Shown: positions 1-49,654 of the stretch, piece after piece | How positions within the stretch are numbered: position 1 is the first letter of the stretch | Layout of the letters: the number at the start of each line of letters is the position of its first letter | Assembly (NCBI GenBank): GCA_902826065.1 | Contig: CADEDM010000012.1 | Span: forward strand, 1-49,654 | DNA: 49,654 nucleotides | Source of the DNA: an uncultured Acidobacteriota bacterium | Lineage (GTDB): Bacteria > Acidobacteriota > Vicinamibacteria > Vicinamibacterales > UBA2999 | Direction: 5' to 3' | Position numbers and translations under genes: made by a program | Notes under the pieces: generated by a model | The model's input: the letters and a program-made list of their open reading frames with translations, nothing else | What the model was told of the DNA's origin: nothing | Databases searched by the model: none

Positions 1-226
1 TCTCCATCTGCTCGAGGAACTGGCGTGCGTACGCCGACAGCGACTCGACGTAGCGCCGCTGCCCTTCCGCGTAGATGGTGTCGAACGCCAGCGACGACTT
101 CCCGGACCCGCTGACGCCGGTCAGGACGACCAGGCGCGCCGCCGGCATGGTGACGTCGACGTTCTTCAGGTTGTGGGTGCGGGCCCCACGAACGACGATG
201 GGATCGGGTGTGCGGGCGGCGGCCAT
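1..226 (-). CDS. uvrA: UvrA excinuclease ATPase subunit, N-terminal fragment
   Basis: The first 75 codons of UvrA, the damage-recognition ATPase of nucleotide excision repair, run off the left edge of the window. The ATG at 226-224 begins [20 protein letters not shown], the usual UvrA opening (I.V.GAR.HNLKN). It is followed by the first Walker A motif [14 protein letters not shown] and then [20 protein letters not shown], a very conserved UvrA stretch. The rest of the gene, with the zinc modules and the second ATPase half, lies outside. The neighbour at 468 is divergent, and about 240 bp without a clear promoter motif separates them. The call is secure although only the N-terminus is visible. 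Confidence 0.96.
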
Positions 227-467
227 GGACGCGGATGGGAACAGGACGCGACCGAGGGCCCGCCCCGAACCCTCAATGGTAGCGCACCCGCTCCTCCGCC
301 TGCCGGACCGTGCAGGCGCACCTCCGGCCGGGCGACGCCCCGACGACACTTCTGGCGGCCCGGCACACCGATTTTGGCGCTCAGCCGTAATTGCGGCAGG
401 GGGCATCGCCGGAATTGCACAGAGCGTGACGTCCCCGCCGTGGCACGAGTTCTGTAATGCCCGCAGC

Positions 468-869
468 GTGGCCAGCGTCCACTCCGCCTCGCCGATTCAC
501 AGCGGCCGCAGCGTGCTCGTGGTGCACGACCAGGAGCCCCTGCGGCTGGCGGTCGTGCGGACGTTGCAGGCGCGCGGCTTCCGGGCCCGCACCGTCAGCT
601 CGAGCCGCGAAGCCCTGGAGTCGGCGCGCCAGGAACGGCCGGACGTGATCCTGATGGACATGGACCCGCCCGGGCTCGACAGCTGGGAATCGGCGCGGCG
701 CATCAAGGCCGACCCGGTCACCCGGAACATCCTGGTCGTGGCCCTTTCCGAGCACGCCGAGGTCGACGTCCGCAACCAGGCGATGCGGGTGGGGTGCGAC
801 GCGTTCGAGGTGAAGCCGCTGGACATCGACCACCTGGTCGAAAGTGTGCGGGCGTTGCTCCCCGCCTAG
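468..869 (+). CDS. Single-domain response regulator receiver protein
   Basis: A stand-alone CheY-like receiver of about 133 residues with no output domain. The core begins [19 protein letters not shown]. The acidic pocket has D21 but Gln follows it instead of the usual second Asp. The phosphoacceptor is D64 in [10 protein letters not shown], the switch Ser is in VVALSEH, and the conserved Lys is K116 in FEVKPL. So phosphotransfer is probably intact. The start is uncertain: no good Shine-Dalgarno precedes GTG 468, and GTG 426 or 513 are possible in the same frame. The open frame reaches back to 75, but that part overlaps uvrA and is not protein-like. The next gene, a PAS/GGDEF/EAL protein, starts 72 bp downstream on the same strand and is a plausible partner. 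Confidence 0.8.
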
Positions 870-941
870 CGGTTCCCTCTTGGCCTGCGGCCCCGCCGCA
901 GCTACCATCGCTCCCAGCCGCGCAGCCCCCCGCGCGCCCTC

Positions 942-2750
942 GTGACCCGCATGGACGGCTCGCCCGCTTCCGCCGCAGTCCCAGCCGCCCCCGGCGGGGC
1001 AACGTGGGACTGGACCGTCACCTCCGACCGCGTGGCGTATTCCGCGGGTTGGCACGGGTTGATGGGAGAGCCCCGCGGCGACACCGTGGAGTCGCTCCAC
1101 GCCTGGCTCGGCCGCGTCCATCCCGACGACATCGGCGCGGTGATGCAGGCCCTGGACCGCCATCTCGGCGGTGACTCACCGGCCTTCACCTGCGAGCATC
1201 GCGTCCGGACCCAGGGCGGCGCCTACCGCTGGGTGGTGGCGCACGCCATCGCGCAACGCGATGGGGGCGGACGGGCGATCCGCCTCGCCGGCACCCTGGC
1301 CGACGTCAGCGAGCGCAATCGGACCGACACGCTGGCCGGCTTGCCGGGCCTGTTCGCGCTGCGGGCGCACGTCGATCGGCTGATGGGCGTGGCGCGGGCC
1401 GACGCCGCCCAGCGCTTCGCGGTGCTGCTGCTCGACATCGACCACTTCGCCGAGTACAACGACACGCTCGGCATGGACGGCGCCGACGTGCTGCTGCGCG
1501 AGGCGCTGCGGCGGCTGGCCCGGTGCCTGCGCGAGGGCGACCTGGTGGCCCGTATCGGCGCCCACGATCCGCAGGCGCAGGGCGACGTGGCGCTGCCGCC
1601 GCTGAACGGCGACGAGTGCGCGCTCGTGCTCGGCAACCTGAACGACGCCCGCGACGCGATGCGCGTCGCCGCGCGCCTCCACGACGCGCTGGCCGCGCCG
1701 TTCCCGGTGGGCGGCCATCGCCTGTTCCTGTCGGCCGGGGTCGGCATCGCGATGAACAGCGCCGCCTACGACGGCGTCGACGACCTGCTGCGCGATGCCT
1801 ACTCTGCGCTGGTGCGCGCGAAGGCCCGCGGTCCGGCGGAGACGCAGCTCTTCGACGACTCGGCGCGGGCCGCCGCGGCCGAGTTCATGGAGTTCGAATC
1901 GGACCTCGACACCGCGGTCCGCGAGCAGCAGTTCGAGATGTGGTTCCAGCCCACGGTGCGGCTGCGCGACGGCGCGCTCGTGCGGGCCGAGGCGCTGCTG
2001 CGCTGGCGGCACCCGACGCGCGGCCTGCTGCGGCCGAACCTGTTCGTGCCGTTGCTCGAAGAGACCGGCATGATCGTGTCGCTGGGCTGGCGCACGATCA
2101 CGGCGGCGTGCCGCTCGCTGGCCGCGTGGCGCACGGTGCACCCGGGGGCGGCGGCCATCCGCATCTCCGTGAACCTGTCGACGCGCCAGTTCCTCGCGCC
2201 GGATCTGCTGTCGCGACTCACCGCCGCGGTGACGGCCGCCGGCATCGACGCCGGCGATCTCGAGCTGGAGATCGGCGAACTGGAGGCGATGGGCCAGTTC
2301 GACGCGGCGGTCGAGGTCACGCAGGCGCTGCGCGGGGCTGGCTTCAAGATCGCCCTGGACGACTTCGGCCTCGGCCTCGCCACCACCGAGCACGTGCGCG
2401 GTCTGGGCGTGCACACGATCAAGATCGACCGCAGTTACCTGGGTGGCAATCCGCAGCACGGCGGCAGCGCCGCGATCGTGCAGTACGCCATCGAACTGGC
2501 CGCGATCCTCGGCATCGACGTCGTCGCCGAAGGCGTGGAGACGCTCTCGGAGCTGGAGGCGCTGCGGCATCTGAGCTGCCCGATGGGCCAGGGTTTCTAT
2601 TTCTCGCGGCCCGTACCGCCCGACGAGTTCCTGCAGCTGCTGGAACGCGGCGCGACCAGCAGCCGCGACTGGTGGGCCGGGGCGGCCCCGCCCACGGTGC
2701 GGCGCCGGCGCGATTCCGGCGCGTCGCAGCCGGCCGTCCCGAGCGTGTGA
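942..2750 (+). CDS. PAS-GGDEF(degenerate)-EAL protein, probable c-di-GMP phosphodiesterase
   Basis: A cytoplasmic c-di-GMP turnover protein of 602 residues. Residues ~22-125 form a PAS_3-type sensor (WDWTVTSDRVAYS, then YRWVVAHAIA). Residues ~130-305 are a GGDEF-fold domain (LLLDIDHFAEYNDTLG) whose signature is altered to NGDEC (222-226) and preceded by a short insertion, so cyclase activity is unlikely. Residues ~315-585 are a complete EAL domain: E350-A-L, N411 in NLSTRQF, E443 in ELEIGE, DDFG at 473-476, K494 and E530 in VVAEGVET. All metal and substrate residues are present, so this should hydrolyse c-di-GMP, perhaps with GTP binding to the GGDEF remnant as an allosteric input. The start is GTG 942, with ATG 951 three codons later as an alternative. 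Confidence 0.92.
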   Translation: MTRMDGSPASAAVPAAPGGATWDWTVTSDRVAYSAGWHGLMGEPRGDTVESLHAWLGRVHPDDIGAVMQALDRHLGGDSPAFTCEHRVRTQGGAYRWVVAHAIAQRDGGGRAIRLAGTLADVSERNRTDTLAGLPGLFALRAHVDRLMGVARADAAQRFAVLLLDIDHFAEYNDTLGMDGADVLLREALRRLARCLREGDLVARIGAHDPQAQGDVALPPLNGDECALVLGNLNDARDAMRVAARLHDALAAPFPVGGHRLFLSAGVGIAMNSAAYDGVDDLLRDAYSALVRAKARGPAETQLFDDSARAAAAEFMEFESDLDTAVREQQFEMWFQPTVRLRDGALVRAEALLRWRHPTRGLLRPNLFVPLLEETGMIVSLGWRTITAACRSLAAWRTVHPGAAAIRISVNLSTRQFLAPDLLSRLTAAVTAAGIDAGDLELEIGELEAMGQFDAAVEVTQALRGAGFKIALDDFGLGLATTEHVRGLGVHTIKIDRSYLGGNPQHGGSAAIVQYAIELAAILGIDVVAEGVETLSELEALRHLSCPMGQGFYFSRPVPPDEFLQLLERGATSSRDWWAGAAPPTVRRRRDSGASQPAVPSV

Positions 2751-2844
2751 CGCAACGCGTGCCTGGGCCGGCCTGGGGCGCGGGACGCATGGTAGGATGG
2801 GACGTTCTGGCGCCGCCCGCACGCGCGCCGGACGTCCACGCCTG

Positions 2845-2920
2845 GCCGGCGTAGCTCAGTTGGTAGAGCAGCTGATTCGTAATCAGCAGGTCACCAGTTC
2901 AAGTCTGGTCGCCGGCTCCA
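2845..2920 (+). tRNA. tRNA-Thr (anticodon CGT)
   Basis: A full cloverleaf can be drawn. The acceptor stem GCCGGCG pairs with CGCCGGC. The D-arm is GCTC-AGTTGGTA-GAGC. The anticodon stem GCTGA/TCAGC encloses the loop TTCGTAA, with anticodon CGT at 2878-2880, reading ACG (Thr). The T-arm is ACCAG-TTCAAGT-CTGGT. The discriminator base is T and CCA is encoded (2918-2920). No integrase or attachment-site duplication is visible next to it. Confidence 0.97.
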
Positions 2921-3008
2921 GTTCTCGCCTCCCGCCACAACCGATTGCGGCGTCCTCCCGATGAGGCGGCCTGGCGATGACCACTCGCCCGCGGGAACCC
3001 GCGCCGCA

Positions 3009-3039
3009 TTGACAGCCGTCCGCAACGGCCCGACACTAT
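3009..3039 (+). promoter_or_regulatory. Probable housekeeping promoter of the outer-membrane protein gene
   Basis: A perfect -35 hexamer TTGACA (3009-3014) is followed 17 bp later by GACACT (3032-3037) or 19 bp later by CACTAT (3034-3039) as -10. It lies about 75 bp before the ATG at 3116 in an otherwise GC-rich spacer. The -10 assignment is uncertain. Confidence 0.5.
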
Positions 3040-3115
3040 TCCTGTCGTCCCCTCCCGGACGGATGCGCGATCACCGCGCCCCGCGCCGATGACGGCTGTT
3101 GCTGCAGGAGGCGTC

Positions 3116-3892
3116 ATGTCCGGACGTCGGTTCTCGCGCGCGCTGCTCGTCGGCCTCACCCTGCTGGTGAGCCTCCCCGTCACGTCGCTGGCCCAAAGCG
3201 ACCGGCGACCGGTGTCGCCGCCCGCGCCGTCGGACTTCATGCTCGGCCGGCCCAAGGGGTTCATCGCCGTCGACGGCGGCTTCCTCTTCGCCAACGCCGG
3301 CAGCGACGTCTACGACTTCATCCGCGAGCAGCTCACCATCGAGAAGAAGGCGTTCAACGCCCCGATCCTCGGCGGACGTCTGGGCTTCGCGATCTCGCCG
3401 CGAGTCGAGGTGGCGGTGCTGTACGAGCAGTCAGAAGCGTCGACCGAGTCCGAGTACCGCGATTTCGTCGACAACCAGCAGTTGCCCATCACCCAGACCA
3501 CCGGCCTGAAGGAAAACCATATCGCGGCCAGCGTCCGCTGGTCGCTGCTGCCGTCGGGCCGCCGCATCAGCCGCTTCGCCTGGATTCCGCGGACGGTCAC
3601 GCCGTTCGTCGGTGCCGGGGCCGGCGCCATCAAGTATCAGTTCGAGCAGTACGGCAGCTTCGTCGATTTCCAGACGCTGCGCGTCTTCAACAGCACGTTC
3701 CGCTCGGAGGGCTGGGCGCCGAGCGCGCACGCGTTCGCCGGCGCCGACATCCGCGTGTATCGCAAGATCTATCTGTCGGGCGAGGCGCGCTACACGTGGA
3801 GCTCCGCGACGTTGAGCGAAGACTTCGAGGATTTCGATCCGATCACCCTCGCCGGCGTGCGCGTCGGCGGCAGCCTGAAGCTCGTGTTCTAG
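3116..3892 (+). CDS. Outer-membrane beta-barrel protein, unknown function
   Basis: A predicted exported beta-barrel of 258 residues. The start is ATG 3116, with AGGAG at 3106-3110 at ideal spacing; the frame is open further upstream but lacks a ribosome site. Residues 1-27 are a signal peptide (positive start, hydrophobic core LLVGLTLLVSLP, cleavage after SLA). The mature part has alternating amphipathic strands with many aromatic residues (GFIAVDGGFLFANA, YTWSSATLSEDF) and ends in KLVF, a C-terminal Phe typical of barrel proteins. It resembles the small OmpA/OmpW-type barrels common in Acidobacteria, but I cannot assign a substrate. The next gene follows 11 bp later, so the two are probably co-transcribed. 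Confidence 0.75.
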   Translation: MSGRRFSRALLVGLTLLVSLPVTSLAQSDRRPVSPPAPSDFMLGRPKGFIAVDGGFLFANAGSDVYDFIREQLTIEKKAFNAPILGGRLGFAISPRVEVAVLYEQSEASTESEYRDFVDNQQLPITQTTGLKENHIAASVRWSLLPSGRRISRFAWIPRTVTPFVGAGAGAIKYQFEQYGSFVDFQTLRVFNSTFRSEGWAPSAHAFAGADIRVYRKIYLSGEARYTWSSATLSEDFEDFDPITLAGVRVGGSLKLVF

Positions 3893-3903
3893 GGGACGCA
3901 CCC

Positions 3904-5175
3904 ATGACCCGCATCATCACGCTCGCCGTCGTGCTCGCGCTCGCGCCGTTCGCAGGCGCCACGTCGTTCGCGCAGTCGGCCGCGCCAGCGGCGCCCACGC
4001 TCGACGACGCCCGCTGGGCGCCGTGGCTCGGCTGCTGGCGATCCACCGACGACCTGGCCGGCACCGGCACCCGCGTCTGCGTGGCTCCAGCCACGGGCGG
4101 CGTGTCGATCAGCACCGTCGCCGGCAGTCAGCGGATCAGTGAAGAGGCACGGATCGCGGACGGCCGCGCGCGTCCCGTCGACGCTGCCGGTTGCACGGGC
4201 ACCGCGACGGCGCGATGGTCCGACCGTGGCGTGCGCCTGTATCGCACCGCCACCGCCACCTGCGACGGCGGCGCCACGCGTACGCTCGCCTCGGTGGCCT
4301 TCTTCGTCGAGGGCCCGAGCTGGATCGACGTCGAAACCGTGGACGTCGATGGCGACCTGCGCGTGCGCGTCACGCGGCTGGTGCGCGCGCCGTCGCTGCA
4401 GATCGCCGATGGCACGACCTTCCCGCGTTCCGCCGCTGCCGCGGCGGCGGCGTCCAGTGCCCCCGTCCGCTGGACCGTCGACGACGTGCTGGAGCTTGCG
4501 ACCGTGCTCCCGGCAGACGGCGTGCAGGCGGCGATTTCCGAAGCGCCCGGTGCGTTCGCGCTCAACGCCCGATCGCTGGCCGCGCTGGCCGATGCCGGCG
4601 TGGGCGACCGCGTCATCGACCTGATGGTGGGCGTCACCTGGCCCGATCGCTTCGTCGTGCAGCGCGCCGGTCCGGCCGGCGGCGGAGGTGGGGGCGGCTT
4701 CGCCATGCCGCTGGGCGGCATGATGATGTCCGACCCGTTCTTCTCGTCGGTCGTCGGACCGGCGGCGATGTACGGCTGCTATTCGCCGTATGGCTGGGCA
4801 CGCTCGTCGTACTGGTCCGACTGCGCGATGTACAACCAGTCCTTCTTTGGACGCTACCCCGGCTACTACAGCGGCTACTGGGGCGCGTACGGGCCCGACT
4901 GGGTGACGCCCGGCGGCGTGGTGCCGCAGCCGGGCACCGGCAGCACTCCCGACGCCCGCCTCGTGAACGGACGCGGCTACACGCAGGTGCGCCCGATCGA
5001 CACCACTGCGCCGCTCGGCAACGGCAGCGGGTTCACGGGCGGCGGTGGCCAGACGTCGGGGACGACGTCGGCCGGCAGCGGGTCGGGCGTCAGCAGCGGC
5101 GGCTACTCGGGCGGGGGCGGCGCCAGCGGCGGCGGCGATCGCACCGCAGTGCCACGCGGCCCGGGCGGCCGGTAG
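3904..5175 (+). CDS. Exported protein with Gly/Tyr-rich C-terminal region, unknown function
   Basis: A 423-residue exported protein of unknown role. ATG 3904 is preceded by GGGGAC. Residues 1-23 form a signal peptide (TLAVVLALAPFAGATSFAQ). Residues ~30-165 look like a compact beta domain with paired Cys and Trp residues (WAPWLGCWRSTDDL, later WIDVETVDVDGDLRVRV). Residues ~195-255 are helical and the region after ~258 is low complexity. It starts with a run of glycines, then a Tyr/Gly/Pro stretch (YYSGYWGAYGPDW) and a Gly/Ser tail. The composition suggests a cell-surface or matrix-associated protein rather than an enzyme. It is probably co-transcribed with the barrel gene just upstream and ends head-to-head with the HD-GYP gene 36 bp away. 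Confidence 0.7.
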   Translation: MTRIITLAVVLALAPFAGATSFAQSAAPAAPTLDDARWAPWLGCWRSTDDLAGTGTRVCVAPATGGVSISTVAGSQRISEEARIADGRARPVDAAGCTGTATARWSDRGVRLYRTATATCDGGATRTLASVAFFVEGPSWIDVETVDVDGDLRVRVTRLVRAPSLQIADGTTFPRSAAAAAAASSAPVRWTVDDVLELATVLPADGVQAAISEAPGAFALNARSLAALADAGVGDRVIDLMVGVTWPDRFVVQRAGPAGGGGGGGFAMPLGGMMMSDPFFSSVVGPAAMYGCYSPYGWARSSYWSDCAMYNQSFFGRYPGYYSGYWGAYGPDWVTPGGVVPQPGTGSTPDARLVNGRGYTQVRPIDTTAPLGNGSGFTGGGGQTSGTTSAGSGSGVSSGGYSGGGGASGGGDRTAVPRGPGGR

Positions 5176-5211
5176 CGCGAAGACGCGGAGGCCTCGAACC
5201 CTCGCGGCTCG

Positions 5212-6273
5212 TCAGCCGACCAGGCGCAGCCCTGATGGGCCGGCCGACATCGCGACGGGCGCGGCCACGGCCTGTGTCGCGCCGCCAGCGGCTGACGGAG
5301 CGGGCGCGGGCCTGCACAGGCCGGGCGCCAGGTCGATGAACTGGTTCACCAGCATCGGGTCCATCGCGCCCTTCGCGGCGTCGCCGCGCAGTTCCTCGAG
5401 CGCGCGCTCGAGGCCCAGTGACGTGCGGTACGGCCGATCGGTGGTCATCGCGTCGAAGGCATCGACCACGCCGATGATCTGCGCCAGCAGCGAGATCGCG
5501 TTGCCCTTCAGCCCGTCGGGATAGCCGCGGCCGTCGAGCCGCTCGTGGTGCTGCCGGATGATCGGCCGCACCAGGGCCAGCGACCGCATGCCGGCACACA
5601 ACCGCTCGCCGATCACGGTGTGCGCCTTGACGATCTCGTACTCCTCGGCGGTCAGCTTGCCCTGCTTGAGCAGGATGGCGTCGGGAATGCCCACCTTGCC
5701 GACGTCGTGCAGCAGGCCGCCCTTGCGCAGCGCCCACAGATCGTCGGCGGGCAGGCCGATCGCCCGGCCCAGCGCGACGGCGTAGGTCGACAGCCGCTCG
5801 CAATGGCCCTCGGTGTAGGCGTCGCGCGCCTCGACCGTCAGCGCCAGGCTCACGATCACCGACTCGGCCGACTCGAGTTCGTCGGTGTAGCGCTTCAAGC
5901 GCGACAACGAACGCACGCGCGCCGTCAGCTCCGACGAATCGAACGGCTTGGTCAGGAAGTCGTCGGCGCCGGCCTCGATGCCGGCCAGGCGATGCTCGCG
6001 GCCGACCAGGCCGGTGAGCAGCACCACGGGGATGAGCCGCGTCGCCTCGTTGCGCTTGAGGCGGCGGCACACCTCGAAGCCGCTGGCGCCTGGCAGCTCG
6101 ACGTCGAGCAGGATCACGTCGGGGGTGAACTGCGCCACCGCGCCGACCACGGCCTCGCTGTCGTGCACGACCTCGGCAGTGAACCCCTCGGCCATGACCA
6201 GCCGCTTGAGGGCCTCGGTGAAGGCCGGCGAGTCGTCGACGATCAGAACGCGGCGGCCGGAAGAATCCCGCAT
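5212..6273 (-). CDS. Response regulator with HD-GYP domain (c-di-GMP phosphodiesterase)
   Basis: A two-domain regulator of 353 residues. Residues 8-125 are a receiver with acidic pair D13/D14, phosphoacceptor D57 (VILLDVELPG), T87 and K109. Residues ~135-320 are an HD-GYP phosphodiesterase with the metal ligands in place: H157, H189-D190 in LLHDVGK, H218, H242/H243 and D271. The GYP signature HHERLDGRGYPDG is at 242-254. The Pro/Ala tail after ~320 is probably disordered. ATG 6273 lies 4 bp after the diguanylate cyclase stop, so the two are one transcript with opposed activities. A phosphorylation-controlled lowering of c-di-GMP during flagellar function is the natural reading. Confidence 0.95.
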   Translation of the reverse strand: MRDSSGRRVLIVDDSPAFTEALKRLVMAEGFTAEVVHDSEAVVGAVAQFTPDVILLDVELPGASGFEVCRRLKRNEATRLIPVVLLTGLVGREHRLAGIEAGADDFLTKPFDSSELTARVRSLSRLKRYTDELESAESVIVSLALTVEARDAYTEGHCERLSTYAVALGRAIGLPADDLWALRKGGLLHDVGKVGIPDAILLKQGKLTAEEYEIVKAHTVIGERLCAGMRSLALVRPIIRQHHERLDGRGYPDGLKGNAISLLAQIIGVVDAFDAMTTDRPYRTSLGLERALEELRGDAAKGAMDPMLVNQFIDLAPGLCRPAPAPSAAGGATQAVAAPVAMSAGPSGLRLVG

Positions 6274-6277
6274 GACC

Positions 6278-7354
6278 CTATCGCTTCGCGAGGTCGCGCA
6301 GCAGCCTCGCCTCCTTCGCCACCACGCGATTCTTGCCCTGCCGCTTGGCGGTGTACTGCGCCGAGTCGGCGCGTTCGTAGAGGCTCGCCGGGGTGTCGCC
6401 GGCCGAGCATTCCGACAGTCCGCAGCTCAGCGTCGGCACGCACGGGAGGCGATCGGTCTCGTCGCTGCCGCCGGTCGAGACGCGCTGCAGCACCGCGGCC
6501 AGGCGCGCTTCGGCCTGCCGCACCGTGAGGCCCGAGGCCAGCACCGCGAACTCGTCGCCGCCGAGCCGCGCCACCATGTCGTCGGCGCGGAACGACTGCG
6601 ACAGGCAGCGGGCCACGTACTTCAGCACCTCGTCGCCCACCGCGTGCCCGAACTGGTCGTTGACCTTCTTGAAGTCGTCGACGTCGAGCAGCGCCAGCAC
6701 GAAGCCCTGATTGGGGCGGCCGAGCCACTTGCTGATGGTCGCGTCGAAGCCGCGGCGGTTGGCCACGCCGGTGAGCGAGTCGGTCGAGGCCTCGCCCTTC
6801 ACTTCCGAGAGGTCGCGCTCGAGCGTGGCGATGCGCTGCGACAGGGCCGCGGCCGTCTCCTCCCACGCCTTGCGCCGCTTGGCGGCGACCTGCTTCAGGG
6901 TCAGCACTTCGGCCATCAGGCGCAGCTTCATCTGCCGCGGATCCGAGAGCTGGCCGATCGCCTCGAAGCGCTCGGTCGACTGCGAGATCGTCGAGTGCAT
7001 CGACGTCATCTCGGCGCCCATCGTCGACATCACGTCGCGCAGGGCCTCGACGACGGCGAACGAGTCTTCGACCCGCTGGGCGCGCAGCTGCTGGAGCTGC
7101 TTGATCAGGGCATGGCCTTCGGCGAGACAGGTGGCCGCCAGGGCCTCGAGTTCGGCCGACGGCGCGCCCTCGGCGAGTGCGGTGCGGCAGGCCTCGAAGC
7201 GCTGCGACAACGACAGCCAGCCGGCGTCGTCGTCGGCGGCCAGGAAGTCACGCGCCCAGCCCAGGACCTCGTCGAGCACGCGGTGCACGAGCGCCACGTC
7301 GCTCTCGCGATCGCGGCGGCGGATATCGAGGGAAATGACGGCGTCGGTGCGCAT
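6278..7354 (-). CDS. Diguanylate cyclase (GGDEF) with long helical N-terminus
   Basis: A 358-residue c-di-GMP synthase. Residues 1-185 are helical with no known sensor domain and end in a coiled-coil-like stretch (~150-188) of the kind that dimerises GGDEF proteins. Residues ~188-345 are a full GGDEF domain: TDSLTGVANRRGFD, LLDVDDFKKVNDQFGH, an intact signature GGDEF at 265-269, and the product-inhibition site RADD at 256-259, five residues upstream as in canonical I-sites. It should be active and feedback-inhibited. It has its own FliA-like promoter at 7404-7430 inside the end of the upstream kinase gene, and is followed 4 bp later by the HD-GYP regulator. Confidence 0.95.
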   Translation of the reverse strand: MRTDAVISLDIRRRDRESDVALVHRVLDEVLGWARDFLAADDDAGWLSLSQRFEACRTALAEGAPSAELEALAATCLAEGHALIKQLQQLRAQRVEDSFAVVEALRDVMSTMGAEMTSMHSTISQSTERFEAIGQLSDPRQMKLRLMAEVLTLKQVAAKRRKAWEETAAALSQRIATLERDLSEVKGEASTDSLTGVANRRGFDATISKWLGRPNQGFVLALLDVDDFKKVNDQFGHAVGDEVLKYVARCLSQSFRADDMVARLGGDEFAVLASGLTVRQAEARLAAVLQRVSTGGSDETDRLPCVPTLSCGLSECSAGDTPASLYERADSAQYTAKRQGKNRVVAKEARLLRDLAKR

Positions 7355-7383
7355 GGGTGAGGGGGCTCCGGCCGGCGTCGAAC

Positions 7384-8943
7384 CTACGACGCCTCCAGAG
7401 GGTGAATCGGCTGGCCGTCGTTATGCTTGAGCCAGAGTGGCGCCAGCGGATCGTCGGCATCGGCGGCGACATCCGCGGCGCTCTGACCGGCGAGCAGAGC
7501 GGCGACAGCCTCGATCACGCGGCCGGCGGCGAGGGGCCGCGCGATGGCCAGCGCATGTCGCGGCTGGTCGACCAGCGTCAGCGCCCGCGCGACCTCGTCG
7601 GACGTCCCGAGCAGACGCAGGTCCGGGTGCGCGGCCAGCCATGCGGCGCCGTCGACCGGCGACTCGCCGGGCAGCGCATCGGTCACCACCACGGCGTCGG
7701 GCATCTCGGCCACCCGGCGCACCGCTTCCATCGTCGACTGCGCGGTCTCGACATCGTGGCCCTGGCCACGCAGCACCGCCTGCAGCAGGCGCCGGTGCGT
7801 CGGGTCGTGCTCCACGAGCAGCACGGTCTTTCCGGAGCAGCGCGGGCCGTCGGCGTCGCGCGGCTTGAGCACCGTCACGCCGTCCGACGGCAGCAGCAGG
7901 ACGACACTCGCCACGCGGGCGCCGTCGGTGTCGGCCATGAGCCGGCCGCCGGCGCGGCGCAGCGCTTCGAGCGCGGCCAGGCCGCCTTCATCCGAGTCGC
8001 GCCGCTGCGGGCGCGCCGCGACCGGCACGCCCGACGTCAGATAGCTCACCTCGACGCGGACGTAGCGTCCCGGCCGCGCGGTCACGTGCGCCGACGGGCG
8101 GCGCGTTCCCACTTCCACGTTCATGGTGCGGAACGTCAGCGTGCCGCCGTGCGGCATCGCCTCCACGGCGTCGGCGGCGATGGCCGTCAGCGCGTGGTGC
8201 ACGACCGCGCGGTCGATGGTGACCGTCCACGGATGGGGCGCCGGCTGCACGACCACTGCGAGGCGATGGCCGAAGGTCCGGCGCAGTTCGTCCTGCACCG
8301 CGGCCAGCAGGGCGTCGGCATCCACCGCGCGCGCCGCCTGTTCGCGCTTCTGGCTCAGGCCGCGCACCCGCGCCGATACCTGCGCCGCGGAAGTCACGGC
8401 GGTCCTGATGGCGTCGACAGCGCCGCCATCGACGGCGCCATCGGGGGTCAGCAGGCACTCGGCGTGGCCGCTGATGATGGCCAGCAGGTTGTTCAGTTCG
8501 TGCGAGAGCTGGCTGGCCTCGTCCCGCTTGGCCGGCACGGCCACCGGACCGGCGGCCGGCGCCGGCCACGCCGACACCGGCTTGATGGCGACGCGCAGCG
8601 ACGCCAGTGTGCGCGGCGCCTCGAAGGTCGCGACGAGATCCACGACGGCGGGCAGGCTCTTGCCGTCGATCCGCACCAGGTCCGCGTCCCAGCGCTCGAG
8701 CCGGCCGGTCACCGCGGCCGCGCCGAGCGCCTCGGCCAGGCGCTCTGCATCGCGGCAGAACAGGCTCAGGTGCACGCCTTCCGCGTCGCGCGGTTCGGCG
8801 AGGCCGAGCAGTCCGGCAGCCGCCGGTCCGCATTCGAGGATGCGGCCGTCGGGCGCGATGAGCAGTTCGGCCACCGGGTCGTGCGTCGGCGTCGAACTGG
8901 TCGCGGAAACGGACGTCACGGGCTGCGGAGCGGGCATCGGCAC
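7384..8943 (-). CDS. Degenerate hybrid sensor kinase (PAS / HisKA / ATPase-like / receiver)
   Basis: A 519-residue signalling protein with hybrid histidine kinase architecture but damaged catalytic parts. Residues ~22-120 are PAS-like. H148 in QLSHELNNLLAIISGHAE is a typical HisKA phospho-accepting His. In the ATPase-like region (~215-352) the N-box Asn is missing (AIAADAVEAMPHGG) and no DxGxG box is visible, although a G2-like GLAALEALRRAGG remains. The receiver (~372-490) keeps D422 (VVVTDALPG), but the conserved Lys appears as Arg (AIARPL). It may act as a scaffold or phosphorelay rather than a kinase. ATG 8943 is served by a FliA-like site at 9016-9042, 96 bp after motB. Confidence 0.82.
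   Translation of the reverse strand: MPMPAPQPVTSVSATSSTPTHDPVAELLIAPDGRILECGPAAAGLLGLAEPRDAEGVHLSLFCRDAERLAEALGAAAVTGRLERWDADLVRIDGKSLPAVVDLVATFEAPRTLASLRVAIKPVSAWPAPAAGPVAVPAKRDEASQLSHELNNLLAIISGHAECLLTPDGAVDGGAVDAIRTAVTSAAQVSARVRGLSQKREQAARAVDADALLAAVQDELRRTFGHRLAVVVQPAPHPWTVTIDRAVVHHALTAIAADAVEAMPHGGTLTFRTMNVEVGTRRPSAHVTARPGRYVRVEVSYLTSGVPVAARPQRRDSDEGGLAALEALRRAGGRLMADTDGARVASVVLLLPSDGVTVLKPRDADGPRCSGKTVLLVEHDPTHRRLLQAVLRGQGHDVETAQSTMEAVRRVAEMPDAVVVTDALPGESPVDGAAWLAAHPDLRLLGTSDEVARALTLVDQPRHALAIARPLAAGRVIEAVAALLAGQSAADVAADADDPLAPLWLKHNDGQPIHPLEAS
7404..7430 (-). promoter_or_regulatory. FliA (sigma-28)-like promoter before the diguanylate cyclase gene
   Basis: Read on the minus strand: TCAA (7430-7427), exactly 15 bp, then GCCGATTC (7411-7404). 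Consensus FliA sites are TAAA-N15-GCCGATAA. The predicted start is near 7397, about 43 nt before ATG 7354. It lies within the last codons of the kinase gene, giving the cyclase and HD-GYP pair their own transcript. Confidence 0.65.
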
Positions 8944-9015
8944 CTCGGCGGGAACCGTCGCCCGGAACGCTGCCGCTCCGGCGCCGGCTCAGGCCGGCAC
9001 GAGTCCCCCGGCGGG

Positions 9016-9042
9016 CAATCGGCCGCCGAGCCGGAAGCTTTA
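9016..9042 (-). promoter_or_regulatory. FliA (sigma-28)-like promoter before the degenerate kinase gene
   Basis: Minus strand: TAAA (9042-9039, overlapping the TAA stop of motB), 15 bp, then GCCGATTG (9023-9016). This is the best match of the four sites in the window (perfect -35, six of eight in -10). The predicted start is near 9009, about 66 nt before ATG 8943. Confidence 0.7.
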
Positions 9043-9975
9043 ATCGTGAGCGGGAGGGCGGGAGGCGGAGGCCGGCGTCGGCGCGGTCGCCGCCGCCTCG
9101 GGCGCCGGGGCCACGGCCGCGGGCGTGGGGGTGGGCGCGGCGGGCGAAGACGCACCGGCCGGCACGGCCCCCGAGGCGCGCAGGGCCTGCTCACGGCGCG
9201 TGTAGCTCTGGCTGCGTACGATGATCGAGACGCGGCGATTTCGCGGGTCCATCGGGGCGTCGGCGAGCCGCAGGTGGGTGGCGGCGAAGCCGCGCACGCC
9301 CTGCACCTGGCCCGGGTTCAGCCCGACCGCTTCCATCACGCGCCGTGCGGCATTCGCACGGTCGGCCGACAGTTCCCAGTTCGAGTACTGCTGGCCGGCG
9401 CCGAACGGCCGCGCGTCGGTGTGGCCCTCGACGACGATGTCGTTGGTCATCGTGCCCAGCTCGCGGCCGATGACGCTCAGGATGCGCACGCTTTCGCCGC
9501 GCAGCACGGCGCTGCCCGAGTCGAAGAAGCTCGACCCGTCTTTCTCGAGCAGCTCGATGCGCAGGCCTTCCTCGGTGACGCTGAACTCGATCTGATCGCG
9601 CAGGTCCTGCAGCTCCGGCGCCTGCAGGCCGTCGCGGATGTGCTCCGCGGCTTCCTCCATGCGCTTGCGCTCGACGGTGAGCGCGGCGGCGTCGGGCAGG
9701 CTGGTGACTTCCGGGGCGCGGCCCTCGTCCATGCCGGCCTCGCCGCCCTGCATCATGCCCCGCGACTTCTCGAAGTCGAACACGCCGGGGTCGCGGAAGT
9801 AGCCGGCCACCGACTTCTTGACGTCGGGGCTCGAGCTCACCAGCCACATCACGAGGAAGAACGCCATCATCGCGGTGACGAAGTCGGCGTAGGCGACCTT
9901 CCACGCGCCGCCGTGGTGGCCGCCGTGGCCGCCGCGGTTCTTCTTGATGATGATGACCGGCTGCGTGGGCTTCAT
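9040..9975 (-). CDS. motB: Flagellar stator protein MotB
   Basis: The peptidoglycan-anchoring stator subunit, 311 residues. The cytoplasmic N-terminus is His/Gly-rich (KKNRGGHGGHHGG). The single membrane helix (~27-47, VAYADFVTAMMAFFLVMWLV) carries the essential ion-binding D31. Residues 50-80 are the plug/linker. Residues ~155-265 are an OmpA-type peptidoglycan-binding domain (VVEGHTDARP, NWELSADRANAARRVM, NRRVSIIV). The last ~40 residues are an Ala/Pro/Thr tail. It follows motA by 8 bp. The His-rich N-terminus differs clearly from the second MotB at 36514-37227. Confidence 0.95.
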   Translation of the reverse strand: MKPTQPVIIIKKNRGGHGGHHGGAWKVAYADFVTAMMAFFLVMWLVSSSPDVKKSVAGYFRDPGVFDFEKSRGMMQGGEAGMDEGRAPEVTSLPDAAALTVERKRMEEAAEHIRDGLQAPELQDLRDQIEFSVTEEGLRIELLEKDGSSFFDSGSAVLRGESVRILSVIGRELGTMTNDIVVEGHTDARPFGAGQQYSNWELSADRANAARRVMEAVGLNPGQVQGVRGFAATHLRLADAPMDPRNRRVSIIVRSQSYTRREQALRASGAVPAGASSPAAPTPTPAAVAPAPEAAATAPTPASASRPPAHD

Positions 9976-9983
9976 GACGGGCG

Positions 9984-10856
9984 CTACGCCGCCTTCGCTT
10001 CAGGCTTCGCAGCCGCCTTGCAGAACTTCTCCGTCTCCTCGAAGGTCGGACGGACATGGTGCGGCAGCACGCGGCGCGCGAACTCGATCGCGATCGCCGG
10101 CGGCAGGCCCTTGAACGTGGCCAGCACGCCGGCCTTGATGCACTTCTCGTAGTTGCCGTCGTCGTCGACGCGGGCCTCGAGCGCCGTGGCCAGCGGGCCG
10201 AACATGCCGTACGACAGCAGAATGCCGAGGAACGTGCCGACCAGCGCGGCGCCGACCTTCTCGCCGATCTCCGACGGCGGGCCGTCGATCGCCTGCATGG
10301 TGATGACGACGCCGAGCACGGCGGCGACGATGCCGAGGCCGGGGAACGCGTCGGCGGTCTTGGCCAGCGCGCCGGCCGGGGCCTTCGCCTCGTGGTGATG
10401 GACGTAGAGGTCTTCATCCATCAGCGCGTCGAGATCGTGCGGCGCCATGCCGCCGACGATGATCACCTTGATCGAGTCGGCGAGGAAGTCGAGCGAGGCA
10501 TGGCGGGCCATGAACTTCGGGTAGCGCGACAGGATCGTGCTCTCCTTCGGGTTCTCGAAGTGGCCTTCGAGCGCCATGATGCCGGTCTGCTGCGCGGTGC
10601 GGAACAGCTGATACAGCATCGCCAGGAGGTCGGCGTAGTCGGCCTTGCTGAGGCCCGGCTTCAGCACCTCGCCGATCTGCTTGAGCATCTTCGTCACGAC
10701 CGGCAGCGGCGTGCTGATGAGCAGCGCGCCGACCGCGGCGCCGAAGATGATGATGAACTCGTTGGGCTGGTTCAGCAGGGCGAGCTTGCCGTGATGCATC
10801 ACGTAGCCGCCGAGCACCGAGCCGATGACGATGAAGAAACCGATGATGACGAACAT
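9984..10856 (-). CDS. motA: Flagellar stator protein MotA
   Basis: The ion-channel stator subunit, 290 residues from ATG 10856 (MFVIIGFFIVIGSVLGGYVM). A longer frame reaches 10931, but its extra 25 residues are not hydrophobic and would overlap the FliA-like promoter, so the shorter start is preferred. Four membrane segments are visible: ~1-20, ~32-52, the Pro-containing AFPGLGIVAAVLGVVI, and VGAALVGTFLGILLSYGMFG. A large charged cytoplasmic loop lies between the second and third (torque-generating region) and a Lys/Ala-rich tail ends the protein. It is followed 8 bp later by motB. FliA-type control is indicated by the upstream site. Confidence 0.95.
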   Translation of the reverse strand: MFVIIGFFIVIGSVLGGYVMHHGKLALLNQPNEFIIIFGAAVGALLISTPLPVVTKMLKQIGEVLKPGLSKADYADLLAMLYQLFRTAQQTGIMALEGHFENPKESTILSRYPKFMARHASLDFLADSIKVIIVGGMAPHDLDALMDEDLYVHHHEAKAPAGALAKTADAFPGLGIVAAVLGVVITMQAIDGPPSEIGEKVGAALVGTFLGILLSYGMFGPLATALEARVDDDGNYEKCIKAGVLATFKGLPPAIAIEFARRVLPHHVRPTFEETEKFCKAAAKPEAKAA

Positions 10857-10899
10857 GTGGAATGCGGATCCCCCGCTACCCAGCCAGGGGCCATTGGGG

Positions 10900-10926
10900 C
10901 AATCGGCCCGCTGCCCGATTCCTTGA
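10900..10926 (-). promoter_or_regulatory. FliA (sigma-28)-like promoter of motAB
   Basis: Minus strand: TCAA (10926-10923), 15 bp, GCCGATTG (10907-10900). The predicted start is near 10893, giving a leader of about 37 nt to ATG 10856. It matches in form the sites before the kinase, the cyclase and flagellin. Confidence 0.68.
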
Positions 10927-10950
10927 GGCACCGCCGCCGGCGGCGCCCCC

Positions 10951-10956
10951 TATAAT
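10951..10956 (+). promoter_or_regulatory. TATAAT -10 element before the GT4 gene; very short leader
   Basis: A perfect TATAAT sits only 15 bp before the ATG at 10972, so the transcript would have a leader of roughly 8-10 nt or be nearly leaderless. No good -35 is at 17 bp; TTGAGG (10923-10928) is too far at 22 bp. No Shine-Dalgarno precedes the ATG. Confidence 0.45.
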
Positions 10957-10971
10957 CCGGGCACCGTCCGC

Positions 10972-12072
10972 ATGCCCGCCCCGATACTGCACGTCGCGCC
11001 GTTTCTCTGGAGCGGCGCCGGCCGCGTCATCACCCGACTCTGCCTCGACCAGCGCACGACCCGTCCCGTCACCCTGGTGACGACCGGCCGGAGCGACGAC
11101 CAGGCCGACTGGCCGGCGTACCGCCGCGACTTGCGCCGGGCCGGTGTCAGGCATCACGCCATCGACTTCTTCCACCGCGACGCGGCGCGGTTCTGGGAGG
11201 GCGTGGCGGCGCTGACGGCCGTGATTCGCGAGGAGGCCCCCGGGGTGATCCACGCACACGCCGGCGTCCCCACCGCGGCCGCCGCGATCGCGCGCGAGCG
11301 CGCCGGCTCCCGGGCGCGGCTCGTGGCGCAGATGTACAGCTGGGGCGTCGGCCGGCCGGCGTGGATGGACGTGCAGGACACCTGGGCCTTTCGTCAGGCC
11401 GACCGTGTCGTGTGCTCGGCCCACGCCTACCGCCGCCTGTTGCGCGACGCCGGCGTGCCGGCTGCGCGCCTCACCTACCTGCCATGGGGTCTCGACCTCG
11501 ACGCGCTGCCCTTCCGCGGCATCACCCCGCCGAGCGGGGGACCGGTCGTGGGCTTCGTCGGCCGGCTCGAAGCGCGCAAGGGCCAGGTGGCGCTGGTCGA
11601 GGCGTTCGCGCGCCTGCGGCGGCGGCACGCCGACGCGCGCCTGGTGCTCGTCGGTCCGGTTGCCGAGCCCGCGTACGCGGACCGCCTCGACGCCGCGATC
11701 GCGCGACTCGGCGTCGGCGAGGCTGTCACGGTCGCCGGACGCGTCCGCGACGTGTCGGTGCACGTGCGCGGCTGGCACCTGTTCGTGTCGTTGTCGTCCG
11801 ATGAGGGCCAGGGCCTGGCCGTGCTCGAAGCGATGGCCCTCGGCATCCCGGTGGTCGCCCGTCCGGTGGCCGGTCTCGAAGACTTCCTCGTCGACGGGCG
11901 CACCGGATGGACGGTGCGGAGCGACGCGGCCGCCACGGTGGCGTCCACGATGCACCGCGCGTTGACCTCCGGCGCCACGCCTGGCGTCGTACGCCGTGCG
12001 CGCACGCTGGTCACGCGGCGCTACGACTGGCGCGGGATGCTGCAGCAGTTCCATCGGCTCTATCGCGCCTGA
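10972..12072 (+). CDS. Glycosyltransferase family 4 (GT-B fold)
   Basis: A 366-residue glycosyltransferase that moves a sugar from a nucleotide donor, presumably in flagellin or surface glycan assembly. The N-terminal Rossmann half is PILHVAPFLWSGAGRVITRL. The C-terminal donor-binding half has VGFVGRLEARKGQVALVEAF and the retaining GT4 E-x7-E motif in DEGQGLAVLEAMALGIPVVA. It is the only plus-strand member of the glycosylation cluster. It is transcribed divergently from motAB, and its last 13 bp overlap the end of the convergent GT2 gene. Donor and acceptor cannot be told from sequence. Confidence 0.93.
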   Translation: MPAPILHVAPFLWSGAGRVITRLCLDQRTTRPVTLVTTGRSDDQADWPAYRRDLRRAGVRHHAIDFFHRDAARFWEGVAALTAVIREEAPGVIHAHAGVPTAAAAIARERAGSRARLVAQMYSWGVGRPAWMDVQDTWAFRQADRVVCSAHAYRRLLRDAGVPAARLTYLPWGLDLDALPFRGITPPSGGPVVGFVGRLEARKGQVALVEAFARLRRRHADARLVLVGPVAEPAYADRLDAAIARLGVGEAVTVAGRVRDVSVHVRGWHLFVSLSSDEGQGLAVLEAMALGIPVVARPVAGLEDFLVDGRTGWTVRSDAAATVASTMHRALTSGATPGVVRRARTLVTRRYDWRGMLQQFHRLYRA

Positions 12073-13892
12073 GCGCCGTCGACGGGGGCGGCGGCACACA
12101 ACCGCGCGCCCAGTGCCGTGCCCGCCACGCGCGTGATCCGGGCGCGCGCGTCGGCCATTCGTGCTGCCGCCGAGGCCCGCAGGCGTGGCTCGGCCGGGCC
12201 GCCCTCGTCGAGGAACGTCCGGAAGCACTGCCACGCGGCGACGTCGAGACCGGCGCGCTCCGCCCGCACCCCCACAGAGAACAGGAACTCGCTGGTGTCG
12301 CGCGCCGCCGGGTCGTCGCACCAGGTGTCGTCGACGCTGCCGATCAGGCGCGCGTAGGCCACGGCCCGCAGCCGATCGAAGTAGTCACCGCGACGCGCCG
12401 ATGCGGCGATGTCCGTCAGTCGATCGCGCGCGGCGTCGAGCCGTCCGTCGAGCAACAGGCACTCCAGTGCCAGCGCGTCCTGCCCCGGCGTCAGCGTATG
12501 GTGCTCGAGCGCCGCCAGGTGCCGGCGCGACGCGCGGCGATCCCCGGCGGCCATCGCCATGCGCAGCCGGAGCGCCGCCGCCCGCGGCTCACCGCCATCG
12601 AGGTGCGCGAGCGCGTCGAGCGCGCGAACGTAGGCGCCGCGGCGCCCGCGGGCATGCTCCGCCAGCGTCAGCCGTTCGAGGGCGTCATCGACGCGGTCGT
12701 ACAGGCCCAGCGGCGACGGGCGGCGGCGTTCGCGGCTGGACGCCGCCCCTGCCCCGTCCGCGCCGGATTCGCTCTCGGCGGGATCCGCCGCTCCCGGCTC
12801 GTCATCCGGCGCCAGGCGTGGTTCCCACGGCCGATGCAGCGCCAGTGTCAGCGCCGTGCACGCCGCGTCGAGATGGCCGGCGGTGGCCAGCACGTCCGCC
12901 TCGCCGACGAGCGCGTCGAACGCCATCTGGAACGCCCGCGGCAGGACCGCCCGCGCGTCGTCGCGCTGATCGTCGGCGAGACGCGCGCAGGCGAGACGGA
13001 ATTGCTCGTCGTCGGTGGCGCTGCGCCAGCAGTCCACGGCGCGGGCGTCGAACGCGACCGGCGCGGCTCCCGCCGTCGCGCCGGCGCGCGGCGCGGGCCG
13101 TACGCGATCGCGTCGCGGCAACTCGGCGGCGACACGCTGCATCTGGACGTCCCACGCCGTGCGCGAGACCTGCCCCGCCGCCGCCAGCGACTCGCGGCCG
13201 AGATCGCCACGCTGCACCGGATGCCACAGGTGCGCGACGTGCGTGCCGGCCAGCGTGCGCCGCCGGAATCCGCGCGAGGCCGCGGTGACCAGCAGCTCGC
13301 GGTCCTCCCAGCCCCAGTGCTCGAACGACTCGTCGTAGCCGCCCAGGTCGCGCAGCACCTGGGTGGCACACGCGAAGGCGCCGTGCAGACCGCCGACGCC
13401 GTCCGGACTGTGCACCTGGTTGGGCCGTCCGGCGGCGACCGCCCGCAGGGCGTCAGCCGTGATCACCGCGCCGGGCTGGAACACGCGCGTCTCGGTGTCC
13501 TCGCGCGTCAATGGGAAGTAGCCGTCGCACGAGCACAGGCTGCGGCCGTCGACGCCGTCGCGCACGGCGGCGAGAACGTCATCGAGGAAGACGATGTCGG
13601 GATCGGTCTGGACGACGATCGGGTAGCGCACCACGGCCAGGCCGGCGTTGCGGGCGCGGGCGTTGTTGCGCGGGGCTCCGCCCGTGCGCAGCGTCACGAG
13701 CCGCACGTCGAGGCCGCGGCGGCGCCAGTGGTCCACGACCCCGGGCAGATCGTCGGTGCCGCCGTCGTTCACGACCACGACCTCGAACTCACTCGGCGGG
13801 ACGGACGACCACGTCAGCGACGTCAGCAACTGCTGCAGGTACGGCGCACGGTTGTAGCTGGGGACGACGAGCGACAGACGGCGTTCACGCAT
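12060..13892 (-). CDS. Glycosyltransferase family 2 with C-terminal helical (TPR-like) region
   Basis: A 610-residue protein. Residues ~1-250 are a GT-A glycosyltransferase: LVVPSYNRAPYLQQLL, VVNDGGTDD, a metal-binding DPD in VVQTDPDIVFLDD, and the catalytic region HWGWEDRELLV. This arrangement, with a C-terminal ED motif, resembles polypeptide GalNAc-transferase/chondroitin-synthase-like GT2 enzymes. Residues ~290-610 are Ala/Arg/Leu-rich helical repeats without a catalytic signature, probably a TPR-like protein-binding region. It is the last gene of the long minus-strand run, 9 bp after the GT2-GT4-TPR gene, and converges on the plus-strand GT4 with a 13-bp overlap. Confidence 0.88.
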   Translation of the reverse strand: MRERRLSLVVPSYNRAPYLQQLLTSLTWSSVPPSEFEVVVVNDGGTDDLPGVVDHWRRRGLDVRLVTLRTGGAPRNNARARNAGLAVVRYPIVVQTDPDIVFLDDVLAAVRDGVDGRSLCSCDGYFPLTREDTETRVFQPGAVITADALRAVAAGRPNQVHSPDGVGGLHGAFACATQVLRDLGGYDESFEHWGWEDRELLVTAASRGFRRRTLAGTHVAHLWHPVQRGDLGRESLAAAGQVSRTAWDVQMQRVAAELPRRDRVRPAPRAGATAGAAPVAFDARAVDCWRSATDDEQFRLACARLADDQRDDARAVLPRAFQMAFDALVGEADVLATAGHLDAACTALTLALHRPWEPRLAPDDEPGAADPAESESGADGAGAASSRERRRPSPLGLYDRVDDALERLTLAEHARGRRGAYVRALDALAHLDGGEPRAAALRLRMAMAAGDRRASRRHLAALEHHTLTPGQDALALECLLLDGRLDAARDRLTDIAASARRGDYFDRLRAVAYARLIGSVDDTWCDDPAARDTSEFLFSVGVRAERAGLDVAAWQCFRTFLDEGGPAEPRLRASAAARMADARARITRVAGTALGARLCAAAPVDGAQAR

Positions 13893-13901
13893 GACCGGTT
13901 C

Positions 13902-16811
13902 TCAAGCCGCGGCCGGCGCAGGCCGGATGTCGGCGCGACGCGCCCGCGCCCGCGCATGGCCGGGGGCCAGCACGAGGCACGCGTCGAGGTGGATGACGGC
14001 GCGGGCATCGTCGCCCGCGGTGAGGGCGAGATCGCCCAGGTGGAACTGAATCGCCGCGCGATAGGGCGGCTCGAGCAAGGCCACGGCGTCGGGCGCCGCA
14101 GCGACCTCGAGCCAGGTGCGGGCCTCAGCAGCCTGGCCGAGGCGCTTCAAGGCCGATCCCAGGTGGAAGGCCGCCTGGGCGCGGAGGCGAGGCGAACGTT
14201 CCGCGTGCACGTGGCACGCGCGCAGCAAGTGCGCCGCCGTGCGATCGCGCGACGACCGGACGGCCGTCGTCGCGGCAGCGAGGAGCCGCTCGCCCAGCAC
14301 GGCGTCGTGCGTCCGGCGCCAGGTCTCCCAGCCCGCCGGGCGGGCGCCGCCGGGCGATGTCAGGAGCACGGCTGCACACGCGAGACACGCGTCGGAGAGG
14401 TCGGCGGTTGCCGCGAAGCCCTCCGCCGCGAGCGCCACGGCATCGTCGCCGGAGCGGTCGAGCGCGAGCTCGAGCGCGAGTGCATAGTGGTCGGGGCGGG
14501 CGCCGAGTCCGAGCGCTTCGGCGACCAGGCGCGCCGCCGCGTCGCGCCGGCCGTCGGCAAAGGCCTCGGCGGCCTGGGAGGCCAGGCTGAGGCCTCTCGT
14601 GTCGGGCCACTGCTCGAGCCGCGTGAGCGCGTGCTGGTCCAGCGCCGTCGTCTCCCCGGCTCGATACGACGCGGCGTGCGCGGCGATCGCGGCGTCGTAT
14701 TCGCGCAACAGGCGTGCGGCCATGGCGTGGTGCGTCCGCTGGGTCAGCGCCTCGCGGGCAGCCGTCCCGAGCCGCGTCCGCAGCGCCTTGTCGCTCATCA
14801 GCCGGTCGAGTGCCGCGGCCAGCGCCGGCGCATCGCCGGGCGGCACGAGCAGGCCGTCGACGCCGTCGCGCACCACGTCGGGCACGCCGCCCACGGCGGC
14901 CCCTACGACCGGCACGCCATGCTGCAGCGCCTCGAGATAGATCAGCCCGAACGACTCGAACAGCGACGGCGCCACGAACACGTCGGCGCGCGCGTAGCGC
15001 TGCTGCAGTTCGGCATCGGAGACCGCGCCGGCAAACTCGACCCGTGACAACCACGGCGCGTCGGCGTGGCGAGCCAGGAACTGTGCCTTGAACGTGACGC
15101 CAGGTTCGGCGGGGACCGTGTCGTTGCCGACCAGCTCGCAGGTCCAGTCCGGGTGCAGCGGCAACAGCGCCGGCAGCGCCTCGAGCAGCAGATGGATGCC
15201 CTTGCGCCGCTCGAGGCGGCCGACGAACAGCAGCCGTCGCTGGCGGCCCGAGGGTCGCGCGCTCACCGGCGCCGGCACCGTGCCGAGCGCCACCGGATGT
15301 ACTGCGGCGCCGGACCAGTCGTCGCGGCGCGCATAGGTCTCGACAACCCGCGCGGTGGGCGCACAGACCCGATCGGCCGCGTCGATCGTCCACTGATCCA
15401 GGCGCAGGTTCGCCGACAGGTCGACGCTGGCGTCCCATCGCTCGGCGGCCATCACCGACTCGAGAGGCGTGACCAGCATCAGCGTCAGCGGACATCCGCC
15501 CCACGCGGCCACGCCATAGCCCTCGAGCCCCCAGTTGGTGGCGTGGACGACATCGAACGGCGACGGTCCGGCCTGACGCGCGCGCACGACGTCGGCGACG
15601 GCGGCGGCATAGGCCAGGTTCGCCGCGAGCACCGGCGTCTGCGACCACCGTGGCGCGGTGGCGGCCGGGCGCACGCCGACGACCTCGAAGCCGAGGCCGA
15701 GCCGCGCCAACGGCGTCTCGCTCTCGGTGATGAGCGTCACGTCATGTCCGAGTTCGAAGAGACCGCGCGCGAGATCGGCGGTGTAGCGGCCGACGCCGCC
15801 GGCCTGTGGATCGGGTGGCAGCCGCCGGGCGACCAGTGCAATGGCGCGACGCGGCGCGGGCGGCGCCGTCGCGAAGGCCACGAACGGCGGCGGCTCGGCG
15901 TCGAGCGGCCTCGTCCCTCGCGGAGCCGTCAGCCCCAGCCACAGCCCCTGCGCGACGCCGCGCAGCCATTGCCACCGGATGCGGCGCGCCTGCGCGGGGG
16001 TCAGCCGGCCGTCGGCGACCAGGCCGGCGACCTCCGTCACGAAGTGCTTGCGCGGCGCAAGCCGCAGCGTCCTCCACAGTCGCCGCCAGCGGCCATGGCG
16101 TCCGTTCTTCAACGCGTAGTAGGTGTCGCTGCGCGCAATCAGCCGGCGATTGCGGATGAACGGCGGCCCCAGCGGCGACGGCGCTGGATAGTGACGCACC
16201 GGTGCCTCCGGCACGTAGGCCACGGCGTAGCCGGCGCGCGTCAACCGCAGACAGACGTCGGCCTCGTCGAGGTAGTACGGGAAGTGCTCGTCGAAGCCGC
16301 CGATGGCGACGAGGGCGCTGCGCCGGAAGGCGCTGTTGTTGCCGACCGTGCGGCGTGCCCAGCCCTCACCCGCCGGTGTGGGCGCCGCGCCGAACTGCTG
16401 CTCGCCGTAGTCCGACGTCCAGCCGCCGGCGAACTCGGGCCAGTCGCCGTCGCGGTGCAGCGACGGGCCGCCGGCGGCGCCGACCTGCGGGTCGTCGAAG
16501 GCCGCGAGCAGCCGCGTCAGCCAGGCCGTGTCGCCGGGCAAGGCGTCGTCGTCGATGAAGACCACGACTTCGCCAGCGGCCGCGGCGATGCCGACATTGC
16601 GCGAACGCGACAGGTTGGCCTCCGCGCAGCGCTCGATCTTCAACCGGTCGGCCCACGACGCCACCACCGTCTCGGTGTCGTCGGTCGACGGCCCGTTGAC
16701 CACGACCACCTCGTACACGCCCTCGAGCCGCGCCAGCGACGGCAGCAGCCGCTCGAGCGCGCGGGCTCGGCTGAACGTGTTGATGACGATGGAGGCGGTG
16801 CGGTACGACAT
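13902..16811 (-). CDS. Tripartite glycosyltransferase: GT2 + GT4 + TPR-like region
   Basis: A 969-residue fusion of two glycosyltransferases with different folds. Residues ~1-270 are GT2 (IVINTFSRARALERLL, VVVNGPSTDD, metal-binding FIDDDALPG, LDEADVCLRL). Residues ~322-700 are GT4 (AGGVGRYTADLARGLFELGH, FVGRLERRKGIHLLLEAL, and E-x7-E in ESFGLIYLEALQHGVPVVG). Residues ~705-969 are TPR-like helical pairs (AAFHLGSALKRLGQAAEARTW). Two sequential sugar additions by one polypeptide, with the repeat part docking a partner or the flagellin acceptor, is a reasonable inference. It sits 8 bp after a methyltransferase gene and 9 bp before the next GT2. Confidence 0.93.
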   Translation of the reverse strand: MSYRTASIVINTFSRARALERLLPSLARLEGVYEVVVVNGPSTDDTETVVASWADRLKIERCAEANLSRSRNVGIAAAAGEVVVFIDDDALPGDTAWLTRLLAAFDDPQVGAAGGPSLHRDGDWPEFAGGWTSDYGEQQFGAAPTPAGEGWARRTVGNNSAFRRSALVAIGGFDEHFPYYLDEADVCLRLTRAGYAVAYVPEAPVRHYPAPSPLGPPFIRNRRLIARSDTYYALKNGRHGRWRRLWRTLRLAPRKHFVTEVAGLVADGRLTPAQARRIRWQWLRGVAQGLWLGLTAPRGTRPLDAEPPPFVAFATAPPAPRRAIALVARRLPPDPQAGGVGRYTADLARGLFELGHDVTLITESETPLARLGLGFEVVGVRPAATAPRWSQTPVLAANLAYAAAVADVVRARQAGPSPFDVVHATNWGLEGYGVAAWGGCPLTLMLVTPLESVMAAERWDASVDLSANLRLDQWTIDAADRVCAPTARVVETYARRDDWSGAAVHPVALGTVPAPVSARPSGRQRRLLFVGRLERRKGIHLLLEALPALLPLHPDWTCELVGNDTVPAEPGVTFKAQFLARHADAPWLSRVEFAGAVSDAELQQRYARADVFVAPSLFESFGLIYLEALQHGVPVVGAAVGGVPDVVRDGVDGLLVPPGDAPALAAALDRLMSDKALRTRLGTAAREALTQRTHHAMAARLLREYDAAIAAHAASYRAGETTALDQHALTRLEQWPDTRGLSLASQAAEAFADGRRDAAARLVAEALGLGARPDHYALALELALDRSGDDAVALAAEGFAATADLSDACLACAAVLLTSPGGARPAGWETWRRTHDAVLGERLLAAATTAVRSSRDRTAAHLLRACHVHAERSPRLRAQAAFHLGSALKRLGQAAEARTWLEVAAAPDAVALLEPPYRAAIQFHLGDLALTAGDDARAVIHLDACLVLAPGHARARARRADIRPAPAAA

Positions 16812-16819
16812 GGCCGGTG

Positions 16820-17998
16820 CTAGGCGATGGCCTCGGGCGACCTGCGGTCGATCGCGATGGCCTTCCAGAACATCAGGTTCGTGCCGCGCGCGGCGGGTTC
16901 ACCGGCATCGGTCGACGCCATCTCCAGCACGTGCCGCCCGGGCTGGAGATCGAGCCAGCGCTGCTGCACGAAGCCGCCGATCGGGCTGTAGATCGCCCGG
17001 TCGAGCGCGACGCCGTCGACCGTGAGTCGAACGCCGCTGCACCACGGATGCGACCACAGGAAGACGATCAGGCCGTCGCCCTCGAACTCGAGGCGGACGC
17101 GCGACTCGGGACTCGGTGTCACCGCCGCGGTCAGCGGTCCGTGCAGCGTGCACTTGTCCCACGCGCCGGTGTAGGTGAGGGCCGGCGAGGTGTGATGGAA
17201 CTCGGTCTCGCGGGCACGCCGAGGCTGGTGGACGGCCTTGGGCGTCGCCATGAGGATGATGCCGGTCGCCAGCTCGGGCCGCTGCTCGAACGCCGCGGTC
17301 CAGGCGGTGGCGAACGTCTCGTCGGCGACGCCATCGAAGGTCCGGTAGAACGAGCCGTTGAAGCCGCGCGCCGCCGTCACGTCGAAACGCCCGTCCATCA
17401 GGGCCCGCAGCTCGCCGTAGGTCATCAGCGAGACGTGCTCGGCGTTGTGGCAGTAGCGTTCGCCATGCGCCTTGTAGAGGAGCGCGTCGGCGTTCGGCGT
17501 GGTGACGATGAACGTCCCACCGGGCACCAGCACCCGGTGCACCTCGTCGAGGAACGCGTCGACGTTGAACACGTGCTCGATCGACTCGCCCGCGAACACG
17601 ATGTCCACCGAGTGGTCGGGCAGGTCGATGGCGCTGCCGGTCGACGTCAGATAGCGGAACCGGTCGCCGTACGGGAACGTCTGTGAACGCGACAACCGGT
17701 CGGAGATGCGCACGGCCTCCGGGCTGAGATCGATGCCGATCGCCTGCCGGCAGGGATGCAGCTTCGGGAACACGCACGCGAAGCCCCACGGGCCGACGCC
17801 GTAGTCGACGATCACCTTGTCGGCGACGTCACCGATCGGCAGCGACTCCAGTACCGCCATGCGACGGTAGTGGCTGGCCTGGGTGATCGCCGGCAGCTTG
17901 TTCAGGTCGTAGAACGATCCGGGCTTCGCCTCGGCCGCGAGGAAGCCGGCGTCCCAGTAGTCGGTCATCTCGTTGGTGGTCACAGTGGCGGTGGCCAT
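16820..17998 (-). CDS. SAM-dependent methyltransferase with C-terminal beta-rich domain
   Basis: A 392-residue protein. Residues ~30-240 are a class I methyltransferase: SAM-binding VIVDYGVGPWGFACVF (63-78), acidic AIGIDLSPEAVRI, DIVFAGESIEHVFNVDAFLDEVHRVLVPGG and FIVTTPNADALL. Residues ~290-385 look like a beta-sandwich (RVRLEFEGDGLIVFLWSHPW, RWLDLQPGRHVLEMA), perhaps carbohydrate binding. ATG 17998 is chosen because AGGACG precedes it at good spacing. The frame extends to 18073, but that part overlaps the upstream gene and is Arg/Ser-rich. Probable role: methylating a sugar in the glycan built by the adjacent transferases. The substrate is unknown. Confidence 0.88.
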   Translation of the reverse strand: MATATVTTNEMTDYWDAGFLAAEAKPGSFYDLNKLPAITQASHYRRMAVLESLPIGDVADKVIVDYGVGPWGFACVFPKLHPCRQAIGIDLSPEAVRISDRLSRSQTFPYGDRFRYLTSTGSAIDLPDHSVDIVFAGESIEHVFNVDAFLDEVHRVLVPGGTFIVTTPNADALLYKAHGERYCHNAEHVSLMTYGELRALMDGRFDVTAARGFNGSFYRTFDGVADETFATAWTAAFEQRPELATGIILMATPKAVHQPRRARETEFHHTSPALTYTGAWDKCTLHGPLTAAVTPSPESRVRLEFEGDGLIVFLWSHPWCSGVRLTVDGVALDRAIYSPIGGFVQQRWLDLQPGRHVLEMASTDAGEPAARGTNLMFWKAIAIDRRSPEAIA

Positions 17999-18008
17999 GG
18001 CGGTCGTC

Positions 18009-18644
18009 CTAGTTGACGGGCGTGGTGGCGACGCGCAGGAGCCGGAAGCCGCCCCAGCGGGCCTGGCTGCCATCGGGCGCGGTGATCGGATCGGTCGAGA
18101 GGGCCGACAGCGTGCCGGCGTCGAGCAGTCGCCGGGGGTACTTCGCGACGCACTCGTCGATGGCGTCGCGCACCTCCCAGTAGTGCGAGTCGTGGAACAG
18201 CAGATGGGCGCCAGCGGCGGCCACGGTCAGCACGCCTTCGACATCGCGCACCACGCCGGCGTGGGTGTGGTCGCCGTCGATGAAGACGAAGTCGAAGAGC
18301 CCGCCGGCGATGCCGACGGCGTCGGCCAGGATGTCGGGCGAGGCGCCGCGGAGCATGGTGGCGCGATGCGACAGCCGCGCCCAGACGTCTGCCGGCACGA
18401 GCGGGTTCGGATCGACGCAGACGAGCGTGCCCGCGCCGACGTCGTCGAGCGCGGCGCAGGTGATGGTCGTCGACCCGCCGAAGTGCGTCCCGATCTCGAG
18501 ACAGCGCTGGGGCCGCAGGCCACGCACCAGCGAGTACATCAGCAGGCGCTCCGGCAGCAGCAGCTCCGCCGGCGCGTCCAGCATCTGCTGCACGCGATCG
18601 GTCAGACCGGGATCGGTCACTTTCAGATAGTCGAGGGTACCCAT
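18009..18644 (-). CDS. Class I SAM-dependent methyltransferase (Methyltransf_24-like)
   Basis: A 211-residue methyltransferase beginning MGTLDYLKVTDPGLTDRVQQ at ATG 18644. Visible motifs are SAM-binding CLEIGTHFGGSTTITCAAL, acidic strand LVCVDPNPLV, motif DFVFIDGDHTHAGVVRDVEG and LLFHDSHYWEVRDAI. The GDHTH/HDSH pattern is typical of the family that includes cephalosporin-hydroxylase-like and TylF-like O-methyltransferases, where these acidic and His residues bind metal. Its start lies 22 bp inside the preceding double-GT4 gene, and the next methyltransferase starts 10 bp after its stop. Confidence 0.88.
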   Translation of the reverse strand: MGTLDYLKVTDPGLTDRVQQMLDAPAELLLPERLLMYSLVRGLRPQRCLEIGTHFGGSTTITCAALDDVGAGTLVCVDPNPLVPADVWARLSHRATMLRGASPDILADAVGIAGGLFDFVFIDGDHTHAGVVRDVEGVLTVAAAGAHLLFHDSHYWEVRDAIDECVAKYPRRLLDAGTLSALSTDPITAPDGSQARWGGFRLLRVATTPVN

Positions 18645-20995
18645 ACGGTGTCTGTCTCCGGAGCCGCGACATGCGGCGGGGTCAACGAAAGGAAGTGCGA
18701 GGTCAGCGCGCCCTCCCGCAGGAAGCGGACGGCATCGCCGAGGCGGACGGAGGCGGCCTCGCGCGAAAACGCCGCGAGGCGCCGCGTCGCGGCGGCCTGC
18801 AGGCCGGTCAGGCGTGCCGGGGACTCCAGCAGGTCGGCGACGCGCGTGGCGACGTCGACGTCGTCCCAATGGTCGAGCACGAGGCCACCCTCGCCCGCCG
18901 TCTCGCCGACGGCGCCGCGATCGAGCGCCACGACTGGCACGTCGAAGGCCATCGCCTCGGCGACGGGCACGCAGAAGCCCTCGTGCTGAGACGCACAGAC
19001 GAACACGGCGGCGCGGCGGTACCACGCGCGCAGCACCACGTCGGACACCGAGCCGGTGATCGCGATGCGCTTGCCGGACGGCAGTTGCGATGCGAGCACG
19101 CGCAGGGCCTCAGCGTAGGCGGGCACGCCGGCGTCGCCCACCAGCGCCAGGCGCCCGCGCCCGGTGGCTGCGACGAAGCGGTCGAACGCACGCATCACGT
19201 CGTCCTGGCGCTTGTTCGGCGCCAGCCTGCCGACGAACAGCCACAGCGGGTCCGCGTCGCCGCCGAGCATGGCCTCGACGGGCCGGGCGTCGACGGGCGC
19301 CGCCTGCAGCGCCGCGCGGTCGATCACCGGATACACGCACAGGCCCGGTGTCGGACGCGTGCGCTGCCGTCCCAGCTCGCGGACGTTGTAGGTGGAGTCG
19401 CCGATGACGAGATCGAAGCGATCGGCCAGCCGGGCGAGCTGCGCGTAGCCGCGACGGGTCATCTCGTCGTGTGCGCTCCCGGGCGTGAAGAACGCCGGCG
19501 GCGTGATGTTGTGGTAGTGGACGGCCAGTGGGCCGGGCCATGACTGCAGGCGCGCCTCGAGGCGGCTGTAGCCCCAGTAGTGCACGATGGCCGCATCGCC
19601 GGCGCGCGGACGGAGCCCGCGCAGCCGGCCGGTCTCGGCGCGCACGCCGTCGGCCGCGAACAGCGCCATCACGGGACGCTCCACGCCGTGGTCCGCGAGC
19701 AGCGCCGACGCGGTGCGCGCGATGCCGCTGACGGCGTCACGCTCCTGCAAGGCTTCCATCACATGGAAGACCCGGGCCGGGTGCGCCGCGCGCGGCGCGG
19801 GCGTCGCGACGACGCGCGCATAGACGGCGGCGGTGTCCCTGGCCATCTGCGTGCTGGAGAACCGCGCCTCGAAGCGACGGCGGGCGGCCGCGCCCACCGT
19901 GGTCCGGCGCGCCGCGTCGCGCGCCAGCGCGACGACCGCGTCGGCGATCGCGTTCATGTCCCCGGGCGGCACCAGCACCGCGCCGTCCGCCTCCCCCCCG
20001 GCGAACACCTCACAGGCGCCGCCGGCGCGGCAGGCCACGACCGGCAGCCCGGCACGCATGGCCTCGAGGAAGACGAGCCCGAATGACTCGTAGCGGGCCG
20101 GGTGCACCAGCACGTCGGCCTCCGCGTAACGCCGCGCCAGGGTCGCGTCGTCGACATACCCCTCGAAGGTCACGCGCTCGCCGAGTCCCGGGTGGGCCGT
20201 AGCCCAGGCCTCGGGATACGTGAGCCCCGTGGACTTGCGGAAGCCGTCGGCGCCGCTGTTGTCGCGGCCGATGAACCGGACGTGCAGGTCGGGCACGGCC
20301 GCGAGCAGCCGCGGCAGCGCCTCGTAGAACAGCGCCGTCGACTTGCGATGCTCGAGCCGTCCGACCACCAGCGCCTCGAGGTGCGGCCGGGGCGACCGCA
20401 CCGGCACTGCCTCCGACGAGATGCCCGGATAGACGAGCGTGGACCGCGACGGCAGCGCCGGGAGGTCGTAGAGCCGCACGATCTCGTCGACGATCGAGGT
20501 CGAGTCGGCGATGCAGGCGGCAGCGCCGTTCAGGGCCTGCCGATCGAACTCGGCCAAGACCTGCTCGTGACGACGTGGCGCCCGGCCCTGGAGCTCGACG
20601 AGCTGCAGCAGTGTCGTCTGCAGCCACACCACGACCGGACACGGTGCGTGACGCATGAGCGCCAGCGGCTGTGCCAGCCACAGCGGCACGTCGACGACAT
20701 CGAGGCCGTGCCTGGCGTGGACGTCCAGGACGCCCTCGCACAGGAGCTGCGCGTCGGTCAGCGGCCGGTCGAGCACCGGCAGGTCGCGGTGGAACGCATG
20801 GACGACGTCGGACTGGTAGCGGTGCACGACCACGCCGCCGGACGAGGCCGACTCGCGCCGCGCGCCCTTGGTGATGACGTGCACCTGGTGCCCAAGCGAG
20901 GCCAGCGCGTGCGCGAGCACCTGACGCTGTCGGGCCACGCCCTCCACGGCGTCCGGCGGGTAGTCGAGCGAGACGAGGCCGATGCGCAAGGTCAT
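18623..20995 (-). CDS. Double glycosyltransferase (two GT4 modules in one chain)
   Basis: A 790-residue protein with two complete GT-B units. Module 1 (~1-395): IGLVSLDYPPDAVEGVARQR, VVGRLEHRKSTALFYEALPR, and E-x7-E in ESFGLVFLEAMRAGLPVVAC. Module 2 (~410-770): an acceptor half with HYWGYSRLEARLQSWPGPLA, then FVGRLAPNKRQDDVMRAF and E-x7-E in EGFCVPVAEAMAFDVPVVAL. Both catalytic motifs are intact, so two glycosidic bonds may be made in sequence. The stop of the preceding 525-aa gene overlaps its ATG by 4 bp, and its 3' end overlaps the methyltransferase start. The modules are too diverged to be a recent duplication by eye. Confidence 0.93.
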   Translation of the reverse strand: MTLRIGLVSLDYPPDAVEGVARQRQVLAHALASLGHQVHVITKGARRESASSGGVVVHRYQSDVVHAFHRDLPVLDRPLTDAQLLCEGVLDVHARHGLDVVDVPLWLAQPLALMRHAPCPVVVWLQTTLLQLVELQGRAPRRHEQVLAEFDRQALNGAAACIADSTSIVDEIVRLYDLPALPSRSTLVYPGISSEAVPVRSPRPHLEALVVGRLEHRKSTALFYEALPRLLAAVPDLHVRFIGRDNSGADGFRKSTGLTYPEAWATAHPGLGERVTFEGYVDDATLARRYAEADVLVHPARYESFGLVFLEAMRAGLPVVACRAGGACEVFAGGEADGAVLVPPGDMNAIADAVVALARDAARRTTVGAAARRRFEARFSSTQMARDTAAVYARVVATPAPRAAHPARVFHVMEALQERDAVSGIARTASALLADHGVERPVMALFAADGVRAETGRLRGLRPRAGDAAIVHYWGYSRLEARLQSWPGPLAVHYHNITPPAFFTPGSAHDEMTRRGYAQLARLADRFDLVIGDSTYNVRELGRQRTRPTPGLCVYPVIDRAALQAAPVDARPVEAMLGGDADPLWLFVGRLAPNKRQDDVMRAFDRFVAATGRGRLALVGDAGVPAYAEALRVLASQLPSGKRIAITGSVSDVVLRAWYRRAAVFVCASQHEGFCVPVAEAMAFDVPVVALDRGAVGETAGEGGLVLDHWDDVDVATRVADLLESPARLTGLQAAATRRLAAFSREAASVRLGDAVRFLREGALTSHFLSLTPPHVAAPETDTVWVPSTI

Positions 20996-22569
20996 CGCGA
21001 CGCCTCCAGACCCACACCGGCCGACACGGCGCGTTCAAGGGCAGCGAGTGCGCGCGTCTCCTCCCATGACCCGGCCCGCGCGTCGGCCACCGCCTGCGTC
21101 GCTGTGGCGACGGCGTCGGTGAACCGGCGCGCGGCGTCGCCGGCCCGTCGCGCGGCGCCGCCGGCCGGCGCGTCGGCGACATGGGTCACGGCGGATCGCC
21201 AAGCCCGATCCAGCGCCGCCGACAGCGCGGCGCGGATGGGCCGCGCCTGCTGGCCGATCTGCGCGGCGACGGCGGTGGCTGTGGCGACGCCTGGCATCTG
21301 ATGCACGAAGGCGGGAGCAAGGTCGAGGCCATGGTCCACCGCGTCGACGAGGGCGTGACAGGTCACGGTCTCGTCCATCCGACGAACGATTGCGTCGACG
21401 AGCCCGGTCGTGTCGTCGACAGCCAGGGACGGCTCGACGGCCGGCGGCGCGGCACCGGTGAAGGACGCGAGCGCCGCACCCGCCCGTGCCGTCAGGGCCT
21501 CTGCCTGCTGCCACGGTGGTGCCTCATGCACCCACGGCTCCCAGCCGTACGCTCGACCGGCCAACACGCCGGTCGCACCGGCGAGATCCATCCACACGGC
21601 CAGGCTGGCGCCTGACGCGGACCCGAGTGGCGTGACGTTCTCGAAGCCGCGGCCGCACGGCGTCCGCCGCGGCACGACGCACAGGTCGTAGCGACGATCG
21701 CGGAGGGACTGCAGCGTCGCCGGCGCGAGCGTGGCGAGATCGAATGGCCCGCCTTCGAACGCGATGACCACGCCGACGCCCGGCAGTGCGGCGGTCTCGG
21801 CCGCGAGGTGCGCCGGCGCGAGGACGTCGAGCTCGACGTCCGGCAGACACGAGAGGTGCGCCACCAGCCAACGGACATCGCGGGCGGGCAGGCAGCGGAC
21901 GGTGAGCACGCGCCGCGGGCCGCGGCCGGCGCCGTCGCGCCACACGCGCAGATGGTGCAGGCCCTCGCGCCTCAACACGTCGTCGAGTCGCGTGACGTCG
22001 TGGACGCTCGCCGACCGCAGCAGCGCGCGTTGCAGCGTCACGCCCCAGGCCGCATCGACGACTCCCCGCAGCCACAGTTCGGGTGGCACCGGCGCGCATG
22101 GCACGTCCAACACGCCAGGCGCGACATCGCCACCCGCGTTCGCGACGTGCAGGCCGCGCGCGGTGAACAGCGTCACGTCGGCACCGCCGCTCAGCACCAG
22201 GGCCGGGTCGTGGTCCAGGACGGCGCGCAGGCCGGTCGCGTCAGGCCCGCACGGCGTCGCTGCCAGCGTGTCGAGACGCGCCGGGTCGACGAACAACTGC
22301 CACACGGGCACGTCGGCCACGAGCGTGGCGCCGTGCGCGGCGGCCCACGCCAGGCGGTCCGTCACGGCGACGCAGGCCACGTCGCCGGGCACGTGAGGTG
22401 CGACGACCGCGTGGCACGCCGGCTGACACACGACGGCCACCTCGGCGACCGTCTGCGCCAGGCGCAGCCGATCCACGAGGTGTGCAATCCACGGCCGATC
22501 GTCGATCGGCGTGACCGCGAGCTCGGCCTCGGCCCACTGCGTGACGACGACCATCGCGAGGACGCTCAC
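20992..22569 (-). CDS. Unknown 525-aa protein with a degenerate SpsF-like N-terminus
   Basis: I do not recognise this protein as a whole. Its N-terminus (VVVTQWAEAELAVTPIDDRP, then HLVDRLRLAQTVAEVAVVC) follows the pattern of SpsF/CMP-sugar synthetases (IIIQARMGSERLPGKSLAPI, then VVERL), but the nucleotide-binding RMGSxRLPGK signature is gone. The middle (~225-340) has an alternating beta/alpha pattern (RRVLTVRCLPARDVRWLVAH, LRDRRYDLCVVPRR) that could be a GT-B or Rossmann-like fold. The C-terminus (~390-525) is helical and Ala-rich. ATGA overlaps at both ends tie it to the GT4 genes. It may be a non-catalytic partner or a new transferase type. Confidence 0.6.
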   Translation of the reverse strand: MSVLAMVVVTQWAEAELAVTPIDDRPWIAHLVDRLRLAQTVAEVAVVCQPACHAVVAPHVPGDVACVAVTDRLAWAAAHGATLVADVPVWQLFVDPARLDTLAATPCGPDATGLRAVLDHDPALVLSGGADVTLFTARGLHVANAGGDVAPGVLDVPCAPVPPELWLRGVVDAAWGVTLQRALLRSASVHDVTRLDDVLRREGLHHLRVWRDGAGRGPRRVLTVRCLPARDVRWLVAHLSCLPDVELDVLAPAHLAAETAALPGVGVVIAFEGGPFDLATLAPATLQSLRDRRYDLCVVPRRTPCGRGFENVTPLGSASGASLAVWMDLAGATGVLAGRAYGWEPWVHEAPPWQQAEALTARAGAALASFTGAAPPAVEPSLAVDDTTGLVDAIVRRMDETVTCHALVDAVDHGLDLAPAFVHQMPGVATATAVAAQIGQQARPIRAALSAALDRAWRSAVTHVADAPAGGAARRAGDAARRFTDAVATATQAVADARAGSWEETRALAALERAVSAGVGLEASR

Positions 22570-23789
22570 GCCGCGACCTCGCGATAGAGCGCCTCGGTGC
22601 GCGCCACGACCGCCGGCACCGAGAAGCCGCGCGTCACGTGGAGACGTCCGGCCGCCTGCAGGCGGCGGCGCGTCGCCGGACGGTCGATCAGCTCCGCGAG
22701 CACGCCGGCAAGGGCGCGGCCATCGCCCGGCGGCACCAGCCGGCCGGTCTCGCCGTCCACGACGACTTCGGGGGCGCCCCCGGCGGCGCAGGCCACCGGC
22801 ACGGCGCCGCAGGCCATCGCCTCGAGATAGACCAGGCCGAACGCCTCATACGGCGACGGCGCGACCATCACATCCGCGGCGGCATAGATCGCCGGCAGGG
22901 TCTCGTGGGGCACCGGCCCGAGCAGGCGGTACCGCGACGACGGCACACCAGCCGCGGCCCACTGCTCCACCATCCACTGTTGCTGGCTGGGCCGGCCTTC
23001 GCCCACGGTGTCGGGTCCGGCTACGACGAGAACGACGTCGTCGCGCCGGGTGGCCAGCCGGGCATACGCGTCCACGAGTGTGTCGATGCCTTTGCGCGGT
23101 TCCATCCGCCCGACGAACAGCAGCACCGTCGCGTCGCCCACGCCCCATGCCTGACGCAGGCCCGACGGCACGGACCGGAACCGCTCGGTGTCGATGCCAT
23201 ACGGGACGGTGGCGATGCGCGCCGCGTCGAGACCGTAGTCGGCGGCACAGCGGCCGGCGAGCGCACGCGAGTTGGCGTGGACGGCGCGGGCCCGGCTCAG
23301 CGCCTCGCGCTCGACGTCGGCGATCAGGGCCGTGTCGACGCCGAGCGCCACGCCGTTGAGGTCGAGACAGAGCTTCAGATGCGCGTGGCACTTCACGACC
23401 AGCGGCACGGCGGCATCGCGAGCGCAGTACAGGCCCTGCGCCTTGTATTCGGGGGCTTCGACGATGTCGAACGGCCCCAGCGCGTCGGCCAGCGTCCGGA
23501 CGTGCCGCCATGCGTGCCACGCGAACGCCAGCGCCTCGCGGGCCTCGCCCAGCACGCCGGTCTCGGCCGGCCACTCATCGGGCACGTGCAGCGCGTGGTG
23601 CGTGACGCCCTGGACGTTCGCCGAGTGGGTCCGCCACCGCGCCCGGCCGATCACATGGACCTCGTGTCCGGCGTCCGCCAGGCCGCGGCTCATGACGCGG
23701 ACGTAGGTCTCGATCCCGCCGCCCCGGCCGGTCGGGCCATCGAGCGCCCAATCCCCGGCGAGGAGCGCGAGGCGCAGCGGCGCGCTCAT
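22566..23789 (-). CDS. Glycosyltransferase family 4
   Basis: A 407-residue GT-B enzyme. The N-terminus has the Gly-rich donor/acceptor loop GRGGGIETYVRVMSRGLADA. FDIVEAPEYKAQGLY and VHANSRALAGRC follow, with the donor half LLFVGRMEPRKGIDTLVDAY and E-x7-E in EAFGLVYLEAMACGAVPVAC, then APEVVVDGETGRLVPPGD. All GT4 signatures are intact. ATG 23789 overlaps the stop of the GT2 gene by 4 bp (ATGA), and its own stop overlaps the next gene in the same way, so it is translated as part of a coupled series. Confidence 0.94.
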   Translation of the reverse strand: MSAPLRLALLAGDWALDGPTGRGGGIETYVRVMSRGLADAGHEVHVIGRARWRTHSANVQGVTHHALHVPDEWPAETGVLGEAREALAFAWHAWRHVRTLADALGPFDIVEAPEYKAQGLYCARDAAVPLVVKCHAHLKLCLDLNGVALGVDTALIADVEREALSRARAVHANSRALAGRCAADYGLDAARIATVPYGIDTERFRSVPSGLRQAWGVGDATVLLFVGRMEPRKGIDTLVDAYARLATRRDDVVLVVAGPDTVGEGRPSQQQWMVEQWAAAGVPSSRYRLLGPVPHETLPAIYAAADVMVAPSPYEAFGLVYLEAMACGAVPVACAAGGAPEVVVDGETGRLVPPGDGRALAGVLAELIDRPATRRRLQAAGRLHVTRGFSVPAVVARTEALYREVAA

Positions 23790-25060
23790 GCCGCGACCTC
23801 AGGGGCGGGCGCCGCCGGCAACACGGGCTCGAAGTCGGCGACGAGCACGTCCTCGCCTTCGCGCCATCCCATCGTGGTGAGCACCGGCAGGATGGCCGTC
23901 GCGTGCATCGACGCCACGATCACGTAGGGCCGTGCCTCGGCGCGCACGAGGTCGGCGGGCCGGCGAATCGTGACGCCCTCCACCGCCGTGCCGGCGCGTG
24001 AAGGATCGCTGTCCACGAAGGCAGCCGCACCGCCGCGCGCGGCCACGAGTCTCGCCTGCACCTGGCGTCCGGCGGCGCCGGCGCCCCAGATCCAGACCGG
24101 CCGGCGACGGCCGGCGCTCTCACGCGCCAGCGCATGCACGAGCGCCTCGGCGTCGCGCCGGTGGGCGGTCATGTCGGCGGCAGGCACCGGCGTCACGACG
24201 ACCGGCGTCGCCGCCGGCGGTGCCACCGTCGCCCGCTCCTGCAGCAGGCGCGTCGCCAGCGACCGCAGGTCGTCGCGCGCACACTCGAGATCGCGCACCC
24301 GCTCGTGCACCGCGAGCAGCGCCCTGGCGGCGTCGGCGGGATGCGTGGCGAAGAGCGTGGTGTAGACCTGCGTCGCCGCCGCGCGCATCGCAACGGCGTC
24401 GGCGCTCATGCTCGTGGACGTCGATCGGTAGCGCACCAGGCGATCCGGCAGGACGTGGTAGTCGAGACCGGCCAGCGCGAGCCGCATCCAGCAGGCGATG
24501 TCCGCCCAGCCCGAGACCCGGCGGTCTTCGTCGAAGCCGCCGGCGGCGCGCACGAGCGCCGTCCGCGCCAGCGGCACGACCGGCGGGAACGGTCCGCCGG
24601 CGAGGCAGATGGTCAGCAGCGGCGGATGGCCTGCGAAGCGGCGCAGGTCGACCAGCGTCGGCCACGTCTCGCGGCCCGCGGCGTCGATCACACGTCCGTC
24701 GCAGATGACCAGGCCGACGCCCGGCTCGGCATCGAGCACCTGTCCCTGGCGCGCCAGCTTCTCCGGCTCGAGCAGATCGTCGGCGTCGAGGAACGACACG
24801 TAGCGGCCACGGGCGAGCGCCAGCCCGGCGTTGCGCGCGGCCCCGACCCCACGATTGGTCTCGCGGACGACGCGTACACGGTCATCGGCGGCGGCATGCC
24901 GGTCGGCGATGGCCGCCGAGTCGTCGGTCGAGCCGTCGTCGACGACCAGGATCTCCAGATCGGTCGCCGTCTGCGCCCGCGCCGACCCGAGCGTCTCGTC
25001 GAGCGTGGCGGCGCCGTTGAAGCACGGCACGATCACGGTGAAGGTGGGCGCGGCGCTCAT
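23786..25060 (-). CDS. GT2 glycosyltransferase fused to a PglD-N-like Rossmann domain
   Basis: A 424-residue protein. Residues ~5-235 are a GT-A family 2 transferase: FTVIVPCFNGAATLDETL, LVVDDGSTDDS and the metal-binding FLDADDLLEPEKLARQ. Residues ~318-415 form a small nucleotide-binding Rossmann unit (PVWIWGAGAAGRQVQARLVA, AAFVDSDPSRAGTAVEGV), like the N-terminal part of PglD-type sugar acetyltransferases and the CoA-binding-like module found after some glycosyltransferases. No left-handed helix repeats are present, so it is not an acetyltransferase by itself. It is coupled by 4-bp overlaps to the phosphatase/nucleotidyltransferase fusion upstream and the GT4 downstream. Confidence 0.88.
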   Translation of the reverse strand: MSAAPTFTVIVPCFNGAATLDETLGSARAQTATDLEILVVDDGSTDDSAAIADRHAAADDRVRVVRETNRGVGAARNAGLALARGRYVSFLDADDLLEPEKLARQGQVLDAEPGVGLVICDGRVIDAAGRETWPTLVDLRRFAGHPPLLTICLAGGPFPPVVPLARTALVRAAGGFDEDRRVSGWADIACWMRLALAGLDYHVLPDRLVRYRSTSTSMSADAVAMRAAATQVYTTLFATHPADAARALLAVHERVRDLECARDDLRSLATRLLQERATVAPPAATPVVVTPVPAADMTAHRRDAEALVHALARESAGRRRPVWIWGAGAAGRQVQARLVAARGGAAAFVDSDPSRAGTAVEGVTIRRPADLVRAEARPYVIVASMHATAILPVLTTMGWREGEDVLVADFEPVLPAAPAPEVAA

Positions 25061-27465
25061 GGGTGGAAGAACGTGATCCAGGTGCGCGCCACGCCGGCCC
25101 AGGGCTCGGCGGCTGCGCTGATGGTGAACTCGGGCGCCACGGCCGCCGCGAGACGCTCACGCCGTGCGGCGACCGTCAGCGGCCAGGCACGCACGCCTTC
25201 GAGGGCAGCGCGGTAGATCGCCGTGGCCGCGGCGAGCGGATCGGCAGCTCCGGCCGCCGAGATCGTGAGGCCGCGAGCCTGCGCGCCCGCGATCCAGTCG
25301 CTGGACGCGCGCACGCGCCGGCGCACCGTGCGCGACAACGCATCCGTGAGCCTGGCCGGCTCGCGATGCAGGCCCAGCGTCGTCCACAGCTCGTCGAGCG
25401 CGGCGGCGCAGTGCCGGGCCGCGAGGTCGGCCGACGCCGCGGACGTGGCGCTGCCGTGGAGCTTGGCGGCGAACGCGCCGTCGACCAGGTCGCGCACCGT
25501 GGGCCCGAACACGCCGCCGCCGAGCGACGCGAACCGCGCGCGGCGAATCACGTACGACGGGTGGTAGTCGGCGTGCGCCATGAGCCACGCGTCGGCAATC
25601 GCGATCAGGAACTTGACGCGCTGGCGTTCGCGGAAGGCGTCGTCAGCCGGCGCCGCCGCGCCCTCGGTGCGCCCGCAGACGCCGAGCAGGACGCCGCCGG
25701 CGCGGTTCCCGAGTTGGAACAGGCCTTCGTCGAGATCGAGCTCCGCCGGGGCGCGTCGCGGCAATCGTTCGAGGACCAGCGGATCGCCGGCCAGGCGCGT
25801 TGCGCCTTCGCCGAGATCGAAGTCGAACTGCGACACCGGCGTGGAGGGCGTCAGGTCGGACCGCGGCCACAGGTCGACGAAGTCGATCCCGAGTTCGGCA
25901 CTCAGTTCGCCATCGAGGCCGCGCAGCGCGGCGCCATCGCCGCCGACGACCACGACGTCGTAGTCGTTCACCGGGCGAGGGCGGCCATCGCCGGCGTCGC
26001 ACACGGTGCCTTCACCGCGTCCGAAGCCACCGGCCAGCACCACCGCCACCGCGTCGGGGGTGCGCGCGTGCACACGGGCGACGACGTGGGCCAGGTGTGC
26101 GTCGACGACGGCATCCGCGGCGGCCGTGCCGCCGACCGACCAGCGGCCGCGCGTTGCAGCGGGTTCGGTCGGCGCCGGCCAGGCCTCAGGAGCGACGGGC
26201 AGGCCCAGCCACGACTGCAGCGCGGGATGGAGGGTGCGCGCCGGCACCACGCCCGCCGCCCCGGCCTCCGGCCGTCGCGGGCGCCATGCGATCAGCGCGG
26301 CACGATTGTCGGGCACATCGGGCGCGTAGCCGTGCATGCCCTTGGCCGGCCGCACGCCGCGCCAGTCGAAGAAGTTCGGCGTGAACAGCACGCCCGCATC
26401 GGCGAGGAAGATCGCGCCGGTGGCGCGCGGGTCGATGCCCGTGAGCTCGTAGCGCGCAAGGTCGGCCTCGGTGAGCCAGCGCCCGCCGCCGCAGGTCTCG
26501 AGCGCCGCGTGCACACGCGCCAGCGCGCCGTGGGCGCGCGTCCAGACTCGCACCATCGTCGAGTCGATGAAATAGGTGACGTCGTCGCCGAAGCGCAGGC
26601 CCGTGGACGCCAGCGCCGTGGCGACGTCGACGTGGCGGACCACCGGCAACATGCCGTGGTCGCCGGCGAACAGGACGACCGGATCGCGGTGCAGCGCGCA
26701 AACGCGCGCCGCGAGAATTTCGCACAGCCGGTCGGCGTCGTCGAGCGCGGCCTGCAAGGCGACGGAGCCGGGGCCGCCGGCGTGGCCGACCATGTCGAGG
26801 TCGGGCAGGTGCACGAACGCGAAGCGATGGCGAGACTCGAGCCGGTCGAGCGCCTGACCGGCGACGCGCCCGCTGCTCAGGCCGCCGACCCAGCCGGGAT
26901 AGGGCCAGGAGACGTCGAGCCACGGCTGGCGCGTCTCGTCGAGGTGATGGAACAGCGAACGGTAGCCGGCGCGCGGACTCGCCGGACTCTCCCGCTCCGA
27001 GACGTCGAACGACGCGAGCCACGGCAGCGGAATCTCGAGCGGGTCGAGGTAGGCGGCGGCGAACGCCGGCACCCGGCCCCTGGCGCGCTGCACGATCTCG
27101 GCGCGGAGGGCTGGCCCGAGGGCGGCGTCATCGGCATCCCCGGCCGCGAGCTCACGTACGAAGGCGAAGGGGCTGCTGACAGGATCGTGACGAAAGAGGT
27201 TCGTGTAGCCCTGTGCGGCCATCGTCAGGCCGCCGAACCAGGCACCGCGCGGGCAGAACCCGAAAGGCTCCTCGATCTGCCCCGTCACCGACTCCGCGGC
27301 GATGCGGCGCAGGAACCGCGTGCGGCCGACGTAGTCGTGCCGCAGCGCGTCCACCAGGACGAACAGCACCGCATCGGCCGGCGGTCCGTCCAGGGGGTGA
27401 CGGCGGCCCGACACCGGCGTCGTCGCGAAGCGGTCGAGGATGGCTGCGGTTGTCACGATTGGCAC
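25057..27465 (-). CDS. Alkaline-phosphatase-superfamily / nucleotidyltransferase fusion
   Basis: An 802-residue two-enzyme fusion. Residues ~28-430 belong to the alkaline phosphatase superfamily (nucleotide pyrophosphatase type). Metal ligands are D39 in VLVDALRHDY, D224/H228 in PDLDMVGHAGG, D269-H270 in FAGDHGM and H378 in GMHGY. Where the nucleophile Thr/Ser is expected the sequence is FGFCPRGAWFGG, offering C71. Residues ~460-600 are a Pol-beta-like nucleotidyltransferase: GGFGRGEG (479-486), then NDYDVVVV with D501 and D503. A helical tail (KFLIAIADAWLMAHADYHPS) follows, as in that family. The start is GTG 27465, 16 nt after the predicted sigma-54 start. It probably adds or removes a nucleotidyl or phospho group during glycan assembly; the substrate is unknown. 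Confidence 0.85.
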   Translation of the reverse strand: MPIVTTAAILDRFATTPVSGRRHPLDGPPADAVLFVLVDALRHDYVGRTRFLRRIAAESVTGQIEEPFGFCPRGAWFGGLTMAAQGYTNLFRHDPVSSPFAFVRELAAGDADDAALGPALRAEIVQRARGRVPAFAAAYLDPLEIPLPWLASFDVSERESPASPRAGYRSLFHHLDETRQPWLDVSWPYPGWVGGLSSGRVAGQALDRLESRHRFAFVHLPDLDMVGHAGGPGSVALQAALDDADRLCEILAARVCALHRDPVVLFAGDHGMLPVVRHVDVATALASTGLRFGDDVTYFIDSTMVRVWTRAHGALARVHAALETCGGGRWLTEADLARYELTGIDPRATGAIFLADAGVLFTPNFFDWRGVRPAKGMHGYAPDVPDNRAALIAWRPRRPEAGAAGVVPARTLHPALQSWLGLPVAPEAWPAPTEPAATRGRWSVGGTAAADAVVDAHLAHVVARVHARTPDAVAVVLAGGFGRGEGTVCDAGDGRPRPVNDYDVVVVGGDGAALRGLDGELSAELGIDFVDLWPRSDLTPSTPVSQFDFDLGEGATRLAGDPLVLERLPRRAPAELDLDEGLFQLGNRAGGVLLGVCGRTEGAAAPADDAFRERQRVKFLIAIADAWLMAHADYHPSYVIRRARFASLGGGVFGPTVRDLVDGAFAAKLHGSATSAASADLAARHCAAALDELWTTLGLHREPARLTDALSRTVRRRVRASSDWIAGAQARGLTISAAGAADPLAAATAIYRAALEGVRAWPLTVAARRERLAAAVAPEFTISAAAEPWAGVARTWITFFHP

Positions 27466-27492
27466 ACGACGTCCGGGCTCGGCGAGCGAGGG

Positions 27493-27508
27493 AGCAAGGC
27501 GCGTGCCG
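27493..27508 (-). promoter_or_regulatory. Sigma-54-like promoter before the phosphatase/nucleotidyltransferase gene
   Basis: Minus strand CGGCACG-CGCC-TTGCT (27508 to 27493) against consensus TGGCACG-N4-TTGC(A/T): 11 of 12 defined positions, with GG-N10-GC spacing exact. It lies in the 51-bp gap after maf. The predicted start is near 27482, about 16 nt before GTG 27465. Confidence 0.62.
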
Positions 27509-27516
27509 CGAGGCGC

Positions 27517-30492
27517 TCAGACCAGGCGGTCGAGCGTCTCGGCGAGGCGGTCGAAACGGAGCACGTCGCCGGACGCGGTCGAGACGAACAGCGTCGGGCC
27601 GGCCCAGGCGAGCGCGATCGGGAAATAGCAGACGAGATCGACGACGCGCCCGCCGCCGGTCAGCTGCACGCTGTCGGTGTCGGGGAACGCCCGCGCGGTC
27701 CAGCCGGCGCCGGCGGCCTGCGCGACGCAGCCCCCGTCGGGGCCGAGCGCCATCGGCGTCAAGTCGCCGCTGCGCTCGAGACGCCAGCCGCGCGCATGCA
27801 CCTGGCGGACGGCGCGTCCGGCGTCGTCACGCGTCAGCGGCGCCAGATGCACGGAGTCGTCGGTCACGGTGACGCCGGCGAAGCTGTGCGCGTCGTGACG
27901 TGCCGTGGCCCATTCGCGCGGCGCCCAGACGCCGAGCCCCGATCGGAAGAGCGTCCAGTACAGGCGGCCGTCGAGCCACGCGCCGATAGTGGGCCGAAAT
28001 GGCAGCGGCTCTCGCAGGACGGGGCCGCCCACGCGTTCGCGATACATGACGTAGCCCTCGCCGACGTCGGGCCATTGCGCGGTGCCATTGCTCCACGCCA
28101 CCGCGCCGTCGCCCATCGGCAGCTCGCCGACGATCGATGCCGGCCACGTGAGGTGAAGCGTGGCCATGCCGGTGGCGTCCATCCGCAGGCTGGTCGTGCC
28201 GTGCAGCGGCACGAGGATGGCGGCGCCGTCATGGCCATAGACGGCGGCCGCGCGCGGAAGTCCCCGGTCGGTGAGCACGTCCGGCGGCACGATGGCGAGC
28301 GTCGACGCACACGTCAGACGCACGCCGATGGCGCCGTGGCGCCACGAGGTCAGCGTAACGGCGCGATCGGTCGTGTCTCGCGCGAGAATCGCGCCCGTGA
28401 GGGCGCGCGCCGCCGCCGGCCGCGACACCTCGATGGCCACCTGCGCCGCGTACGCGCCCGGTCCCTCGACCGCGAGCGTCAGTGTGGCGGGACGCAACCG
28501 CCCCACCGCTGCGGTCGTCGTCGATACGCGCTCGATCGCAGCGGCGATGCCGTGCAGCCGATCGCCGACGCCCGTGCCGTTCTGGGTGGCGAGGTCGCGC
28601 ACCAGGCGCGCCACGATGCGGCCGTGCAGCACCGCTGATGGCGACGCCACGCCGTCGCCGGTCGCCGCCGGCGCAGGCATCGCAGTGTCGAAGTAGCTGC
28701 TGGCCGGCCGCGCGACCACGGCAGGACGCACCGCGTCGAGCACTCGCAGCGGCCATGCGACCGCCGCCGGCCACACCAGTTGCCGCGGGTCCGCGGGGGA
28801 GGCCGGCGTGCCCGCCGTCGGCGGAGCCGGTTGTGCCATGGTCAGCGCGGCGGCAGCCGCACTGCCCGCGACGAACGCCTGGGCCACGACGTCCGGCAGT
28901 GGCTCGGGCGCACGTGGCGCATCGAGCACGTCTTCAGGCAGACGGCTCAGGCGATCCATCCGGAAACCCGCCGCCGCCAACGCCGGCCACGGCACGTGCT
29001 CCGGTGCCCGGCGCGTGACACCTCCGGCCGGCGCGTCGATCGCCTCGGTCGCGACGCGTAGCGCGTCCTCGATCGACGGCCGGTCGAGCGCGGCTCCGGT
29101 GAATCGCGCCCACGTCGCCAGCGTCGCGTCGACCGTGTCGGTGGCGGCGAGGGCCCGACGCACGACCGCGACCGCCGCCGCGATCGCGGTCGACGAGGTG
29201 TCTGCGGTCGGGCGAATCGGCGGCATCGCGCGCGACAGCACCGGCCGCGCGCGCAGTTCGTCGCCAAGGGTGGCCTGCACGATCGATGGGCCGGCCAGAA
29301 TGCCGCCGCCGGTGGCGTTCACGACGCGACGGCCGCTGCGTGCGGCCTGCGACGCCAGCCAGTCACGAAACGCCTGCAGCGGCGGACTCGAGGCGACGGG
29401 CGTGCCGTCGACGCCGGGCAGGGTGACGCCGCCGCTCATCGCGATCTGCTGACGCCACGCCTCGTCGAGGCGCGTGCCCAACGTCGCGGAATAGGCCCAG
29501 TCGAACTCGTAGGTCGTGCCGCGGGCGTACGGGCGGCCGCTGGTGAACGCGAGGTCGGCGCCGACGAAGACGATCGGATCGCAGCCCGCCCGCAGCGCCA
29601 GTTGCCAGGCCGCGGTGAGCACCGAGCCCCACATGTCGATGACCGGCACGTCGACGCCGGCAGCCATCGCCCATGGCCACGGGTCGTGCGCGGCGACGCG
29701 GAACCAGGCCGTGCGCCCGGCAAACACCGCGGCAGCGTGCGGGTCGAGCGCGGACTCCGCGACGAGCCACGTGTTCTCGCACGGTGGCAGGTTCTCGAAG
29801 TGGCGCCCATTCGACGGGCTCGGATCGGCGCCGACGACGACCTCGGGCGACACCCCCGCGTGCAGCAGCGGGCGCAGCGCCGTGTCGGTCGTGATGACGA
29901 CAGCACGCGACGCCAGGTCCGCCAGCGCCGGCAGCGTTCGATCGAGGGAAGGCCCGGCCCCGACGACCACCGCGGGCCGGCCCGTCCAGCACCCGTCGAA
30001 GGCGTCCGCGCGCGAGCCGTGGACGATCGCGCCGAGATTCGCGAGCGAGTTCTGCAGGTAGCCCGGCGCGAACGTACGCCGCGCCTCGACGTTGGCTCGT
30101 GCGCCGAACAACATGCGCCCGAAGAGCCGCGCCGCCGCCAGCGCGCGCTCGCGCGCGGCCGCCGCGGAAGGCGAGACCAGCACGATGTGGTCCTCGGGAT
30201 CGTCGGCCAGGACGCGCCAGGCGTCGTCGGCACCGGCGTAGTCGGGGCCGATGAGGAGGCGGACACGCCCGGCCGGAGCGATGCCTGCCACGTCGCGCTG
30301 GCGTTGGAACCGCTGCGCGATCGCCGGGTCAGGCTCGAGAACGAGCACCCGGACATCGGCGCGCATCGCCGTGACGGCATCGAGGACCGCGCCGTCGCCG
30401 ACGCCGATCACGACCGCCACGGCCGGCATCGGCCGCCCGCCCAGGGCCGTGCGCACCCAGGTCGAGACGTCGTCGCGCACCGAGTCGATCAT
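27517..30492 (-). CDS. Maf-type flagellin glycosyltransferase (DUF115) with large C-terminal extension
   Basis: Motility accessory factor (Maf) proteins attach nonulosonic acids such as pseudaminic or legionaminic acid to Ser/Thr of flagellin. The DUF115 core is clear: PAVVVGAGPSLDRTLPALAD (173-192), ITTDTALRPLLHAGVSPEVV (200-219), ADPSPSNGRHFEN (222-234), IVFVGADLAFTSGRPYA and TTYEFDW. The core ends near residue 400, yet the protein has 991 residues. The rest has a helical linker, then beta-rich segments with repeated aromatic/acidic turns (LDGRLYWTLFRSGLGVW, LFVSTASGDVLRFDRL) that could be a partial propeller. It follows the GGDEF-EAL gene by 15 bp. It is the link between the sugar genes and flagellin. 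Confidence 0.92.
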   Translation of the reverse strand: MIDSVRDDVSTWVRTALGGRPMPAVAVVIGVGDGAVLDAVTAMRADVRVLVLEPDPAIAQRFQRQRDVAGIAPAGRVRLLIGPDYAGADDAWRVLADDPEDHIVLVSPSAAAARERALAAARLFGRMLFGARANVEARRTFAPGYLQNSLANLGAIVHGSRADAFDGCWTGRPAVVVGAGPSLDRTLPALADLASRAVVITTDTALRPLLHAGVSPEVVVGADPSPSNGRHFENLPPCENTWLVAESALDPHAAAVFAGRTAWFRVAAHDPWPWAMAAGVDVPVIDMWGSVLTAAWQLALRAGCDPIVFVGADLAFTSGRPYARGTTYEFDWAYSATLGTRLDEAWRQQIAMSGGVTLPGVDGTPVASSPPLQAFRDWLASQAARSGRRVVNATGGGILAGPSIVQATLGDELRARPVLSRAMPPIRPTADTSSTAIAAAVAVVRRALAATDTVDATLATWARFTGAALDRPSIEDALRVATEAIDAPAGGVTRRAPEHVPWPALAAAGFRMDRLSRLPEDVLDAPRAPEPLPDVVAQAFVAGSAAAAALTMAQPAPPTAGTPASPADPRQLVWPAAVAWPLRVLDAVRPAVVARPASSYFDTAMPAPAATGDGVASPSAVLHGRIVARLVRDLATQNGTGVGDRLHGIAAAIERVSTTTAAVGRLRPATLTLAVEGPGAYAAQVAIEVSRPAAARALTGAILARDTTDRAVTLTSWRHGAIGVRLTCASTLAIVPPDVLTDRGLPRAAAVYGHDGAAILVPLHGTTSLRMDATGMATLHLTWPASIVGELPMGDGAVAWSNGTAQWPDVGEGYVMYRERVGGPVLREPLPFRPTIGAWLDGRLYWTLFRSGLGVWAPREWATARHDAHSFAGVTVTDDSVHLAPLTRDDAGRAVRQVHARGWRLERSGDLTPMALGPDGGCVAQAAGAGWTARAFPDTDSVQLTGGGRVVDLVCYFPIALAWAGPTLFVSTASGDVLRFDRLAETLDRLV

Positions 30493-30507
30493 GCGCGCTC
30501 GCGTCGG

Positions 30508-32421
30508 TCAGTTCCGGAACGGACCCACGACCACGCGGGCCCGGCCGCGCTTCGGCAGCGCCGCGCCGGGAATCCGCGGCAGGTCGACGGGCATCGACCA
30601 CGTCGCCTTGCCCTGACGAGCGGGCGTCGCCGGACGGACGTGCGCGAGCTGCGGGCCGCTCGGCCGATCGGTGCCGACGACAGCGGTGCAGGCCCACCGC
30701 AGGTAGGCAAGCCACTCGTCGGCCGGCAGCGCGTGGCCATAGAAGTAGCCCTGCAGCGCCTCGCAGCCGAGCGCGCGGAGGCGGTGCGCCTGCGCTTCGG
30801 TCTCGACGCCCTCACCCACCACCGGGGCGCCCAGCGTGCGGGCCATCGCGGCGACGGCAGTCACGATCGCGACGGCATCGCGACTGTCGGGCAGGTCGCG
30901 CGTCAGGGCGCCATCGATCTTGATGGCGGCAGGACGGACGCGGTTCAGCGCGCGCAGCGACGAGGCGCCGCTGCCGAAGTCGTCCACCACGACCGGCACC
31001 CCCATCCCAATCAACGCGTCGAGCACGCGGACGACGCGCGGCTCGTCGCTCGTCAGCACCGCTTCGCCGATCTCGATCTGCAGCGCCGACGGCCCGAGGT
31101 CCGACAACGCCTGGCGCATCCGCGCAACGACGTCCCCTTCGAGCAGTTGGCGCCGCGACAGGTTCAGGGACACCGGCACGGTGAAGCCGGCCTCGCGCAT
31201 GCGGCGCGCAGTCACCGCGACGTCCGCGATGACCTTCGCCGTCAGGGGGCCGGCCAGTTGGGCTTCCTCCGCCGCGGCGATGAACGCCGCCGGCGCCTGC
31301 AGGCCGTGGCCGGGCCGGCGCCAGCGCAGCAACGCCTCGCAGGCCACGATGCGCGGCTCGGCGGCGTGCCACACCGGCTGGTAGTGCAGCTCGAACTCGT
31401 CGCGGGTGACCGCCTGCGCCAGCGCCTGGTCGAGGACGATCCGCGCTCGCGAGTGCTCGTTCATCTGCGCGCGGTAGTAGCGGAACTGATGCTTCCCCGC
31501 CGCTTTGGCGGCGTACATCGCGGCGTCGGCGTGGCGGATCAAGGCGGCGGCGTCCTCGCCGTCGTTCGGATAGACGCTGATGCCCACGCTGGCGGTCAGC
31601 GTGACGGCGTGGCCCTGGATGTCGAACGGCGCCGACGCCGCCGTGACCAGCTTGCGCGCCAGCGTGGCGGCGAACCTGGGGTCGGCGAGATCCTCCATCA
31701 CGACCACGAACTCGTCGCCGCCGAGCCGGGCCACCGTGTCCATGTCGCGCGTGCGCGACACGATGCGCCGCGCCAGTTCCTGCAGCACGCGGTCGCCGGC
31801 CTCGTGGCCGTGGACGTCGTTCACGCTCTTGAAGCCGTCGAGGTCGAGGAACAACATGGCGAGCGAGCGGCCGGTGCGGCGCGCCATCGCCAGCGCGTGG
31901 TCGAGCGACGGCTGCAGGCCATGACGGTTGGCCAGCCCGGTCAGCGGATCGGTCACGGCCTGCGTGCGCAGCGTGGCGGCGTGGCTGGTGCGCTCCAGCG
32001 CGCACAGCATCGCGCGGACGAGCCCGGCGCCGCTGGCGTCGGCCAGACTGAGGCAGTCTTCGGCGCCGGCGCGAACCGCGGCCACGGCCGCTGTTTCGTC
32101 GGCGGCATCGGTGAGCAGAATCACGGGCAGCGCCGGATGCGCGTGGCGCAGCTCGCCCAGCGCCACACGGGCGACGTCGAGATGGCGAGCCTGCAGCAGC
32201 ACGAGCGCGCACGGCTGGGCGTCGAGACGGGCCAGCGCCCGGCCCAGGCCGACGACGCGGTCGAGACGCAACCGTCCGCGGGCGGCATCGCTGACCGCGC
32301 GATCGAGCAGCGTGGCATCGGCGGGCTCGTGCCCGGCGACGACGTGAAGGACGTGCACCGCCTCGCGGCGCGAGGGCCGGCGGGGGCGCGAACGCGGCAG
32401 GTCGAAGAGGGGGGAGCCCAT
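30508..32421 (-). CDS. Receiver-like / GGDEF / EAL bifunctional c-di-GMP protein
   Basis: A 637-residue protein. Residues ~22-143 have a receiver-like fold, but the phosphoacceptor position is Gln (ALVLLQARHLD, Q77), so phosphorylation is unlikely. Residues ~155-318 are an intact GGDEF domain (TDPLTGLANRHGL, LFLDLDGFKSVNDVHGHEAG, GGDEF 234-238) with I-site RDMD (225-228). Residues ~325-575 are an EAL domain with E362-A-L, EIGE, VVDDFGSGASS, IKIDGAL and GEGVET, so both activities may be present. The Arg/Pro/Lys-rich C-terminal tail is of unknown use. It lies 3 bp after the pyruvyltransferase-like/methyltransferase gene and 15 bp before maf, which puts c-di-GMP control inside the glycosylation transcript. 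Confidence 0.93.
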   Translation of the reverse strand: MGSPLFDLPRSRPRRPSRREAVHVLHVVAGHEPADATLLDRAVSDAARGRLRLDRVVGLGRALARLDAQPCALVLLQARHLDVARVALGELRHAHPALPVILLTDAADETAAVAAVRAGAEDCLSLADASGAGLVRAMLCALERTSHAATLRTQAVTDPLTGLANRHGLQPSLDHALAMARRTGRSLAMLFLDLDGFKSVNDVHGHEAGDRVLQELARRIVSRTRDMDTVARLGGDEFVVVMEDLADPRFAATLARKLVTAASAPFDIQGHAVTLTASVGISVYPNDGEDAAALIRHADAAMYAAKAAGKHQFRYYRAQMNEHSRARIVLDQALAQAVTRDEFELHYQPVWHAAEPRIVACEALLRWRRPGHGLQAPAAFIAAAEEAQLAGPLTAKVIADVAVTARRMREAGFTVPVSLNLSRRQLLEGDVVARMRQALSDLGPSALQIEIGEAVLTSDEPRVVRVLDALIGMGVPVVVDDFGSGASSLRALNRVRPAAIKIDGALTRDLPDSRDAVAIVTAVAAMARTLGAPVVGEGVETEAQAHRLRALGCEALQGYFYGHALPADEWLAYLRWACTAVVGTDRPSGPQLAHVRPATPARQGKATWSMPVDLPRIPGAALPKRGRARVVVGPFRN

Positions 32422-32424
32422 GAC

Positions 32425-34080
32425 CTACCGCCGCATCCAGGCGCCGCGCGACTGCTGCGCGGCCATGAGGACGCCGGCATGCACCGGCTCCATGACATCG
32501 GCCGGCGCGTGGGCGCGACGGCAGCTCGGACACAGGTGCGCCTGCGCCGACAGCACCAGCAGCGTGCCGCCGGTCGGCCCGGCGCCGTGGGTCACGAGCG
32601 AATCGGCGGCTTCGTGCAGGCCAAGCCCCAGATCCGCCAGGCGGCGGCGCCACCACTCGGTGCTGACGTGATGTTCGAAGGCGCGGTCGGCGCGCGGCGG
32701 GCGTCCCGAGACCTCGACCACGAGGGCATCGCGGCCGACGCGGGCGAGTTCGGCGACGGCCGCCTCGAGGTCGTCGACCTCCAGATGCTCGAGCCAGTCG
32801 GCCGAGACGACCACCGTCGAGAACACGTGGTCGGCGAACGGCAGCGCCATCGGCGTCGCCTTCGAGTAGCGGGTGCGGTCGGGACGATCGAGGCGGCGCG
32901 CGACGTCGGCGCCCCACGACCGCAAGCCGGACTTGGCCAGCGCTTCCACCAGCTGCCCTTGTCCGGCGCCGGCGTGCAGCACGCTGCCGCCCGCCGGCGT
33001 GAGGGTGCGGACGACGTCGACGACGCCGTCGATGGTGCCCGTCCACGTGTCGTCGCGGCCGGTGAGCGCCAGCGACGGGCGCAGGCGCGAGAAGAGGTCC
33101 GACGGGCCGCGACCGGTGCACCGGGCGCCGGCCACGGTGAACCACGACTTGGCGTCGATCGCGGCCGCCACGCGGGCGCGCAGCGGAAGGGTCGCATCGG
33201 CCGCCGCGGCCGGATACCCGGTCAGCGAGGCGACCAGGGCCTTGGCGGCGGCGTCATCGCCCAGCACCACGAACGGCACGCCCGCCTTCAACGCGAGGCT
33301 GGCGCCGTCGCGGCCGCCGGTGAGCACGGCCGACGCCGTCCCGAGGTCGGCGACGGCGTGCGTCCAGTCCCAGGGGCTGCCCGGCGCATCGAGCGGATAG
33401 TCGGCGACCAGGCCCGGCCACGTGGCGCGCACGGCCGCGAGGTCCTCGGTGAAGTCGGCGCGGCGCTCGGGCCGGCAGTCGGTGACCACGAGGTGGTCGG
33501 CGAAGTCGCGGGCCGCGGCCGGCGCGAACGGCGCGGCCAGAATCGAGTCGGCCACCTTGCGGTGCGCCACGCCCAGCGCCTGCAGGCAGCGGGCGCTCGC
33601 CTCGTCGCGCACCGTGCAGTCGGCCAGGCCCATCAGGATGTCGAGACCCTCGTCCACCGCGCCGATCGACGCGTTCACGAGGTAGGTGGGCAGGTCGAGG
33701 TGCTGCGCGGCGCCGAGGATGGCCAGCAGGTGGCGGTGCGGACGGTCGCGCCAGGTGTCGCCCGCGACCACCACCACGTCGACGTCCGTGAACACGCGGC
33801 GCAGTTCGGTCGACGCCAACGCGACCGCGATGCCGTCGTCGAGCGTGCCGACGCCGAGGTCGCGGAAGTCGCCACGGAAGTAGGCGTGGCGCACGAGCGC
33901 GCCGGCCCGCTGCAGCATCCGTCGGTGGGCCTGCGAGACCGCCAGGCTCACCACCTGGGGCTCATCGCCACTGTCGTTGAAGAGACCGACGGCGAGCGGC
34001 GGCGTGGTCGAGGGTCGGCGCGGATGGCCGCCGAGGTGCGCGGCGGCGATGGCGTCGTGTCGGGGAGTCAGCACGTCCAT
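32425..34080 (-). CDS. Polysaccharide-pyruvyl-transferase-like domain fused to a methyltransferase
   Basis: A 551-residue fusion. Residues ~30-330 match the pyruvyl-transferase (CsaB/WcaK-like, GT-B-like) pattern: LFNDSGDEPQVVSLAVSQ, VVVVAGDTWRDRPHRHLLAI and DCTVRDEASARCLQALGV followed by VADSIL. Residues ~365-515 are a SAM-dependent methyltransferase (GGSVLHAGAGQGQLVEAL, VVVSADWLEHLEVDDLEAAV). The C-terminus has LCPSCRRAH, a CxxC that might bind zinc. ATG 34080 has GAGGGC just before it. The pyruvyl-transferase-like part could make a pyruvyl ketal or be a glycosyltransferase-fold relative with another role. The methyltransferase may modify the same product. Confidence 0.82.
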   Translation of the reverse strand: MDVLTPRHDAIAAAHLGGHPRRPSTTPPLAVGLFNDSGDEPQVVSLAVSQAHRRMLQRAGALVRHAYFRGDFRDLGVGTLDDGIAVALASTELRRVFTDVDVVVVAGDTWRDRPHRHLLAILGAAQHLDLPTYLVNASIGAVDEGLDILMGLADCTVRDEASARCLQALGVAHRKVADSILAAPFAPAAARDFADHLVVTDCRPERRADFTEDLAAVRATWPGLVADYPLDAPGSPWDWTHAVADLGTASAVLTGGRDGASLALKAGVPFVVLGDDAAAKALVASLTGYPAAAADATLPLRARVAAAIDAKSWFTVAGARCTGRGPSDLFSRLRPSLALTGRDDTWTGTIDGVVDVVRTLTPAGGSVLHAGAGQGQLVEALAKSGLRSWGADVARRLDRPDRTRYSKATPMALPFADHVFSTVVVSADWLEHLEVDDLEAAVAELARVGRDALVVEVSGRPPRADRAFEHHVSTEWWRRRLADLGLGLHEAADSLVTHGAGPTGGTLLVLSAQAHLCPSCRRAHAPADVMEPVHAGVLMAAQQSRGAWMRR

Positions 34081-34091
34081 GCCCTCGAAAG

Positions 34092-34107
34092 AGCAACGGA
34101 TGTGCCG
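34092..34107 (-). promoter_or_regulatory. Sigma-54-like promoter before the pyruvyl-transferase-like gene
   Basis: Minus strand CGGCACA-TCCG-TTGCT (34107 to 34092), 10 of 12 consensus positions with exact GG-N10-GC spacing, in the 147-bp gap that interrupts the coupled run. The predicted start (about 34081) is directly at ATG 34080, so the message would be leaderless or start slightly earlier. This weakens the call. Confidence 0.45.
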
Positions 34108-34227
34108 CGGGGCGAAGGATGGGCGATCTGACGCGATGCTGTGCAGAACGTGCCGGCGCAGTGTCGGCGGGCCGGCAGGGGGCGCGGCGTGCGGTCGTTC
34201 GACCGACAGGCCGACGGCCGGACGACG

Positions 34228-35355
34228 CTACGACAGGCGCGCGTACTCGCGCATGTAGCCGGTGACCATCCGGTCGACCGTGAACTCCGACTGGTAACGG
34301 ACGCGGGCCCGCTGCTGCACCGCGCGCAAGGCCTGCGGCTCGGCCGACCGCGCCAGCCCGATGGTGGCGGCCAGCGCCTTGGCGTCGAACGGATCGAACA
34401 GCCAGCCGGTCTGGCCGTCGTCGATGAACTCCGTCAGTTCCGGCACCCGCCCGGCCACGACCGGGACTTCGTCGCAGAAGGCCTCGAGCACGGCCAGCGG
34501 CTGCTCGCCGTCACCGGACGGCAGCACGAGGAGATCGGCCTCGTGCGCATAACGGCGCAGCGGCGTCTGCGGCGGCGCATTGAGCACGGTGACCGGACCA
34601 TCCGTCGGCCAGTGGGCCGTGGCGATCTGCTGCTCGGTCAACCCGAACACCACGCACAGGATGCGCAGCTTCGCGTCGACGTGCGGCAAAGCGTTGGCCA
34701 GCACCCGCTGGTCGTGCGACGTCGGCGTCGCTGCCGAGTAGCACAGCACCAGGCCGCCGTTCTTGCGCCAGGCCGCCATCTCGCGCGCCAGGACATCACC
34801 GGGATCGTCGGGCGGCGCCGCTGGAATGCCGTAGGGCACGACGGCGAGCTGGCGTCGCACCACACCGCGCGACACGAAATGCTCGGCCACGGCCCACGTC
34901 GGCACGACCGCGCGATCGACGAGGTTCATGACCTCGAGGTCGTAGGCCTGGCGGTGCGGCGAGGGCCGCGAGACCGTCCACTCGTGGGTCGTCTGCAGGA
35001 TCGGGACGCGCGCGGTGACCTTGCGGGCGGCCGCGATGGCGATCACGCTGGGCACGGTGCCGTGCGTGTGCAGCACACCGAAGGCCGAGGCAGTGCCGAG
35101 GTTGTCGTGGATGAACTGCACGACGTCGGCGTTCTTGCCGGTCTGGCGCACGGCCAGCGTGTCCACCTCGTGGACGTTCACGCCGGCCTCGAGCAGCTTC
35201 TCCAGCAGGTCGGGCTGGTTGCGCTGCAGGCCGACCGGCGTCTGCGATGTCAGCACCGTCACCGAGTGACCGGCGCGCCGCTGCCCGCTGGACAGATCGA
35301 CCAGTGCCTGGCCGGACGCCCCGCTCACGAAGCCTGTCAGATGGAGAATCCGCAC
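34228..35355 (-). CDS. Glycosyltransferase family 4
   Basis: A 375-residue GT-B enzyme. The start is taken as GTG 35355 (VRILHLTGFVSGASGQALVD): it falls 13 bp after the dehydratase stop and begins exactly at the first Rossmann strand. The open frame back to 35502 codes Arg/Pro-rich sequence overlapping that gene. Motifs include VLHTHGTVPSVIAIAAARKV, LQTTHEWTVSRPSPH and LAVVPYGIPAA. The C-terminal motif GDGEQPLAVLEAFCDEVPVV is a GT4 E-x7-E region in which the first Glu is shifted by one residue, a small departure from the rule. A 147-bp gap with a sigma-54-like site follows. Confidence 0.88.
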   Translation of the reverse strand: MRILHLTGFVSGASGQALVDLSSGQRRAGHSVTVLTSQTPVGLQRNQPDLLEKLLEAGVNVHEVDTLAVRQTGKNADVVQFIHDNLGTASAFGVLHTHGTVPSVIAIAAARKVTARVPILQTTHEWTVSRPSPHRQAYDLEVMNLVDRAVVPTWAVAEHFVSRGVVRRQLAVVPYGIPAAPPDDPGDVLAREMAAWRKNGGLVLCYSAATPTSHDQRVLANALPHVDAKLRILCVVFGLTEQQIATAHWPTDGPVTVLNAPPQTPLRRYAHEADLLVLPSGDGEQPLAVLEAFCDEVPVVAGRVPELTEFIDDGQTGWLFDPFDAKALAATIGLARSAEPQALRAVQQRARVRYQSEFTVDRMVTGYMREYARLS

Positions 35356-35368
35356 GTCCCTGCTCCAC

Positions 35369-36517
35369 TCACGCCGTCTGCCGCCATCCCGGACGCCGTC
35401 CCGTCGGCGCCGTCTGCCGCCGGGCATGTGCCCGGGCCTCCTCGCTCGCCACGTAGTCGGGCACCGCCGCGGCCAGCCGGTCGAGCGTGGCCGCGGAGTC
35501 ACCCTCTTCCACCAATCGGCGCAACCCGGCCACGACTTCTCGTACGGCGGCGCCGTCGTCGGGACGCTGGCGCGCCACCCAGATGCGCTGGTGCGCCGTG
35601 GGGCACATGCGCAGGCCCTGCGTGGTCAGCTCTTCGCACCGCTTCTCGCCCGGCCCGAGCCCGACCACCCGCACCGGGACGCGGGCGTGACCGGCGGCCG
35701 CTTCCATCGCCAGCAGGCGCTCGGTGAGCGGCCCGATCTCGATCGGCTCGCCCATGTCGAGCCAGTAGGTCTCGGGACGCCGCGCCAGCAGGTCGGCCTT
35801 CATCACCAGCGACACCGCCTCCCCGGCCGTCATCACGTAGCGGGTGGCGCCGGGATCGGTGAGCGACAGCGCCAGTCCCTGACGGATGCGGTCGCGGAAG
35901 ATCGCCAGCAGGCTGCCGCTGCTGCCGAGGATGTTGCCGAAGCGCACGACGATGGCGCGCGCGCCGCGCGCCGACTCGGCCAGGGCGACGAACTCGGCGA
36001 GGCGCTTGGTGGCGCCCATGACGCTGCGCGGCGCCGCGGCCTTGTCGGAGGAGATCAGGACGAACCGCGCGCCGGCGTCGCGCGAGGCGGCGGCGACGTT
36101 GGCCGTGCCGAGCACGTTGGTCGCGACGGCGGCGCACACGTCGCGCTCCATCATCGACACGTGCTTGTAGGCGGCGGCGTGGAAGATGACGTCGGGCGCG
36201 GCGGCCGCGATGGTGCGCCCGATGCGTGCCGCGTGGGTGATGTCGGCGAGCACCGGCTCGACGACGAGCTCGGGCACGCGCTCGGCCAGCTCGCGCGCGA
36301 TCTCGAACAGATGCAGCTCCGAGTGGTCGACGAGCGTCAACACGGCGGGACCGCAGTCGGCCAGGTGCCGGGCCAGCTCCGAGCCCACGGATCCGCCGGC
36401 CCCCGTGATCAACAGGCGGCGTCCGGCGTAGCGCCGGCGGTCGGCCGCGGTGAGCAGCTGCCGCACCGGACGATTAAGCAGCGTGGCCAGTTCGGCCTCG
36501 GTGAAGGGACACCTCAC
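35369..36517 (-). CDS. UDP-GlcNAc 4,6-dehydratase-like, soluble, Met-type (WbpM/PglF class)
   Basis: A 382-residue NAD(P)-dependent extended SDR of the CapD/polysaccharide biosynthesis family. Visible: LLITGAGGSVGSELARHL (cofactor loop), DHSELHLFEI, DVIFHAAAYKHVSMME, NVLGTANVA, SSDK (156-159) and SVMGATKR. The usual catalytic Tyr of Tyr-xxx-Lys is M167 with K171, as in WbpM and PglF (C5-retaining) and unlike PseB, which has Tyr. It lacks the membrane helices of WbpM and is soluble. This predicts the UDP-4-keto-6-deoxy-GlcNAc used for bacillosamine or legionaminic-type sugars rather than pseudaminic acid. The GTG start overlaps the motB stop (GTGA). Confidence 0.9.
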   Translation of the reverse strand: MRCPFTEAELATLLNRPVRQLLTAADRRRYAGRRLLITGAGGSVGSELARHLADCGPAVLTLVDHSELHLFEIARELAERVPELVVEPVLADITHAARIGRTIAAAAPDVIFHAAAYKHVSMMERDVCAAVATNVLGTANVAAASRDAGARFVLISSDKAAAPRSVMGATKRLAEFVALAESARGARAIVVRFGNILGSSGSLLAIFRDRIRQGLALSLTDPGATRYVMTAGEAVSLVMKADLLARRPETYWLDMGEPIEIGPLTERLLAMEAAAGHARVPVRVVGLGPGEKRCEELTTQGLRMCPTAHQRIWVARQRPDDGAAVREVVAGLRRLVEEGDSAATLDRLAAAVPDYVASEEARAHARRQTAPTGRRPGWRQTA

Positions 36518-37227
36518 GGCGCCACTCCCGCCGGCTCCTCGGCCCGCGCCGTCGCGTCGTTCAGCAGCACGAGATCGACACGGCGATTGCGGGCCCGGCC
36601 CGCCGGCGACGCGTTGGCGGCGCGCGGACGGAACTCGCCATAGCCGGCCGCCGACAGCCGCGCCGGCGCCACGCTGCCGTCACCGATGAGGAACGCCACG
36701 ACGCGCGTGGCGCGCGCCGTCGACAGCTCCCAGTTCGACTGGTAGCGCGAGGTGCGGATCGGGGTGTCATCGGTATGGCCCTCGATGCGCACGGCGTTCG
36801 GCAGTGTGGTCAGGACGCCGGCGACGCGGCCCAGCATGGCGGCGGCCTCCCTGGAGAGATCCGCCTGGCCGACCTCGAACGAGCCGGCCTCGGGGACCTC
36901 GATCACGAGGCCGCGCGGGTCGTCGATGAGCTGGAGATAGCCGGCGGCGAGCTCGGGAGCCAGCGCAATCTCGACCTCGTCGCGCAGCGTGGCGGCGCGA
37001 CGGGCGGCGTCCGCCGCGGCCTGTTCGGCGGCCGACGGCTGGGCCGGCACAGCCGGTTCGACCACTGCCGCCGGCACCGGCGCCGGGGTCGGCGTCTGCT
37101 CCGCGGTCTTCGCCAGGACCGCGGCGTACATCGTCAGGAAGAACGCGCACAGCAGGGTCATGAAGTCGGCGTACGAGATCAGCCAGCGGTCGCGCGACAC
37201 CTGCGTGGCGGACAGCTTGATGTTCAC
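36514..37227 (-). CDS. motB: Second MotB-like stator protein
   Basis: A 237-residue MotB/PomB-type protein. GTG 37227 overlaps the TGA of the MotA-like gene (GTGA) and is preferred over the longer frame to 37605. The N-terminus is short (~14 residues), followed by the membrane helix WLISYADFMTLLCAFFLTMYA with the ion-binding D21. An Ala/Pro linker (~40-65) precedes the OmpA-like domain (~100-220): VRIEGHTDDTPIRTS, NWELSTARATRVVAFLI, AGYGEFRP and RNRRVDLVLL. It is shorter than the MotB at 9040-9975, lacks its His-rich start and has a different linker, so this is a distinct stator type, like MotCD beside MotAB in Pseudomonas. Confidence 0.92.
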   Translation of the reverse strand: MNIKLSATQVSRDRWLISYADFMTLLCAFFLTMYAAVLAKTAEQTPTPAPVPAAVVEPAVPAQPSAAEQAAADAARRAATLRDEVEIALAPELAAGYLQLIDDPRGLVIEVPEAGSFEVGQADLSREAAAMLGRVAGVLTTLPNAVRIEGHTDDTPIRTSRYQSNWELSTARATRVVAFLIGDGSVAPARLSAAGYGEFRPRAANASPAGRARNRRVDLVLLNDATARAEEPAGVAP

Positions 37228-38048
37228 GATCTCACCAGGCGGGCGCGAGGCGACGAGTCCTTGGCCGGGCGCGCCACGCCGTGCCACGCCGTGAGCAGGC
37301 TGCGCAGGTGGCCATCGACGAGCGTCGGGTGGATGCCCTGCTGAATGGCGACGGCGCCCTCGATGACGACCTCGCGGTTCAGCGCCGCCTGGCGGCCGAT
37401 GCTGCGCAGGCGCGTGGCCAGCGGCAGGAACACCAGGTTCGCGGCACCGACGCCGTAAACGGTGGCGACGAAGGCCACGGCGACGCCGGGCCCGACGGCC
37501 GCCGGCGAAGTCAGGCGATCGAGCGCATGGATGAGGCCGAGGACCGCGCCGAGAATCCCGAGCGTCGGCGCATAGCCGCCGGCCGCCTCGAGCACCAGCG
37601 CACACTCGGCGTCGGCCTCCTCGCGCACCTGGCTGAAGGTCTTGAGCGTGTGGCGCACGTCGGCGGCGGGCACGCCGTCGACCAGCAGCGACAACGCCCG
37701 CACGAGGAACGGATCATCGTGCTTGGCCATCTCGCCCTCGAGCGAGAGCGCGCCGCGCGTCCGCGCCCGCGTCGCGTACTCGGCCATGCGCGCCAGCAGC
37801 GCCGTGTCCGACTCCGGCTGACGGCCGAAGGCCGACGCCAGTGCGCGGCCGGTGCGCGTCAGCAGCGACAGCGGGAAGCTGAACAGCACCGCCGCGAACG
37901 TGCCGCCGAACACGATGAGCGCGGCCGACGGCTGCAGCAGCAGTTGCAGGCGGCCGCCGTCGATCGATTGCGCGGCGACGACCAGGCCCACCGTCAACGG
38001 GACGCTGAACAGGAAGGCGGCGTCGGTGAAGCGTCGAGGTCTGGTCAC
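37224..38048 (-). CDS. motA: Second MotA-like stator protein
   Basis: A 274-residue MotA/PomA/MotC-type protein. GTG 38048 overlaps the TGA of the SpsF gene. Four hydrophobic segments are visible: AAFLFSVPLTVGLVVAA, LIVFGGTFAAVLFSFPLSLL, YAPTLGILGAVLGLIHAL (with the conserved Pro) and GVAVAFVATVYGVGAANLVF. A charged cytoplasmic loop lies between segments 2 and 3. The pattern is of the Pom/MotC kind, shorter than the MotA at 9984-10856. With the following motB it forms a second stator unit translated in line with the nonulosonate genes. Confidence 0.91.
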   Translation of the reverse strand: MTRPRRFTDAAFLFSVPLTVGLVVAAQSIDGGRLQLLLQPSAALIVFGGTFAAVLFSFPLSLLTRTGRALASAFGRQPESDTALLARMAEYATRARTRGALSLEGEMAKHDDPFLVRALSLLVDGVPAADVRHTLKTFSQVREEADAECALVLEAAGGYAPTLGILGAVLGLIHALDRLTSPAAVGPGVAVAFVATVYGVGAANLVFLPLATRLRSIGRQAALNREVVIEGAVAIQQGIHPTLVDGHLRSLLTAWHGVARPAKDSSPRARLVRS

Positions 38049-38764
38049 CGCGCGTCCGCTCCCGTCTGGTCGAAGATCACGGCGTCACGCAGCCGGTCGG
38101 CCGCGGCGATGAACTCGGCGATCGGGCGCGGCGTCTCCGCCGGACCGGCTTCGAGATGGACACGGCGCACGTACTCGAGATCCTCGATGGTGTCGACCGT
38201 GAAGCGGAGATCCGGGCGGCGCAGCACCGACGGCGCCAGCGCGTCGATGGCGCGCGAGCGGCCGTCGCGACGGATGAACGGCGTCACGTGCTCGCGGTCG
38301 TAGGGTTCGGTGGCCAGCGCGGCCGCACGCACCAGCGCGCCCATCGTCATGGCCTCGACGGTGCCGCCGAGCGGCAGACCGTAGTCGACGACGTAGTCGG
38401 CGCCCGACCGCTCGAGGATCTCCAGCGTCCGCAGCGGCGCCTCGAGATCCACGATCGGGTTGTCGGCGGTGGCGCGGATGACGGCCGGCACGCCGAGCAG
38501 CGACGCCGCGAAGGCGTAGCGGCCCAGCACGTCGTCCGACGAGCCGCGCACGACGGCCACGCCGAGTCGGTCGGCCTCTTCGCACAGCAGGTCGTCTTCG
38601 AGCAACGTCGTGGTCGCGACGACCACCGGCAGCTCGGCCTGGCACGACAGCCGCTCCACGACCCTGGCCAGCAGCGAGCGGCCGGCGATCGGCGCCAGCG
38701 ACTTGCCGGGCAGGCGCTCGGAGCCCATCCGGGCCTGGATGATGATGGCAGCGCGGGCGCTCAC
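38045..38764 (-). CDS. SpsF-like cytidylyltransferase (probable CMP-nonulosonate synthetase)
   Basis: A 239-residue nucleotidyltransferase of the SpsF/CMP-KDO-synthetase fold that would activate the nonulosonic acid with CTP. The signature AAIIIQARMGSERLPGKSLA lies at residues ~5-24, followed by VVERL, VVVATTTLLEDD, VVRGSSDDVLGRY, VIRATADNPIVD and LRFTVDTIEDLEYVR, all typical of SpsF. GTG 38764 overlaps the ATP-grasp stop (GTGA); the frame reaching 38857 is inside that gene. SpsF is used in the B. subtilis spore coat sugar pathway in place of PseF/NeuA, and the set of genes here resembles that operon. Confidence 0.88.
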   Translation of the reverse strand: MSARAAIIIQARMGSERLPGKSLAPIAGRSLLARVVERLSCQAELPVVVATTTLLEDDLLCEEADRLGVAVVRGSSDDVLGRYAFAASLLGVPAVIRATADNPIVDLEAPLRTLEILERSGADYVVDYGLPLGGTVEAMTMGALVRAAALATEPYDREHVTPFIRRDGRSRAIDALAPSVLRRPDLRFTVDTIEDLEYVRRVHLEAGPAETPRPIAEFIAAADRLRDAVIFDQTGADAR

Positions 38765-39768
38765 GCCACGTCCTCGATCGCCAGCGACGGCTGGTACTCC
38801 GGCAGCGAGACCTTGCTGCCGTCGAGGAACACCGACGTCTCGTAGCTGGCCATCCACAGGTTGTCGCGGAAGCGGCCGATCGCCGGCGGCACGCGCAGGC
38901 CGGCGGCGAGGTCGACCAGCATGCGCGGCAGGTCAGCCCCGGCGTGGATTGTCAGCGGGATGCCGCCCGAGAAGCGCGGGTTGATCTCGAAGATCACGGG
39001 CCGGCCGTCGACGAGACGGCACTGGATGTTCACGGCGCCGGCGAACTGCAGCGTGGCGGCGCACACGCGCGCCACCTGGATGAGCGCGGGGTCGTGCACC
39101 GTGCGGCCGCGGTCGGTGACCCCGGCGCGGATGACGTCGCGCAGGCGCGGCACGATGCTGAGGGGCTGCCCGGCGAAGTCGCAGAGCATGTCGATCGTGT
39201 ACTCGGGGCCCTCGAGGTAGGTCTGCACCACCGCGTCGGGCACGTAGTCACTGAAGAACGCCAACTCGCGGTCCGAGCGCACGGCGAAGGCGCCGACGCT
39301 GCCGCGGCCACGGCGCGGCTTGATGAACAGCGGATACGCGACGTCGGCCGGGACGGCGCCCGGTAGCCACGACTCGGCAGCGGCGATGCCACGGTCGCGC
39401 AGGTAGCGGCAGGTCGCGTACTTGTCTTCGCACAGCTCGGAGGTCTGCGCCGGCGAGACCGCGACGCGGATGCCGTGTTCGCGGAACTTCGCCACGGCAC
39501 GGCCGAACAGCACCAGTTCGTCGTCGATGGTCGGCACGACCAGGCTGACGCGCTCGCCCAGGCAGATCTCGAGGATGGCGTCGAGATAGCCCGGCGCCGC
39601 CGACAGCGGCACCTTGTAGGCGCGATTGGCGGCGTGCACCGACGGCGACAGCGGGTTGACGTCGGTGACGATGACGTTGCCGCCGCGATGGTTCGCGACG
39701 GCGCGCTGGAAGGCCCGGACCAGCGGCACGCGCCGCGAGCCGGCGGTGATGAGCACGTTAAGCGACAT
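38761..39768 (-). CDS. ATP-grasp enzyme (carbamoyl-phosphate-synthase-large-chain-like)
   Basis: A 335-residue ATP-grasp protein starting MSLNVLITAGSRRVPLVRAF (ATG 39768). A PreATP-grasp Rossmann-like part (1-~110) is followed by the ATP-grasp fold. Visible motifs are LCEDKYATCRYLRDRGI, the ATP-binding PLFIKPRRGRGSVGAFAV, YTIDMLCDFAGQPLSIVPRL and the metal-binding VIFEINPRFSGGIPLTIHAG. Proteins like this recur in nonulosonate and surface-sugar clusters and may ligate an amino acid, formyl or carbamoyl-type group. Its overlap with neuB upstream (11 bp) and with spsF downstream (4 bp) suggests it modifies the sugar before CMP activation. The exact substrate is unknown. Confidence 0.82.
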   Translation of the reverse strand: MSLNVLITAGSRRVPLVRAFQRAVANHRGGNVIVTDVNPLSPSVHAANRAYKVPLSAAPGYLDAILEICLGERVSLVVPTIDDELVLFGRAVAKFREHGIRVAVSPAQTSELCEDKYATCRYLRDRGIAAAESWLPGAVPADVAYPLFIKPRRGRGSVGAFAVRSDRELAFFSDYVPDAVVQTYLEGPEYTIDMLCDFAGQPLSIVPRLRDVIRAGVTDRGRTVHDPALIQVARVCAATLQFAGAVNIQCRLVDGRPVIFEINPRFSGGIPLTIHAGADLPRMLVDLAAGLRVPPAIGRFRDNLWMASYETSVFLDGSKVSLPEYQPSLAIEDVA

Positions 39769-40834
39769 GTTCGGTACCTCGATCGGCGACGGCGAGGTCG
39801 GTGGCCTGGAATGGCGCGCCGGCTTCGACCTCGCGCGGCAGCCGCTGCCCCACCAGCTCGCGCTGGCGATCGGCGGGCAGGCCGGTGGCGGGCCGCAGGG
39901 CGATGACGTCGTCGGACGTGACGATCTGACCGGCGGCGAGACGCCGCCGGGCGTAGAGGCCGCGGCGGCTGGCCTCGCGGTTACCGAGTTCCGCCGGCAG
40001 GCAGGTCTTGACGCCGCTGCCCAGCGCTGCCGTCGCGCGCGCGGCGGCGCGGACGATCGCCGCCAGTTCCGCTGGCGTGCTCGAGACGGCGGCGTCGATG
40101 CTGCCGTCGTTGGTGTCGAGCACGAGGTGCCGTTCATAGAGCGCCGCGCCCATGGCCACGGCCAGGGGCACGCCGAATCCGTCCTGCGCGTGATCCGACA
40201 GGCCGACGAGCGAGCGGCACGCCAGGCCGAGCGTCGCGATGGCGCGCAGGTTCTCGCTGCCCTTCGGCACCGGATACGCCGAGACGCAATGCAGGAGCGC
40301 CGTGCCGGCGGCGCCGGCGCGCCCGGCCCACTGCACCGCGCGCTGCGCCTCGACCAGCGACGCCATGCCGGTCGAGATGATCACCGGCAGGTGCGTCGCG
40401 CCGCAGCGCTGGATGAGACGCTCCCACGTGATGTCGCCGCTGGCGATCTTCCAGGCGTCGACGCCGACGCGGCCGAGCATGTCGACGGCGCGCTCCGAGA
40501 ACGGCGTGGCGATGAACGCCAGCCCCCGCTCACGCGCCCGTTCCGCGAGGCGCGCGTAGTCGGTCTCGGTCAGCTCGAAGTGCCGGAAGAAGTCGACCAT
40601 CGATGCGGCGTCGACGTGCATCGGCGCCGGAGCGCCCGGCCGCACGAGCTCGTCGGCGATCAGCGCCTGCACTTTCACCGCCGACGCGCCAGCCGCGGCG
40701 GCGGCGTCGACCAGCGCCAGGGCGCGGTCGATCGAACCGTCGTGGTTCAGGCCGATCTCGGCAATCACGAAGAGCGGCGCGTCGTCGCCGGCCAGCCGGC
40801 CGCCGATCCGCAGCCGCGTCGTCTCAGGCCACAT
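39758..40834 (-). CDS. neuB: NeuB-family nonulosonic acid synthase
   Basis: A 358-residue enzyme that condenses phosphoenolpyruvate with a six-carbon 2,4-diamino or 2-acetamido sugar to a nine-carbon acid. Motifs of the TIM barrel: FVIAEIGLNHDGSIDRAL, GASAVKVQ, LAFIATPFSERAVDML, AWKIASGDITW, VIISTGMAS, LLHCVSAYP, SDHAQDGFG, and RHLVLD where EKHFTLD is usual. A C-terminal SAF (antifreeze-like) domain (~290-350: RRGLYARRRLAAGQIVTSDD) completes the family layout. Whether the product is legionaminic, pseudaminic or another acid cannot be read from this gene alone; the Met-type dehydratase favours the legionaminic side. It overlaps both neighbours by 11 bp. Confidence 0.92.
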   Translation of the reverse strand: MWPETTRLRIGGRLAGDDAPLFVIAEIGLNHDGSIDRALALVDAAAAAGASAVKVQALIADELVRPGAPAPMHVDAASMVDFFRHFELTETDYARLAERARERGLAFIATPFSERAVDMLGRVGVDAWKIASGDITWERLIQRCGATHLPVIISTGMASLVEAQRAVQWAGRAGAAGTALLHCVSAYPVPKGSENLRAIATLGLACRSLVGLSDHAQDGFGVPLAVAMGAALYERHLVLDTNDGSIDAAVSSTPAELAAIVRAAARATAALGSGVKTCLPAELGNREASRRGLYARRRLAAGQIVTSDDVIALRPATGLPADRQRELVGQRLPREVEAGAPFQATDLAVADRGTEHVA

Positions 40835-41516
40835 GTGCCCTCCAGGGCGTGTCGAGCCGGGCGGCCAGCATCGGCACGTCGGCGAGTGACGACGCGATCG
40901 CGCCGGCGAAGAGCGGCGCAGTCACGGTCGCGGGGGACGGGGCCGGCAGCCAGATCGTGCGCAGGCCGGCGGCGTGGGCGCCGTCGATGTCGCGCACGGC
41001 GTCATCCCCGACGAACACCGCCACGGTGGGCGGCACGGCCAGGGCGCGGCAGGCGGCGAGAAATGGCGCGGGCTCGGGCTTCCCGAGGCCGCTGCCGTGT
41101 TCGGCGGCGTAGATCACGGCGTCGACCATCGGCTCGAGGCCGAGCGCGCGCACCTTGCGCGCCTGCACCGCGGGTTGGCCGTTGGTGACGAGGGCGATGC
41201 GCCAGCTCGTGCGCATCCGCCGCAGCACGAAGCGGCTGAGCTCCGGCAGGTGCAGATCGGGCACGTGCCGGCGGATGGCCTCGAGCAGGTCCGGCACCAC
41301 GTCGTCGGCACGTCCGCCATGCGCGGCCAGCGCCTGGAGCTCGCGCCCCGGCGTCGCCTGCGATGCGTGCTCGAGGACGTCGAGCGCCTCGGCCGCGGCG
41401 AGCCCCCACGCGTCGTCGACATGGCTCGCCACTGCGCGGAAGCCGCTGCGCCGGAACTGCGCCAGCGGATACAGCGTGTCGTCGAGATCGAAGAGCACGG
41501 CGCGGAGGCTACGCAT
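40824..41516 (-). CDS. HAD-family phosphatase
   Basis: A 230-residue haloacid-dehalogenase-superfamily hydrolase. Motif I is LFDLDDTLYP with D10 and D12, motif II is in ALVTNGQP, motif III is the Lys of GLGKPEPAPF, and motif IV is VFVGDDAVRDIDGAHAAG. The helical cap inserted after motif I makes it subclass I, like NeuNAc-9-phosphatase and glycolate phosphatase. It lies between the PseG-like gene (8-bp overlap) and neuB (11-bp overlap). It may dephosphorylate a phosphorylated nonulosonate or precursor, an activity not needed in the textbook bacterial pseudaminic or legionaminic routes. Confidence 0.88.
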   Translation of the reverse strand: MRSLRAVLFDLDDTLYPLAQFRRSGFRAVASHVDDAWGLAAAEALDVLEHASQATPGRELQALAAHGGRADDVVPDLLEAIRRHVPDLHLPELSRFVLRRMRTSWRIALVTNGQPAVQARKVRALGLEPMVDAVIYAAEHGSGLGKPEPAPFLAACRALAVPPTVAVFVGDDAVRDIDGAHAAGLRTIWLPAPSPATVTAPLFAGAIASSLADVPMLAARLDTPWRAHVA

Positions 41517-42480
41517 GCGCGCCTCCTTCGGCGAGCCGCGACAGCGCCTCGGCGATACGCGTGGCGCCGCGGCCGTCGACGAGCCGGCGTCCGGCAGCGG
41601 CGAGTTGCCGACGCGCCGCGTCGGCCGTCAGCAGCGCGGCGGCGCGGCTGCTGACGCGACCGGCGCCGTCGCTGTGGTGCAGCGGACCGCCGTCGACGAC
41701 GGCCCCGTGGCGCGCCAGCGCCCGGACGGCCGGCTGCTGCGCGGGCACGACGGACACGGCCACGGACGGCACACCCAGGGCGCAGGCTTCGTAGGCCGTC
41801 AGGCCGCCGGCGACGATCGCGACGTCCGCCGCGGCCAGCGCCGGCACGAGGGCCGACGACGCAATCCAGCGTCCGGCGGCCAGCACGGGACGCGACCGTG
41901 GGGTCGTGAACCCCGGCGCGACGCGGATGTCCGCGTCCGGCGCCAGCGCGGCGAGCCCGGCCACGAGCCCGGGGACGCGCGAGAACACATGGGCCCCACC
42001 GCCGACGGCGATGCAGACGCGCTGCCGTCCCGGCCGCGTGCGGCCGCGCAGGGCCGTGACTCGCGGGTCCACGACGGCGTAGCGGGGCCCGGCCAGATCG
42101 GCCTCGAAGCGGTCGGCGAGGATGCTGCCGTCGATCACGAGGTCGGCGTCGACGCGGCCGATGCCGCCGTCGCAGAGCGCCGCGACGCGGATGCCGCGCC
42201 GCCGGGCGGCTGCGACCCACGGGGCCGCGTGGCGGGGCGACGGGTCGTCGATCACGACGAGCGAGGGACGCAACGCGTCCAGGGCATGGAGCCCGCCCGC
42301 CAGCACGTCGATCCCCAGCCGGACCGCGGCGGCGCGCGTGCGGGCATCGCCGCGCACCGCCATGCGCGGCGTGATGCCGAGGGCACGAGCGATCGCCCGG
42401 CACCGGGCCAGGTGGCCGAATCCCCGACGCGGGCCCGCCGACACGCGGAACACGACGGTCATGTGACGGTTAATCGACAT
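41509..42480 (-). CDS. PseG/SpsG-like UDP-sugar hydrolase
   Basis: A 323-residue GT-B-fold protein of the PseG/SpsG group, which hydrolyses the UDP-activated diamino sugar to release the NeuB substrate. Family marks: VVFRVSAGPRRGFGHLARCR (the G-x-GH loop with its catalytic His), LVVIDDPSPRHAAP, VCIAVGGGAHV and AIVAGGLTAYEACALGVPSV. ATG 42480 shares a base with the aminotransferase stop (TGATG). A second ATG six codons later (42462) is possible and would start at MTVVFR, nearer to the usual family N-terminus. Overlap with the HAD gene is 8 bp. Confidence 0.86.
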   Translation of the reverse strand: MSINRHMTVVFRVSAGPRRGFGHLARCRAIARALGITPRMAVRGDARTRAAAVRLGIDVLAGGLHALDALRPSLVVIDDPSPRHAAPWVAAARRRGIRVAALCDGGIGRVDADLVIDGSILADRFEADLAGPRYAVVDPRVTALRGRTRPGRQRVCIAVGGGAHVFSRVPGLVAGLAALAPDADIRVAPGFTTPRSRPVLAAGRWIASSALVPALAAADVAIVAGGLTAYEACALGVPSVAVSVVPAQQPAVRALARHGAVVDGGPLHHSDGAGRVSSRAAALLTADAARRQLAAAGRRLVDGRGATRIAEALSRLAEGGAHA

Positions 42481-43646
42481 CACCGCGTCCTGACCGGAAT
42501 TGCACGGCGCAGCGTCTCGACGACGCGCCAGGCCTCGTCGTCGGGCATCCCGCCGCCGAGCGGCAGCGAGATCACCTGGTCGGAGACGTGCTCCGCATTC
42601 GGGAACATGCCGCGCGTCAGGCGATAGCGCTCGCGGTAATAGGGGTGCAGGTGCAGCACACGGAAGTGCACGCTGGTCGCGATCCCGGCCTGTGCCAGGT
42701 GTGCCACGAGCGCATCGCGCTCCCACCCGGTGGCGGGGTCGACCAGGACCGAATAGAGGTGACGGGCGTGGACGTCGCCGGCCGGCACCGGCGCCGGCCG
42801 CACGAGCGGCAGGTCGGCCAGCCCCTCGTCGTAGATCCGCCACACCGACTCGCGGCGGGCGGTGCGCGCCGGGATGCCGCGCAGTTGATGCAGGCCGAGC
42901 GCGGCCTGCAGGTCCATCATGTTGTACTTGAAGCCCGGAAAGAGCACGTCGTAGTGCGGACTGCCGGCCTCGCGATAGCGGGCCCAGCCATCGCGCGAGA
43001 TGCCGTGCTGCGAGGCCGTCCGCACGAACGTGGCCACCTGGGCCGAGGGCGTGGTGAGCATGCCGCCCTCCCCCGTCGTCAGGTTCTTGGTCGCGTAGAA
43101 GCTGAAACAGGTCGCGTCGGCGGTGCTGCCGATCTTCCGGCCGGCCGACACCGCTTCCACCGCGTGGGCGGCGTCTTCGATCACGACGAGCCGGCGCGCA
43201 TCGGCGACGGCGCGGAACGCAGCGACGTCGACGGCGCGGCCACCGAAGTGCACCGGGATGAGGGCGCGGGTGCGCGATGTCACCGCCGCGGCCGCCGCCT
43301 CGGGCGCCAGGTTCCACGTGTCGGGGTCGACGTCCGCGAAGATCGGCGTCGCCCCGGCGTGGATGGCCACGTTCGCCGTGGCGCAGAACGTCAGCGGCGA
43401 GGTCACGACCTCGTCGCCGCCGCCGATCTCGAACGCCAGCAGCGCGAGATGCAGCGCCGCCGTGCACGAGTTCAGCGCCACCGCGTGCGGCGCGCCGCTG
43501 TAGGCGGCGAACGCGGTCTCGAATTGCTTCACGCGCGGTCCGGTCGAGAGCCAGCCCGACTCGAGCGCGGCGACGACCTCGGCGATCTCGTCCGGCCCGA
43601 TGACGGGCGGCGCGAATCGCACGGGCGTCTGGGCCGGCACGCTCAT
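42480..43646 (-). CDS. DegT/DnrJ/EryC1/StrS-family sugar aminotransferase (PseC/LegC/SpsC role)
   Basis: A 388-residue PLP enzyme that transaminates the 4-keto-6-deoxy sugar made by the dehydratase. PLP contacts visible are NSCTAALHLAL, VTSPLTFCATANVAI, D158 in VVIEDAAHA, and the Schiff-base Lys K187 in CFSFYATKNLTTGEGGML. The substrate-side motifs PGFKYNMMDLQAALGLHQL and HFRVLHLHPYYRERY are typical of PseC-like members. ATG 43646 shares its A with the TGA of the preceding gene. The frame continuing to 43964 is Arg-rich sequence inside that gene and is not used. Confidence 0.92.
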   Translation of the reverse strand: MSVPAQTPVRFAPPVIGPDEIAEVVAALESGWLSTGPRVKQFETAFAAYSGAPHAVALNSCTAALHLALLAFEIGGGDEVVTSPLTFCATANVAIHAGATPIFADVDPDTWNLAPEAAAAAVTSRTRALIPVHFGGRAVDVAAFRAVADARRLVVIEDAAHAVEAVSAGRKIGSTADATCFSFYATKNLTTGEGGMLTTPSAQVATFVRTASQHGISRDGWARYREAGSPHYDVLFPGFKYNMMDLQAALGLHQLRGIPARTARRESVWRIYDEGLADLPLVRPAPVPAGDVHARHLYSVLVDPATGWERDALVAHLAQAGIATSVHFRVLHLHPYYRERYRLTRGMFPNAEHVSDQVISLPLGGGMPDDEAWRVVETLRRAIPVRTR

Positions 43647-44158
43647 CAGTGCCACGCCTCGCTGCCGGGGACGATGCGGCCGCGGCCCGCGACCGGTGTG
43701 CCGCCGGCGAGCAGCGCCGCGCTCAGGTGCACCGCGGTCTTCGCGCCCTCGATGCCTTCGATCTCGAGCACCGGCGAACGCCAGTGCAGGCCGGTGGGCG
43801 TCCACGGCGTGCCGTCGGCCGCTTCCACCTGCACTTCGCCGACGATGCCGCCGTCGAGGTCGACGATCTGCACGCGGCGGTTGCCGTAGTCGGCCACCGC
43901 CAGCCACAGGGCGTCGGCCGAGTCGAGCGGCAGGCGCTCGCCCGCGAACTCGGGCCGCACGCACACGACGTCGAGCGGCGTGTCGAGACAGCCGGGACGG
44001 CGGCCGTGCTCGCCGAACACCTTCAGCACCTGGCCGTCGTCGTCGCTGACGACGAGACGGTGGCCGAGGGTGTCGCAGCGCACGCGCAGCGCACGGCCGG
44101 TGTGGCCGAAGAAGATGGTGCTGGTCCCGGGGGCGGGGTGTTCACAGATGACGTTCAT
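43646..44158 (-). CDS. Small NHL-repeat-like beta protein, unknown function
   Basis: A 170-residue protein with beta-propeller-type strands: HRLVVSDDDGQVLKVFGEHG and WLAVADYGNRRVQIVDLDGG, the latter a good NHL repeat (xxxxDxxNxRVQVFdxxG). Only two to three blades can be seen, too few for a closed propeller, so it may oligomerise or complement another protein. The extra C-terminal region of Maf has similar strands (LFVSTASGDVLRFDRL). No signal peptide. It is coupled to the aminotransferase by TGATG and to the upstream gene by a 4-bp overlap, which suggests a role in the same pathway, but I cannot assign one. Confidence 0.65.
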   Translation of the reverse strand: MNVICEHPAPGTSTIFFGHTGRALRVRCDTLGHRLVVSDDDGQVLKVFGEHGRRPGCLDTPLDVVCVRPEFAGERLPLDSADALWLAVADYGNRRVQIVDLDGGIVGEVQVEAADGTPWTPTGLHWRSPVLEIEGIEGAKTAVHLSAALLAGGTPVAGRGRIVPGSEAWH

Positions 44159-44766
44159 GCCGCAGCTCTCAGGCGAATGGGGGTGAGCACATCGCTCCAG
44201 CCCGCCACCGCGGGAGCGAGATCCTGATCGAGCGCTTCGGCGACGCCGGCGGGGTCGCCGGCGGTCTGGCGCGCGACCAGCGTCGCGAGCGCGCGTTCGA
44301 TGCGTCCGCAGCCACCGGCCAGCGCGCGATCGGCCATCGGGTCGGCCCCGAGTGAGACCGCCGCGGTGGTCGTGGCCGCCGCCGTCAGCGTCATCAACGA
44401 CTGCAGCGCCACGATCAGGGCGCCCAGTTGTTCGGGAGCGTCGGGAGCGCCGTTACGCACCGCCGCGGCCGTCAGGCGCACGCCGGTCACGAGTTCGGGA
44501 AGGCTGTCGCTGGCCGCATCCACCGACGCGCGCAGGAGCGCCACGGCGTCCTCGGCCTCGACGTCGATGCGTGCAATCGTGTCCAGGGACGCACGGGCGA
44601 CCTCGGGCTCACGGAATGACGGCTGGTCGACACCGTCGAATCGGACCGCCGTCACCACGCGCCGCTCGCGCTCGAGGCGCCGTTCCAGCGCCTGCAGCAG
44701 CGCTCCCCATGTTTCCGGCCGGTTTTCGAAGGATTCCGGCCGATCGTTGACCAGGCAGTCCGCCAT
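44155..44766 (-). CDS. Helical protein of unknown function, first gene of the glycosylation run
   Basis: A 203-residue protein, not recognised. The start is ATG 44766, with GGAGA 9 bp upstream and a sigma-54-like site at 44793-44808. It is almost entirely helical (WGALLQALERRLERERRVVT; SLDTIARIDVEAEDAVALLR; IERALATLVARQTAGDPAGV) with no signal peptide or membrane segment and no Cys-rich motif. Size and helix content recall flagellar chaperones such as FlgN or FliS-like proteins, and it is divergent from flagellin with a shared 162-bp control region. A role in presenting flagellin to the glycosylation enzymes is only a guess. Confidence 0.6.
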   Translation of the reverse strand: MADCLVNDRPESFENRPETWGALLQALERRLERERRVVTAVRFDGVDQPSFREPEVARASLDTIARIDVEAEDAVALLRASVDAASDSLPELVTGVRLTAAAVRNGAPDAPEQLGALIVALQSLMTLTAAATTTAAVSLGADPMADRALAGGCGRIERALATLVARQTAGDPAGVAEALDQDLAPAVAGWSDVLTPIRLRAAA

Positions 44767-44792
44767 GTGTCGAGTCTCCGGCTGCCTCCAAG

Positions 44793-44808
44793 AGCCGCTT
44801 TCGTGCCA
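44793..44808 (-). promoter_or_regulatory. Sigma-54-like promoter at the head of the glycosylation run
   Basis: Minus strand TGGCACG-AAAG-CGGCT (44808 to 44793). The -24 box is perfect, the -12 box keeps GC and the final T, and spacing GG-N10-GC is exact (10 of 12). The predicted start is near 44782, giving a leader of about 15 nt that just includes the GGAGA ribosome site before ATG 44766. Confidence 0.58.
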
Positions 44809-44825
44809 GGTGACGGCGACCCGAT

Positions 44826-44852
44826 TCAAGAACCCCGGGCGATGCCCGATTA
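44826..44852 (+). promoter_or_regulatory. FliA (sigma-28)-like promoter of flagellin
   Basis: TCAA (44826-44829), 15 bp, CCCGATTA (44845-44852), against TAAA-N15-GCCGATAA. The predicted start is near 44859, leaving a leader of about 70 nt before ATG 44929. It points away from the sigma-54-like site 18 bp to its left. Confidence 0.68.
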
Positions 44853-44861
44853 CCTCCCCGA

Positions 44862-44923
44862 CGCGAGGAACGCACTCCTCGCGCCAGGCCGGCAGGGACG
44901 CCGGCCCGGACTCACGGAGGAGA
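44862..44923 (+). promoter_or_regulatory. Flagellin leader: two hairpins and GGA motifs, candidate CsrA target
   Basis: Hairpin 1 (44862-44883): CGCGAGGA pairs with TCCTCGCG, loop ACGCAC. Hairpin 2 (44887-44906): GGCCGGC pairs with GCCGGCC, loop AGGGAC. The loop contains ANGGA, the CsrA core, presented in a hairpin loop as in known targets. The Shine-Dalgarno GGAGGAGA (44916-44923) is preceded by AC, making a second ANGGA, 10-12 nt after hairpin 2. A CsrA dimer bridging both would block ribosome access to flagellin mRNA. csrA itself is at 49423-49654. Confidence 0.6.
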
Positions 44924-44928
44924 CTCAG

Positions 44929-45726
44929 ATGGCTTCGTTCTCAGTTGTCAGCAACATCTCGGCGTCCAACGCCCAGGCCAACCTCAACACCACCAACATC
45001 GGACTGCAGAAGGCTCTCGCGCGTCTGTCGAGCGGCTTCCGTATCAACCAGGCCGGTGACGACGCGGCGGGCCTCGCCGTGGCCAACGCCTACCGCTCGG
45101 ACGTCGCGGTCCTCAACCAGGGCATGCGCAACGCCAGCGACGGCCTCTCGACCCTGCAGATCAAGAACGGCGCGCTCGACAACATCAGCACGCTGCTCGA
45201 CCGCATGGCGACCCTGGCGACGCAGTCGGCGTCGGCGGGCTTCACCGGCAGCCGCGCGACCCTGGACCAGGAATTCCAGGACGTCATCTCGGAAATCTCG
45301 CGTGAAGTCGGCGTGGCCGGCCTCGCCACGTCGCAGGGCTTCTCGGTGTTCGTGAGCTCGGGCAGCAACGGCACCGTGGGCGGCACGGTCGGCGCGGCCG
45401 ACACGACCACGCTCGGCGTCGCCGGCCTCAGCGTCGCCTCGGCGGCAGGCGCCTCCGCGGCGGTCACGGCCATCACCGGCGCGGTGGCCACGGTCGGCAC
45501 CGTGGTCGGCAGCGTGGGTTCGATCCAGAACCGCCTGCAGTACGCGATCGGCCTGGCGCAGAGCCAGTCGGTCAACACCCGCGCTGCCGAAAGCCGCATC
45601 CGCGACGCGAACATGGCCGAGGAATCGGCCAACCTCACCCGCTACAACATCATGACGCAGAGCGGCATCGCGGCGTTGGCCCAGGCCAACCAGCAGAGCG
45701 GCGCCGTCCTGTCGCTGCTCCGCTAA
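44929..45726 (+). CDS. fliC: Flagellin
   Basis: The flagellar filament subunit, 265 residues. ATG 44929 has a strong GGAGGAGA ribosome site. N-terminal D0/D1 (1-~140): SVVSNISASNAQANLNTTNI, LSSGFRINQAGDDAAGLAVA, NQGMRNASDGLSTLQIKNGA. C-terminal D1/D0 (~200-265): IQNRLQYAIGLAQSQSVNTR, AESRIRDANMAEESANLTRY, ending QQSGAVLSLLR. The variable surface region is only ~55 residues and unusually rich in Ser, Thr, Gly, Val and Ala, offering many O-glycosylation sites for Maf. It is preceded by a FliA-like promoter and a CsrA-type leader, and closed by a strong terminator. It is the likely acceptor of the glycan made by the opposite-strand genes. Confidence 0.97.
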   Translation: MASFSVVSNISASNAQANLNTTNIGLQKALARLSSGFRINQAGDDAAGLAVANAYRSDVAVLNQGMRNASDGLSTLQIKNGALDNISTLLDRMATLATQSASAGFTGSRATLDQEFQDVISEISREVGVAGLATSQGFSVFVSSGSNGTVGGTVGAADTTTLGVAGLSVASAAGASAAVTAITGAVATVGTVVGSVGSIQNRLQYAIGLAQSQSVNTRAAESRIRDANMAEESANLTRYNIMTQSGIAALAQANQQSGAVLSLLR

Positions 45727-45753
45727 ACGCTGAGCGGGTCACCGCACTGAAGC

Positions 45754-45782
45754 CCGGGCAGGCGCGTCACGCGCCTGCCCGG
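45754..45782 (+). terminator. Strong hairpin terminator after flagellin
   Basis: A 13-bp perfect stem CCGGGCAGGCGCG / CGCGCCTGCCCGG with loop TCA, starting 27 bp after the flagellin stop and followed by CGTTTCATAT. The T-run is short but the stem is very stable. It separates the FliA-driven flagellin message from the fliD unit. Confidence 0.85.
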
Positions 45783-45835
45783 CGTTTCATATAGCGGCGA
45801 ATCGTCCGGCCCGCGCGGCGCGGCCGTGCCGGATC

Positions 45836-45851
45836 TGGCAACGAATTCGCA
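45836..45851 (+). promoter_or_regulatory. Sigma-54-like promoter of fliD-fliS
   Basis: TGGCAAC-GAAT-TCGCA, 9 of 12 defined positions with exact GG-N10-GC spacing, located between the flagellin terminator and fliD. The predicted start is near 45862, leaving a ~38-nt leader that holds a run of GGA triplets (45884-45896) overlapping the ribosome site. Confidence 0.5.
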
Positions 45852-45899
45852 CGACATCGAGGGGACCGCCAGCACCACGCAGCGGAGGAAGGAGGACGT

Positions 45900-47264
45900 G
45901 TGAGTTCCCCAATCACGATGAGCGGTTTCAACAACATCGACTTCAGCCAGATCCTGACGCTCATCATGGCGCAGGAGAGCCAGCCGCTCACGGCGCTGCA
46001 GACGCGCCAGTCGCAGCTGCAGTCGCGCTCCAACACGTTCAATCAGCTCGCCACCAAGCTCAGTGCCCTGCAGACGGCCGCCTCGCGGCTGTCGACCGGC
46101 AGCGACCTCACGGCTTTCGCCGCCACCAGCAGCAACCCCGCCGCGATCACGGCGGATGCCGGTGCGTCGGCCATGCCCGGTCGGTACGACGTCGTCGTCA
46201 ACAGCCTGGCGCGTGCACAGGTCACCGCCTCGGCCACCACGGCGCCCGACGCCGACACGACCGTGGTCGCGTCCGGCGGCACCCTCACGATCAACGGCGT
46301 CACGGTGACGCTGGCCGGCGCGGTCACCCTGCGTCAACTGGCCGACGCCATCAACACCACCAGCAACCCGCCCGCCCGCGCCACCGTGGTGCAGAGCGGG
46401 CCGTCGTCGTACCGCCTGGTCCTGACGGCGCGCGACACCGGCGTCGCCAATGCGTTCACGGTCACCAACAACCTGACCGGCGGCACCGGCGTGTCGTTCA
46501 CCGACACTGACGGCGACGGCACGTCGGGCGACGACGCGGCCGACAACGCCGTGCAGGCCAGCAACGCCTCGCTGACCGTCAACAACATCCCGGTGACGAG
46601 CACGACCAACACGCTGGCCGACGCCGTGCCCGGCGTCTCGCTGAACCTGTTCAAGGCCGATCCGGCCGCCACCGTCACCATCGACGTGGCGACCGACTCG
46701 ACCAAGCTCAAGGAACGCGTCCGCGCGTTCGTCACCCAGTACAACGACCTGGTGAAGTTCGCCGGCGACCAGGCCAAGTCGGCGGCCAGCGGCGACGCCA
46801 CGAGCATCGGCCGCGATCCGCTGCTGCGCGGCGTGCGCGACCAGATGCGCAGCGCCCTCGTCGCCGAGTACGCGACCGGCGGCAGCTACACGACGCTGTC
46901 ACAGGTGGGCATCTCGCTGACGCGCACCGGCTCGCTGGAGTTCGACGACGCCGCGTTCTCGAGTGCGCTCAGCGGCGGCACCGCGCAGATCGAGCGGCTG
47001 TTCGCGGGCACTGCCGGCAGCGGCGTCTTCGCCGCGCTGAAGACCGGCCTCGATCGCTACACCCAGAGCGACGGCCTGCTGAAGGGCGTCACCAAGCAGC
47101 TCACCGACCAGGCCTCGCGCCTCACCGATCAGATTGCCAGCATGCAGGACCGTCTCGCCATCCGGCGCGCCTCCCTGCAGCGCGAGTTCATCGCGGCCGA
47201 TCAGGCCATGACGCAGTTGAAGAGCCAGAGCAGCTCGCTCGCGCAGTTCGGCGCGGCGGTCTAG
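45900..47264 (+). CDS. fliD: Flagellar hook-associated protein 2 (filament cap) FliD
   Basis: The filament cap that folds flagellin at the growing tip, 454 residues. GTG 45900 is preceded by GGAGGAAGGAGG. N-terminal FliD_N: NNIDFSQILTLIMAQESQPL and QTRQSQLQSRSNTFNQLATK. The middle has the hook-associated IN repeat (VTLRQLADAINTTSNPPARA). C-terminal FliD_C: KLKERVRAFVTQYNDLVKFA, TLSQVGISLTRTGSLEFDDA, and the heptad-type end RLTDQIASMQDRLAIRRASL followed by QREFIAADQAMTQLKSQSSS. Length is normal. It is followed 17 bp later by fliS. The order flagellin-fliD-fliS is typical of flagellar clusters. Confidence 0.96.
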   Translation: MSSPITMSGFNNIDFSQILTLIMAQESQPLTALQTRQSQLQSRSNTFNQLATKLSALQTAASRLSTGSDLTAFAATSSNPAAITADAGASAMPGRYDVVVNSLARAQVTASATTAPDADTTVVASGGTLTINGVTVTLAGAVTLRQLADAINTTSNPPARATVVQSGPSSYRLVLTARDTGVANAFTVTNNLTGGTGVSFTDTDGDGTSGDDAADNAVQASNASLTVNNIPVTSTTNTLADAVPGVSLNLFKADPAATVTIDVATDSTKLKERVRAFVTQYNDLVKFAGDQAKSAASGDATSIGRDPLLRGVRDQMRSALVAEYATGGSYTTLSQVGISLTRTGSLEFDDAAFSSALSGGTAQIERLFAGTAGSGVFAALKTGLDRYTQSDGLLKGVTKQLTDQASRLTDQIASMQDRLAIRRASLQREFIAADQAMTQLKSQSSSLAQFGAAV

Positions 47265-47281
47265 CCCGGGAGCCCGGAGTA

Positions 47282-47683
47282 ATGACGTCGAATCGCATGC
47301 TGTCGACCTACCGCCGCACCGAAGTGCAGTCGCGGACCCCCCTCGAGCTGGTGGTGATGCTGTATGACGGCGGCCTCGCGTCGGTGCACCAGGCCCGCGC
47401 GGCCATGGAGCGCGGCGATGTCCCGACGCGCGCCGTGGCGATCTCGAAGGCCATGGCCATCGTGTCGCAGCTGCAGGGCTCGCTGAACATGGAGGGCGGC
47501 GGCGACATCGCCCGCCAGCTCGACGAGCTCTACACGTGGATCAACGGCCGTCTGCTCGCCGCGACGGTCGAGAACAGCGTCACGCCGCTCGACGAAGTCG
47601 CTCGGGTGCTGGCGAAGCTACGCGAGAGCTGGACGTCGATCGCGTCGGGCGCCAGCGAGCAGCCGGAGCGGGGCGCGGCGTGA
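47282..47683 (+). CDS. fliS: Flagellin export chaperone FliS
   Basis: A 133-residue four-helix chaperone that binds the C-terminus of flagellin in the cytosol and prevents early polymerisation. Typical FliS features: STYRRTEVQSRTPLELVVML with YDGGLASVHQARAAME, AISKAMAIVSQLQGSLNMEG, ARQLDELYTWINGRLLAATV. ATG 47282 has CCGGAG at good spacing. Its TGA overlaps the GTG of the next gene (GTGA), so the two chaperone-like proteins are translated together. Confidence 0.95.
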   Translation: MTSNRMLSTYRRTEVQSRTPLELVVMLYDGGLASVHQARAAMERGDVPTRAVAISKAMAIVSQLQGSLNMEGGGDIARQLDELYTWINGRLLAATVENSVTPLDEVARVLAKLRESWTSIASGASEQPERGAA

Positions 47684-48153
47684 CCGACGCCGACCTGCGC
47701 GACGCGCTCGTCGAGTACCGGGCCGGCCTCGAGGCCGAGATCGGTCTGCTCGAGCAGCTCGTGCACGTCGCCAGCCGTCAGCGCAGCGAGTCGGACAAGC
47801 GAGATTTCGAGCGGTTGAGCGTCGAGGGCGAGGAACGCGATCGCCTGACCCGCACGCTCGTCGCCGTCGAAGAGCGGCTGCATCCGGTGCGCGCGGCCCT
47901 CACCGCCGTCCGCGACCGCGCCGCCACCGTGGCCGGCTACAGCGACGTCGTCGACCTGCGTCAGCGTGCCGCCGCGCTGGTGTCGCGCATCCTCTCGACC
48001 GACGAAGAGTCGATCCAGTCGCTGGCCGACGCCGAACTCGCCCGGCGCGCCGCCGTCGCCAGCCTCGAACAGGGCGAGACCACGCTCGCGGCGTACCGTC
48101 GGGTGCTCGCCCCCGCGGTCGCCCACGCCGCCCTGGTCGATCGTCGCGGCTGA
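47680..48153 (+). CDS. FlgN/FliT-like small helical protein, probable flagellar chaperone
   Basis: A 157-residue, nearly all-helical charged protein: LRDALVEYRAGLEAEIGLLE, then LRQRAAALVSRILSTDEESI. GTG 47680 overlaps the fliS stop, and the frame further upstream lies inside fliS. Position directly after fliS, size and the long antiparallel helices fit the FlgN/FliT export chaperone class, which escorts hook-associated proteins or FliD. Sequence identity in this class is always low, so the family cannot be fixed by eye. Confidence 0.65.
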   Translation: MTDADLRDALVEYRAGLEAEIGLLEQLVHVASRQRSESDKRDFERLSVEGEERDRLTRTLVAVEERLHPVRAALTAVRDRAATVAGYSDVVDLRQRAAALVSRILSTDEESIQSLADAELARRAAVASLEQGETTLAAYRRVLAPAVAHAALVDRRG

Positions 48154-48469
48154 CGCCGCGCCTCCGTCCCCATCACACCCTGGCGTGTCGACTGCGCCGC
48201 AGCGGACGTGTCGCTGTGGCAACGTACCTGTGACGCGAGCGAGCATCCAGCCGCGAGCGTCTCCGGGCGGTCCGCACCTCGCATGACATCCGGTCGGCGC
48301 ATTGGCGGGAACGCCTCGGCGATCTGATGCTGGAGCGTCGTGACGTCTGGTGGCGAATCTCTCGATCGCGTCGGGTGGCCGGCACCGCTCGACCCTTCAC
48401 TACCGCGGAGCCAGGCCAGCAGCTGAGCGGGACGCCGGCTCACGGCCGGTCTCCTGCCCGCGCCGACGA
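48154..48469. other. 316-bp gap between convergent genes
   Basis: It lies between the end of the FlgN/FliT-like gene and the end of the GNAT gene. I see no tRNA, no FliA or sigma-54 site and no strong terminator. Only a short hairpin, CCGGC-TCACG-GCCGG, around 48432-48446 is visible. On the minus strand a short coding-like stretch (TTLQHQIAEAFPPMRRPD) could be a relic, but codon bias fades quickly and no start or ribosome site is present. Confidence 0.5.
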
Positions 48470-49420
48470 CTACGCGCCGGTCGCCTGGCTCGTCGCCAGC
48501 GCGGGCGACGTGAGGCGACGTTCGGGTCGCGCGGCACACGTGAAGTGCGCGCGCTCCGAGAAGCCGGCTCGCGCGTAGAGCCGGCGGGCGCCGCGATTGC
48601 TCTCGCTCACCAGCAGACTGAGTCGCGCGAAGCCGGCAGCGGCGCACTGCGCTTCCACGCTGGTCACGAGCGTCGCGCCCAGGCCGGCGCCGCGCACGCT
48701 CGGGCGCACCGCCAGTTGCGCCAGGTGCGCGGTGCCTTCGCCGAGGTCGGTCACGAGCGCGATGGCGTCGAGCACGCCGTCCTCGCCCGGCACGGCCAGC
48801 GACAACGTCGGACGGAATCGCCCGCAGCCCTGCCCCATCACGAGGTCGCCGGCGTACTGCCGCCACTCCGATGGCCGGCCGTGCGGCACGAACGGACGCA
48901 CCGGATCGTGCGCGCCATAGCAGACGCGAAGGAGCTCGGCGGTGGCGTCGAGATCGCGGACGTCCCACGCACGGCCGGCGTTGCCGCGGCGCGCCCCGGT
49001 CGGCAGGGATCGCACCAGGTAGTGATACGGATCCGAGACGAACGATCGTGCGCGCAGGACATCGTCGAGCGCCGGCGCGTCCGAGAACGCGAACACCACC
49101 GTGCGTGACGCAGCGGCCGCCGCCGGCGTCGCCAGCACCGCATCGACGAGCGCGGCGGTGTCGTCGGGCGTCGCGGCCGACAGGGCGCCGCAGAGCAGGT
49201 CGCCGTCGCGGCCGACGTAGTAGGTCCAACCGCTCATCGCCCCGCTCGCGTCGCGGCGCACCAGGCCGTCGAGTCGACCGGTGGTGCGGGCGCGCTCGAG
49301 GGCCGGCCACAGGTCCCCGGTGTCCCAGGCGAGCACGCTGCGCCAGCGGGCGCCGGCGGCAGCGAAGCCGGCGGCCATCTCGGCGGCGGTGGCGTCGGCC
49401 CAGGGCCGCAGGCGCGGCAC
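48470..49420 (-). CDS. GNAT-family N-acetyltransferase
   Basis: A 316-residue acetyltransferase with an N-terminal degenerate GNAT-like half and a clear C-terminal GNAT domain: AHLAQLAVRPSVRGAGLGAT (acetyl-CoA loop R-x-x-G-x-G), LVTSVEAQCAAAGFARLSLL, then VSESNRGARRLYARAGFSE. The start is GTG 49420, 2 bp after the csrA stop, so it is co-translated with csrA. The substrate is unknown. It might supply the sugar N-acetylation that is otherwise missing from the nonulosonate operon, but the tandem-GNAT form, distance and coupling to csrA make this weak. Confidence 0.85.
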   Translation of the reverse strand: MPRLRPWADATAAEMAAGFAAAGARWRSVLAWDTGDLWPALERARTTGRLDGLVRRDASGAMSGWTYYVGRDGDLLCGALSAATPDDTAALVDAVLATPAAAAASRTVVFAFSDAPALDDVLRARSFVSDPYHYLVRSLPTGARRGNAGRAWDVRDLDATAELLRVCYGAHDPVRPFVPHGRPSEWRQYAGDLVMGQGCGRFRPTLSLAVPGEDGVLDAIALVTDLGEGTAHLAQLAVRPSVRGAGLGATLVTSVEAQCAAAGFARLSLLVSESNRGARRLYARAGFSERAHFTCAARPERRLTSPALATSQATGA

Positions 49421-49422
49421 GA

Positions 49423-49654
49423 CTACTCCACGCGATCGAGCGGTGGCTGCAGCTTCAGCCGCCCGGCCAGTTGCGACAACGGCGGCAGCACCGCCGTCAC
49501 CGCCGACTGGTTGGCAGCGCGCACCGTGTCATAGACCTCGCGGCGGTGCACCAGCACGTCGGCCGGAGCGGTCACGCCCAGGCGGACGGCGTCCTTGCCG
49601 GTGCGCAGCACGCGCACCTCGATGCCGTCGCCGATGACGATGGCCTCGTCGCGC
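49423..49654 (-). CDS. csrA: Carbon storage regulator CsrA, C-terminal part, with extended tail
   Basis: The window end cuts off roughly the first dozen residues. The visible part, DEAIVIGDGIEVRVLRTGKD then AVRLGVTAPADVLVHRREVY, is a full match to the CsrA RNA-binding fold, with the conserved VHRREVY containing the RNA-contacting Arg. A tail of about 30 residues follows (AANQSAVTAVLPPLSQLAGR then LKLQPPLDRVE), longer than in enteric CsrA (about 61 residues in total). CsrA represses translation by binding ANGGA sites. In many flagellated bacteria its key target is flagellin mRNA, with FliW as antagonist. FliW is not in this window. The flagellin leader at 44862-44923 looks like a target. Confidence 0.93.
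   Translation of the reverse strand, partial: RDEAIVIGDGIEVRVLRTGKDAVRLGVTAPADVLVHRREVYDTVRAANQSAVTAVLPPLSQLAGRLKLQPPLDRVE

Follow-up and report, generated by a model that had tools for sequence, protein, structure and literature searches.

A conserved CsrA-type leader predicted to gate flagellin translation in Acidobacteriota

An uncultured soil bacterium of the phylum Acidobacteriota (order Vicinamibacterales; assembly GCA_902826065.1) carries a short leader with two hairpins directly upstream of its flagellin gene. This raises the question of whether the leader is a target of the RNA-binding protein CsrA, and how flagellin production would then be controlled. We analyzed a stretch of 49,654 nucleotides (contig CADEDM010000012.1; hereafter, the window) together with related genomes. 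We find that the leader has two ANGGA sites at a conserved spacing, that the hairpin presenting the upstream site covaries among relatives, that csrA and fliW are linked to the flagellar genes, and that the GGA is lost jointly with them. Given this conserved two-part docking site, translation is very probably the level at which flagellin production is switched. Our preferred reading, to which we assign a probability of about 0.92, is that CsrA gates flagellin translation through two sites in this leader and that FliW relieves the block. A preliminary description of this DNA had predicted post-transcriptional control of flagellin by CsrA, and comparison among genomes (conservation, covariation, and loss with csrA-fliW) strongly supports that prediction.

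The leader lies behind a sigma28-type promoter (Table 1). The pattern T[ACG]AAG-N15-NCGATT is found upstream in 45 of the 46 flagellin leaders of the order, always with a spacer of 15 bases. We infer a transcription start at about 44858-44861, and hairpin 1 would therefore sit at the 5' end of the mRNA. Two perfect hairpins (8-bp and 7-bp stems), AGGGAC in the loop of the second, and the sequence of the ribosome site had all been claimed previously, and each is borne out base for base. In dinucleotide shuffles (n = 20,000) of this 69-nt leader, a pair of perfect hairpins of at least 7 bp occurs at a frequency of 5e-5; for an ANGGA hexaloop with a stem of 7 bp or more, the frequency is 2.5e-4. 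Both hairpins are present in the predicted minimum-energy structure and in the centroid; the global fold energy of the leader is only modestly low (z = -2.0). An Rfam search of the window's leader matched no family at E values up to 1.

Table 1. Features of the flagellin leader and its flagellar neighborhood. Positions are those of the window unless a contig is given.
Feature	Position	Strand	Sequence or basis
Sigma28-type promoter	44826..44852	+	TCAAG-N15-CCGATTA; pattern common to the order's flagellin leaders
Hairpin 1	44862..44883	+	CGCGAGGA-ACGCAC-TCCTCGCG; 8 bp, loop ACGCAC without GGA; sequence, fold
Hairpin 2	44887..44906	+	GGCCGGC-AGGGAC-GCCGGCC; 7 bp, CsrA-type hexaloop AGGGAC 44894-44899 (ANGGA 44894-44898)
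Ribosome binding site	44914..44921	+	ACGGAGGA; second ANGGA 44914-44918, 20 nt from loop GGA
Flagellin gene	44929..45726 (ATG 44929)	+	Pfam Flagellin_N 4.7e-27, Flagellin_C 3.5e-20
fliD	45900..47264	+	Pfam FliD_N, FliD_C
fliS (flagellin export chaperone)	47282..47683	+	Pfam FliS 4e-36
csrA, 3' part, to contig end	49423..49654	-	Pfam CsrA 1.3e-15
fliW	C320:88-438		Directly upstream of csrA across the C12/C320 overlap

The partner genes adjoin the flagellar genes, near flagellin. The preliminary description placed csrA in the window; this holds for its 3' part, while the remainder lies on contig C320, which shares a 55-base exact overlap with the window end. The joined frame encodes an intact CsrA of 83 amino acids. 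That description was right in reading the leader as CsrA-type, but it missed fliW beside csrA and the sigma28-type promoter, and it did not recognize that hairpin 1 lies outside the CsrA site. When 162 genomes of the order are tabulated, 34 have both flagellin and csrA, 3 have flagellin alone, 9 have csrA alone, and 116 have neither (Fisher test, P = 3e-23, kinship ignored), and fliW is found in 42 of the 43 genomes with csrA. The window's own genome has a second partial flagellar cluster (L165, G000:C102:10000-17539), which runs from flgG-like to flgL-like genes and includes a further fliW truncated at the contig end; duplication would explain this cluster, as would contamination by a close relative's DNA.

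The encoded CsrA has F at residue 4. Residue 4 of Escherichia coli CsrA is L and is important for RNA binding. The window protein carries the RNA-binding residue R44, the FliW-contact residues V51 and N55, and the extended C-terminus. All intact CsrA proteins of relatives that were aligned have R44, V or I at residue 51, and N at residue 55; V51 and N55 are the residues required for FliW binding (PMC7829508). For the 83-amino-acid CsrA of a sister genome (G001), the best solved-structure match is 5dmb chain D, aligned to residue 73, which is the Geobacillus CsrA structure with the C-terminal extension (PMC7829508).

Conservation was assessed in 46 flagellin leaders of the order and in 80 others from elsewhere in the phylum. 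Under a strict rule (hexaloop ANGGAN closed by four or more contiguous pairs and lying between 85 and 20 bases upstream of the start), the hairpin is present in 37 of the 46 leaders of the order, versus 0.19 expected from dinucleotide shuffles. A relaxed test, allowing any GGA loop and one mismatch, was dropped as non-discriminating because about 40% of shuffled leaders pass it. Among 68 distinct hairpins, 85.5% of stem cells are paired (63.9% in shuffles), each of the seven stem pairs has changed on both sides, and covariation scores 0.521 (0.168 in shuffles). The alignment behind these figures was anchored on ANGGA, not on pairing, and leaves out five rows from outgroups, for the most part poorly paired; the same trend is seen when no outgroup row is omitted. 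The loop thus keeps A-N-GGA fixed, while the stem varies freely by compensation. The preliminary description had proposed aligning the leaders of relatives for conservation of stems and loop; across the order and much of the phylum, hairpin 2 with its ANGGA loop and the ANGGA ribosome site are kept, with covarying stems.

The second site is equally constrained. Throughout the 36 distinct aligned leaders, the A and the GGA at the ribosome site are invariant, and N can be A, C, G, or T. As judged from this alignment, the invariant A-N-GGA is the ANGGA signature, which is more than a Shine-Dalgarno sequence. The distance from GGA to GGA is 19-25 nt in all 38 measured leaders. The gap that a CsrA dimer can bridge is 10-63 nt, the optimum lying above 18 nt (PMC7652899), and by this comparison the two sites can be reached by one dimer. 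Members of the f42 family (L089, L091, L117, L122, L124, and L151) place the ribosome site inside a perfect hairpin, GAATTC-AAGGAG-GAATTC, with C replacing the second A in L151 and L124; this is another way to present the second GGA.

Hairpin 1 behaves differently. Most relatives have a hairpin of varying sequence in its place. Only hairpin 2 is considered CsrA-type; a further CsrA site in hairpin 1 was rejected, because the loop of hairpin 1 lacks GGA in the window's genus and in most relatives. The simplest guess is that hairpin 1 acts as a 5'-end stabilizer. In two paralogs (L029 and L034), the GGA is found in the first hairpin instead, and the second has lost it; the position of the upstream site can therefore switch between the two hairpins. 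By inspection, CAC seems frequent in the loops of the 5'-most hairpin: ACGCAC in the window (44870-44875), and TCACATGC, CGTCAC, AATCAC, and CACAC in relatives.

Some genomes have lost csrA and fliW naturally. In G078, a member of the same order, flagellin-fliD-fliS, an acetyltransferase gene, and flgL-flgK stand in the usual order, with csrA and fliW missing. G001 has csrA-fliW between the acetyltransferase gene and flgL, where fewer than 100 bases remain in G078, and neither gene was found elsewhere in the G078 genome. Its leader keeps the stem (TCCGGC-AGCGAC-GCCGGG), while the loop now reads AGCGAC, with GGA changed to GCGA, and its ribosome site, TTCAGAGAGGA, has no ANGGA. The family f24 has flagellin, and neither csrA nor fliW was found in any of the flagellated genomes drawn from it. 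There, the strict hairpin occurs in 0 of 14 leaders and ANGGA at the ribosome site in 5 of 14, counts that are non-independent since f24 is one clade. A covariance model search of nine f24 genomes and G078 gave no match. Tabulated by genome, strict hairpin against csrA gives 57/17/7/16 (Fisher test, P = 9e-5), an imperfect association that ignores kinship. Most hairpin-bearing genomes in which csrA was not found have incomplete assemblies: the fliW of G441 sits at the very start of its contig, whose edge may have removed csrA, and the flagellin contig of G075, with a hairpin and no csrA found, has only 5,088 bases. Where csrA-fliW has been lost, the leader element is mutated or missing.

The element also extends well beyond the order. 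A blind scan for the motif GGCARGGAYGCC-N(5,35)-TCAMGGAGGA across 85,000 GTDB genomes of bacteria and archaea yielded at least 81 matches at no fewer than 80 loci. Among the matches listed, a flagellin start lies directly downstream in 66 of 81 by the strict pattern, and in eight more by inspection (66-74 of 81). The phyla among the matches listed include Spirochaetes, Clostridia, Desulfobacterota, Nitrospinota, Omnitrophota, Acidobacteria, and others. The motif is therefore a flagellin-leader signature well beyond Acidobacteriota. Two deltaproteobacterial metagenome genomes (L227 and L251) have it before the same non-flagellin gene, whose product contains MG[MI]L.DYELTAS.LAGGLGGT..; this gene is a possible other CsrA target.

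These observations bear on other explanations of the leader. The hairpins might merely stabilize the flagellin mRNA or space the ribosome site, the loop GGA being incidental. Such a role fits hairpin 1, which at the inferred 5' end keeps its structure with varying sequence and without GGA. It does not fit hairpin 2, whose loop stays fixed as A-N-GGA despite compensating stem changes, and a pure stabilizer would not be expected to retain its stem and lose its GGA in G078, which has no csrA-fliW. As an account of the whole leader, we consider stabilization or spacing very unlikely. Still less likely is that both GGAs are ribosome-related, with the loop serving as a standby or decoy for the anti-Shine-Dalgarno and the second GGA as a plain ribosome site. 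The GGAGGA of the second site is indeed a good Shine-Dalgarno by itself, but the loop has ANGGA only and not AGGAGG. Moreover, an invariant A two bases before the ribosome-site GGA, with N left free, is a CsrA signature that pairing with the anti-Shine-Dalgarno does not need, and loss of the element tracks loss of csrA-fliW.

Chance or shared ancestry is scarcely credible as the source of the element. Palindromes are common in GC-rich DNA and are inherited among close relatives; this genome is GC-rich, and the relaxed hairpins arise readily in shuffled leaders. Against this, the strict form is found in 37 of 46 leaders where 0.19 would be expected, and covariation at all seven pairs already contradicts both chance and ancestry. 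The same motif also stands before flagellin in Spirochaetes, Clostridia, Desulfobacterota, and others. A two-site CsrA target thus remains by far our preferred reading of the leader.

The range of targets seems narrow. When the window's own genome was searched with the covariance model, the flagellin leader matched at E = 9e-10, and the next match was partial, at E = 0.03. The proposal that several mRNAs of this genome carry the element is unsupported, as the non-flagellin matches are partial or weak (E of at least 0.03). CsrA appears to serve mainly flagellin in the order, because csrA is nearly absent from genomes without flagellin and only the flagellin leader matches the model. This suggests that CsrA may serve flagellin almost alone in these bacteria. 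Weak partial matches to the hairpin model lie inside the coding regions of csrA (window:49587-49600, minus strand) and of a probable flgM (G000:C320:3197-3210). The match inside csrA could be read as CsrA autoregulation, but chance is the likelier reading, since it spans Gly-Lys-Asp-Ala codons.

Several flagellin paralogs in csrA-positive genomes lack the GGA hairpin. In the Luteitalea-like genus g26 (L015, L027, L043, and L050), the first tandem flagellin has a hairpin GAGCC..GGCTC whose loop is without GGA, while the other paralogs have the CsrA hairpin. The leaders of these first flagellins are short, with 43-44 nt from the -10 box to the ATG in the three that have the promoter pattern. In two-flagellin genomes of family f20 (L093, L107, L108, L111, L112, and L114 versus L092, L095, L096, L088, L101, and L094), one copy follows a sigma28-type TAAAG..GTCGA promoter but lacks the GGA hairpin, which the other copy has. 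It is possible, if rather doubtful, that tandem flagellins in these two groups of the phylum are split into CsrA-gated and CsrA-free copies. If so, filament composition would depend on the state of export.

How would the switch operate? For CsrA binding and bridging, for repression, and for its relief by FliW, we extrapolate from Bacillus, Geobacillus, Campylobacter, and E. coli glgC. A CsrA dimer would anchor on the ANGGA hexaloop of hairpin 2 and reach across some 20 nt to the ribosome-site ANGGA, and the bridged protein would keep ribosomes off the flagellin mRNA. FliW, encoded directly upstream of csrA, would bind CsrA via the helix with V51 and N55 and lift the block. Unexported flagellin would hold FliW, and translation would therefore take place only during flagellin export.

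The closest precedent is the FliW-CsrA-Hag partner switch of Bacillus subtilis. As described in PMC7652899, PMC8523840, and PMC7829508, hag likewise has two CsrA sites, one over the Shine-Dalgarno and the other about 20-25 nt upstream, fliW adjoins csrA, and CsrA has an extended C-terminus and N55. The Acidobacteriota locus differs in that csrA-fliW follows flgK-flgL on the strand opposite to flagellin-fliD-fliS, the stem is long and GC-rich, and CsrA has F at residue 4. Campylobacter jejuni flaA shares the sigma28 promoter, a short leader that forms two stem-loops, an upstream loop containing ANGGA, compensatory changes that keep the structure, and the use of CsrA with FliW (PMC4894983). In flaA, however, ANGGA occupies the loops of both stem-loops, whereas in the order studied here the ribosome-site motif is for the most part unpaired and an extra 5' hairpin lacks GGA; f42, another family of the phylum, departs from the order in its ribosome-site hairpin, which is comparable to flaA. 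In E. coli glgC, a high-affinity GGA hairpin just upstream similarly serves as the tether from which a CsrA dimer bridges to the Shine-Dalgarno (PMC7652899), but the gene is another one and CsrA is countered by the CsrB/C RNAs, not by FliW. In other phyla, Clostridioides difficile fliC has predicted CsrA sites BS1 (CAAGGATG) and BS2 at the ribosome site (PMC8523840), and Treponema denticola, whose flaB leader is a further parallel, has csrA-fliW in a flagellar cluster (PMC9481697).

Acidobacteria have been listed among the phyla that possibly use FliW (PMC4682653). This was the only relevant paper in our search for Acidobacteria with CsrA, FliW, or flagellin, and within the limits of the literature searched, we found no description of the flagellin leader. 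Judged by its sequence, the element is the known FliW-CsrA-flagellin switch of Bacillus and Campylobacter, in a phylum for which we found no such description. The G078 genome and the f24 family serve as natural loss experiments that tie the RNA motif to CsrA-FliW. Our results thus place a predicted flagellin homeostasis switch, together with its cis-acting RNA site, in the Acidobacteriota, a large phylum of soil bacteria for which genetic tools are few.
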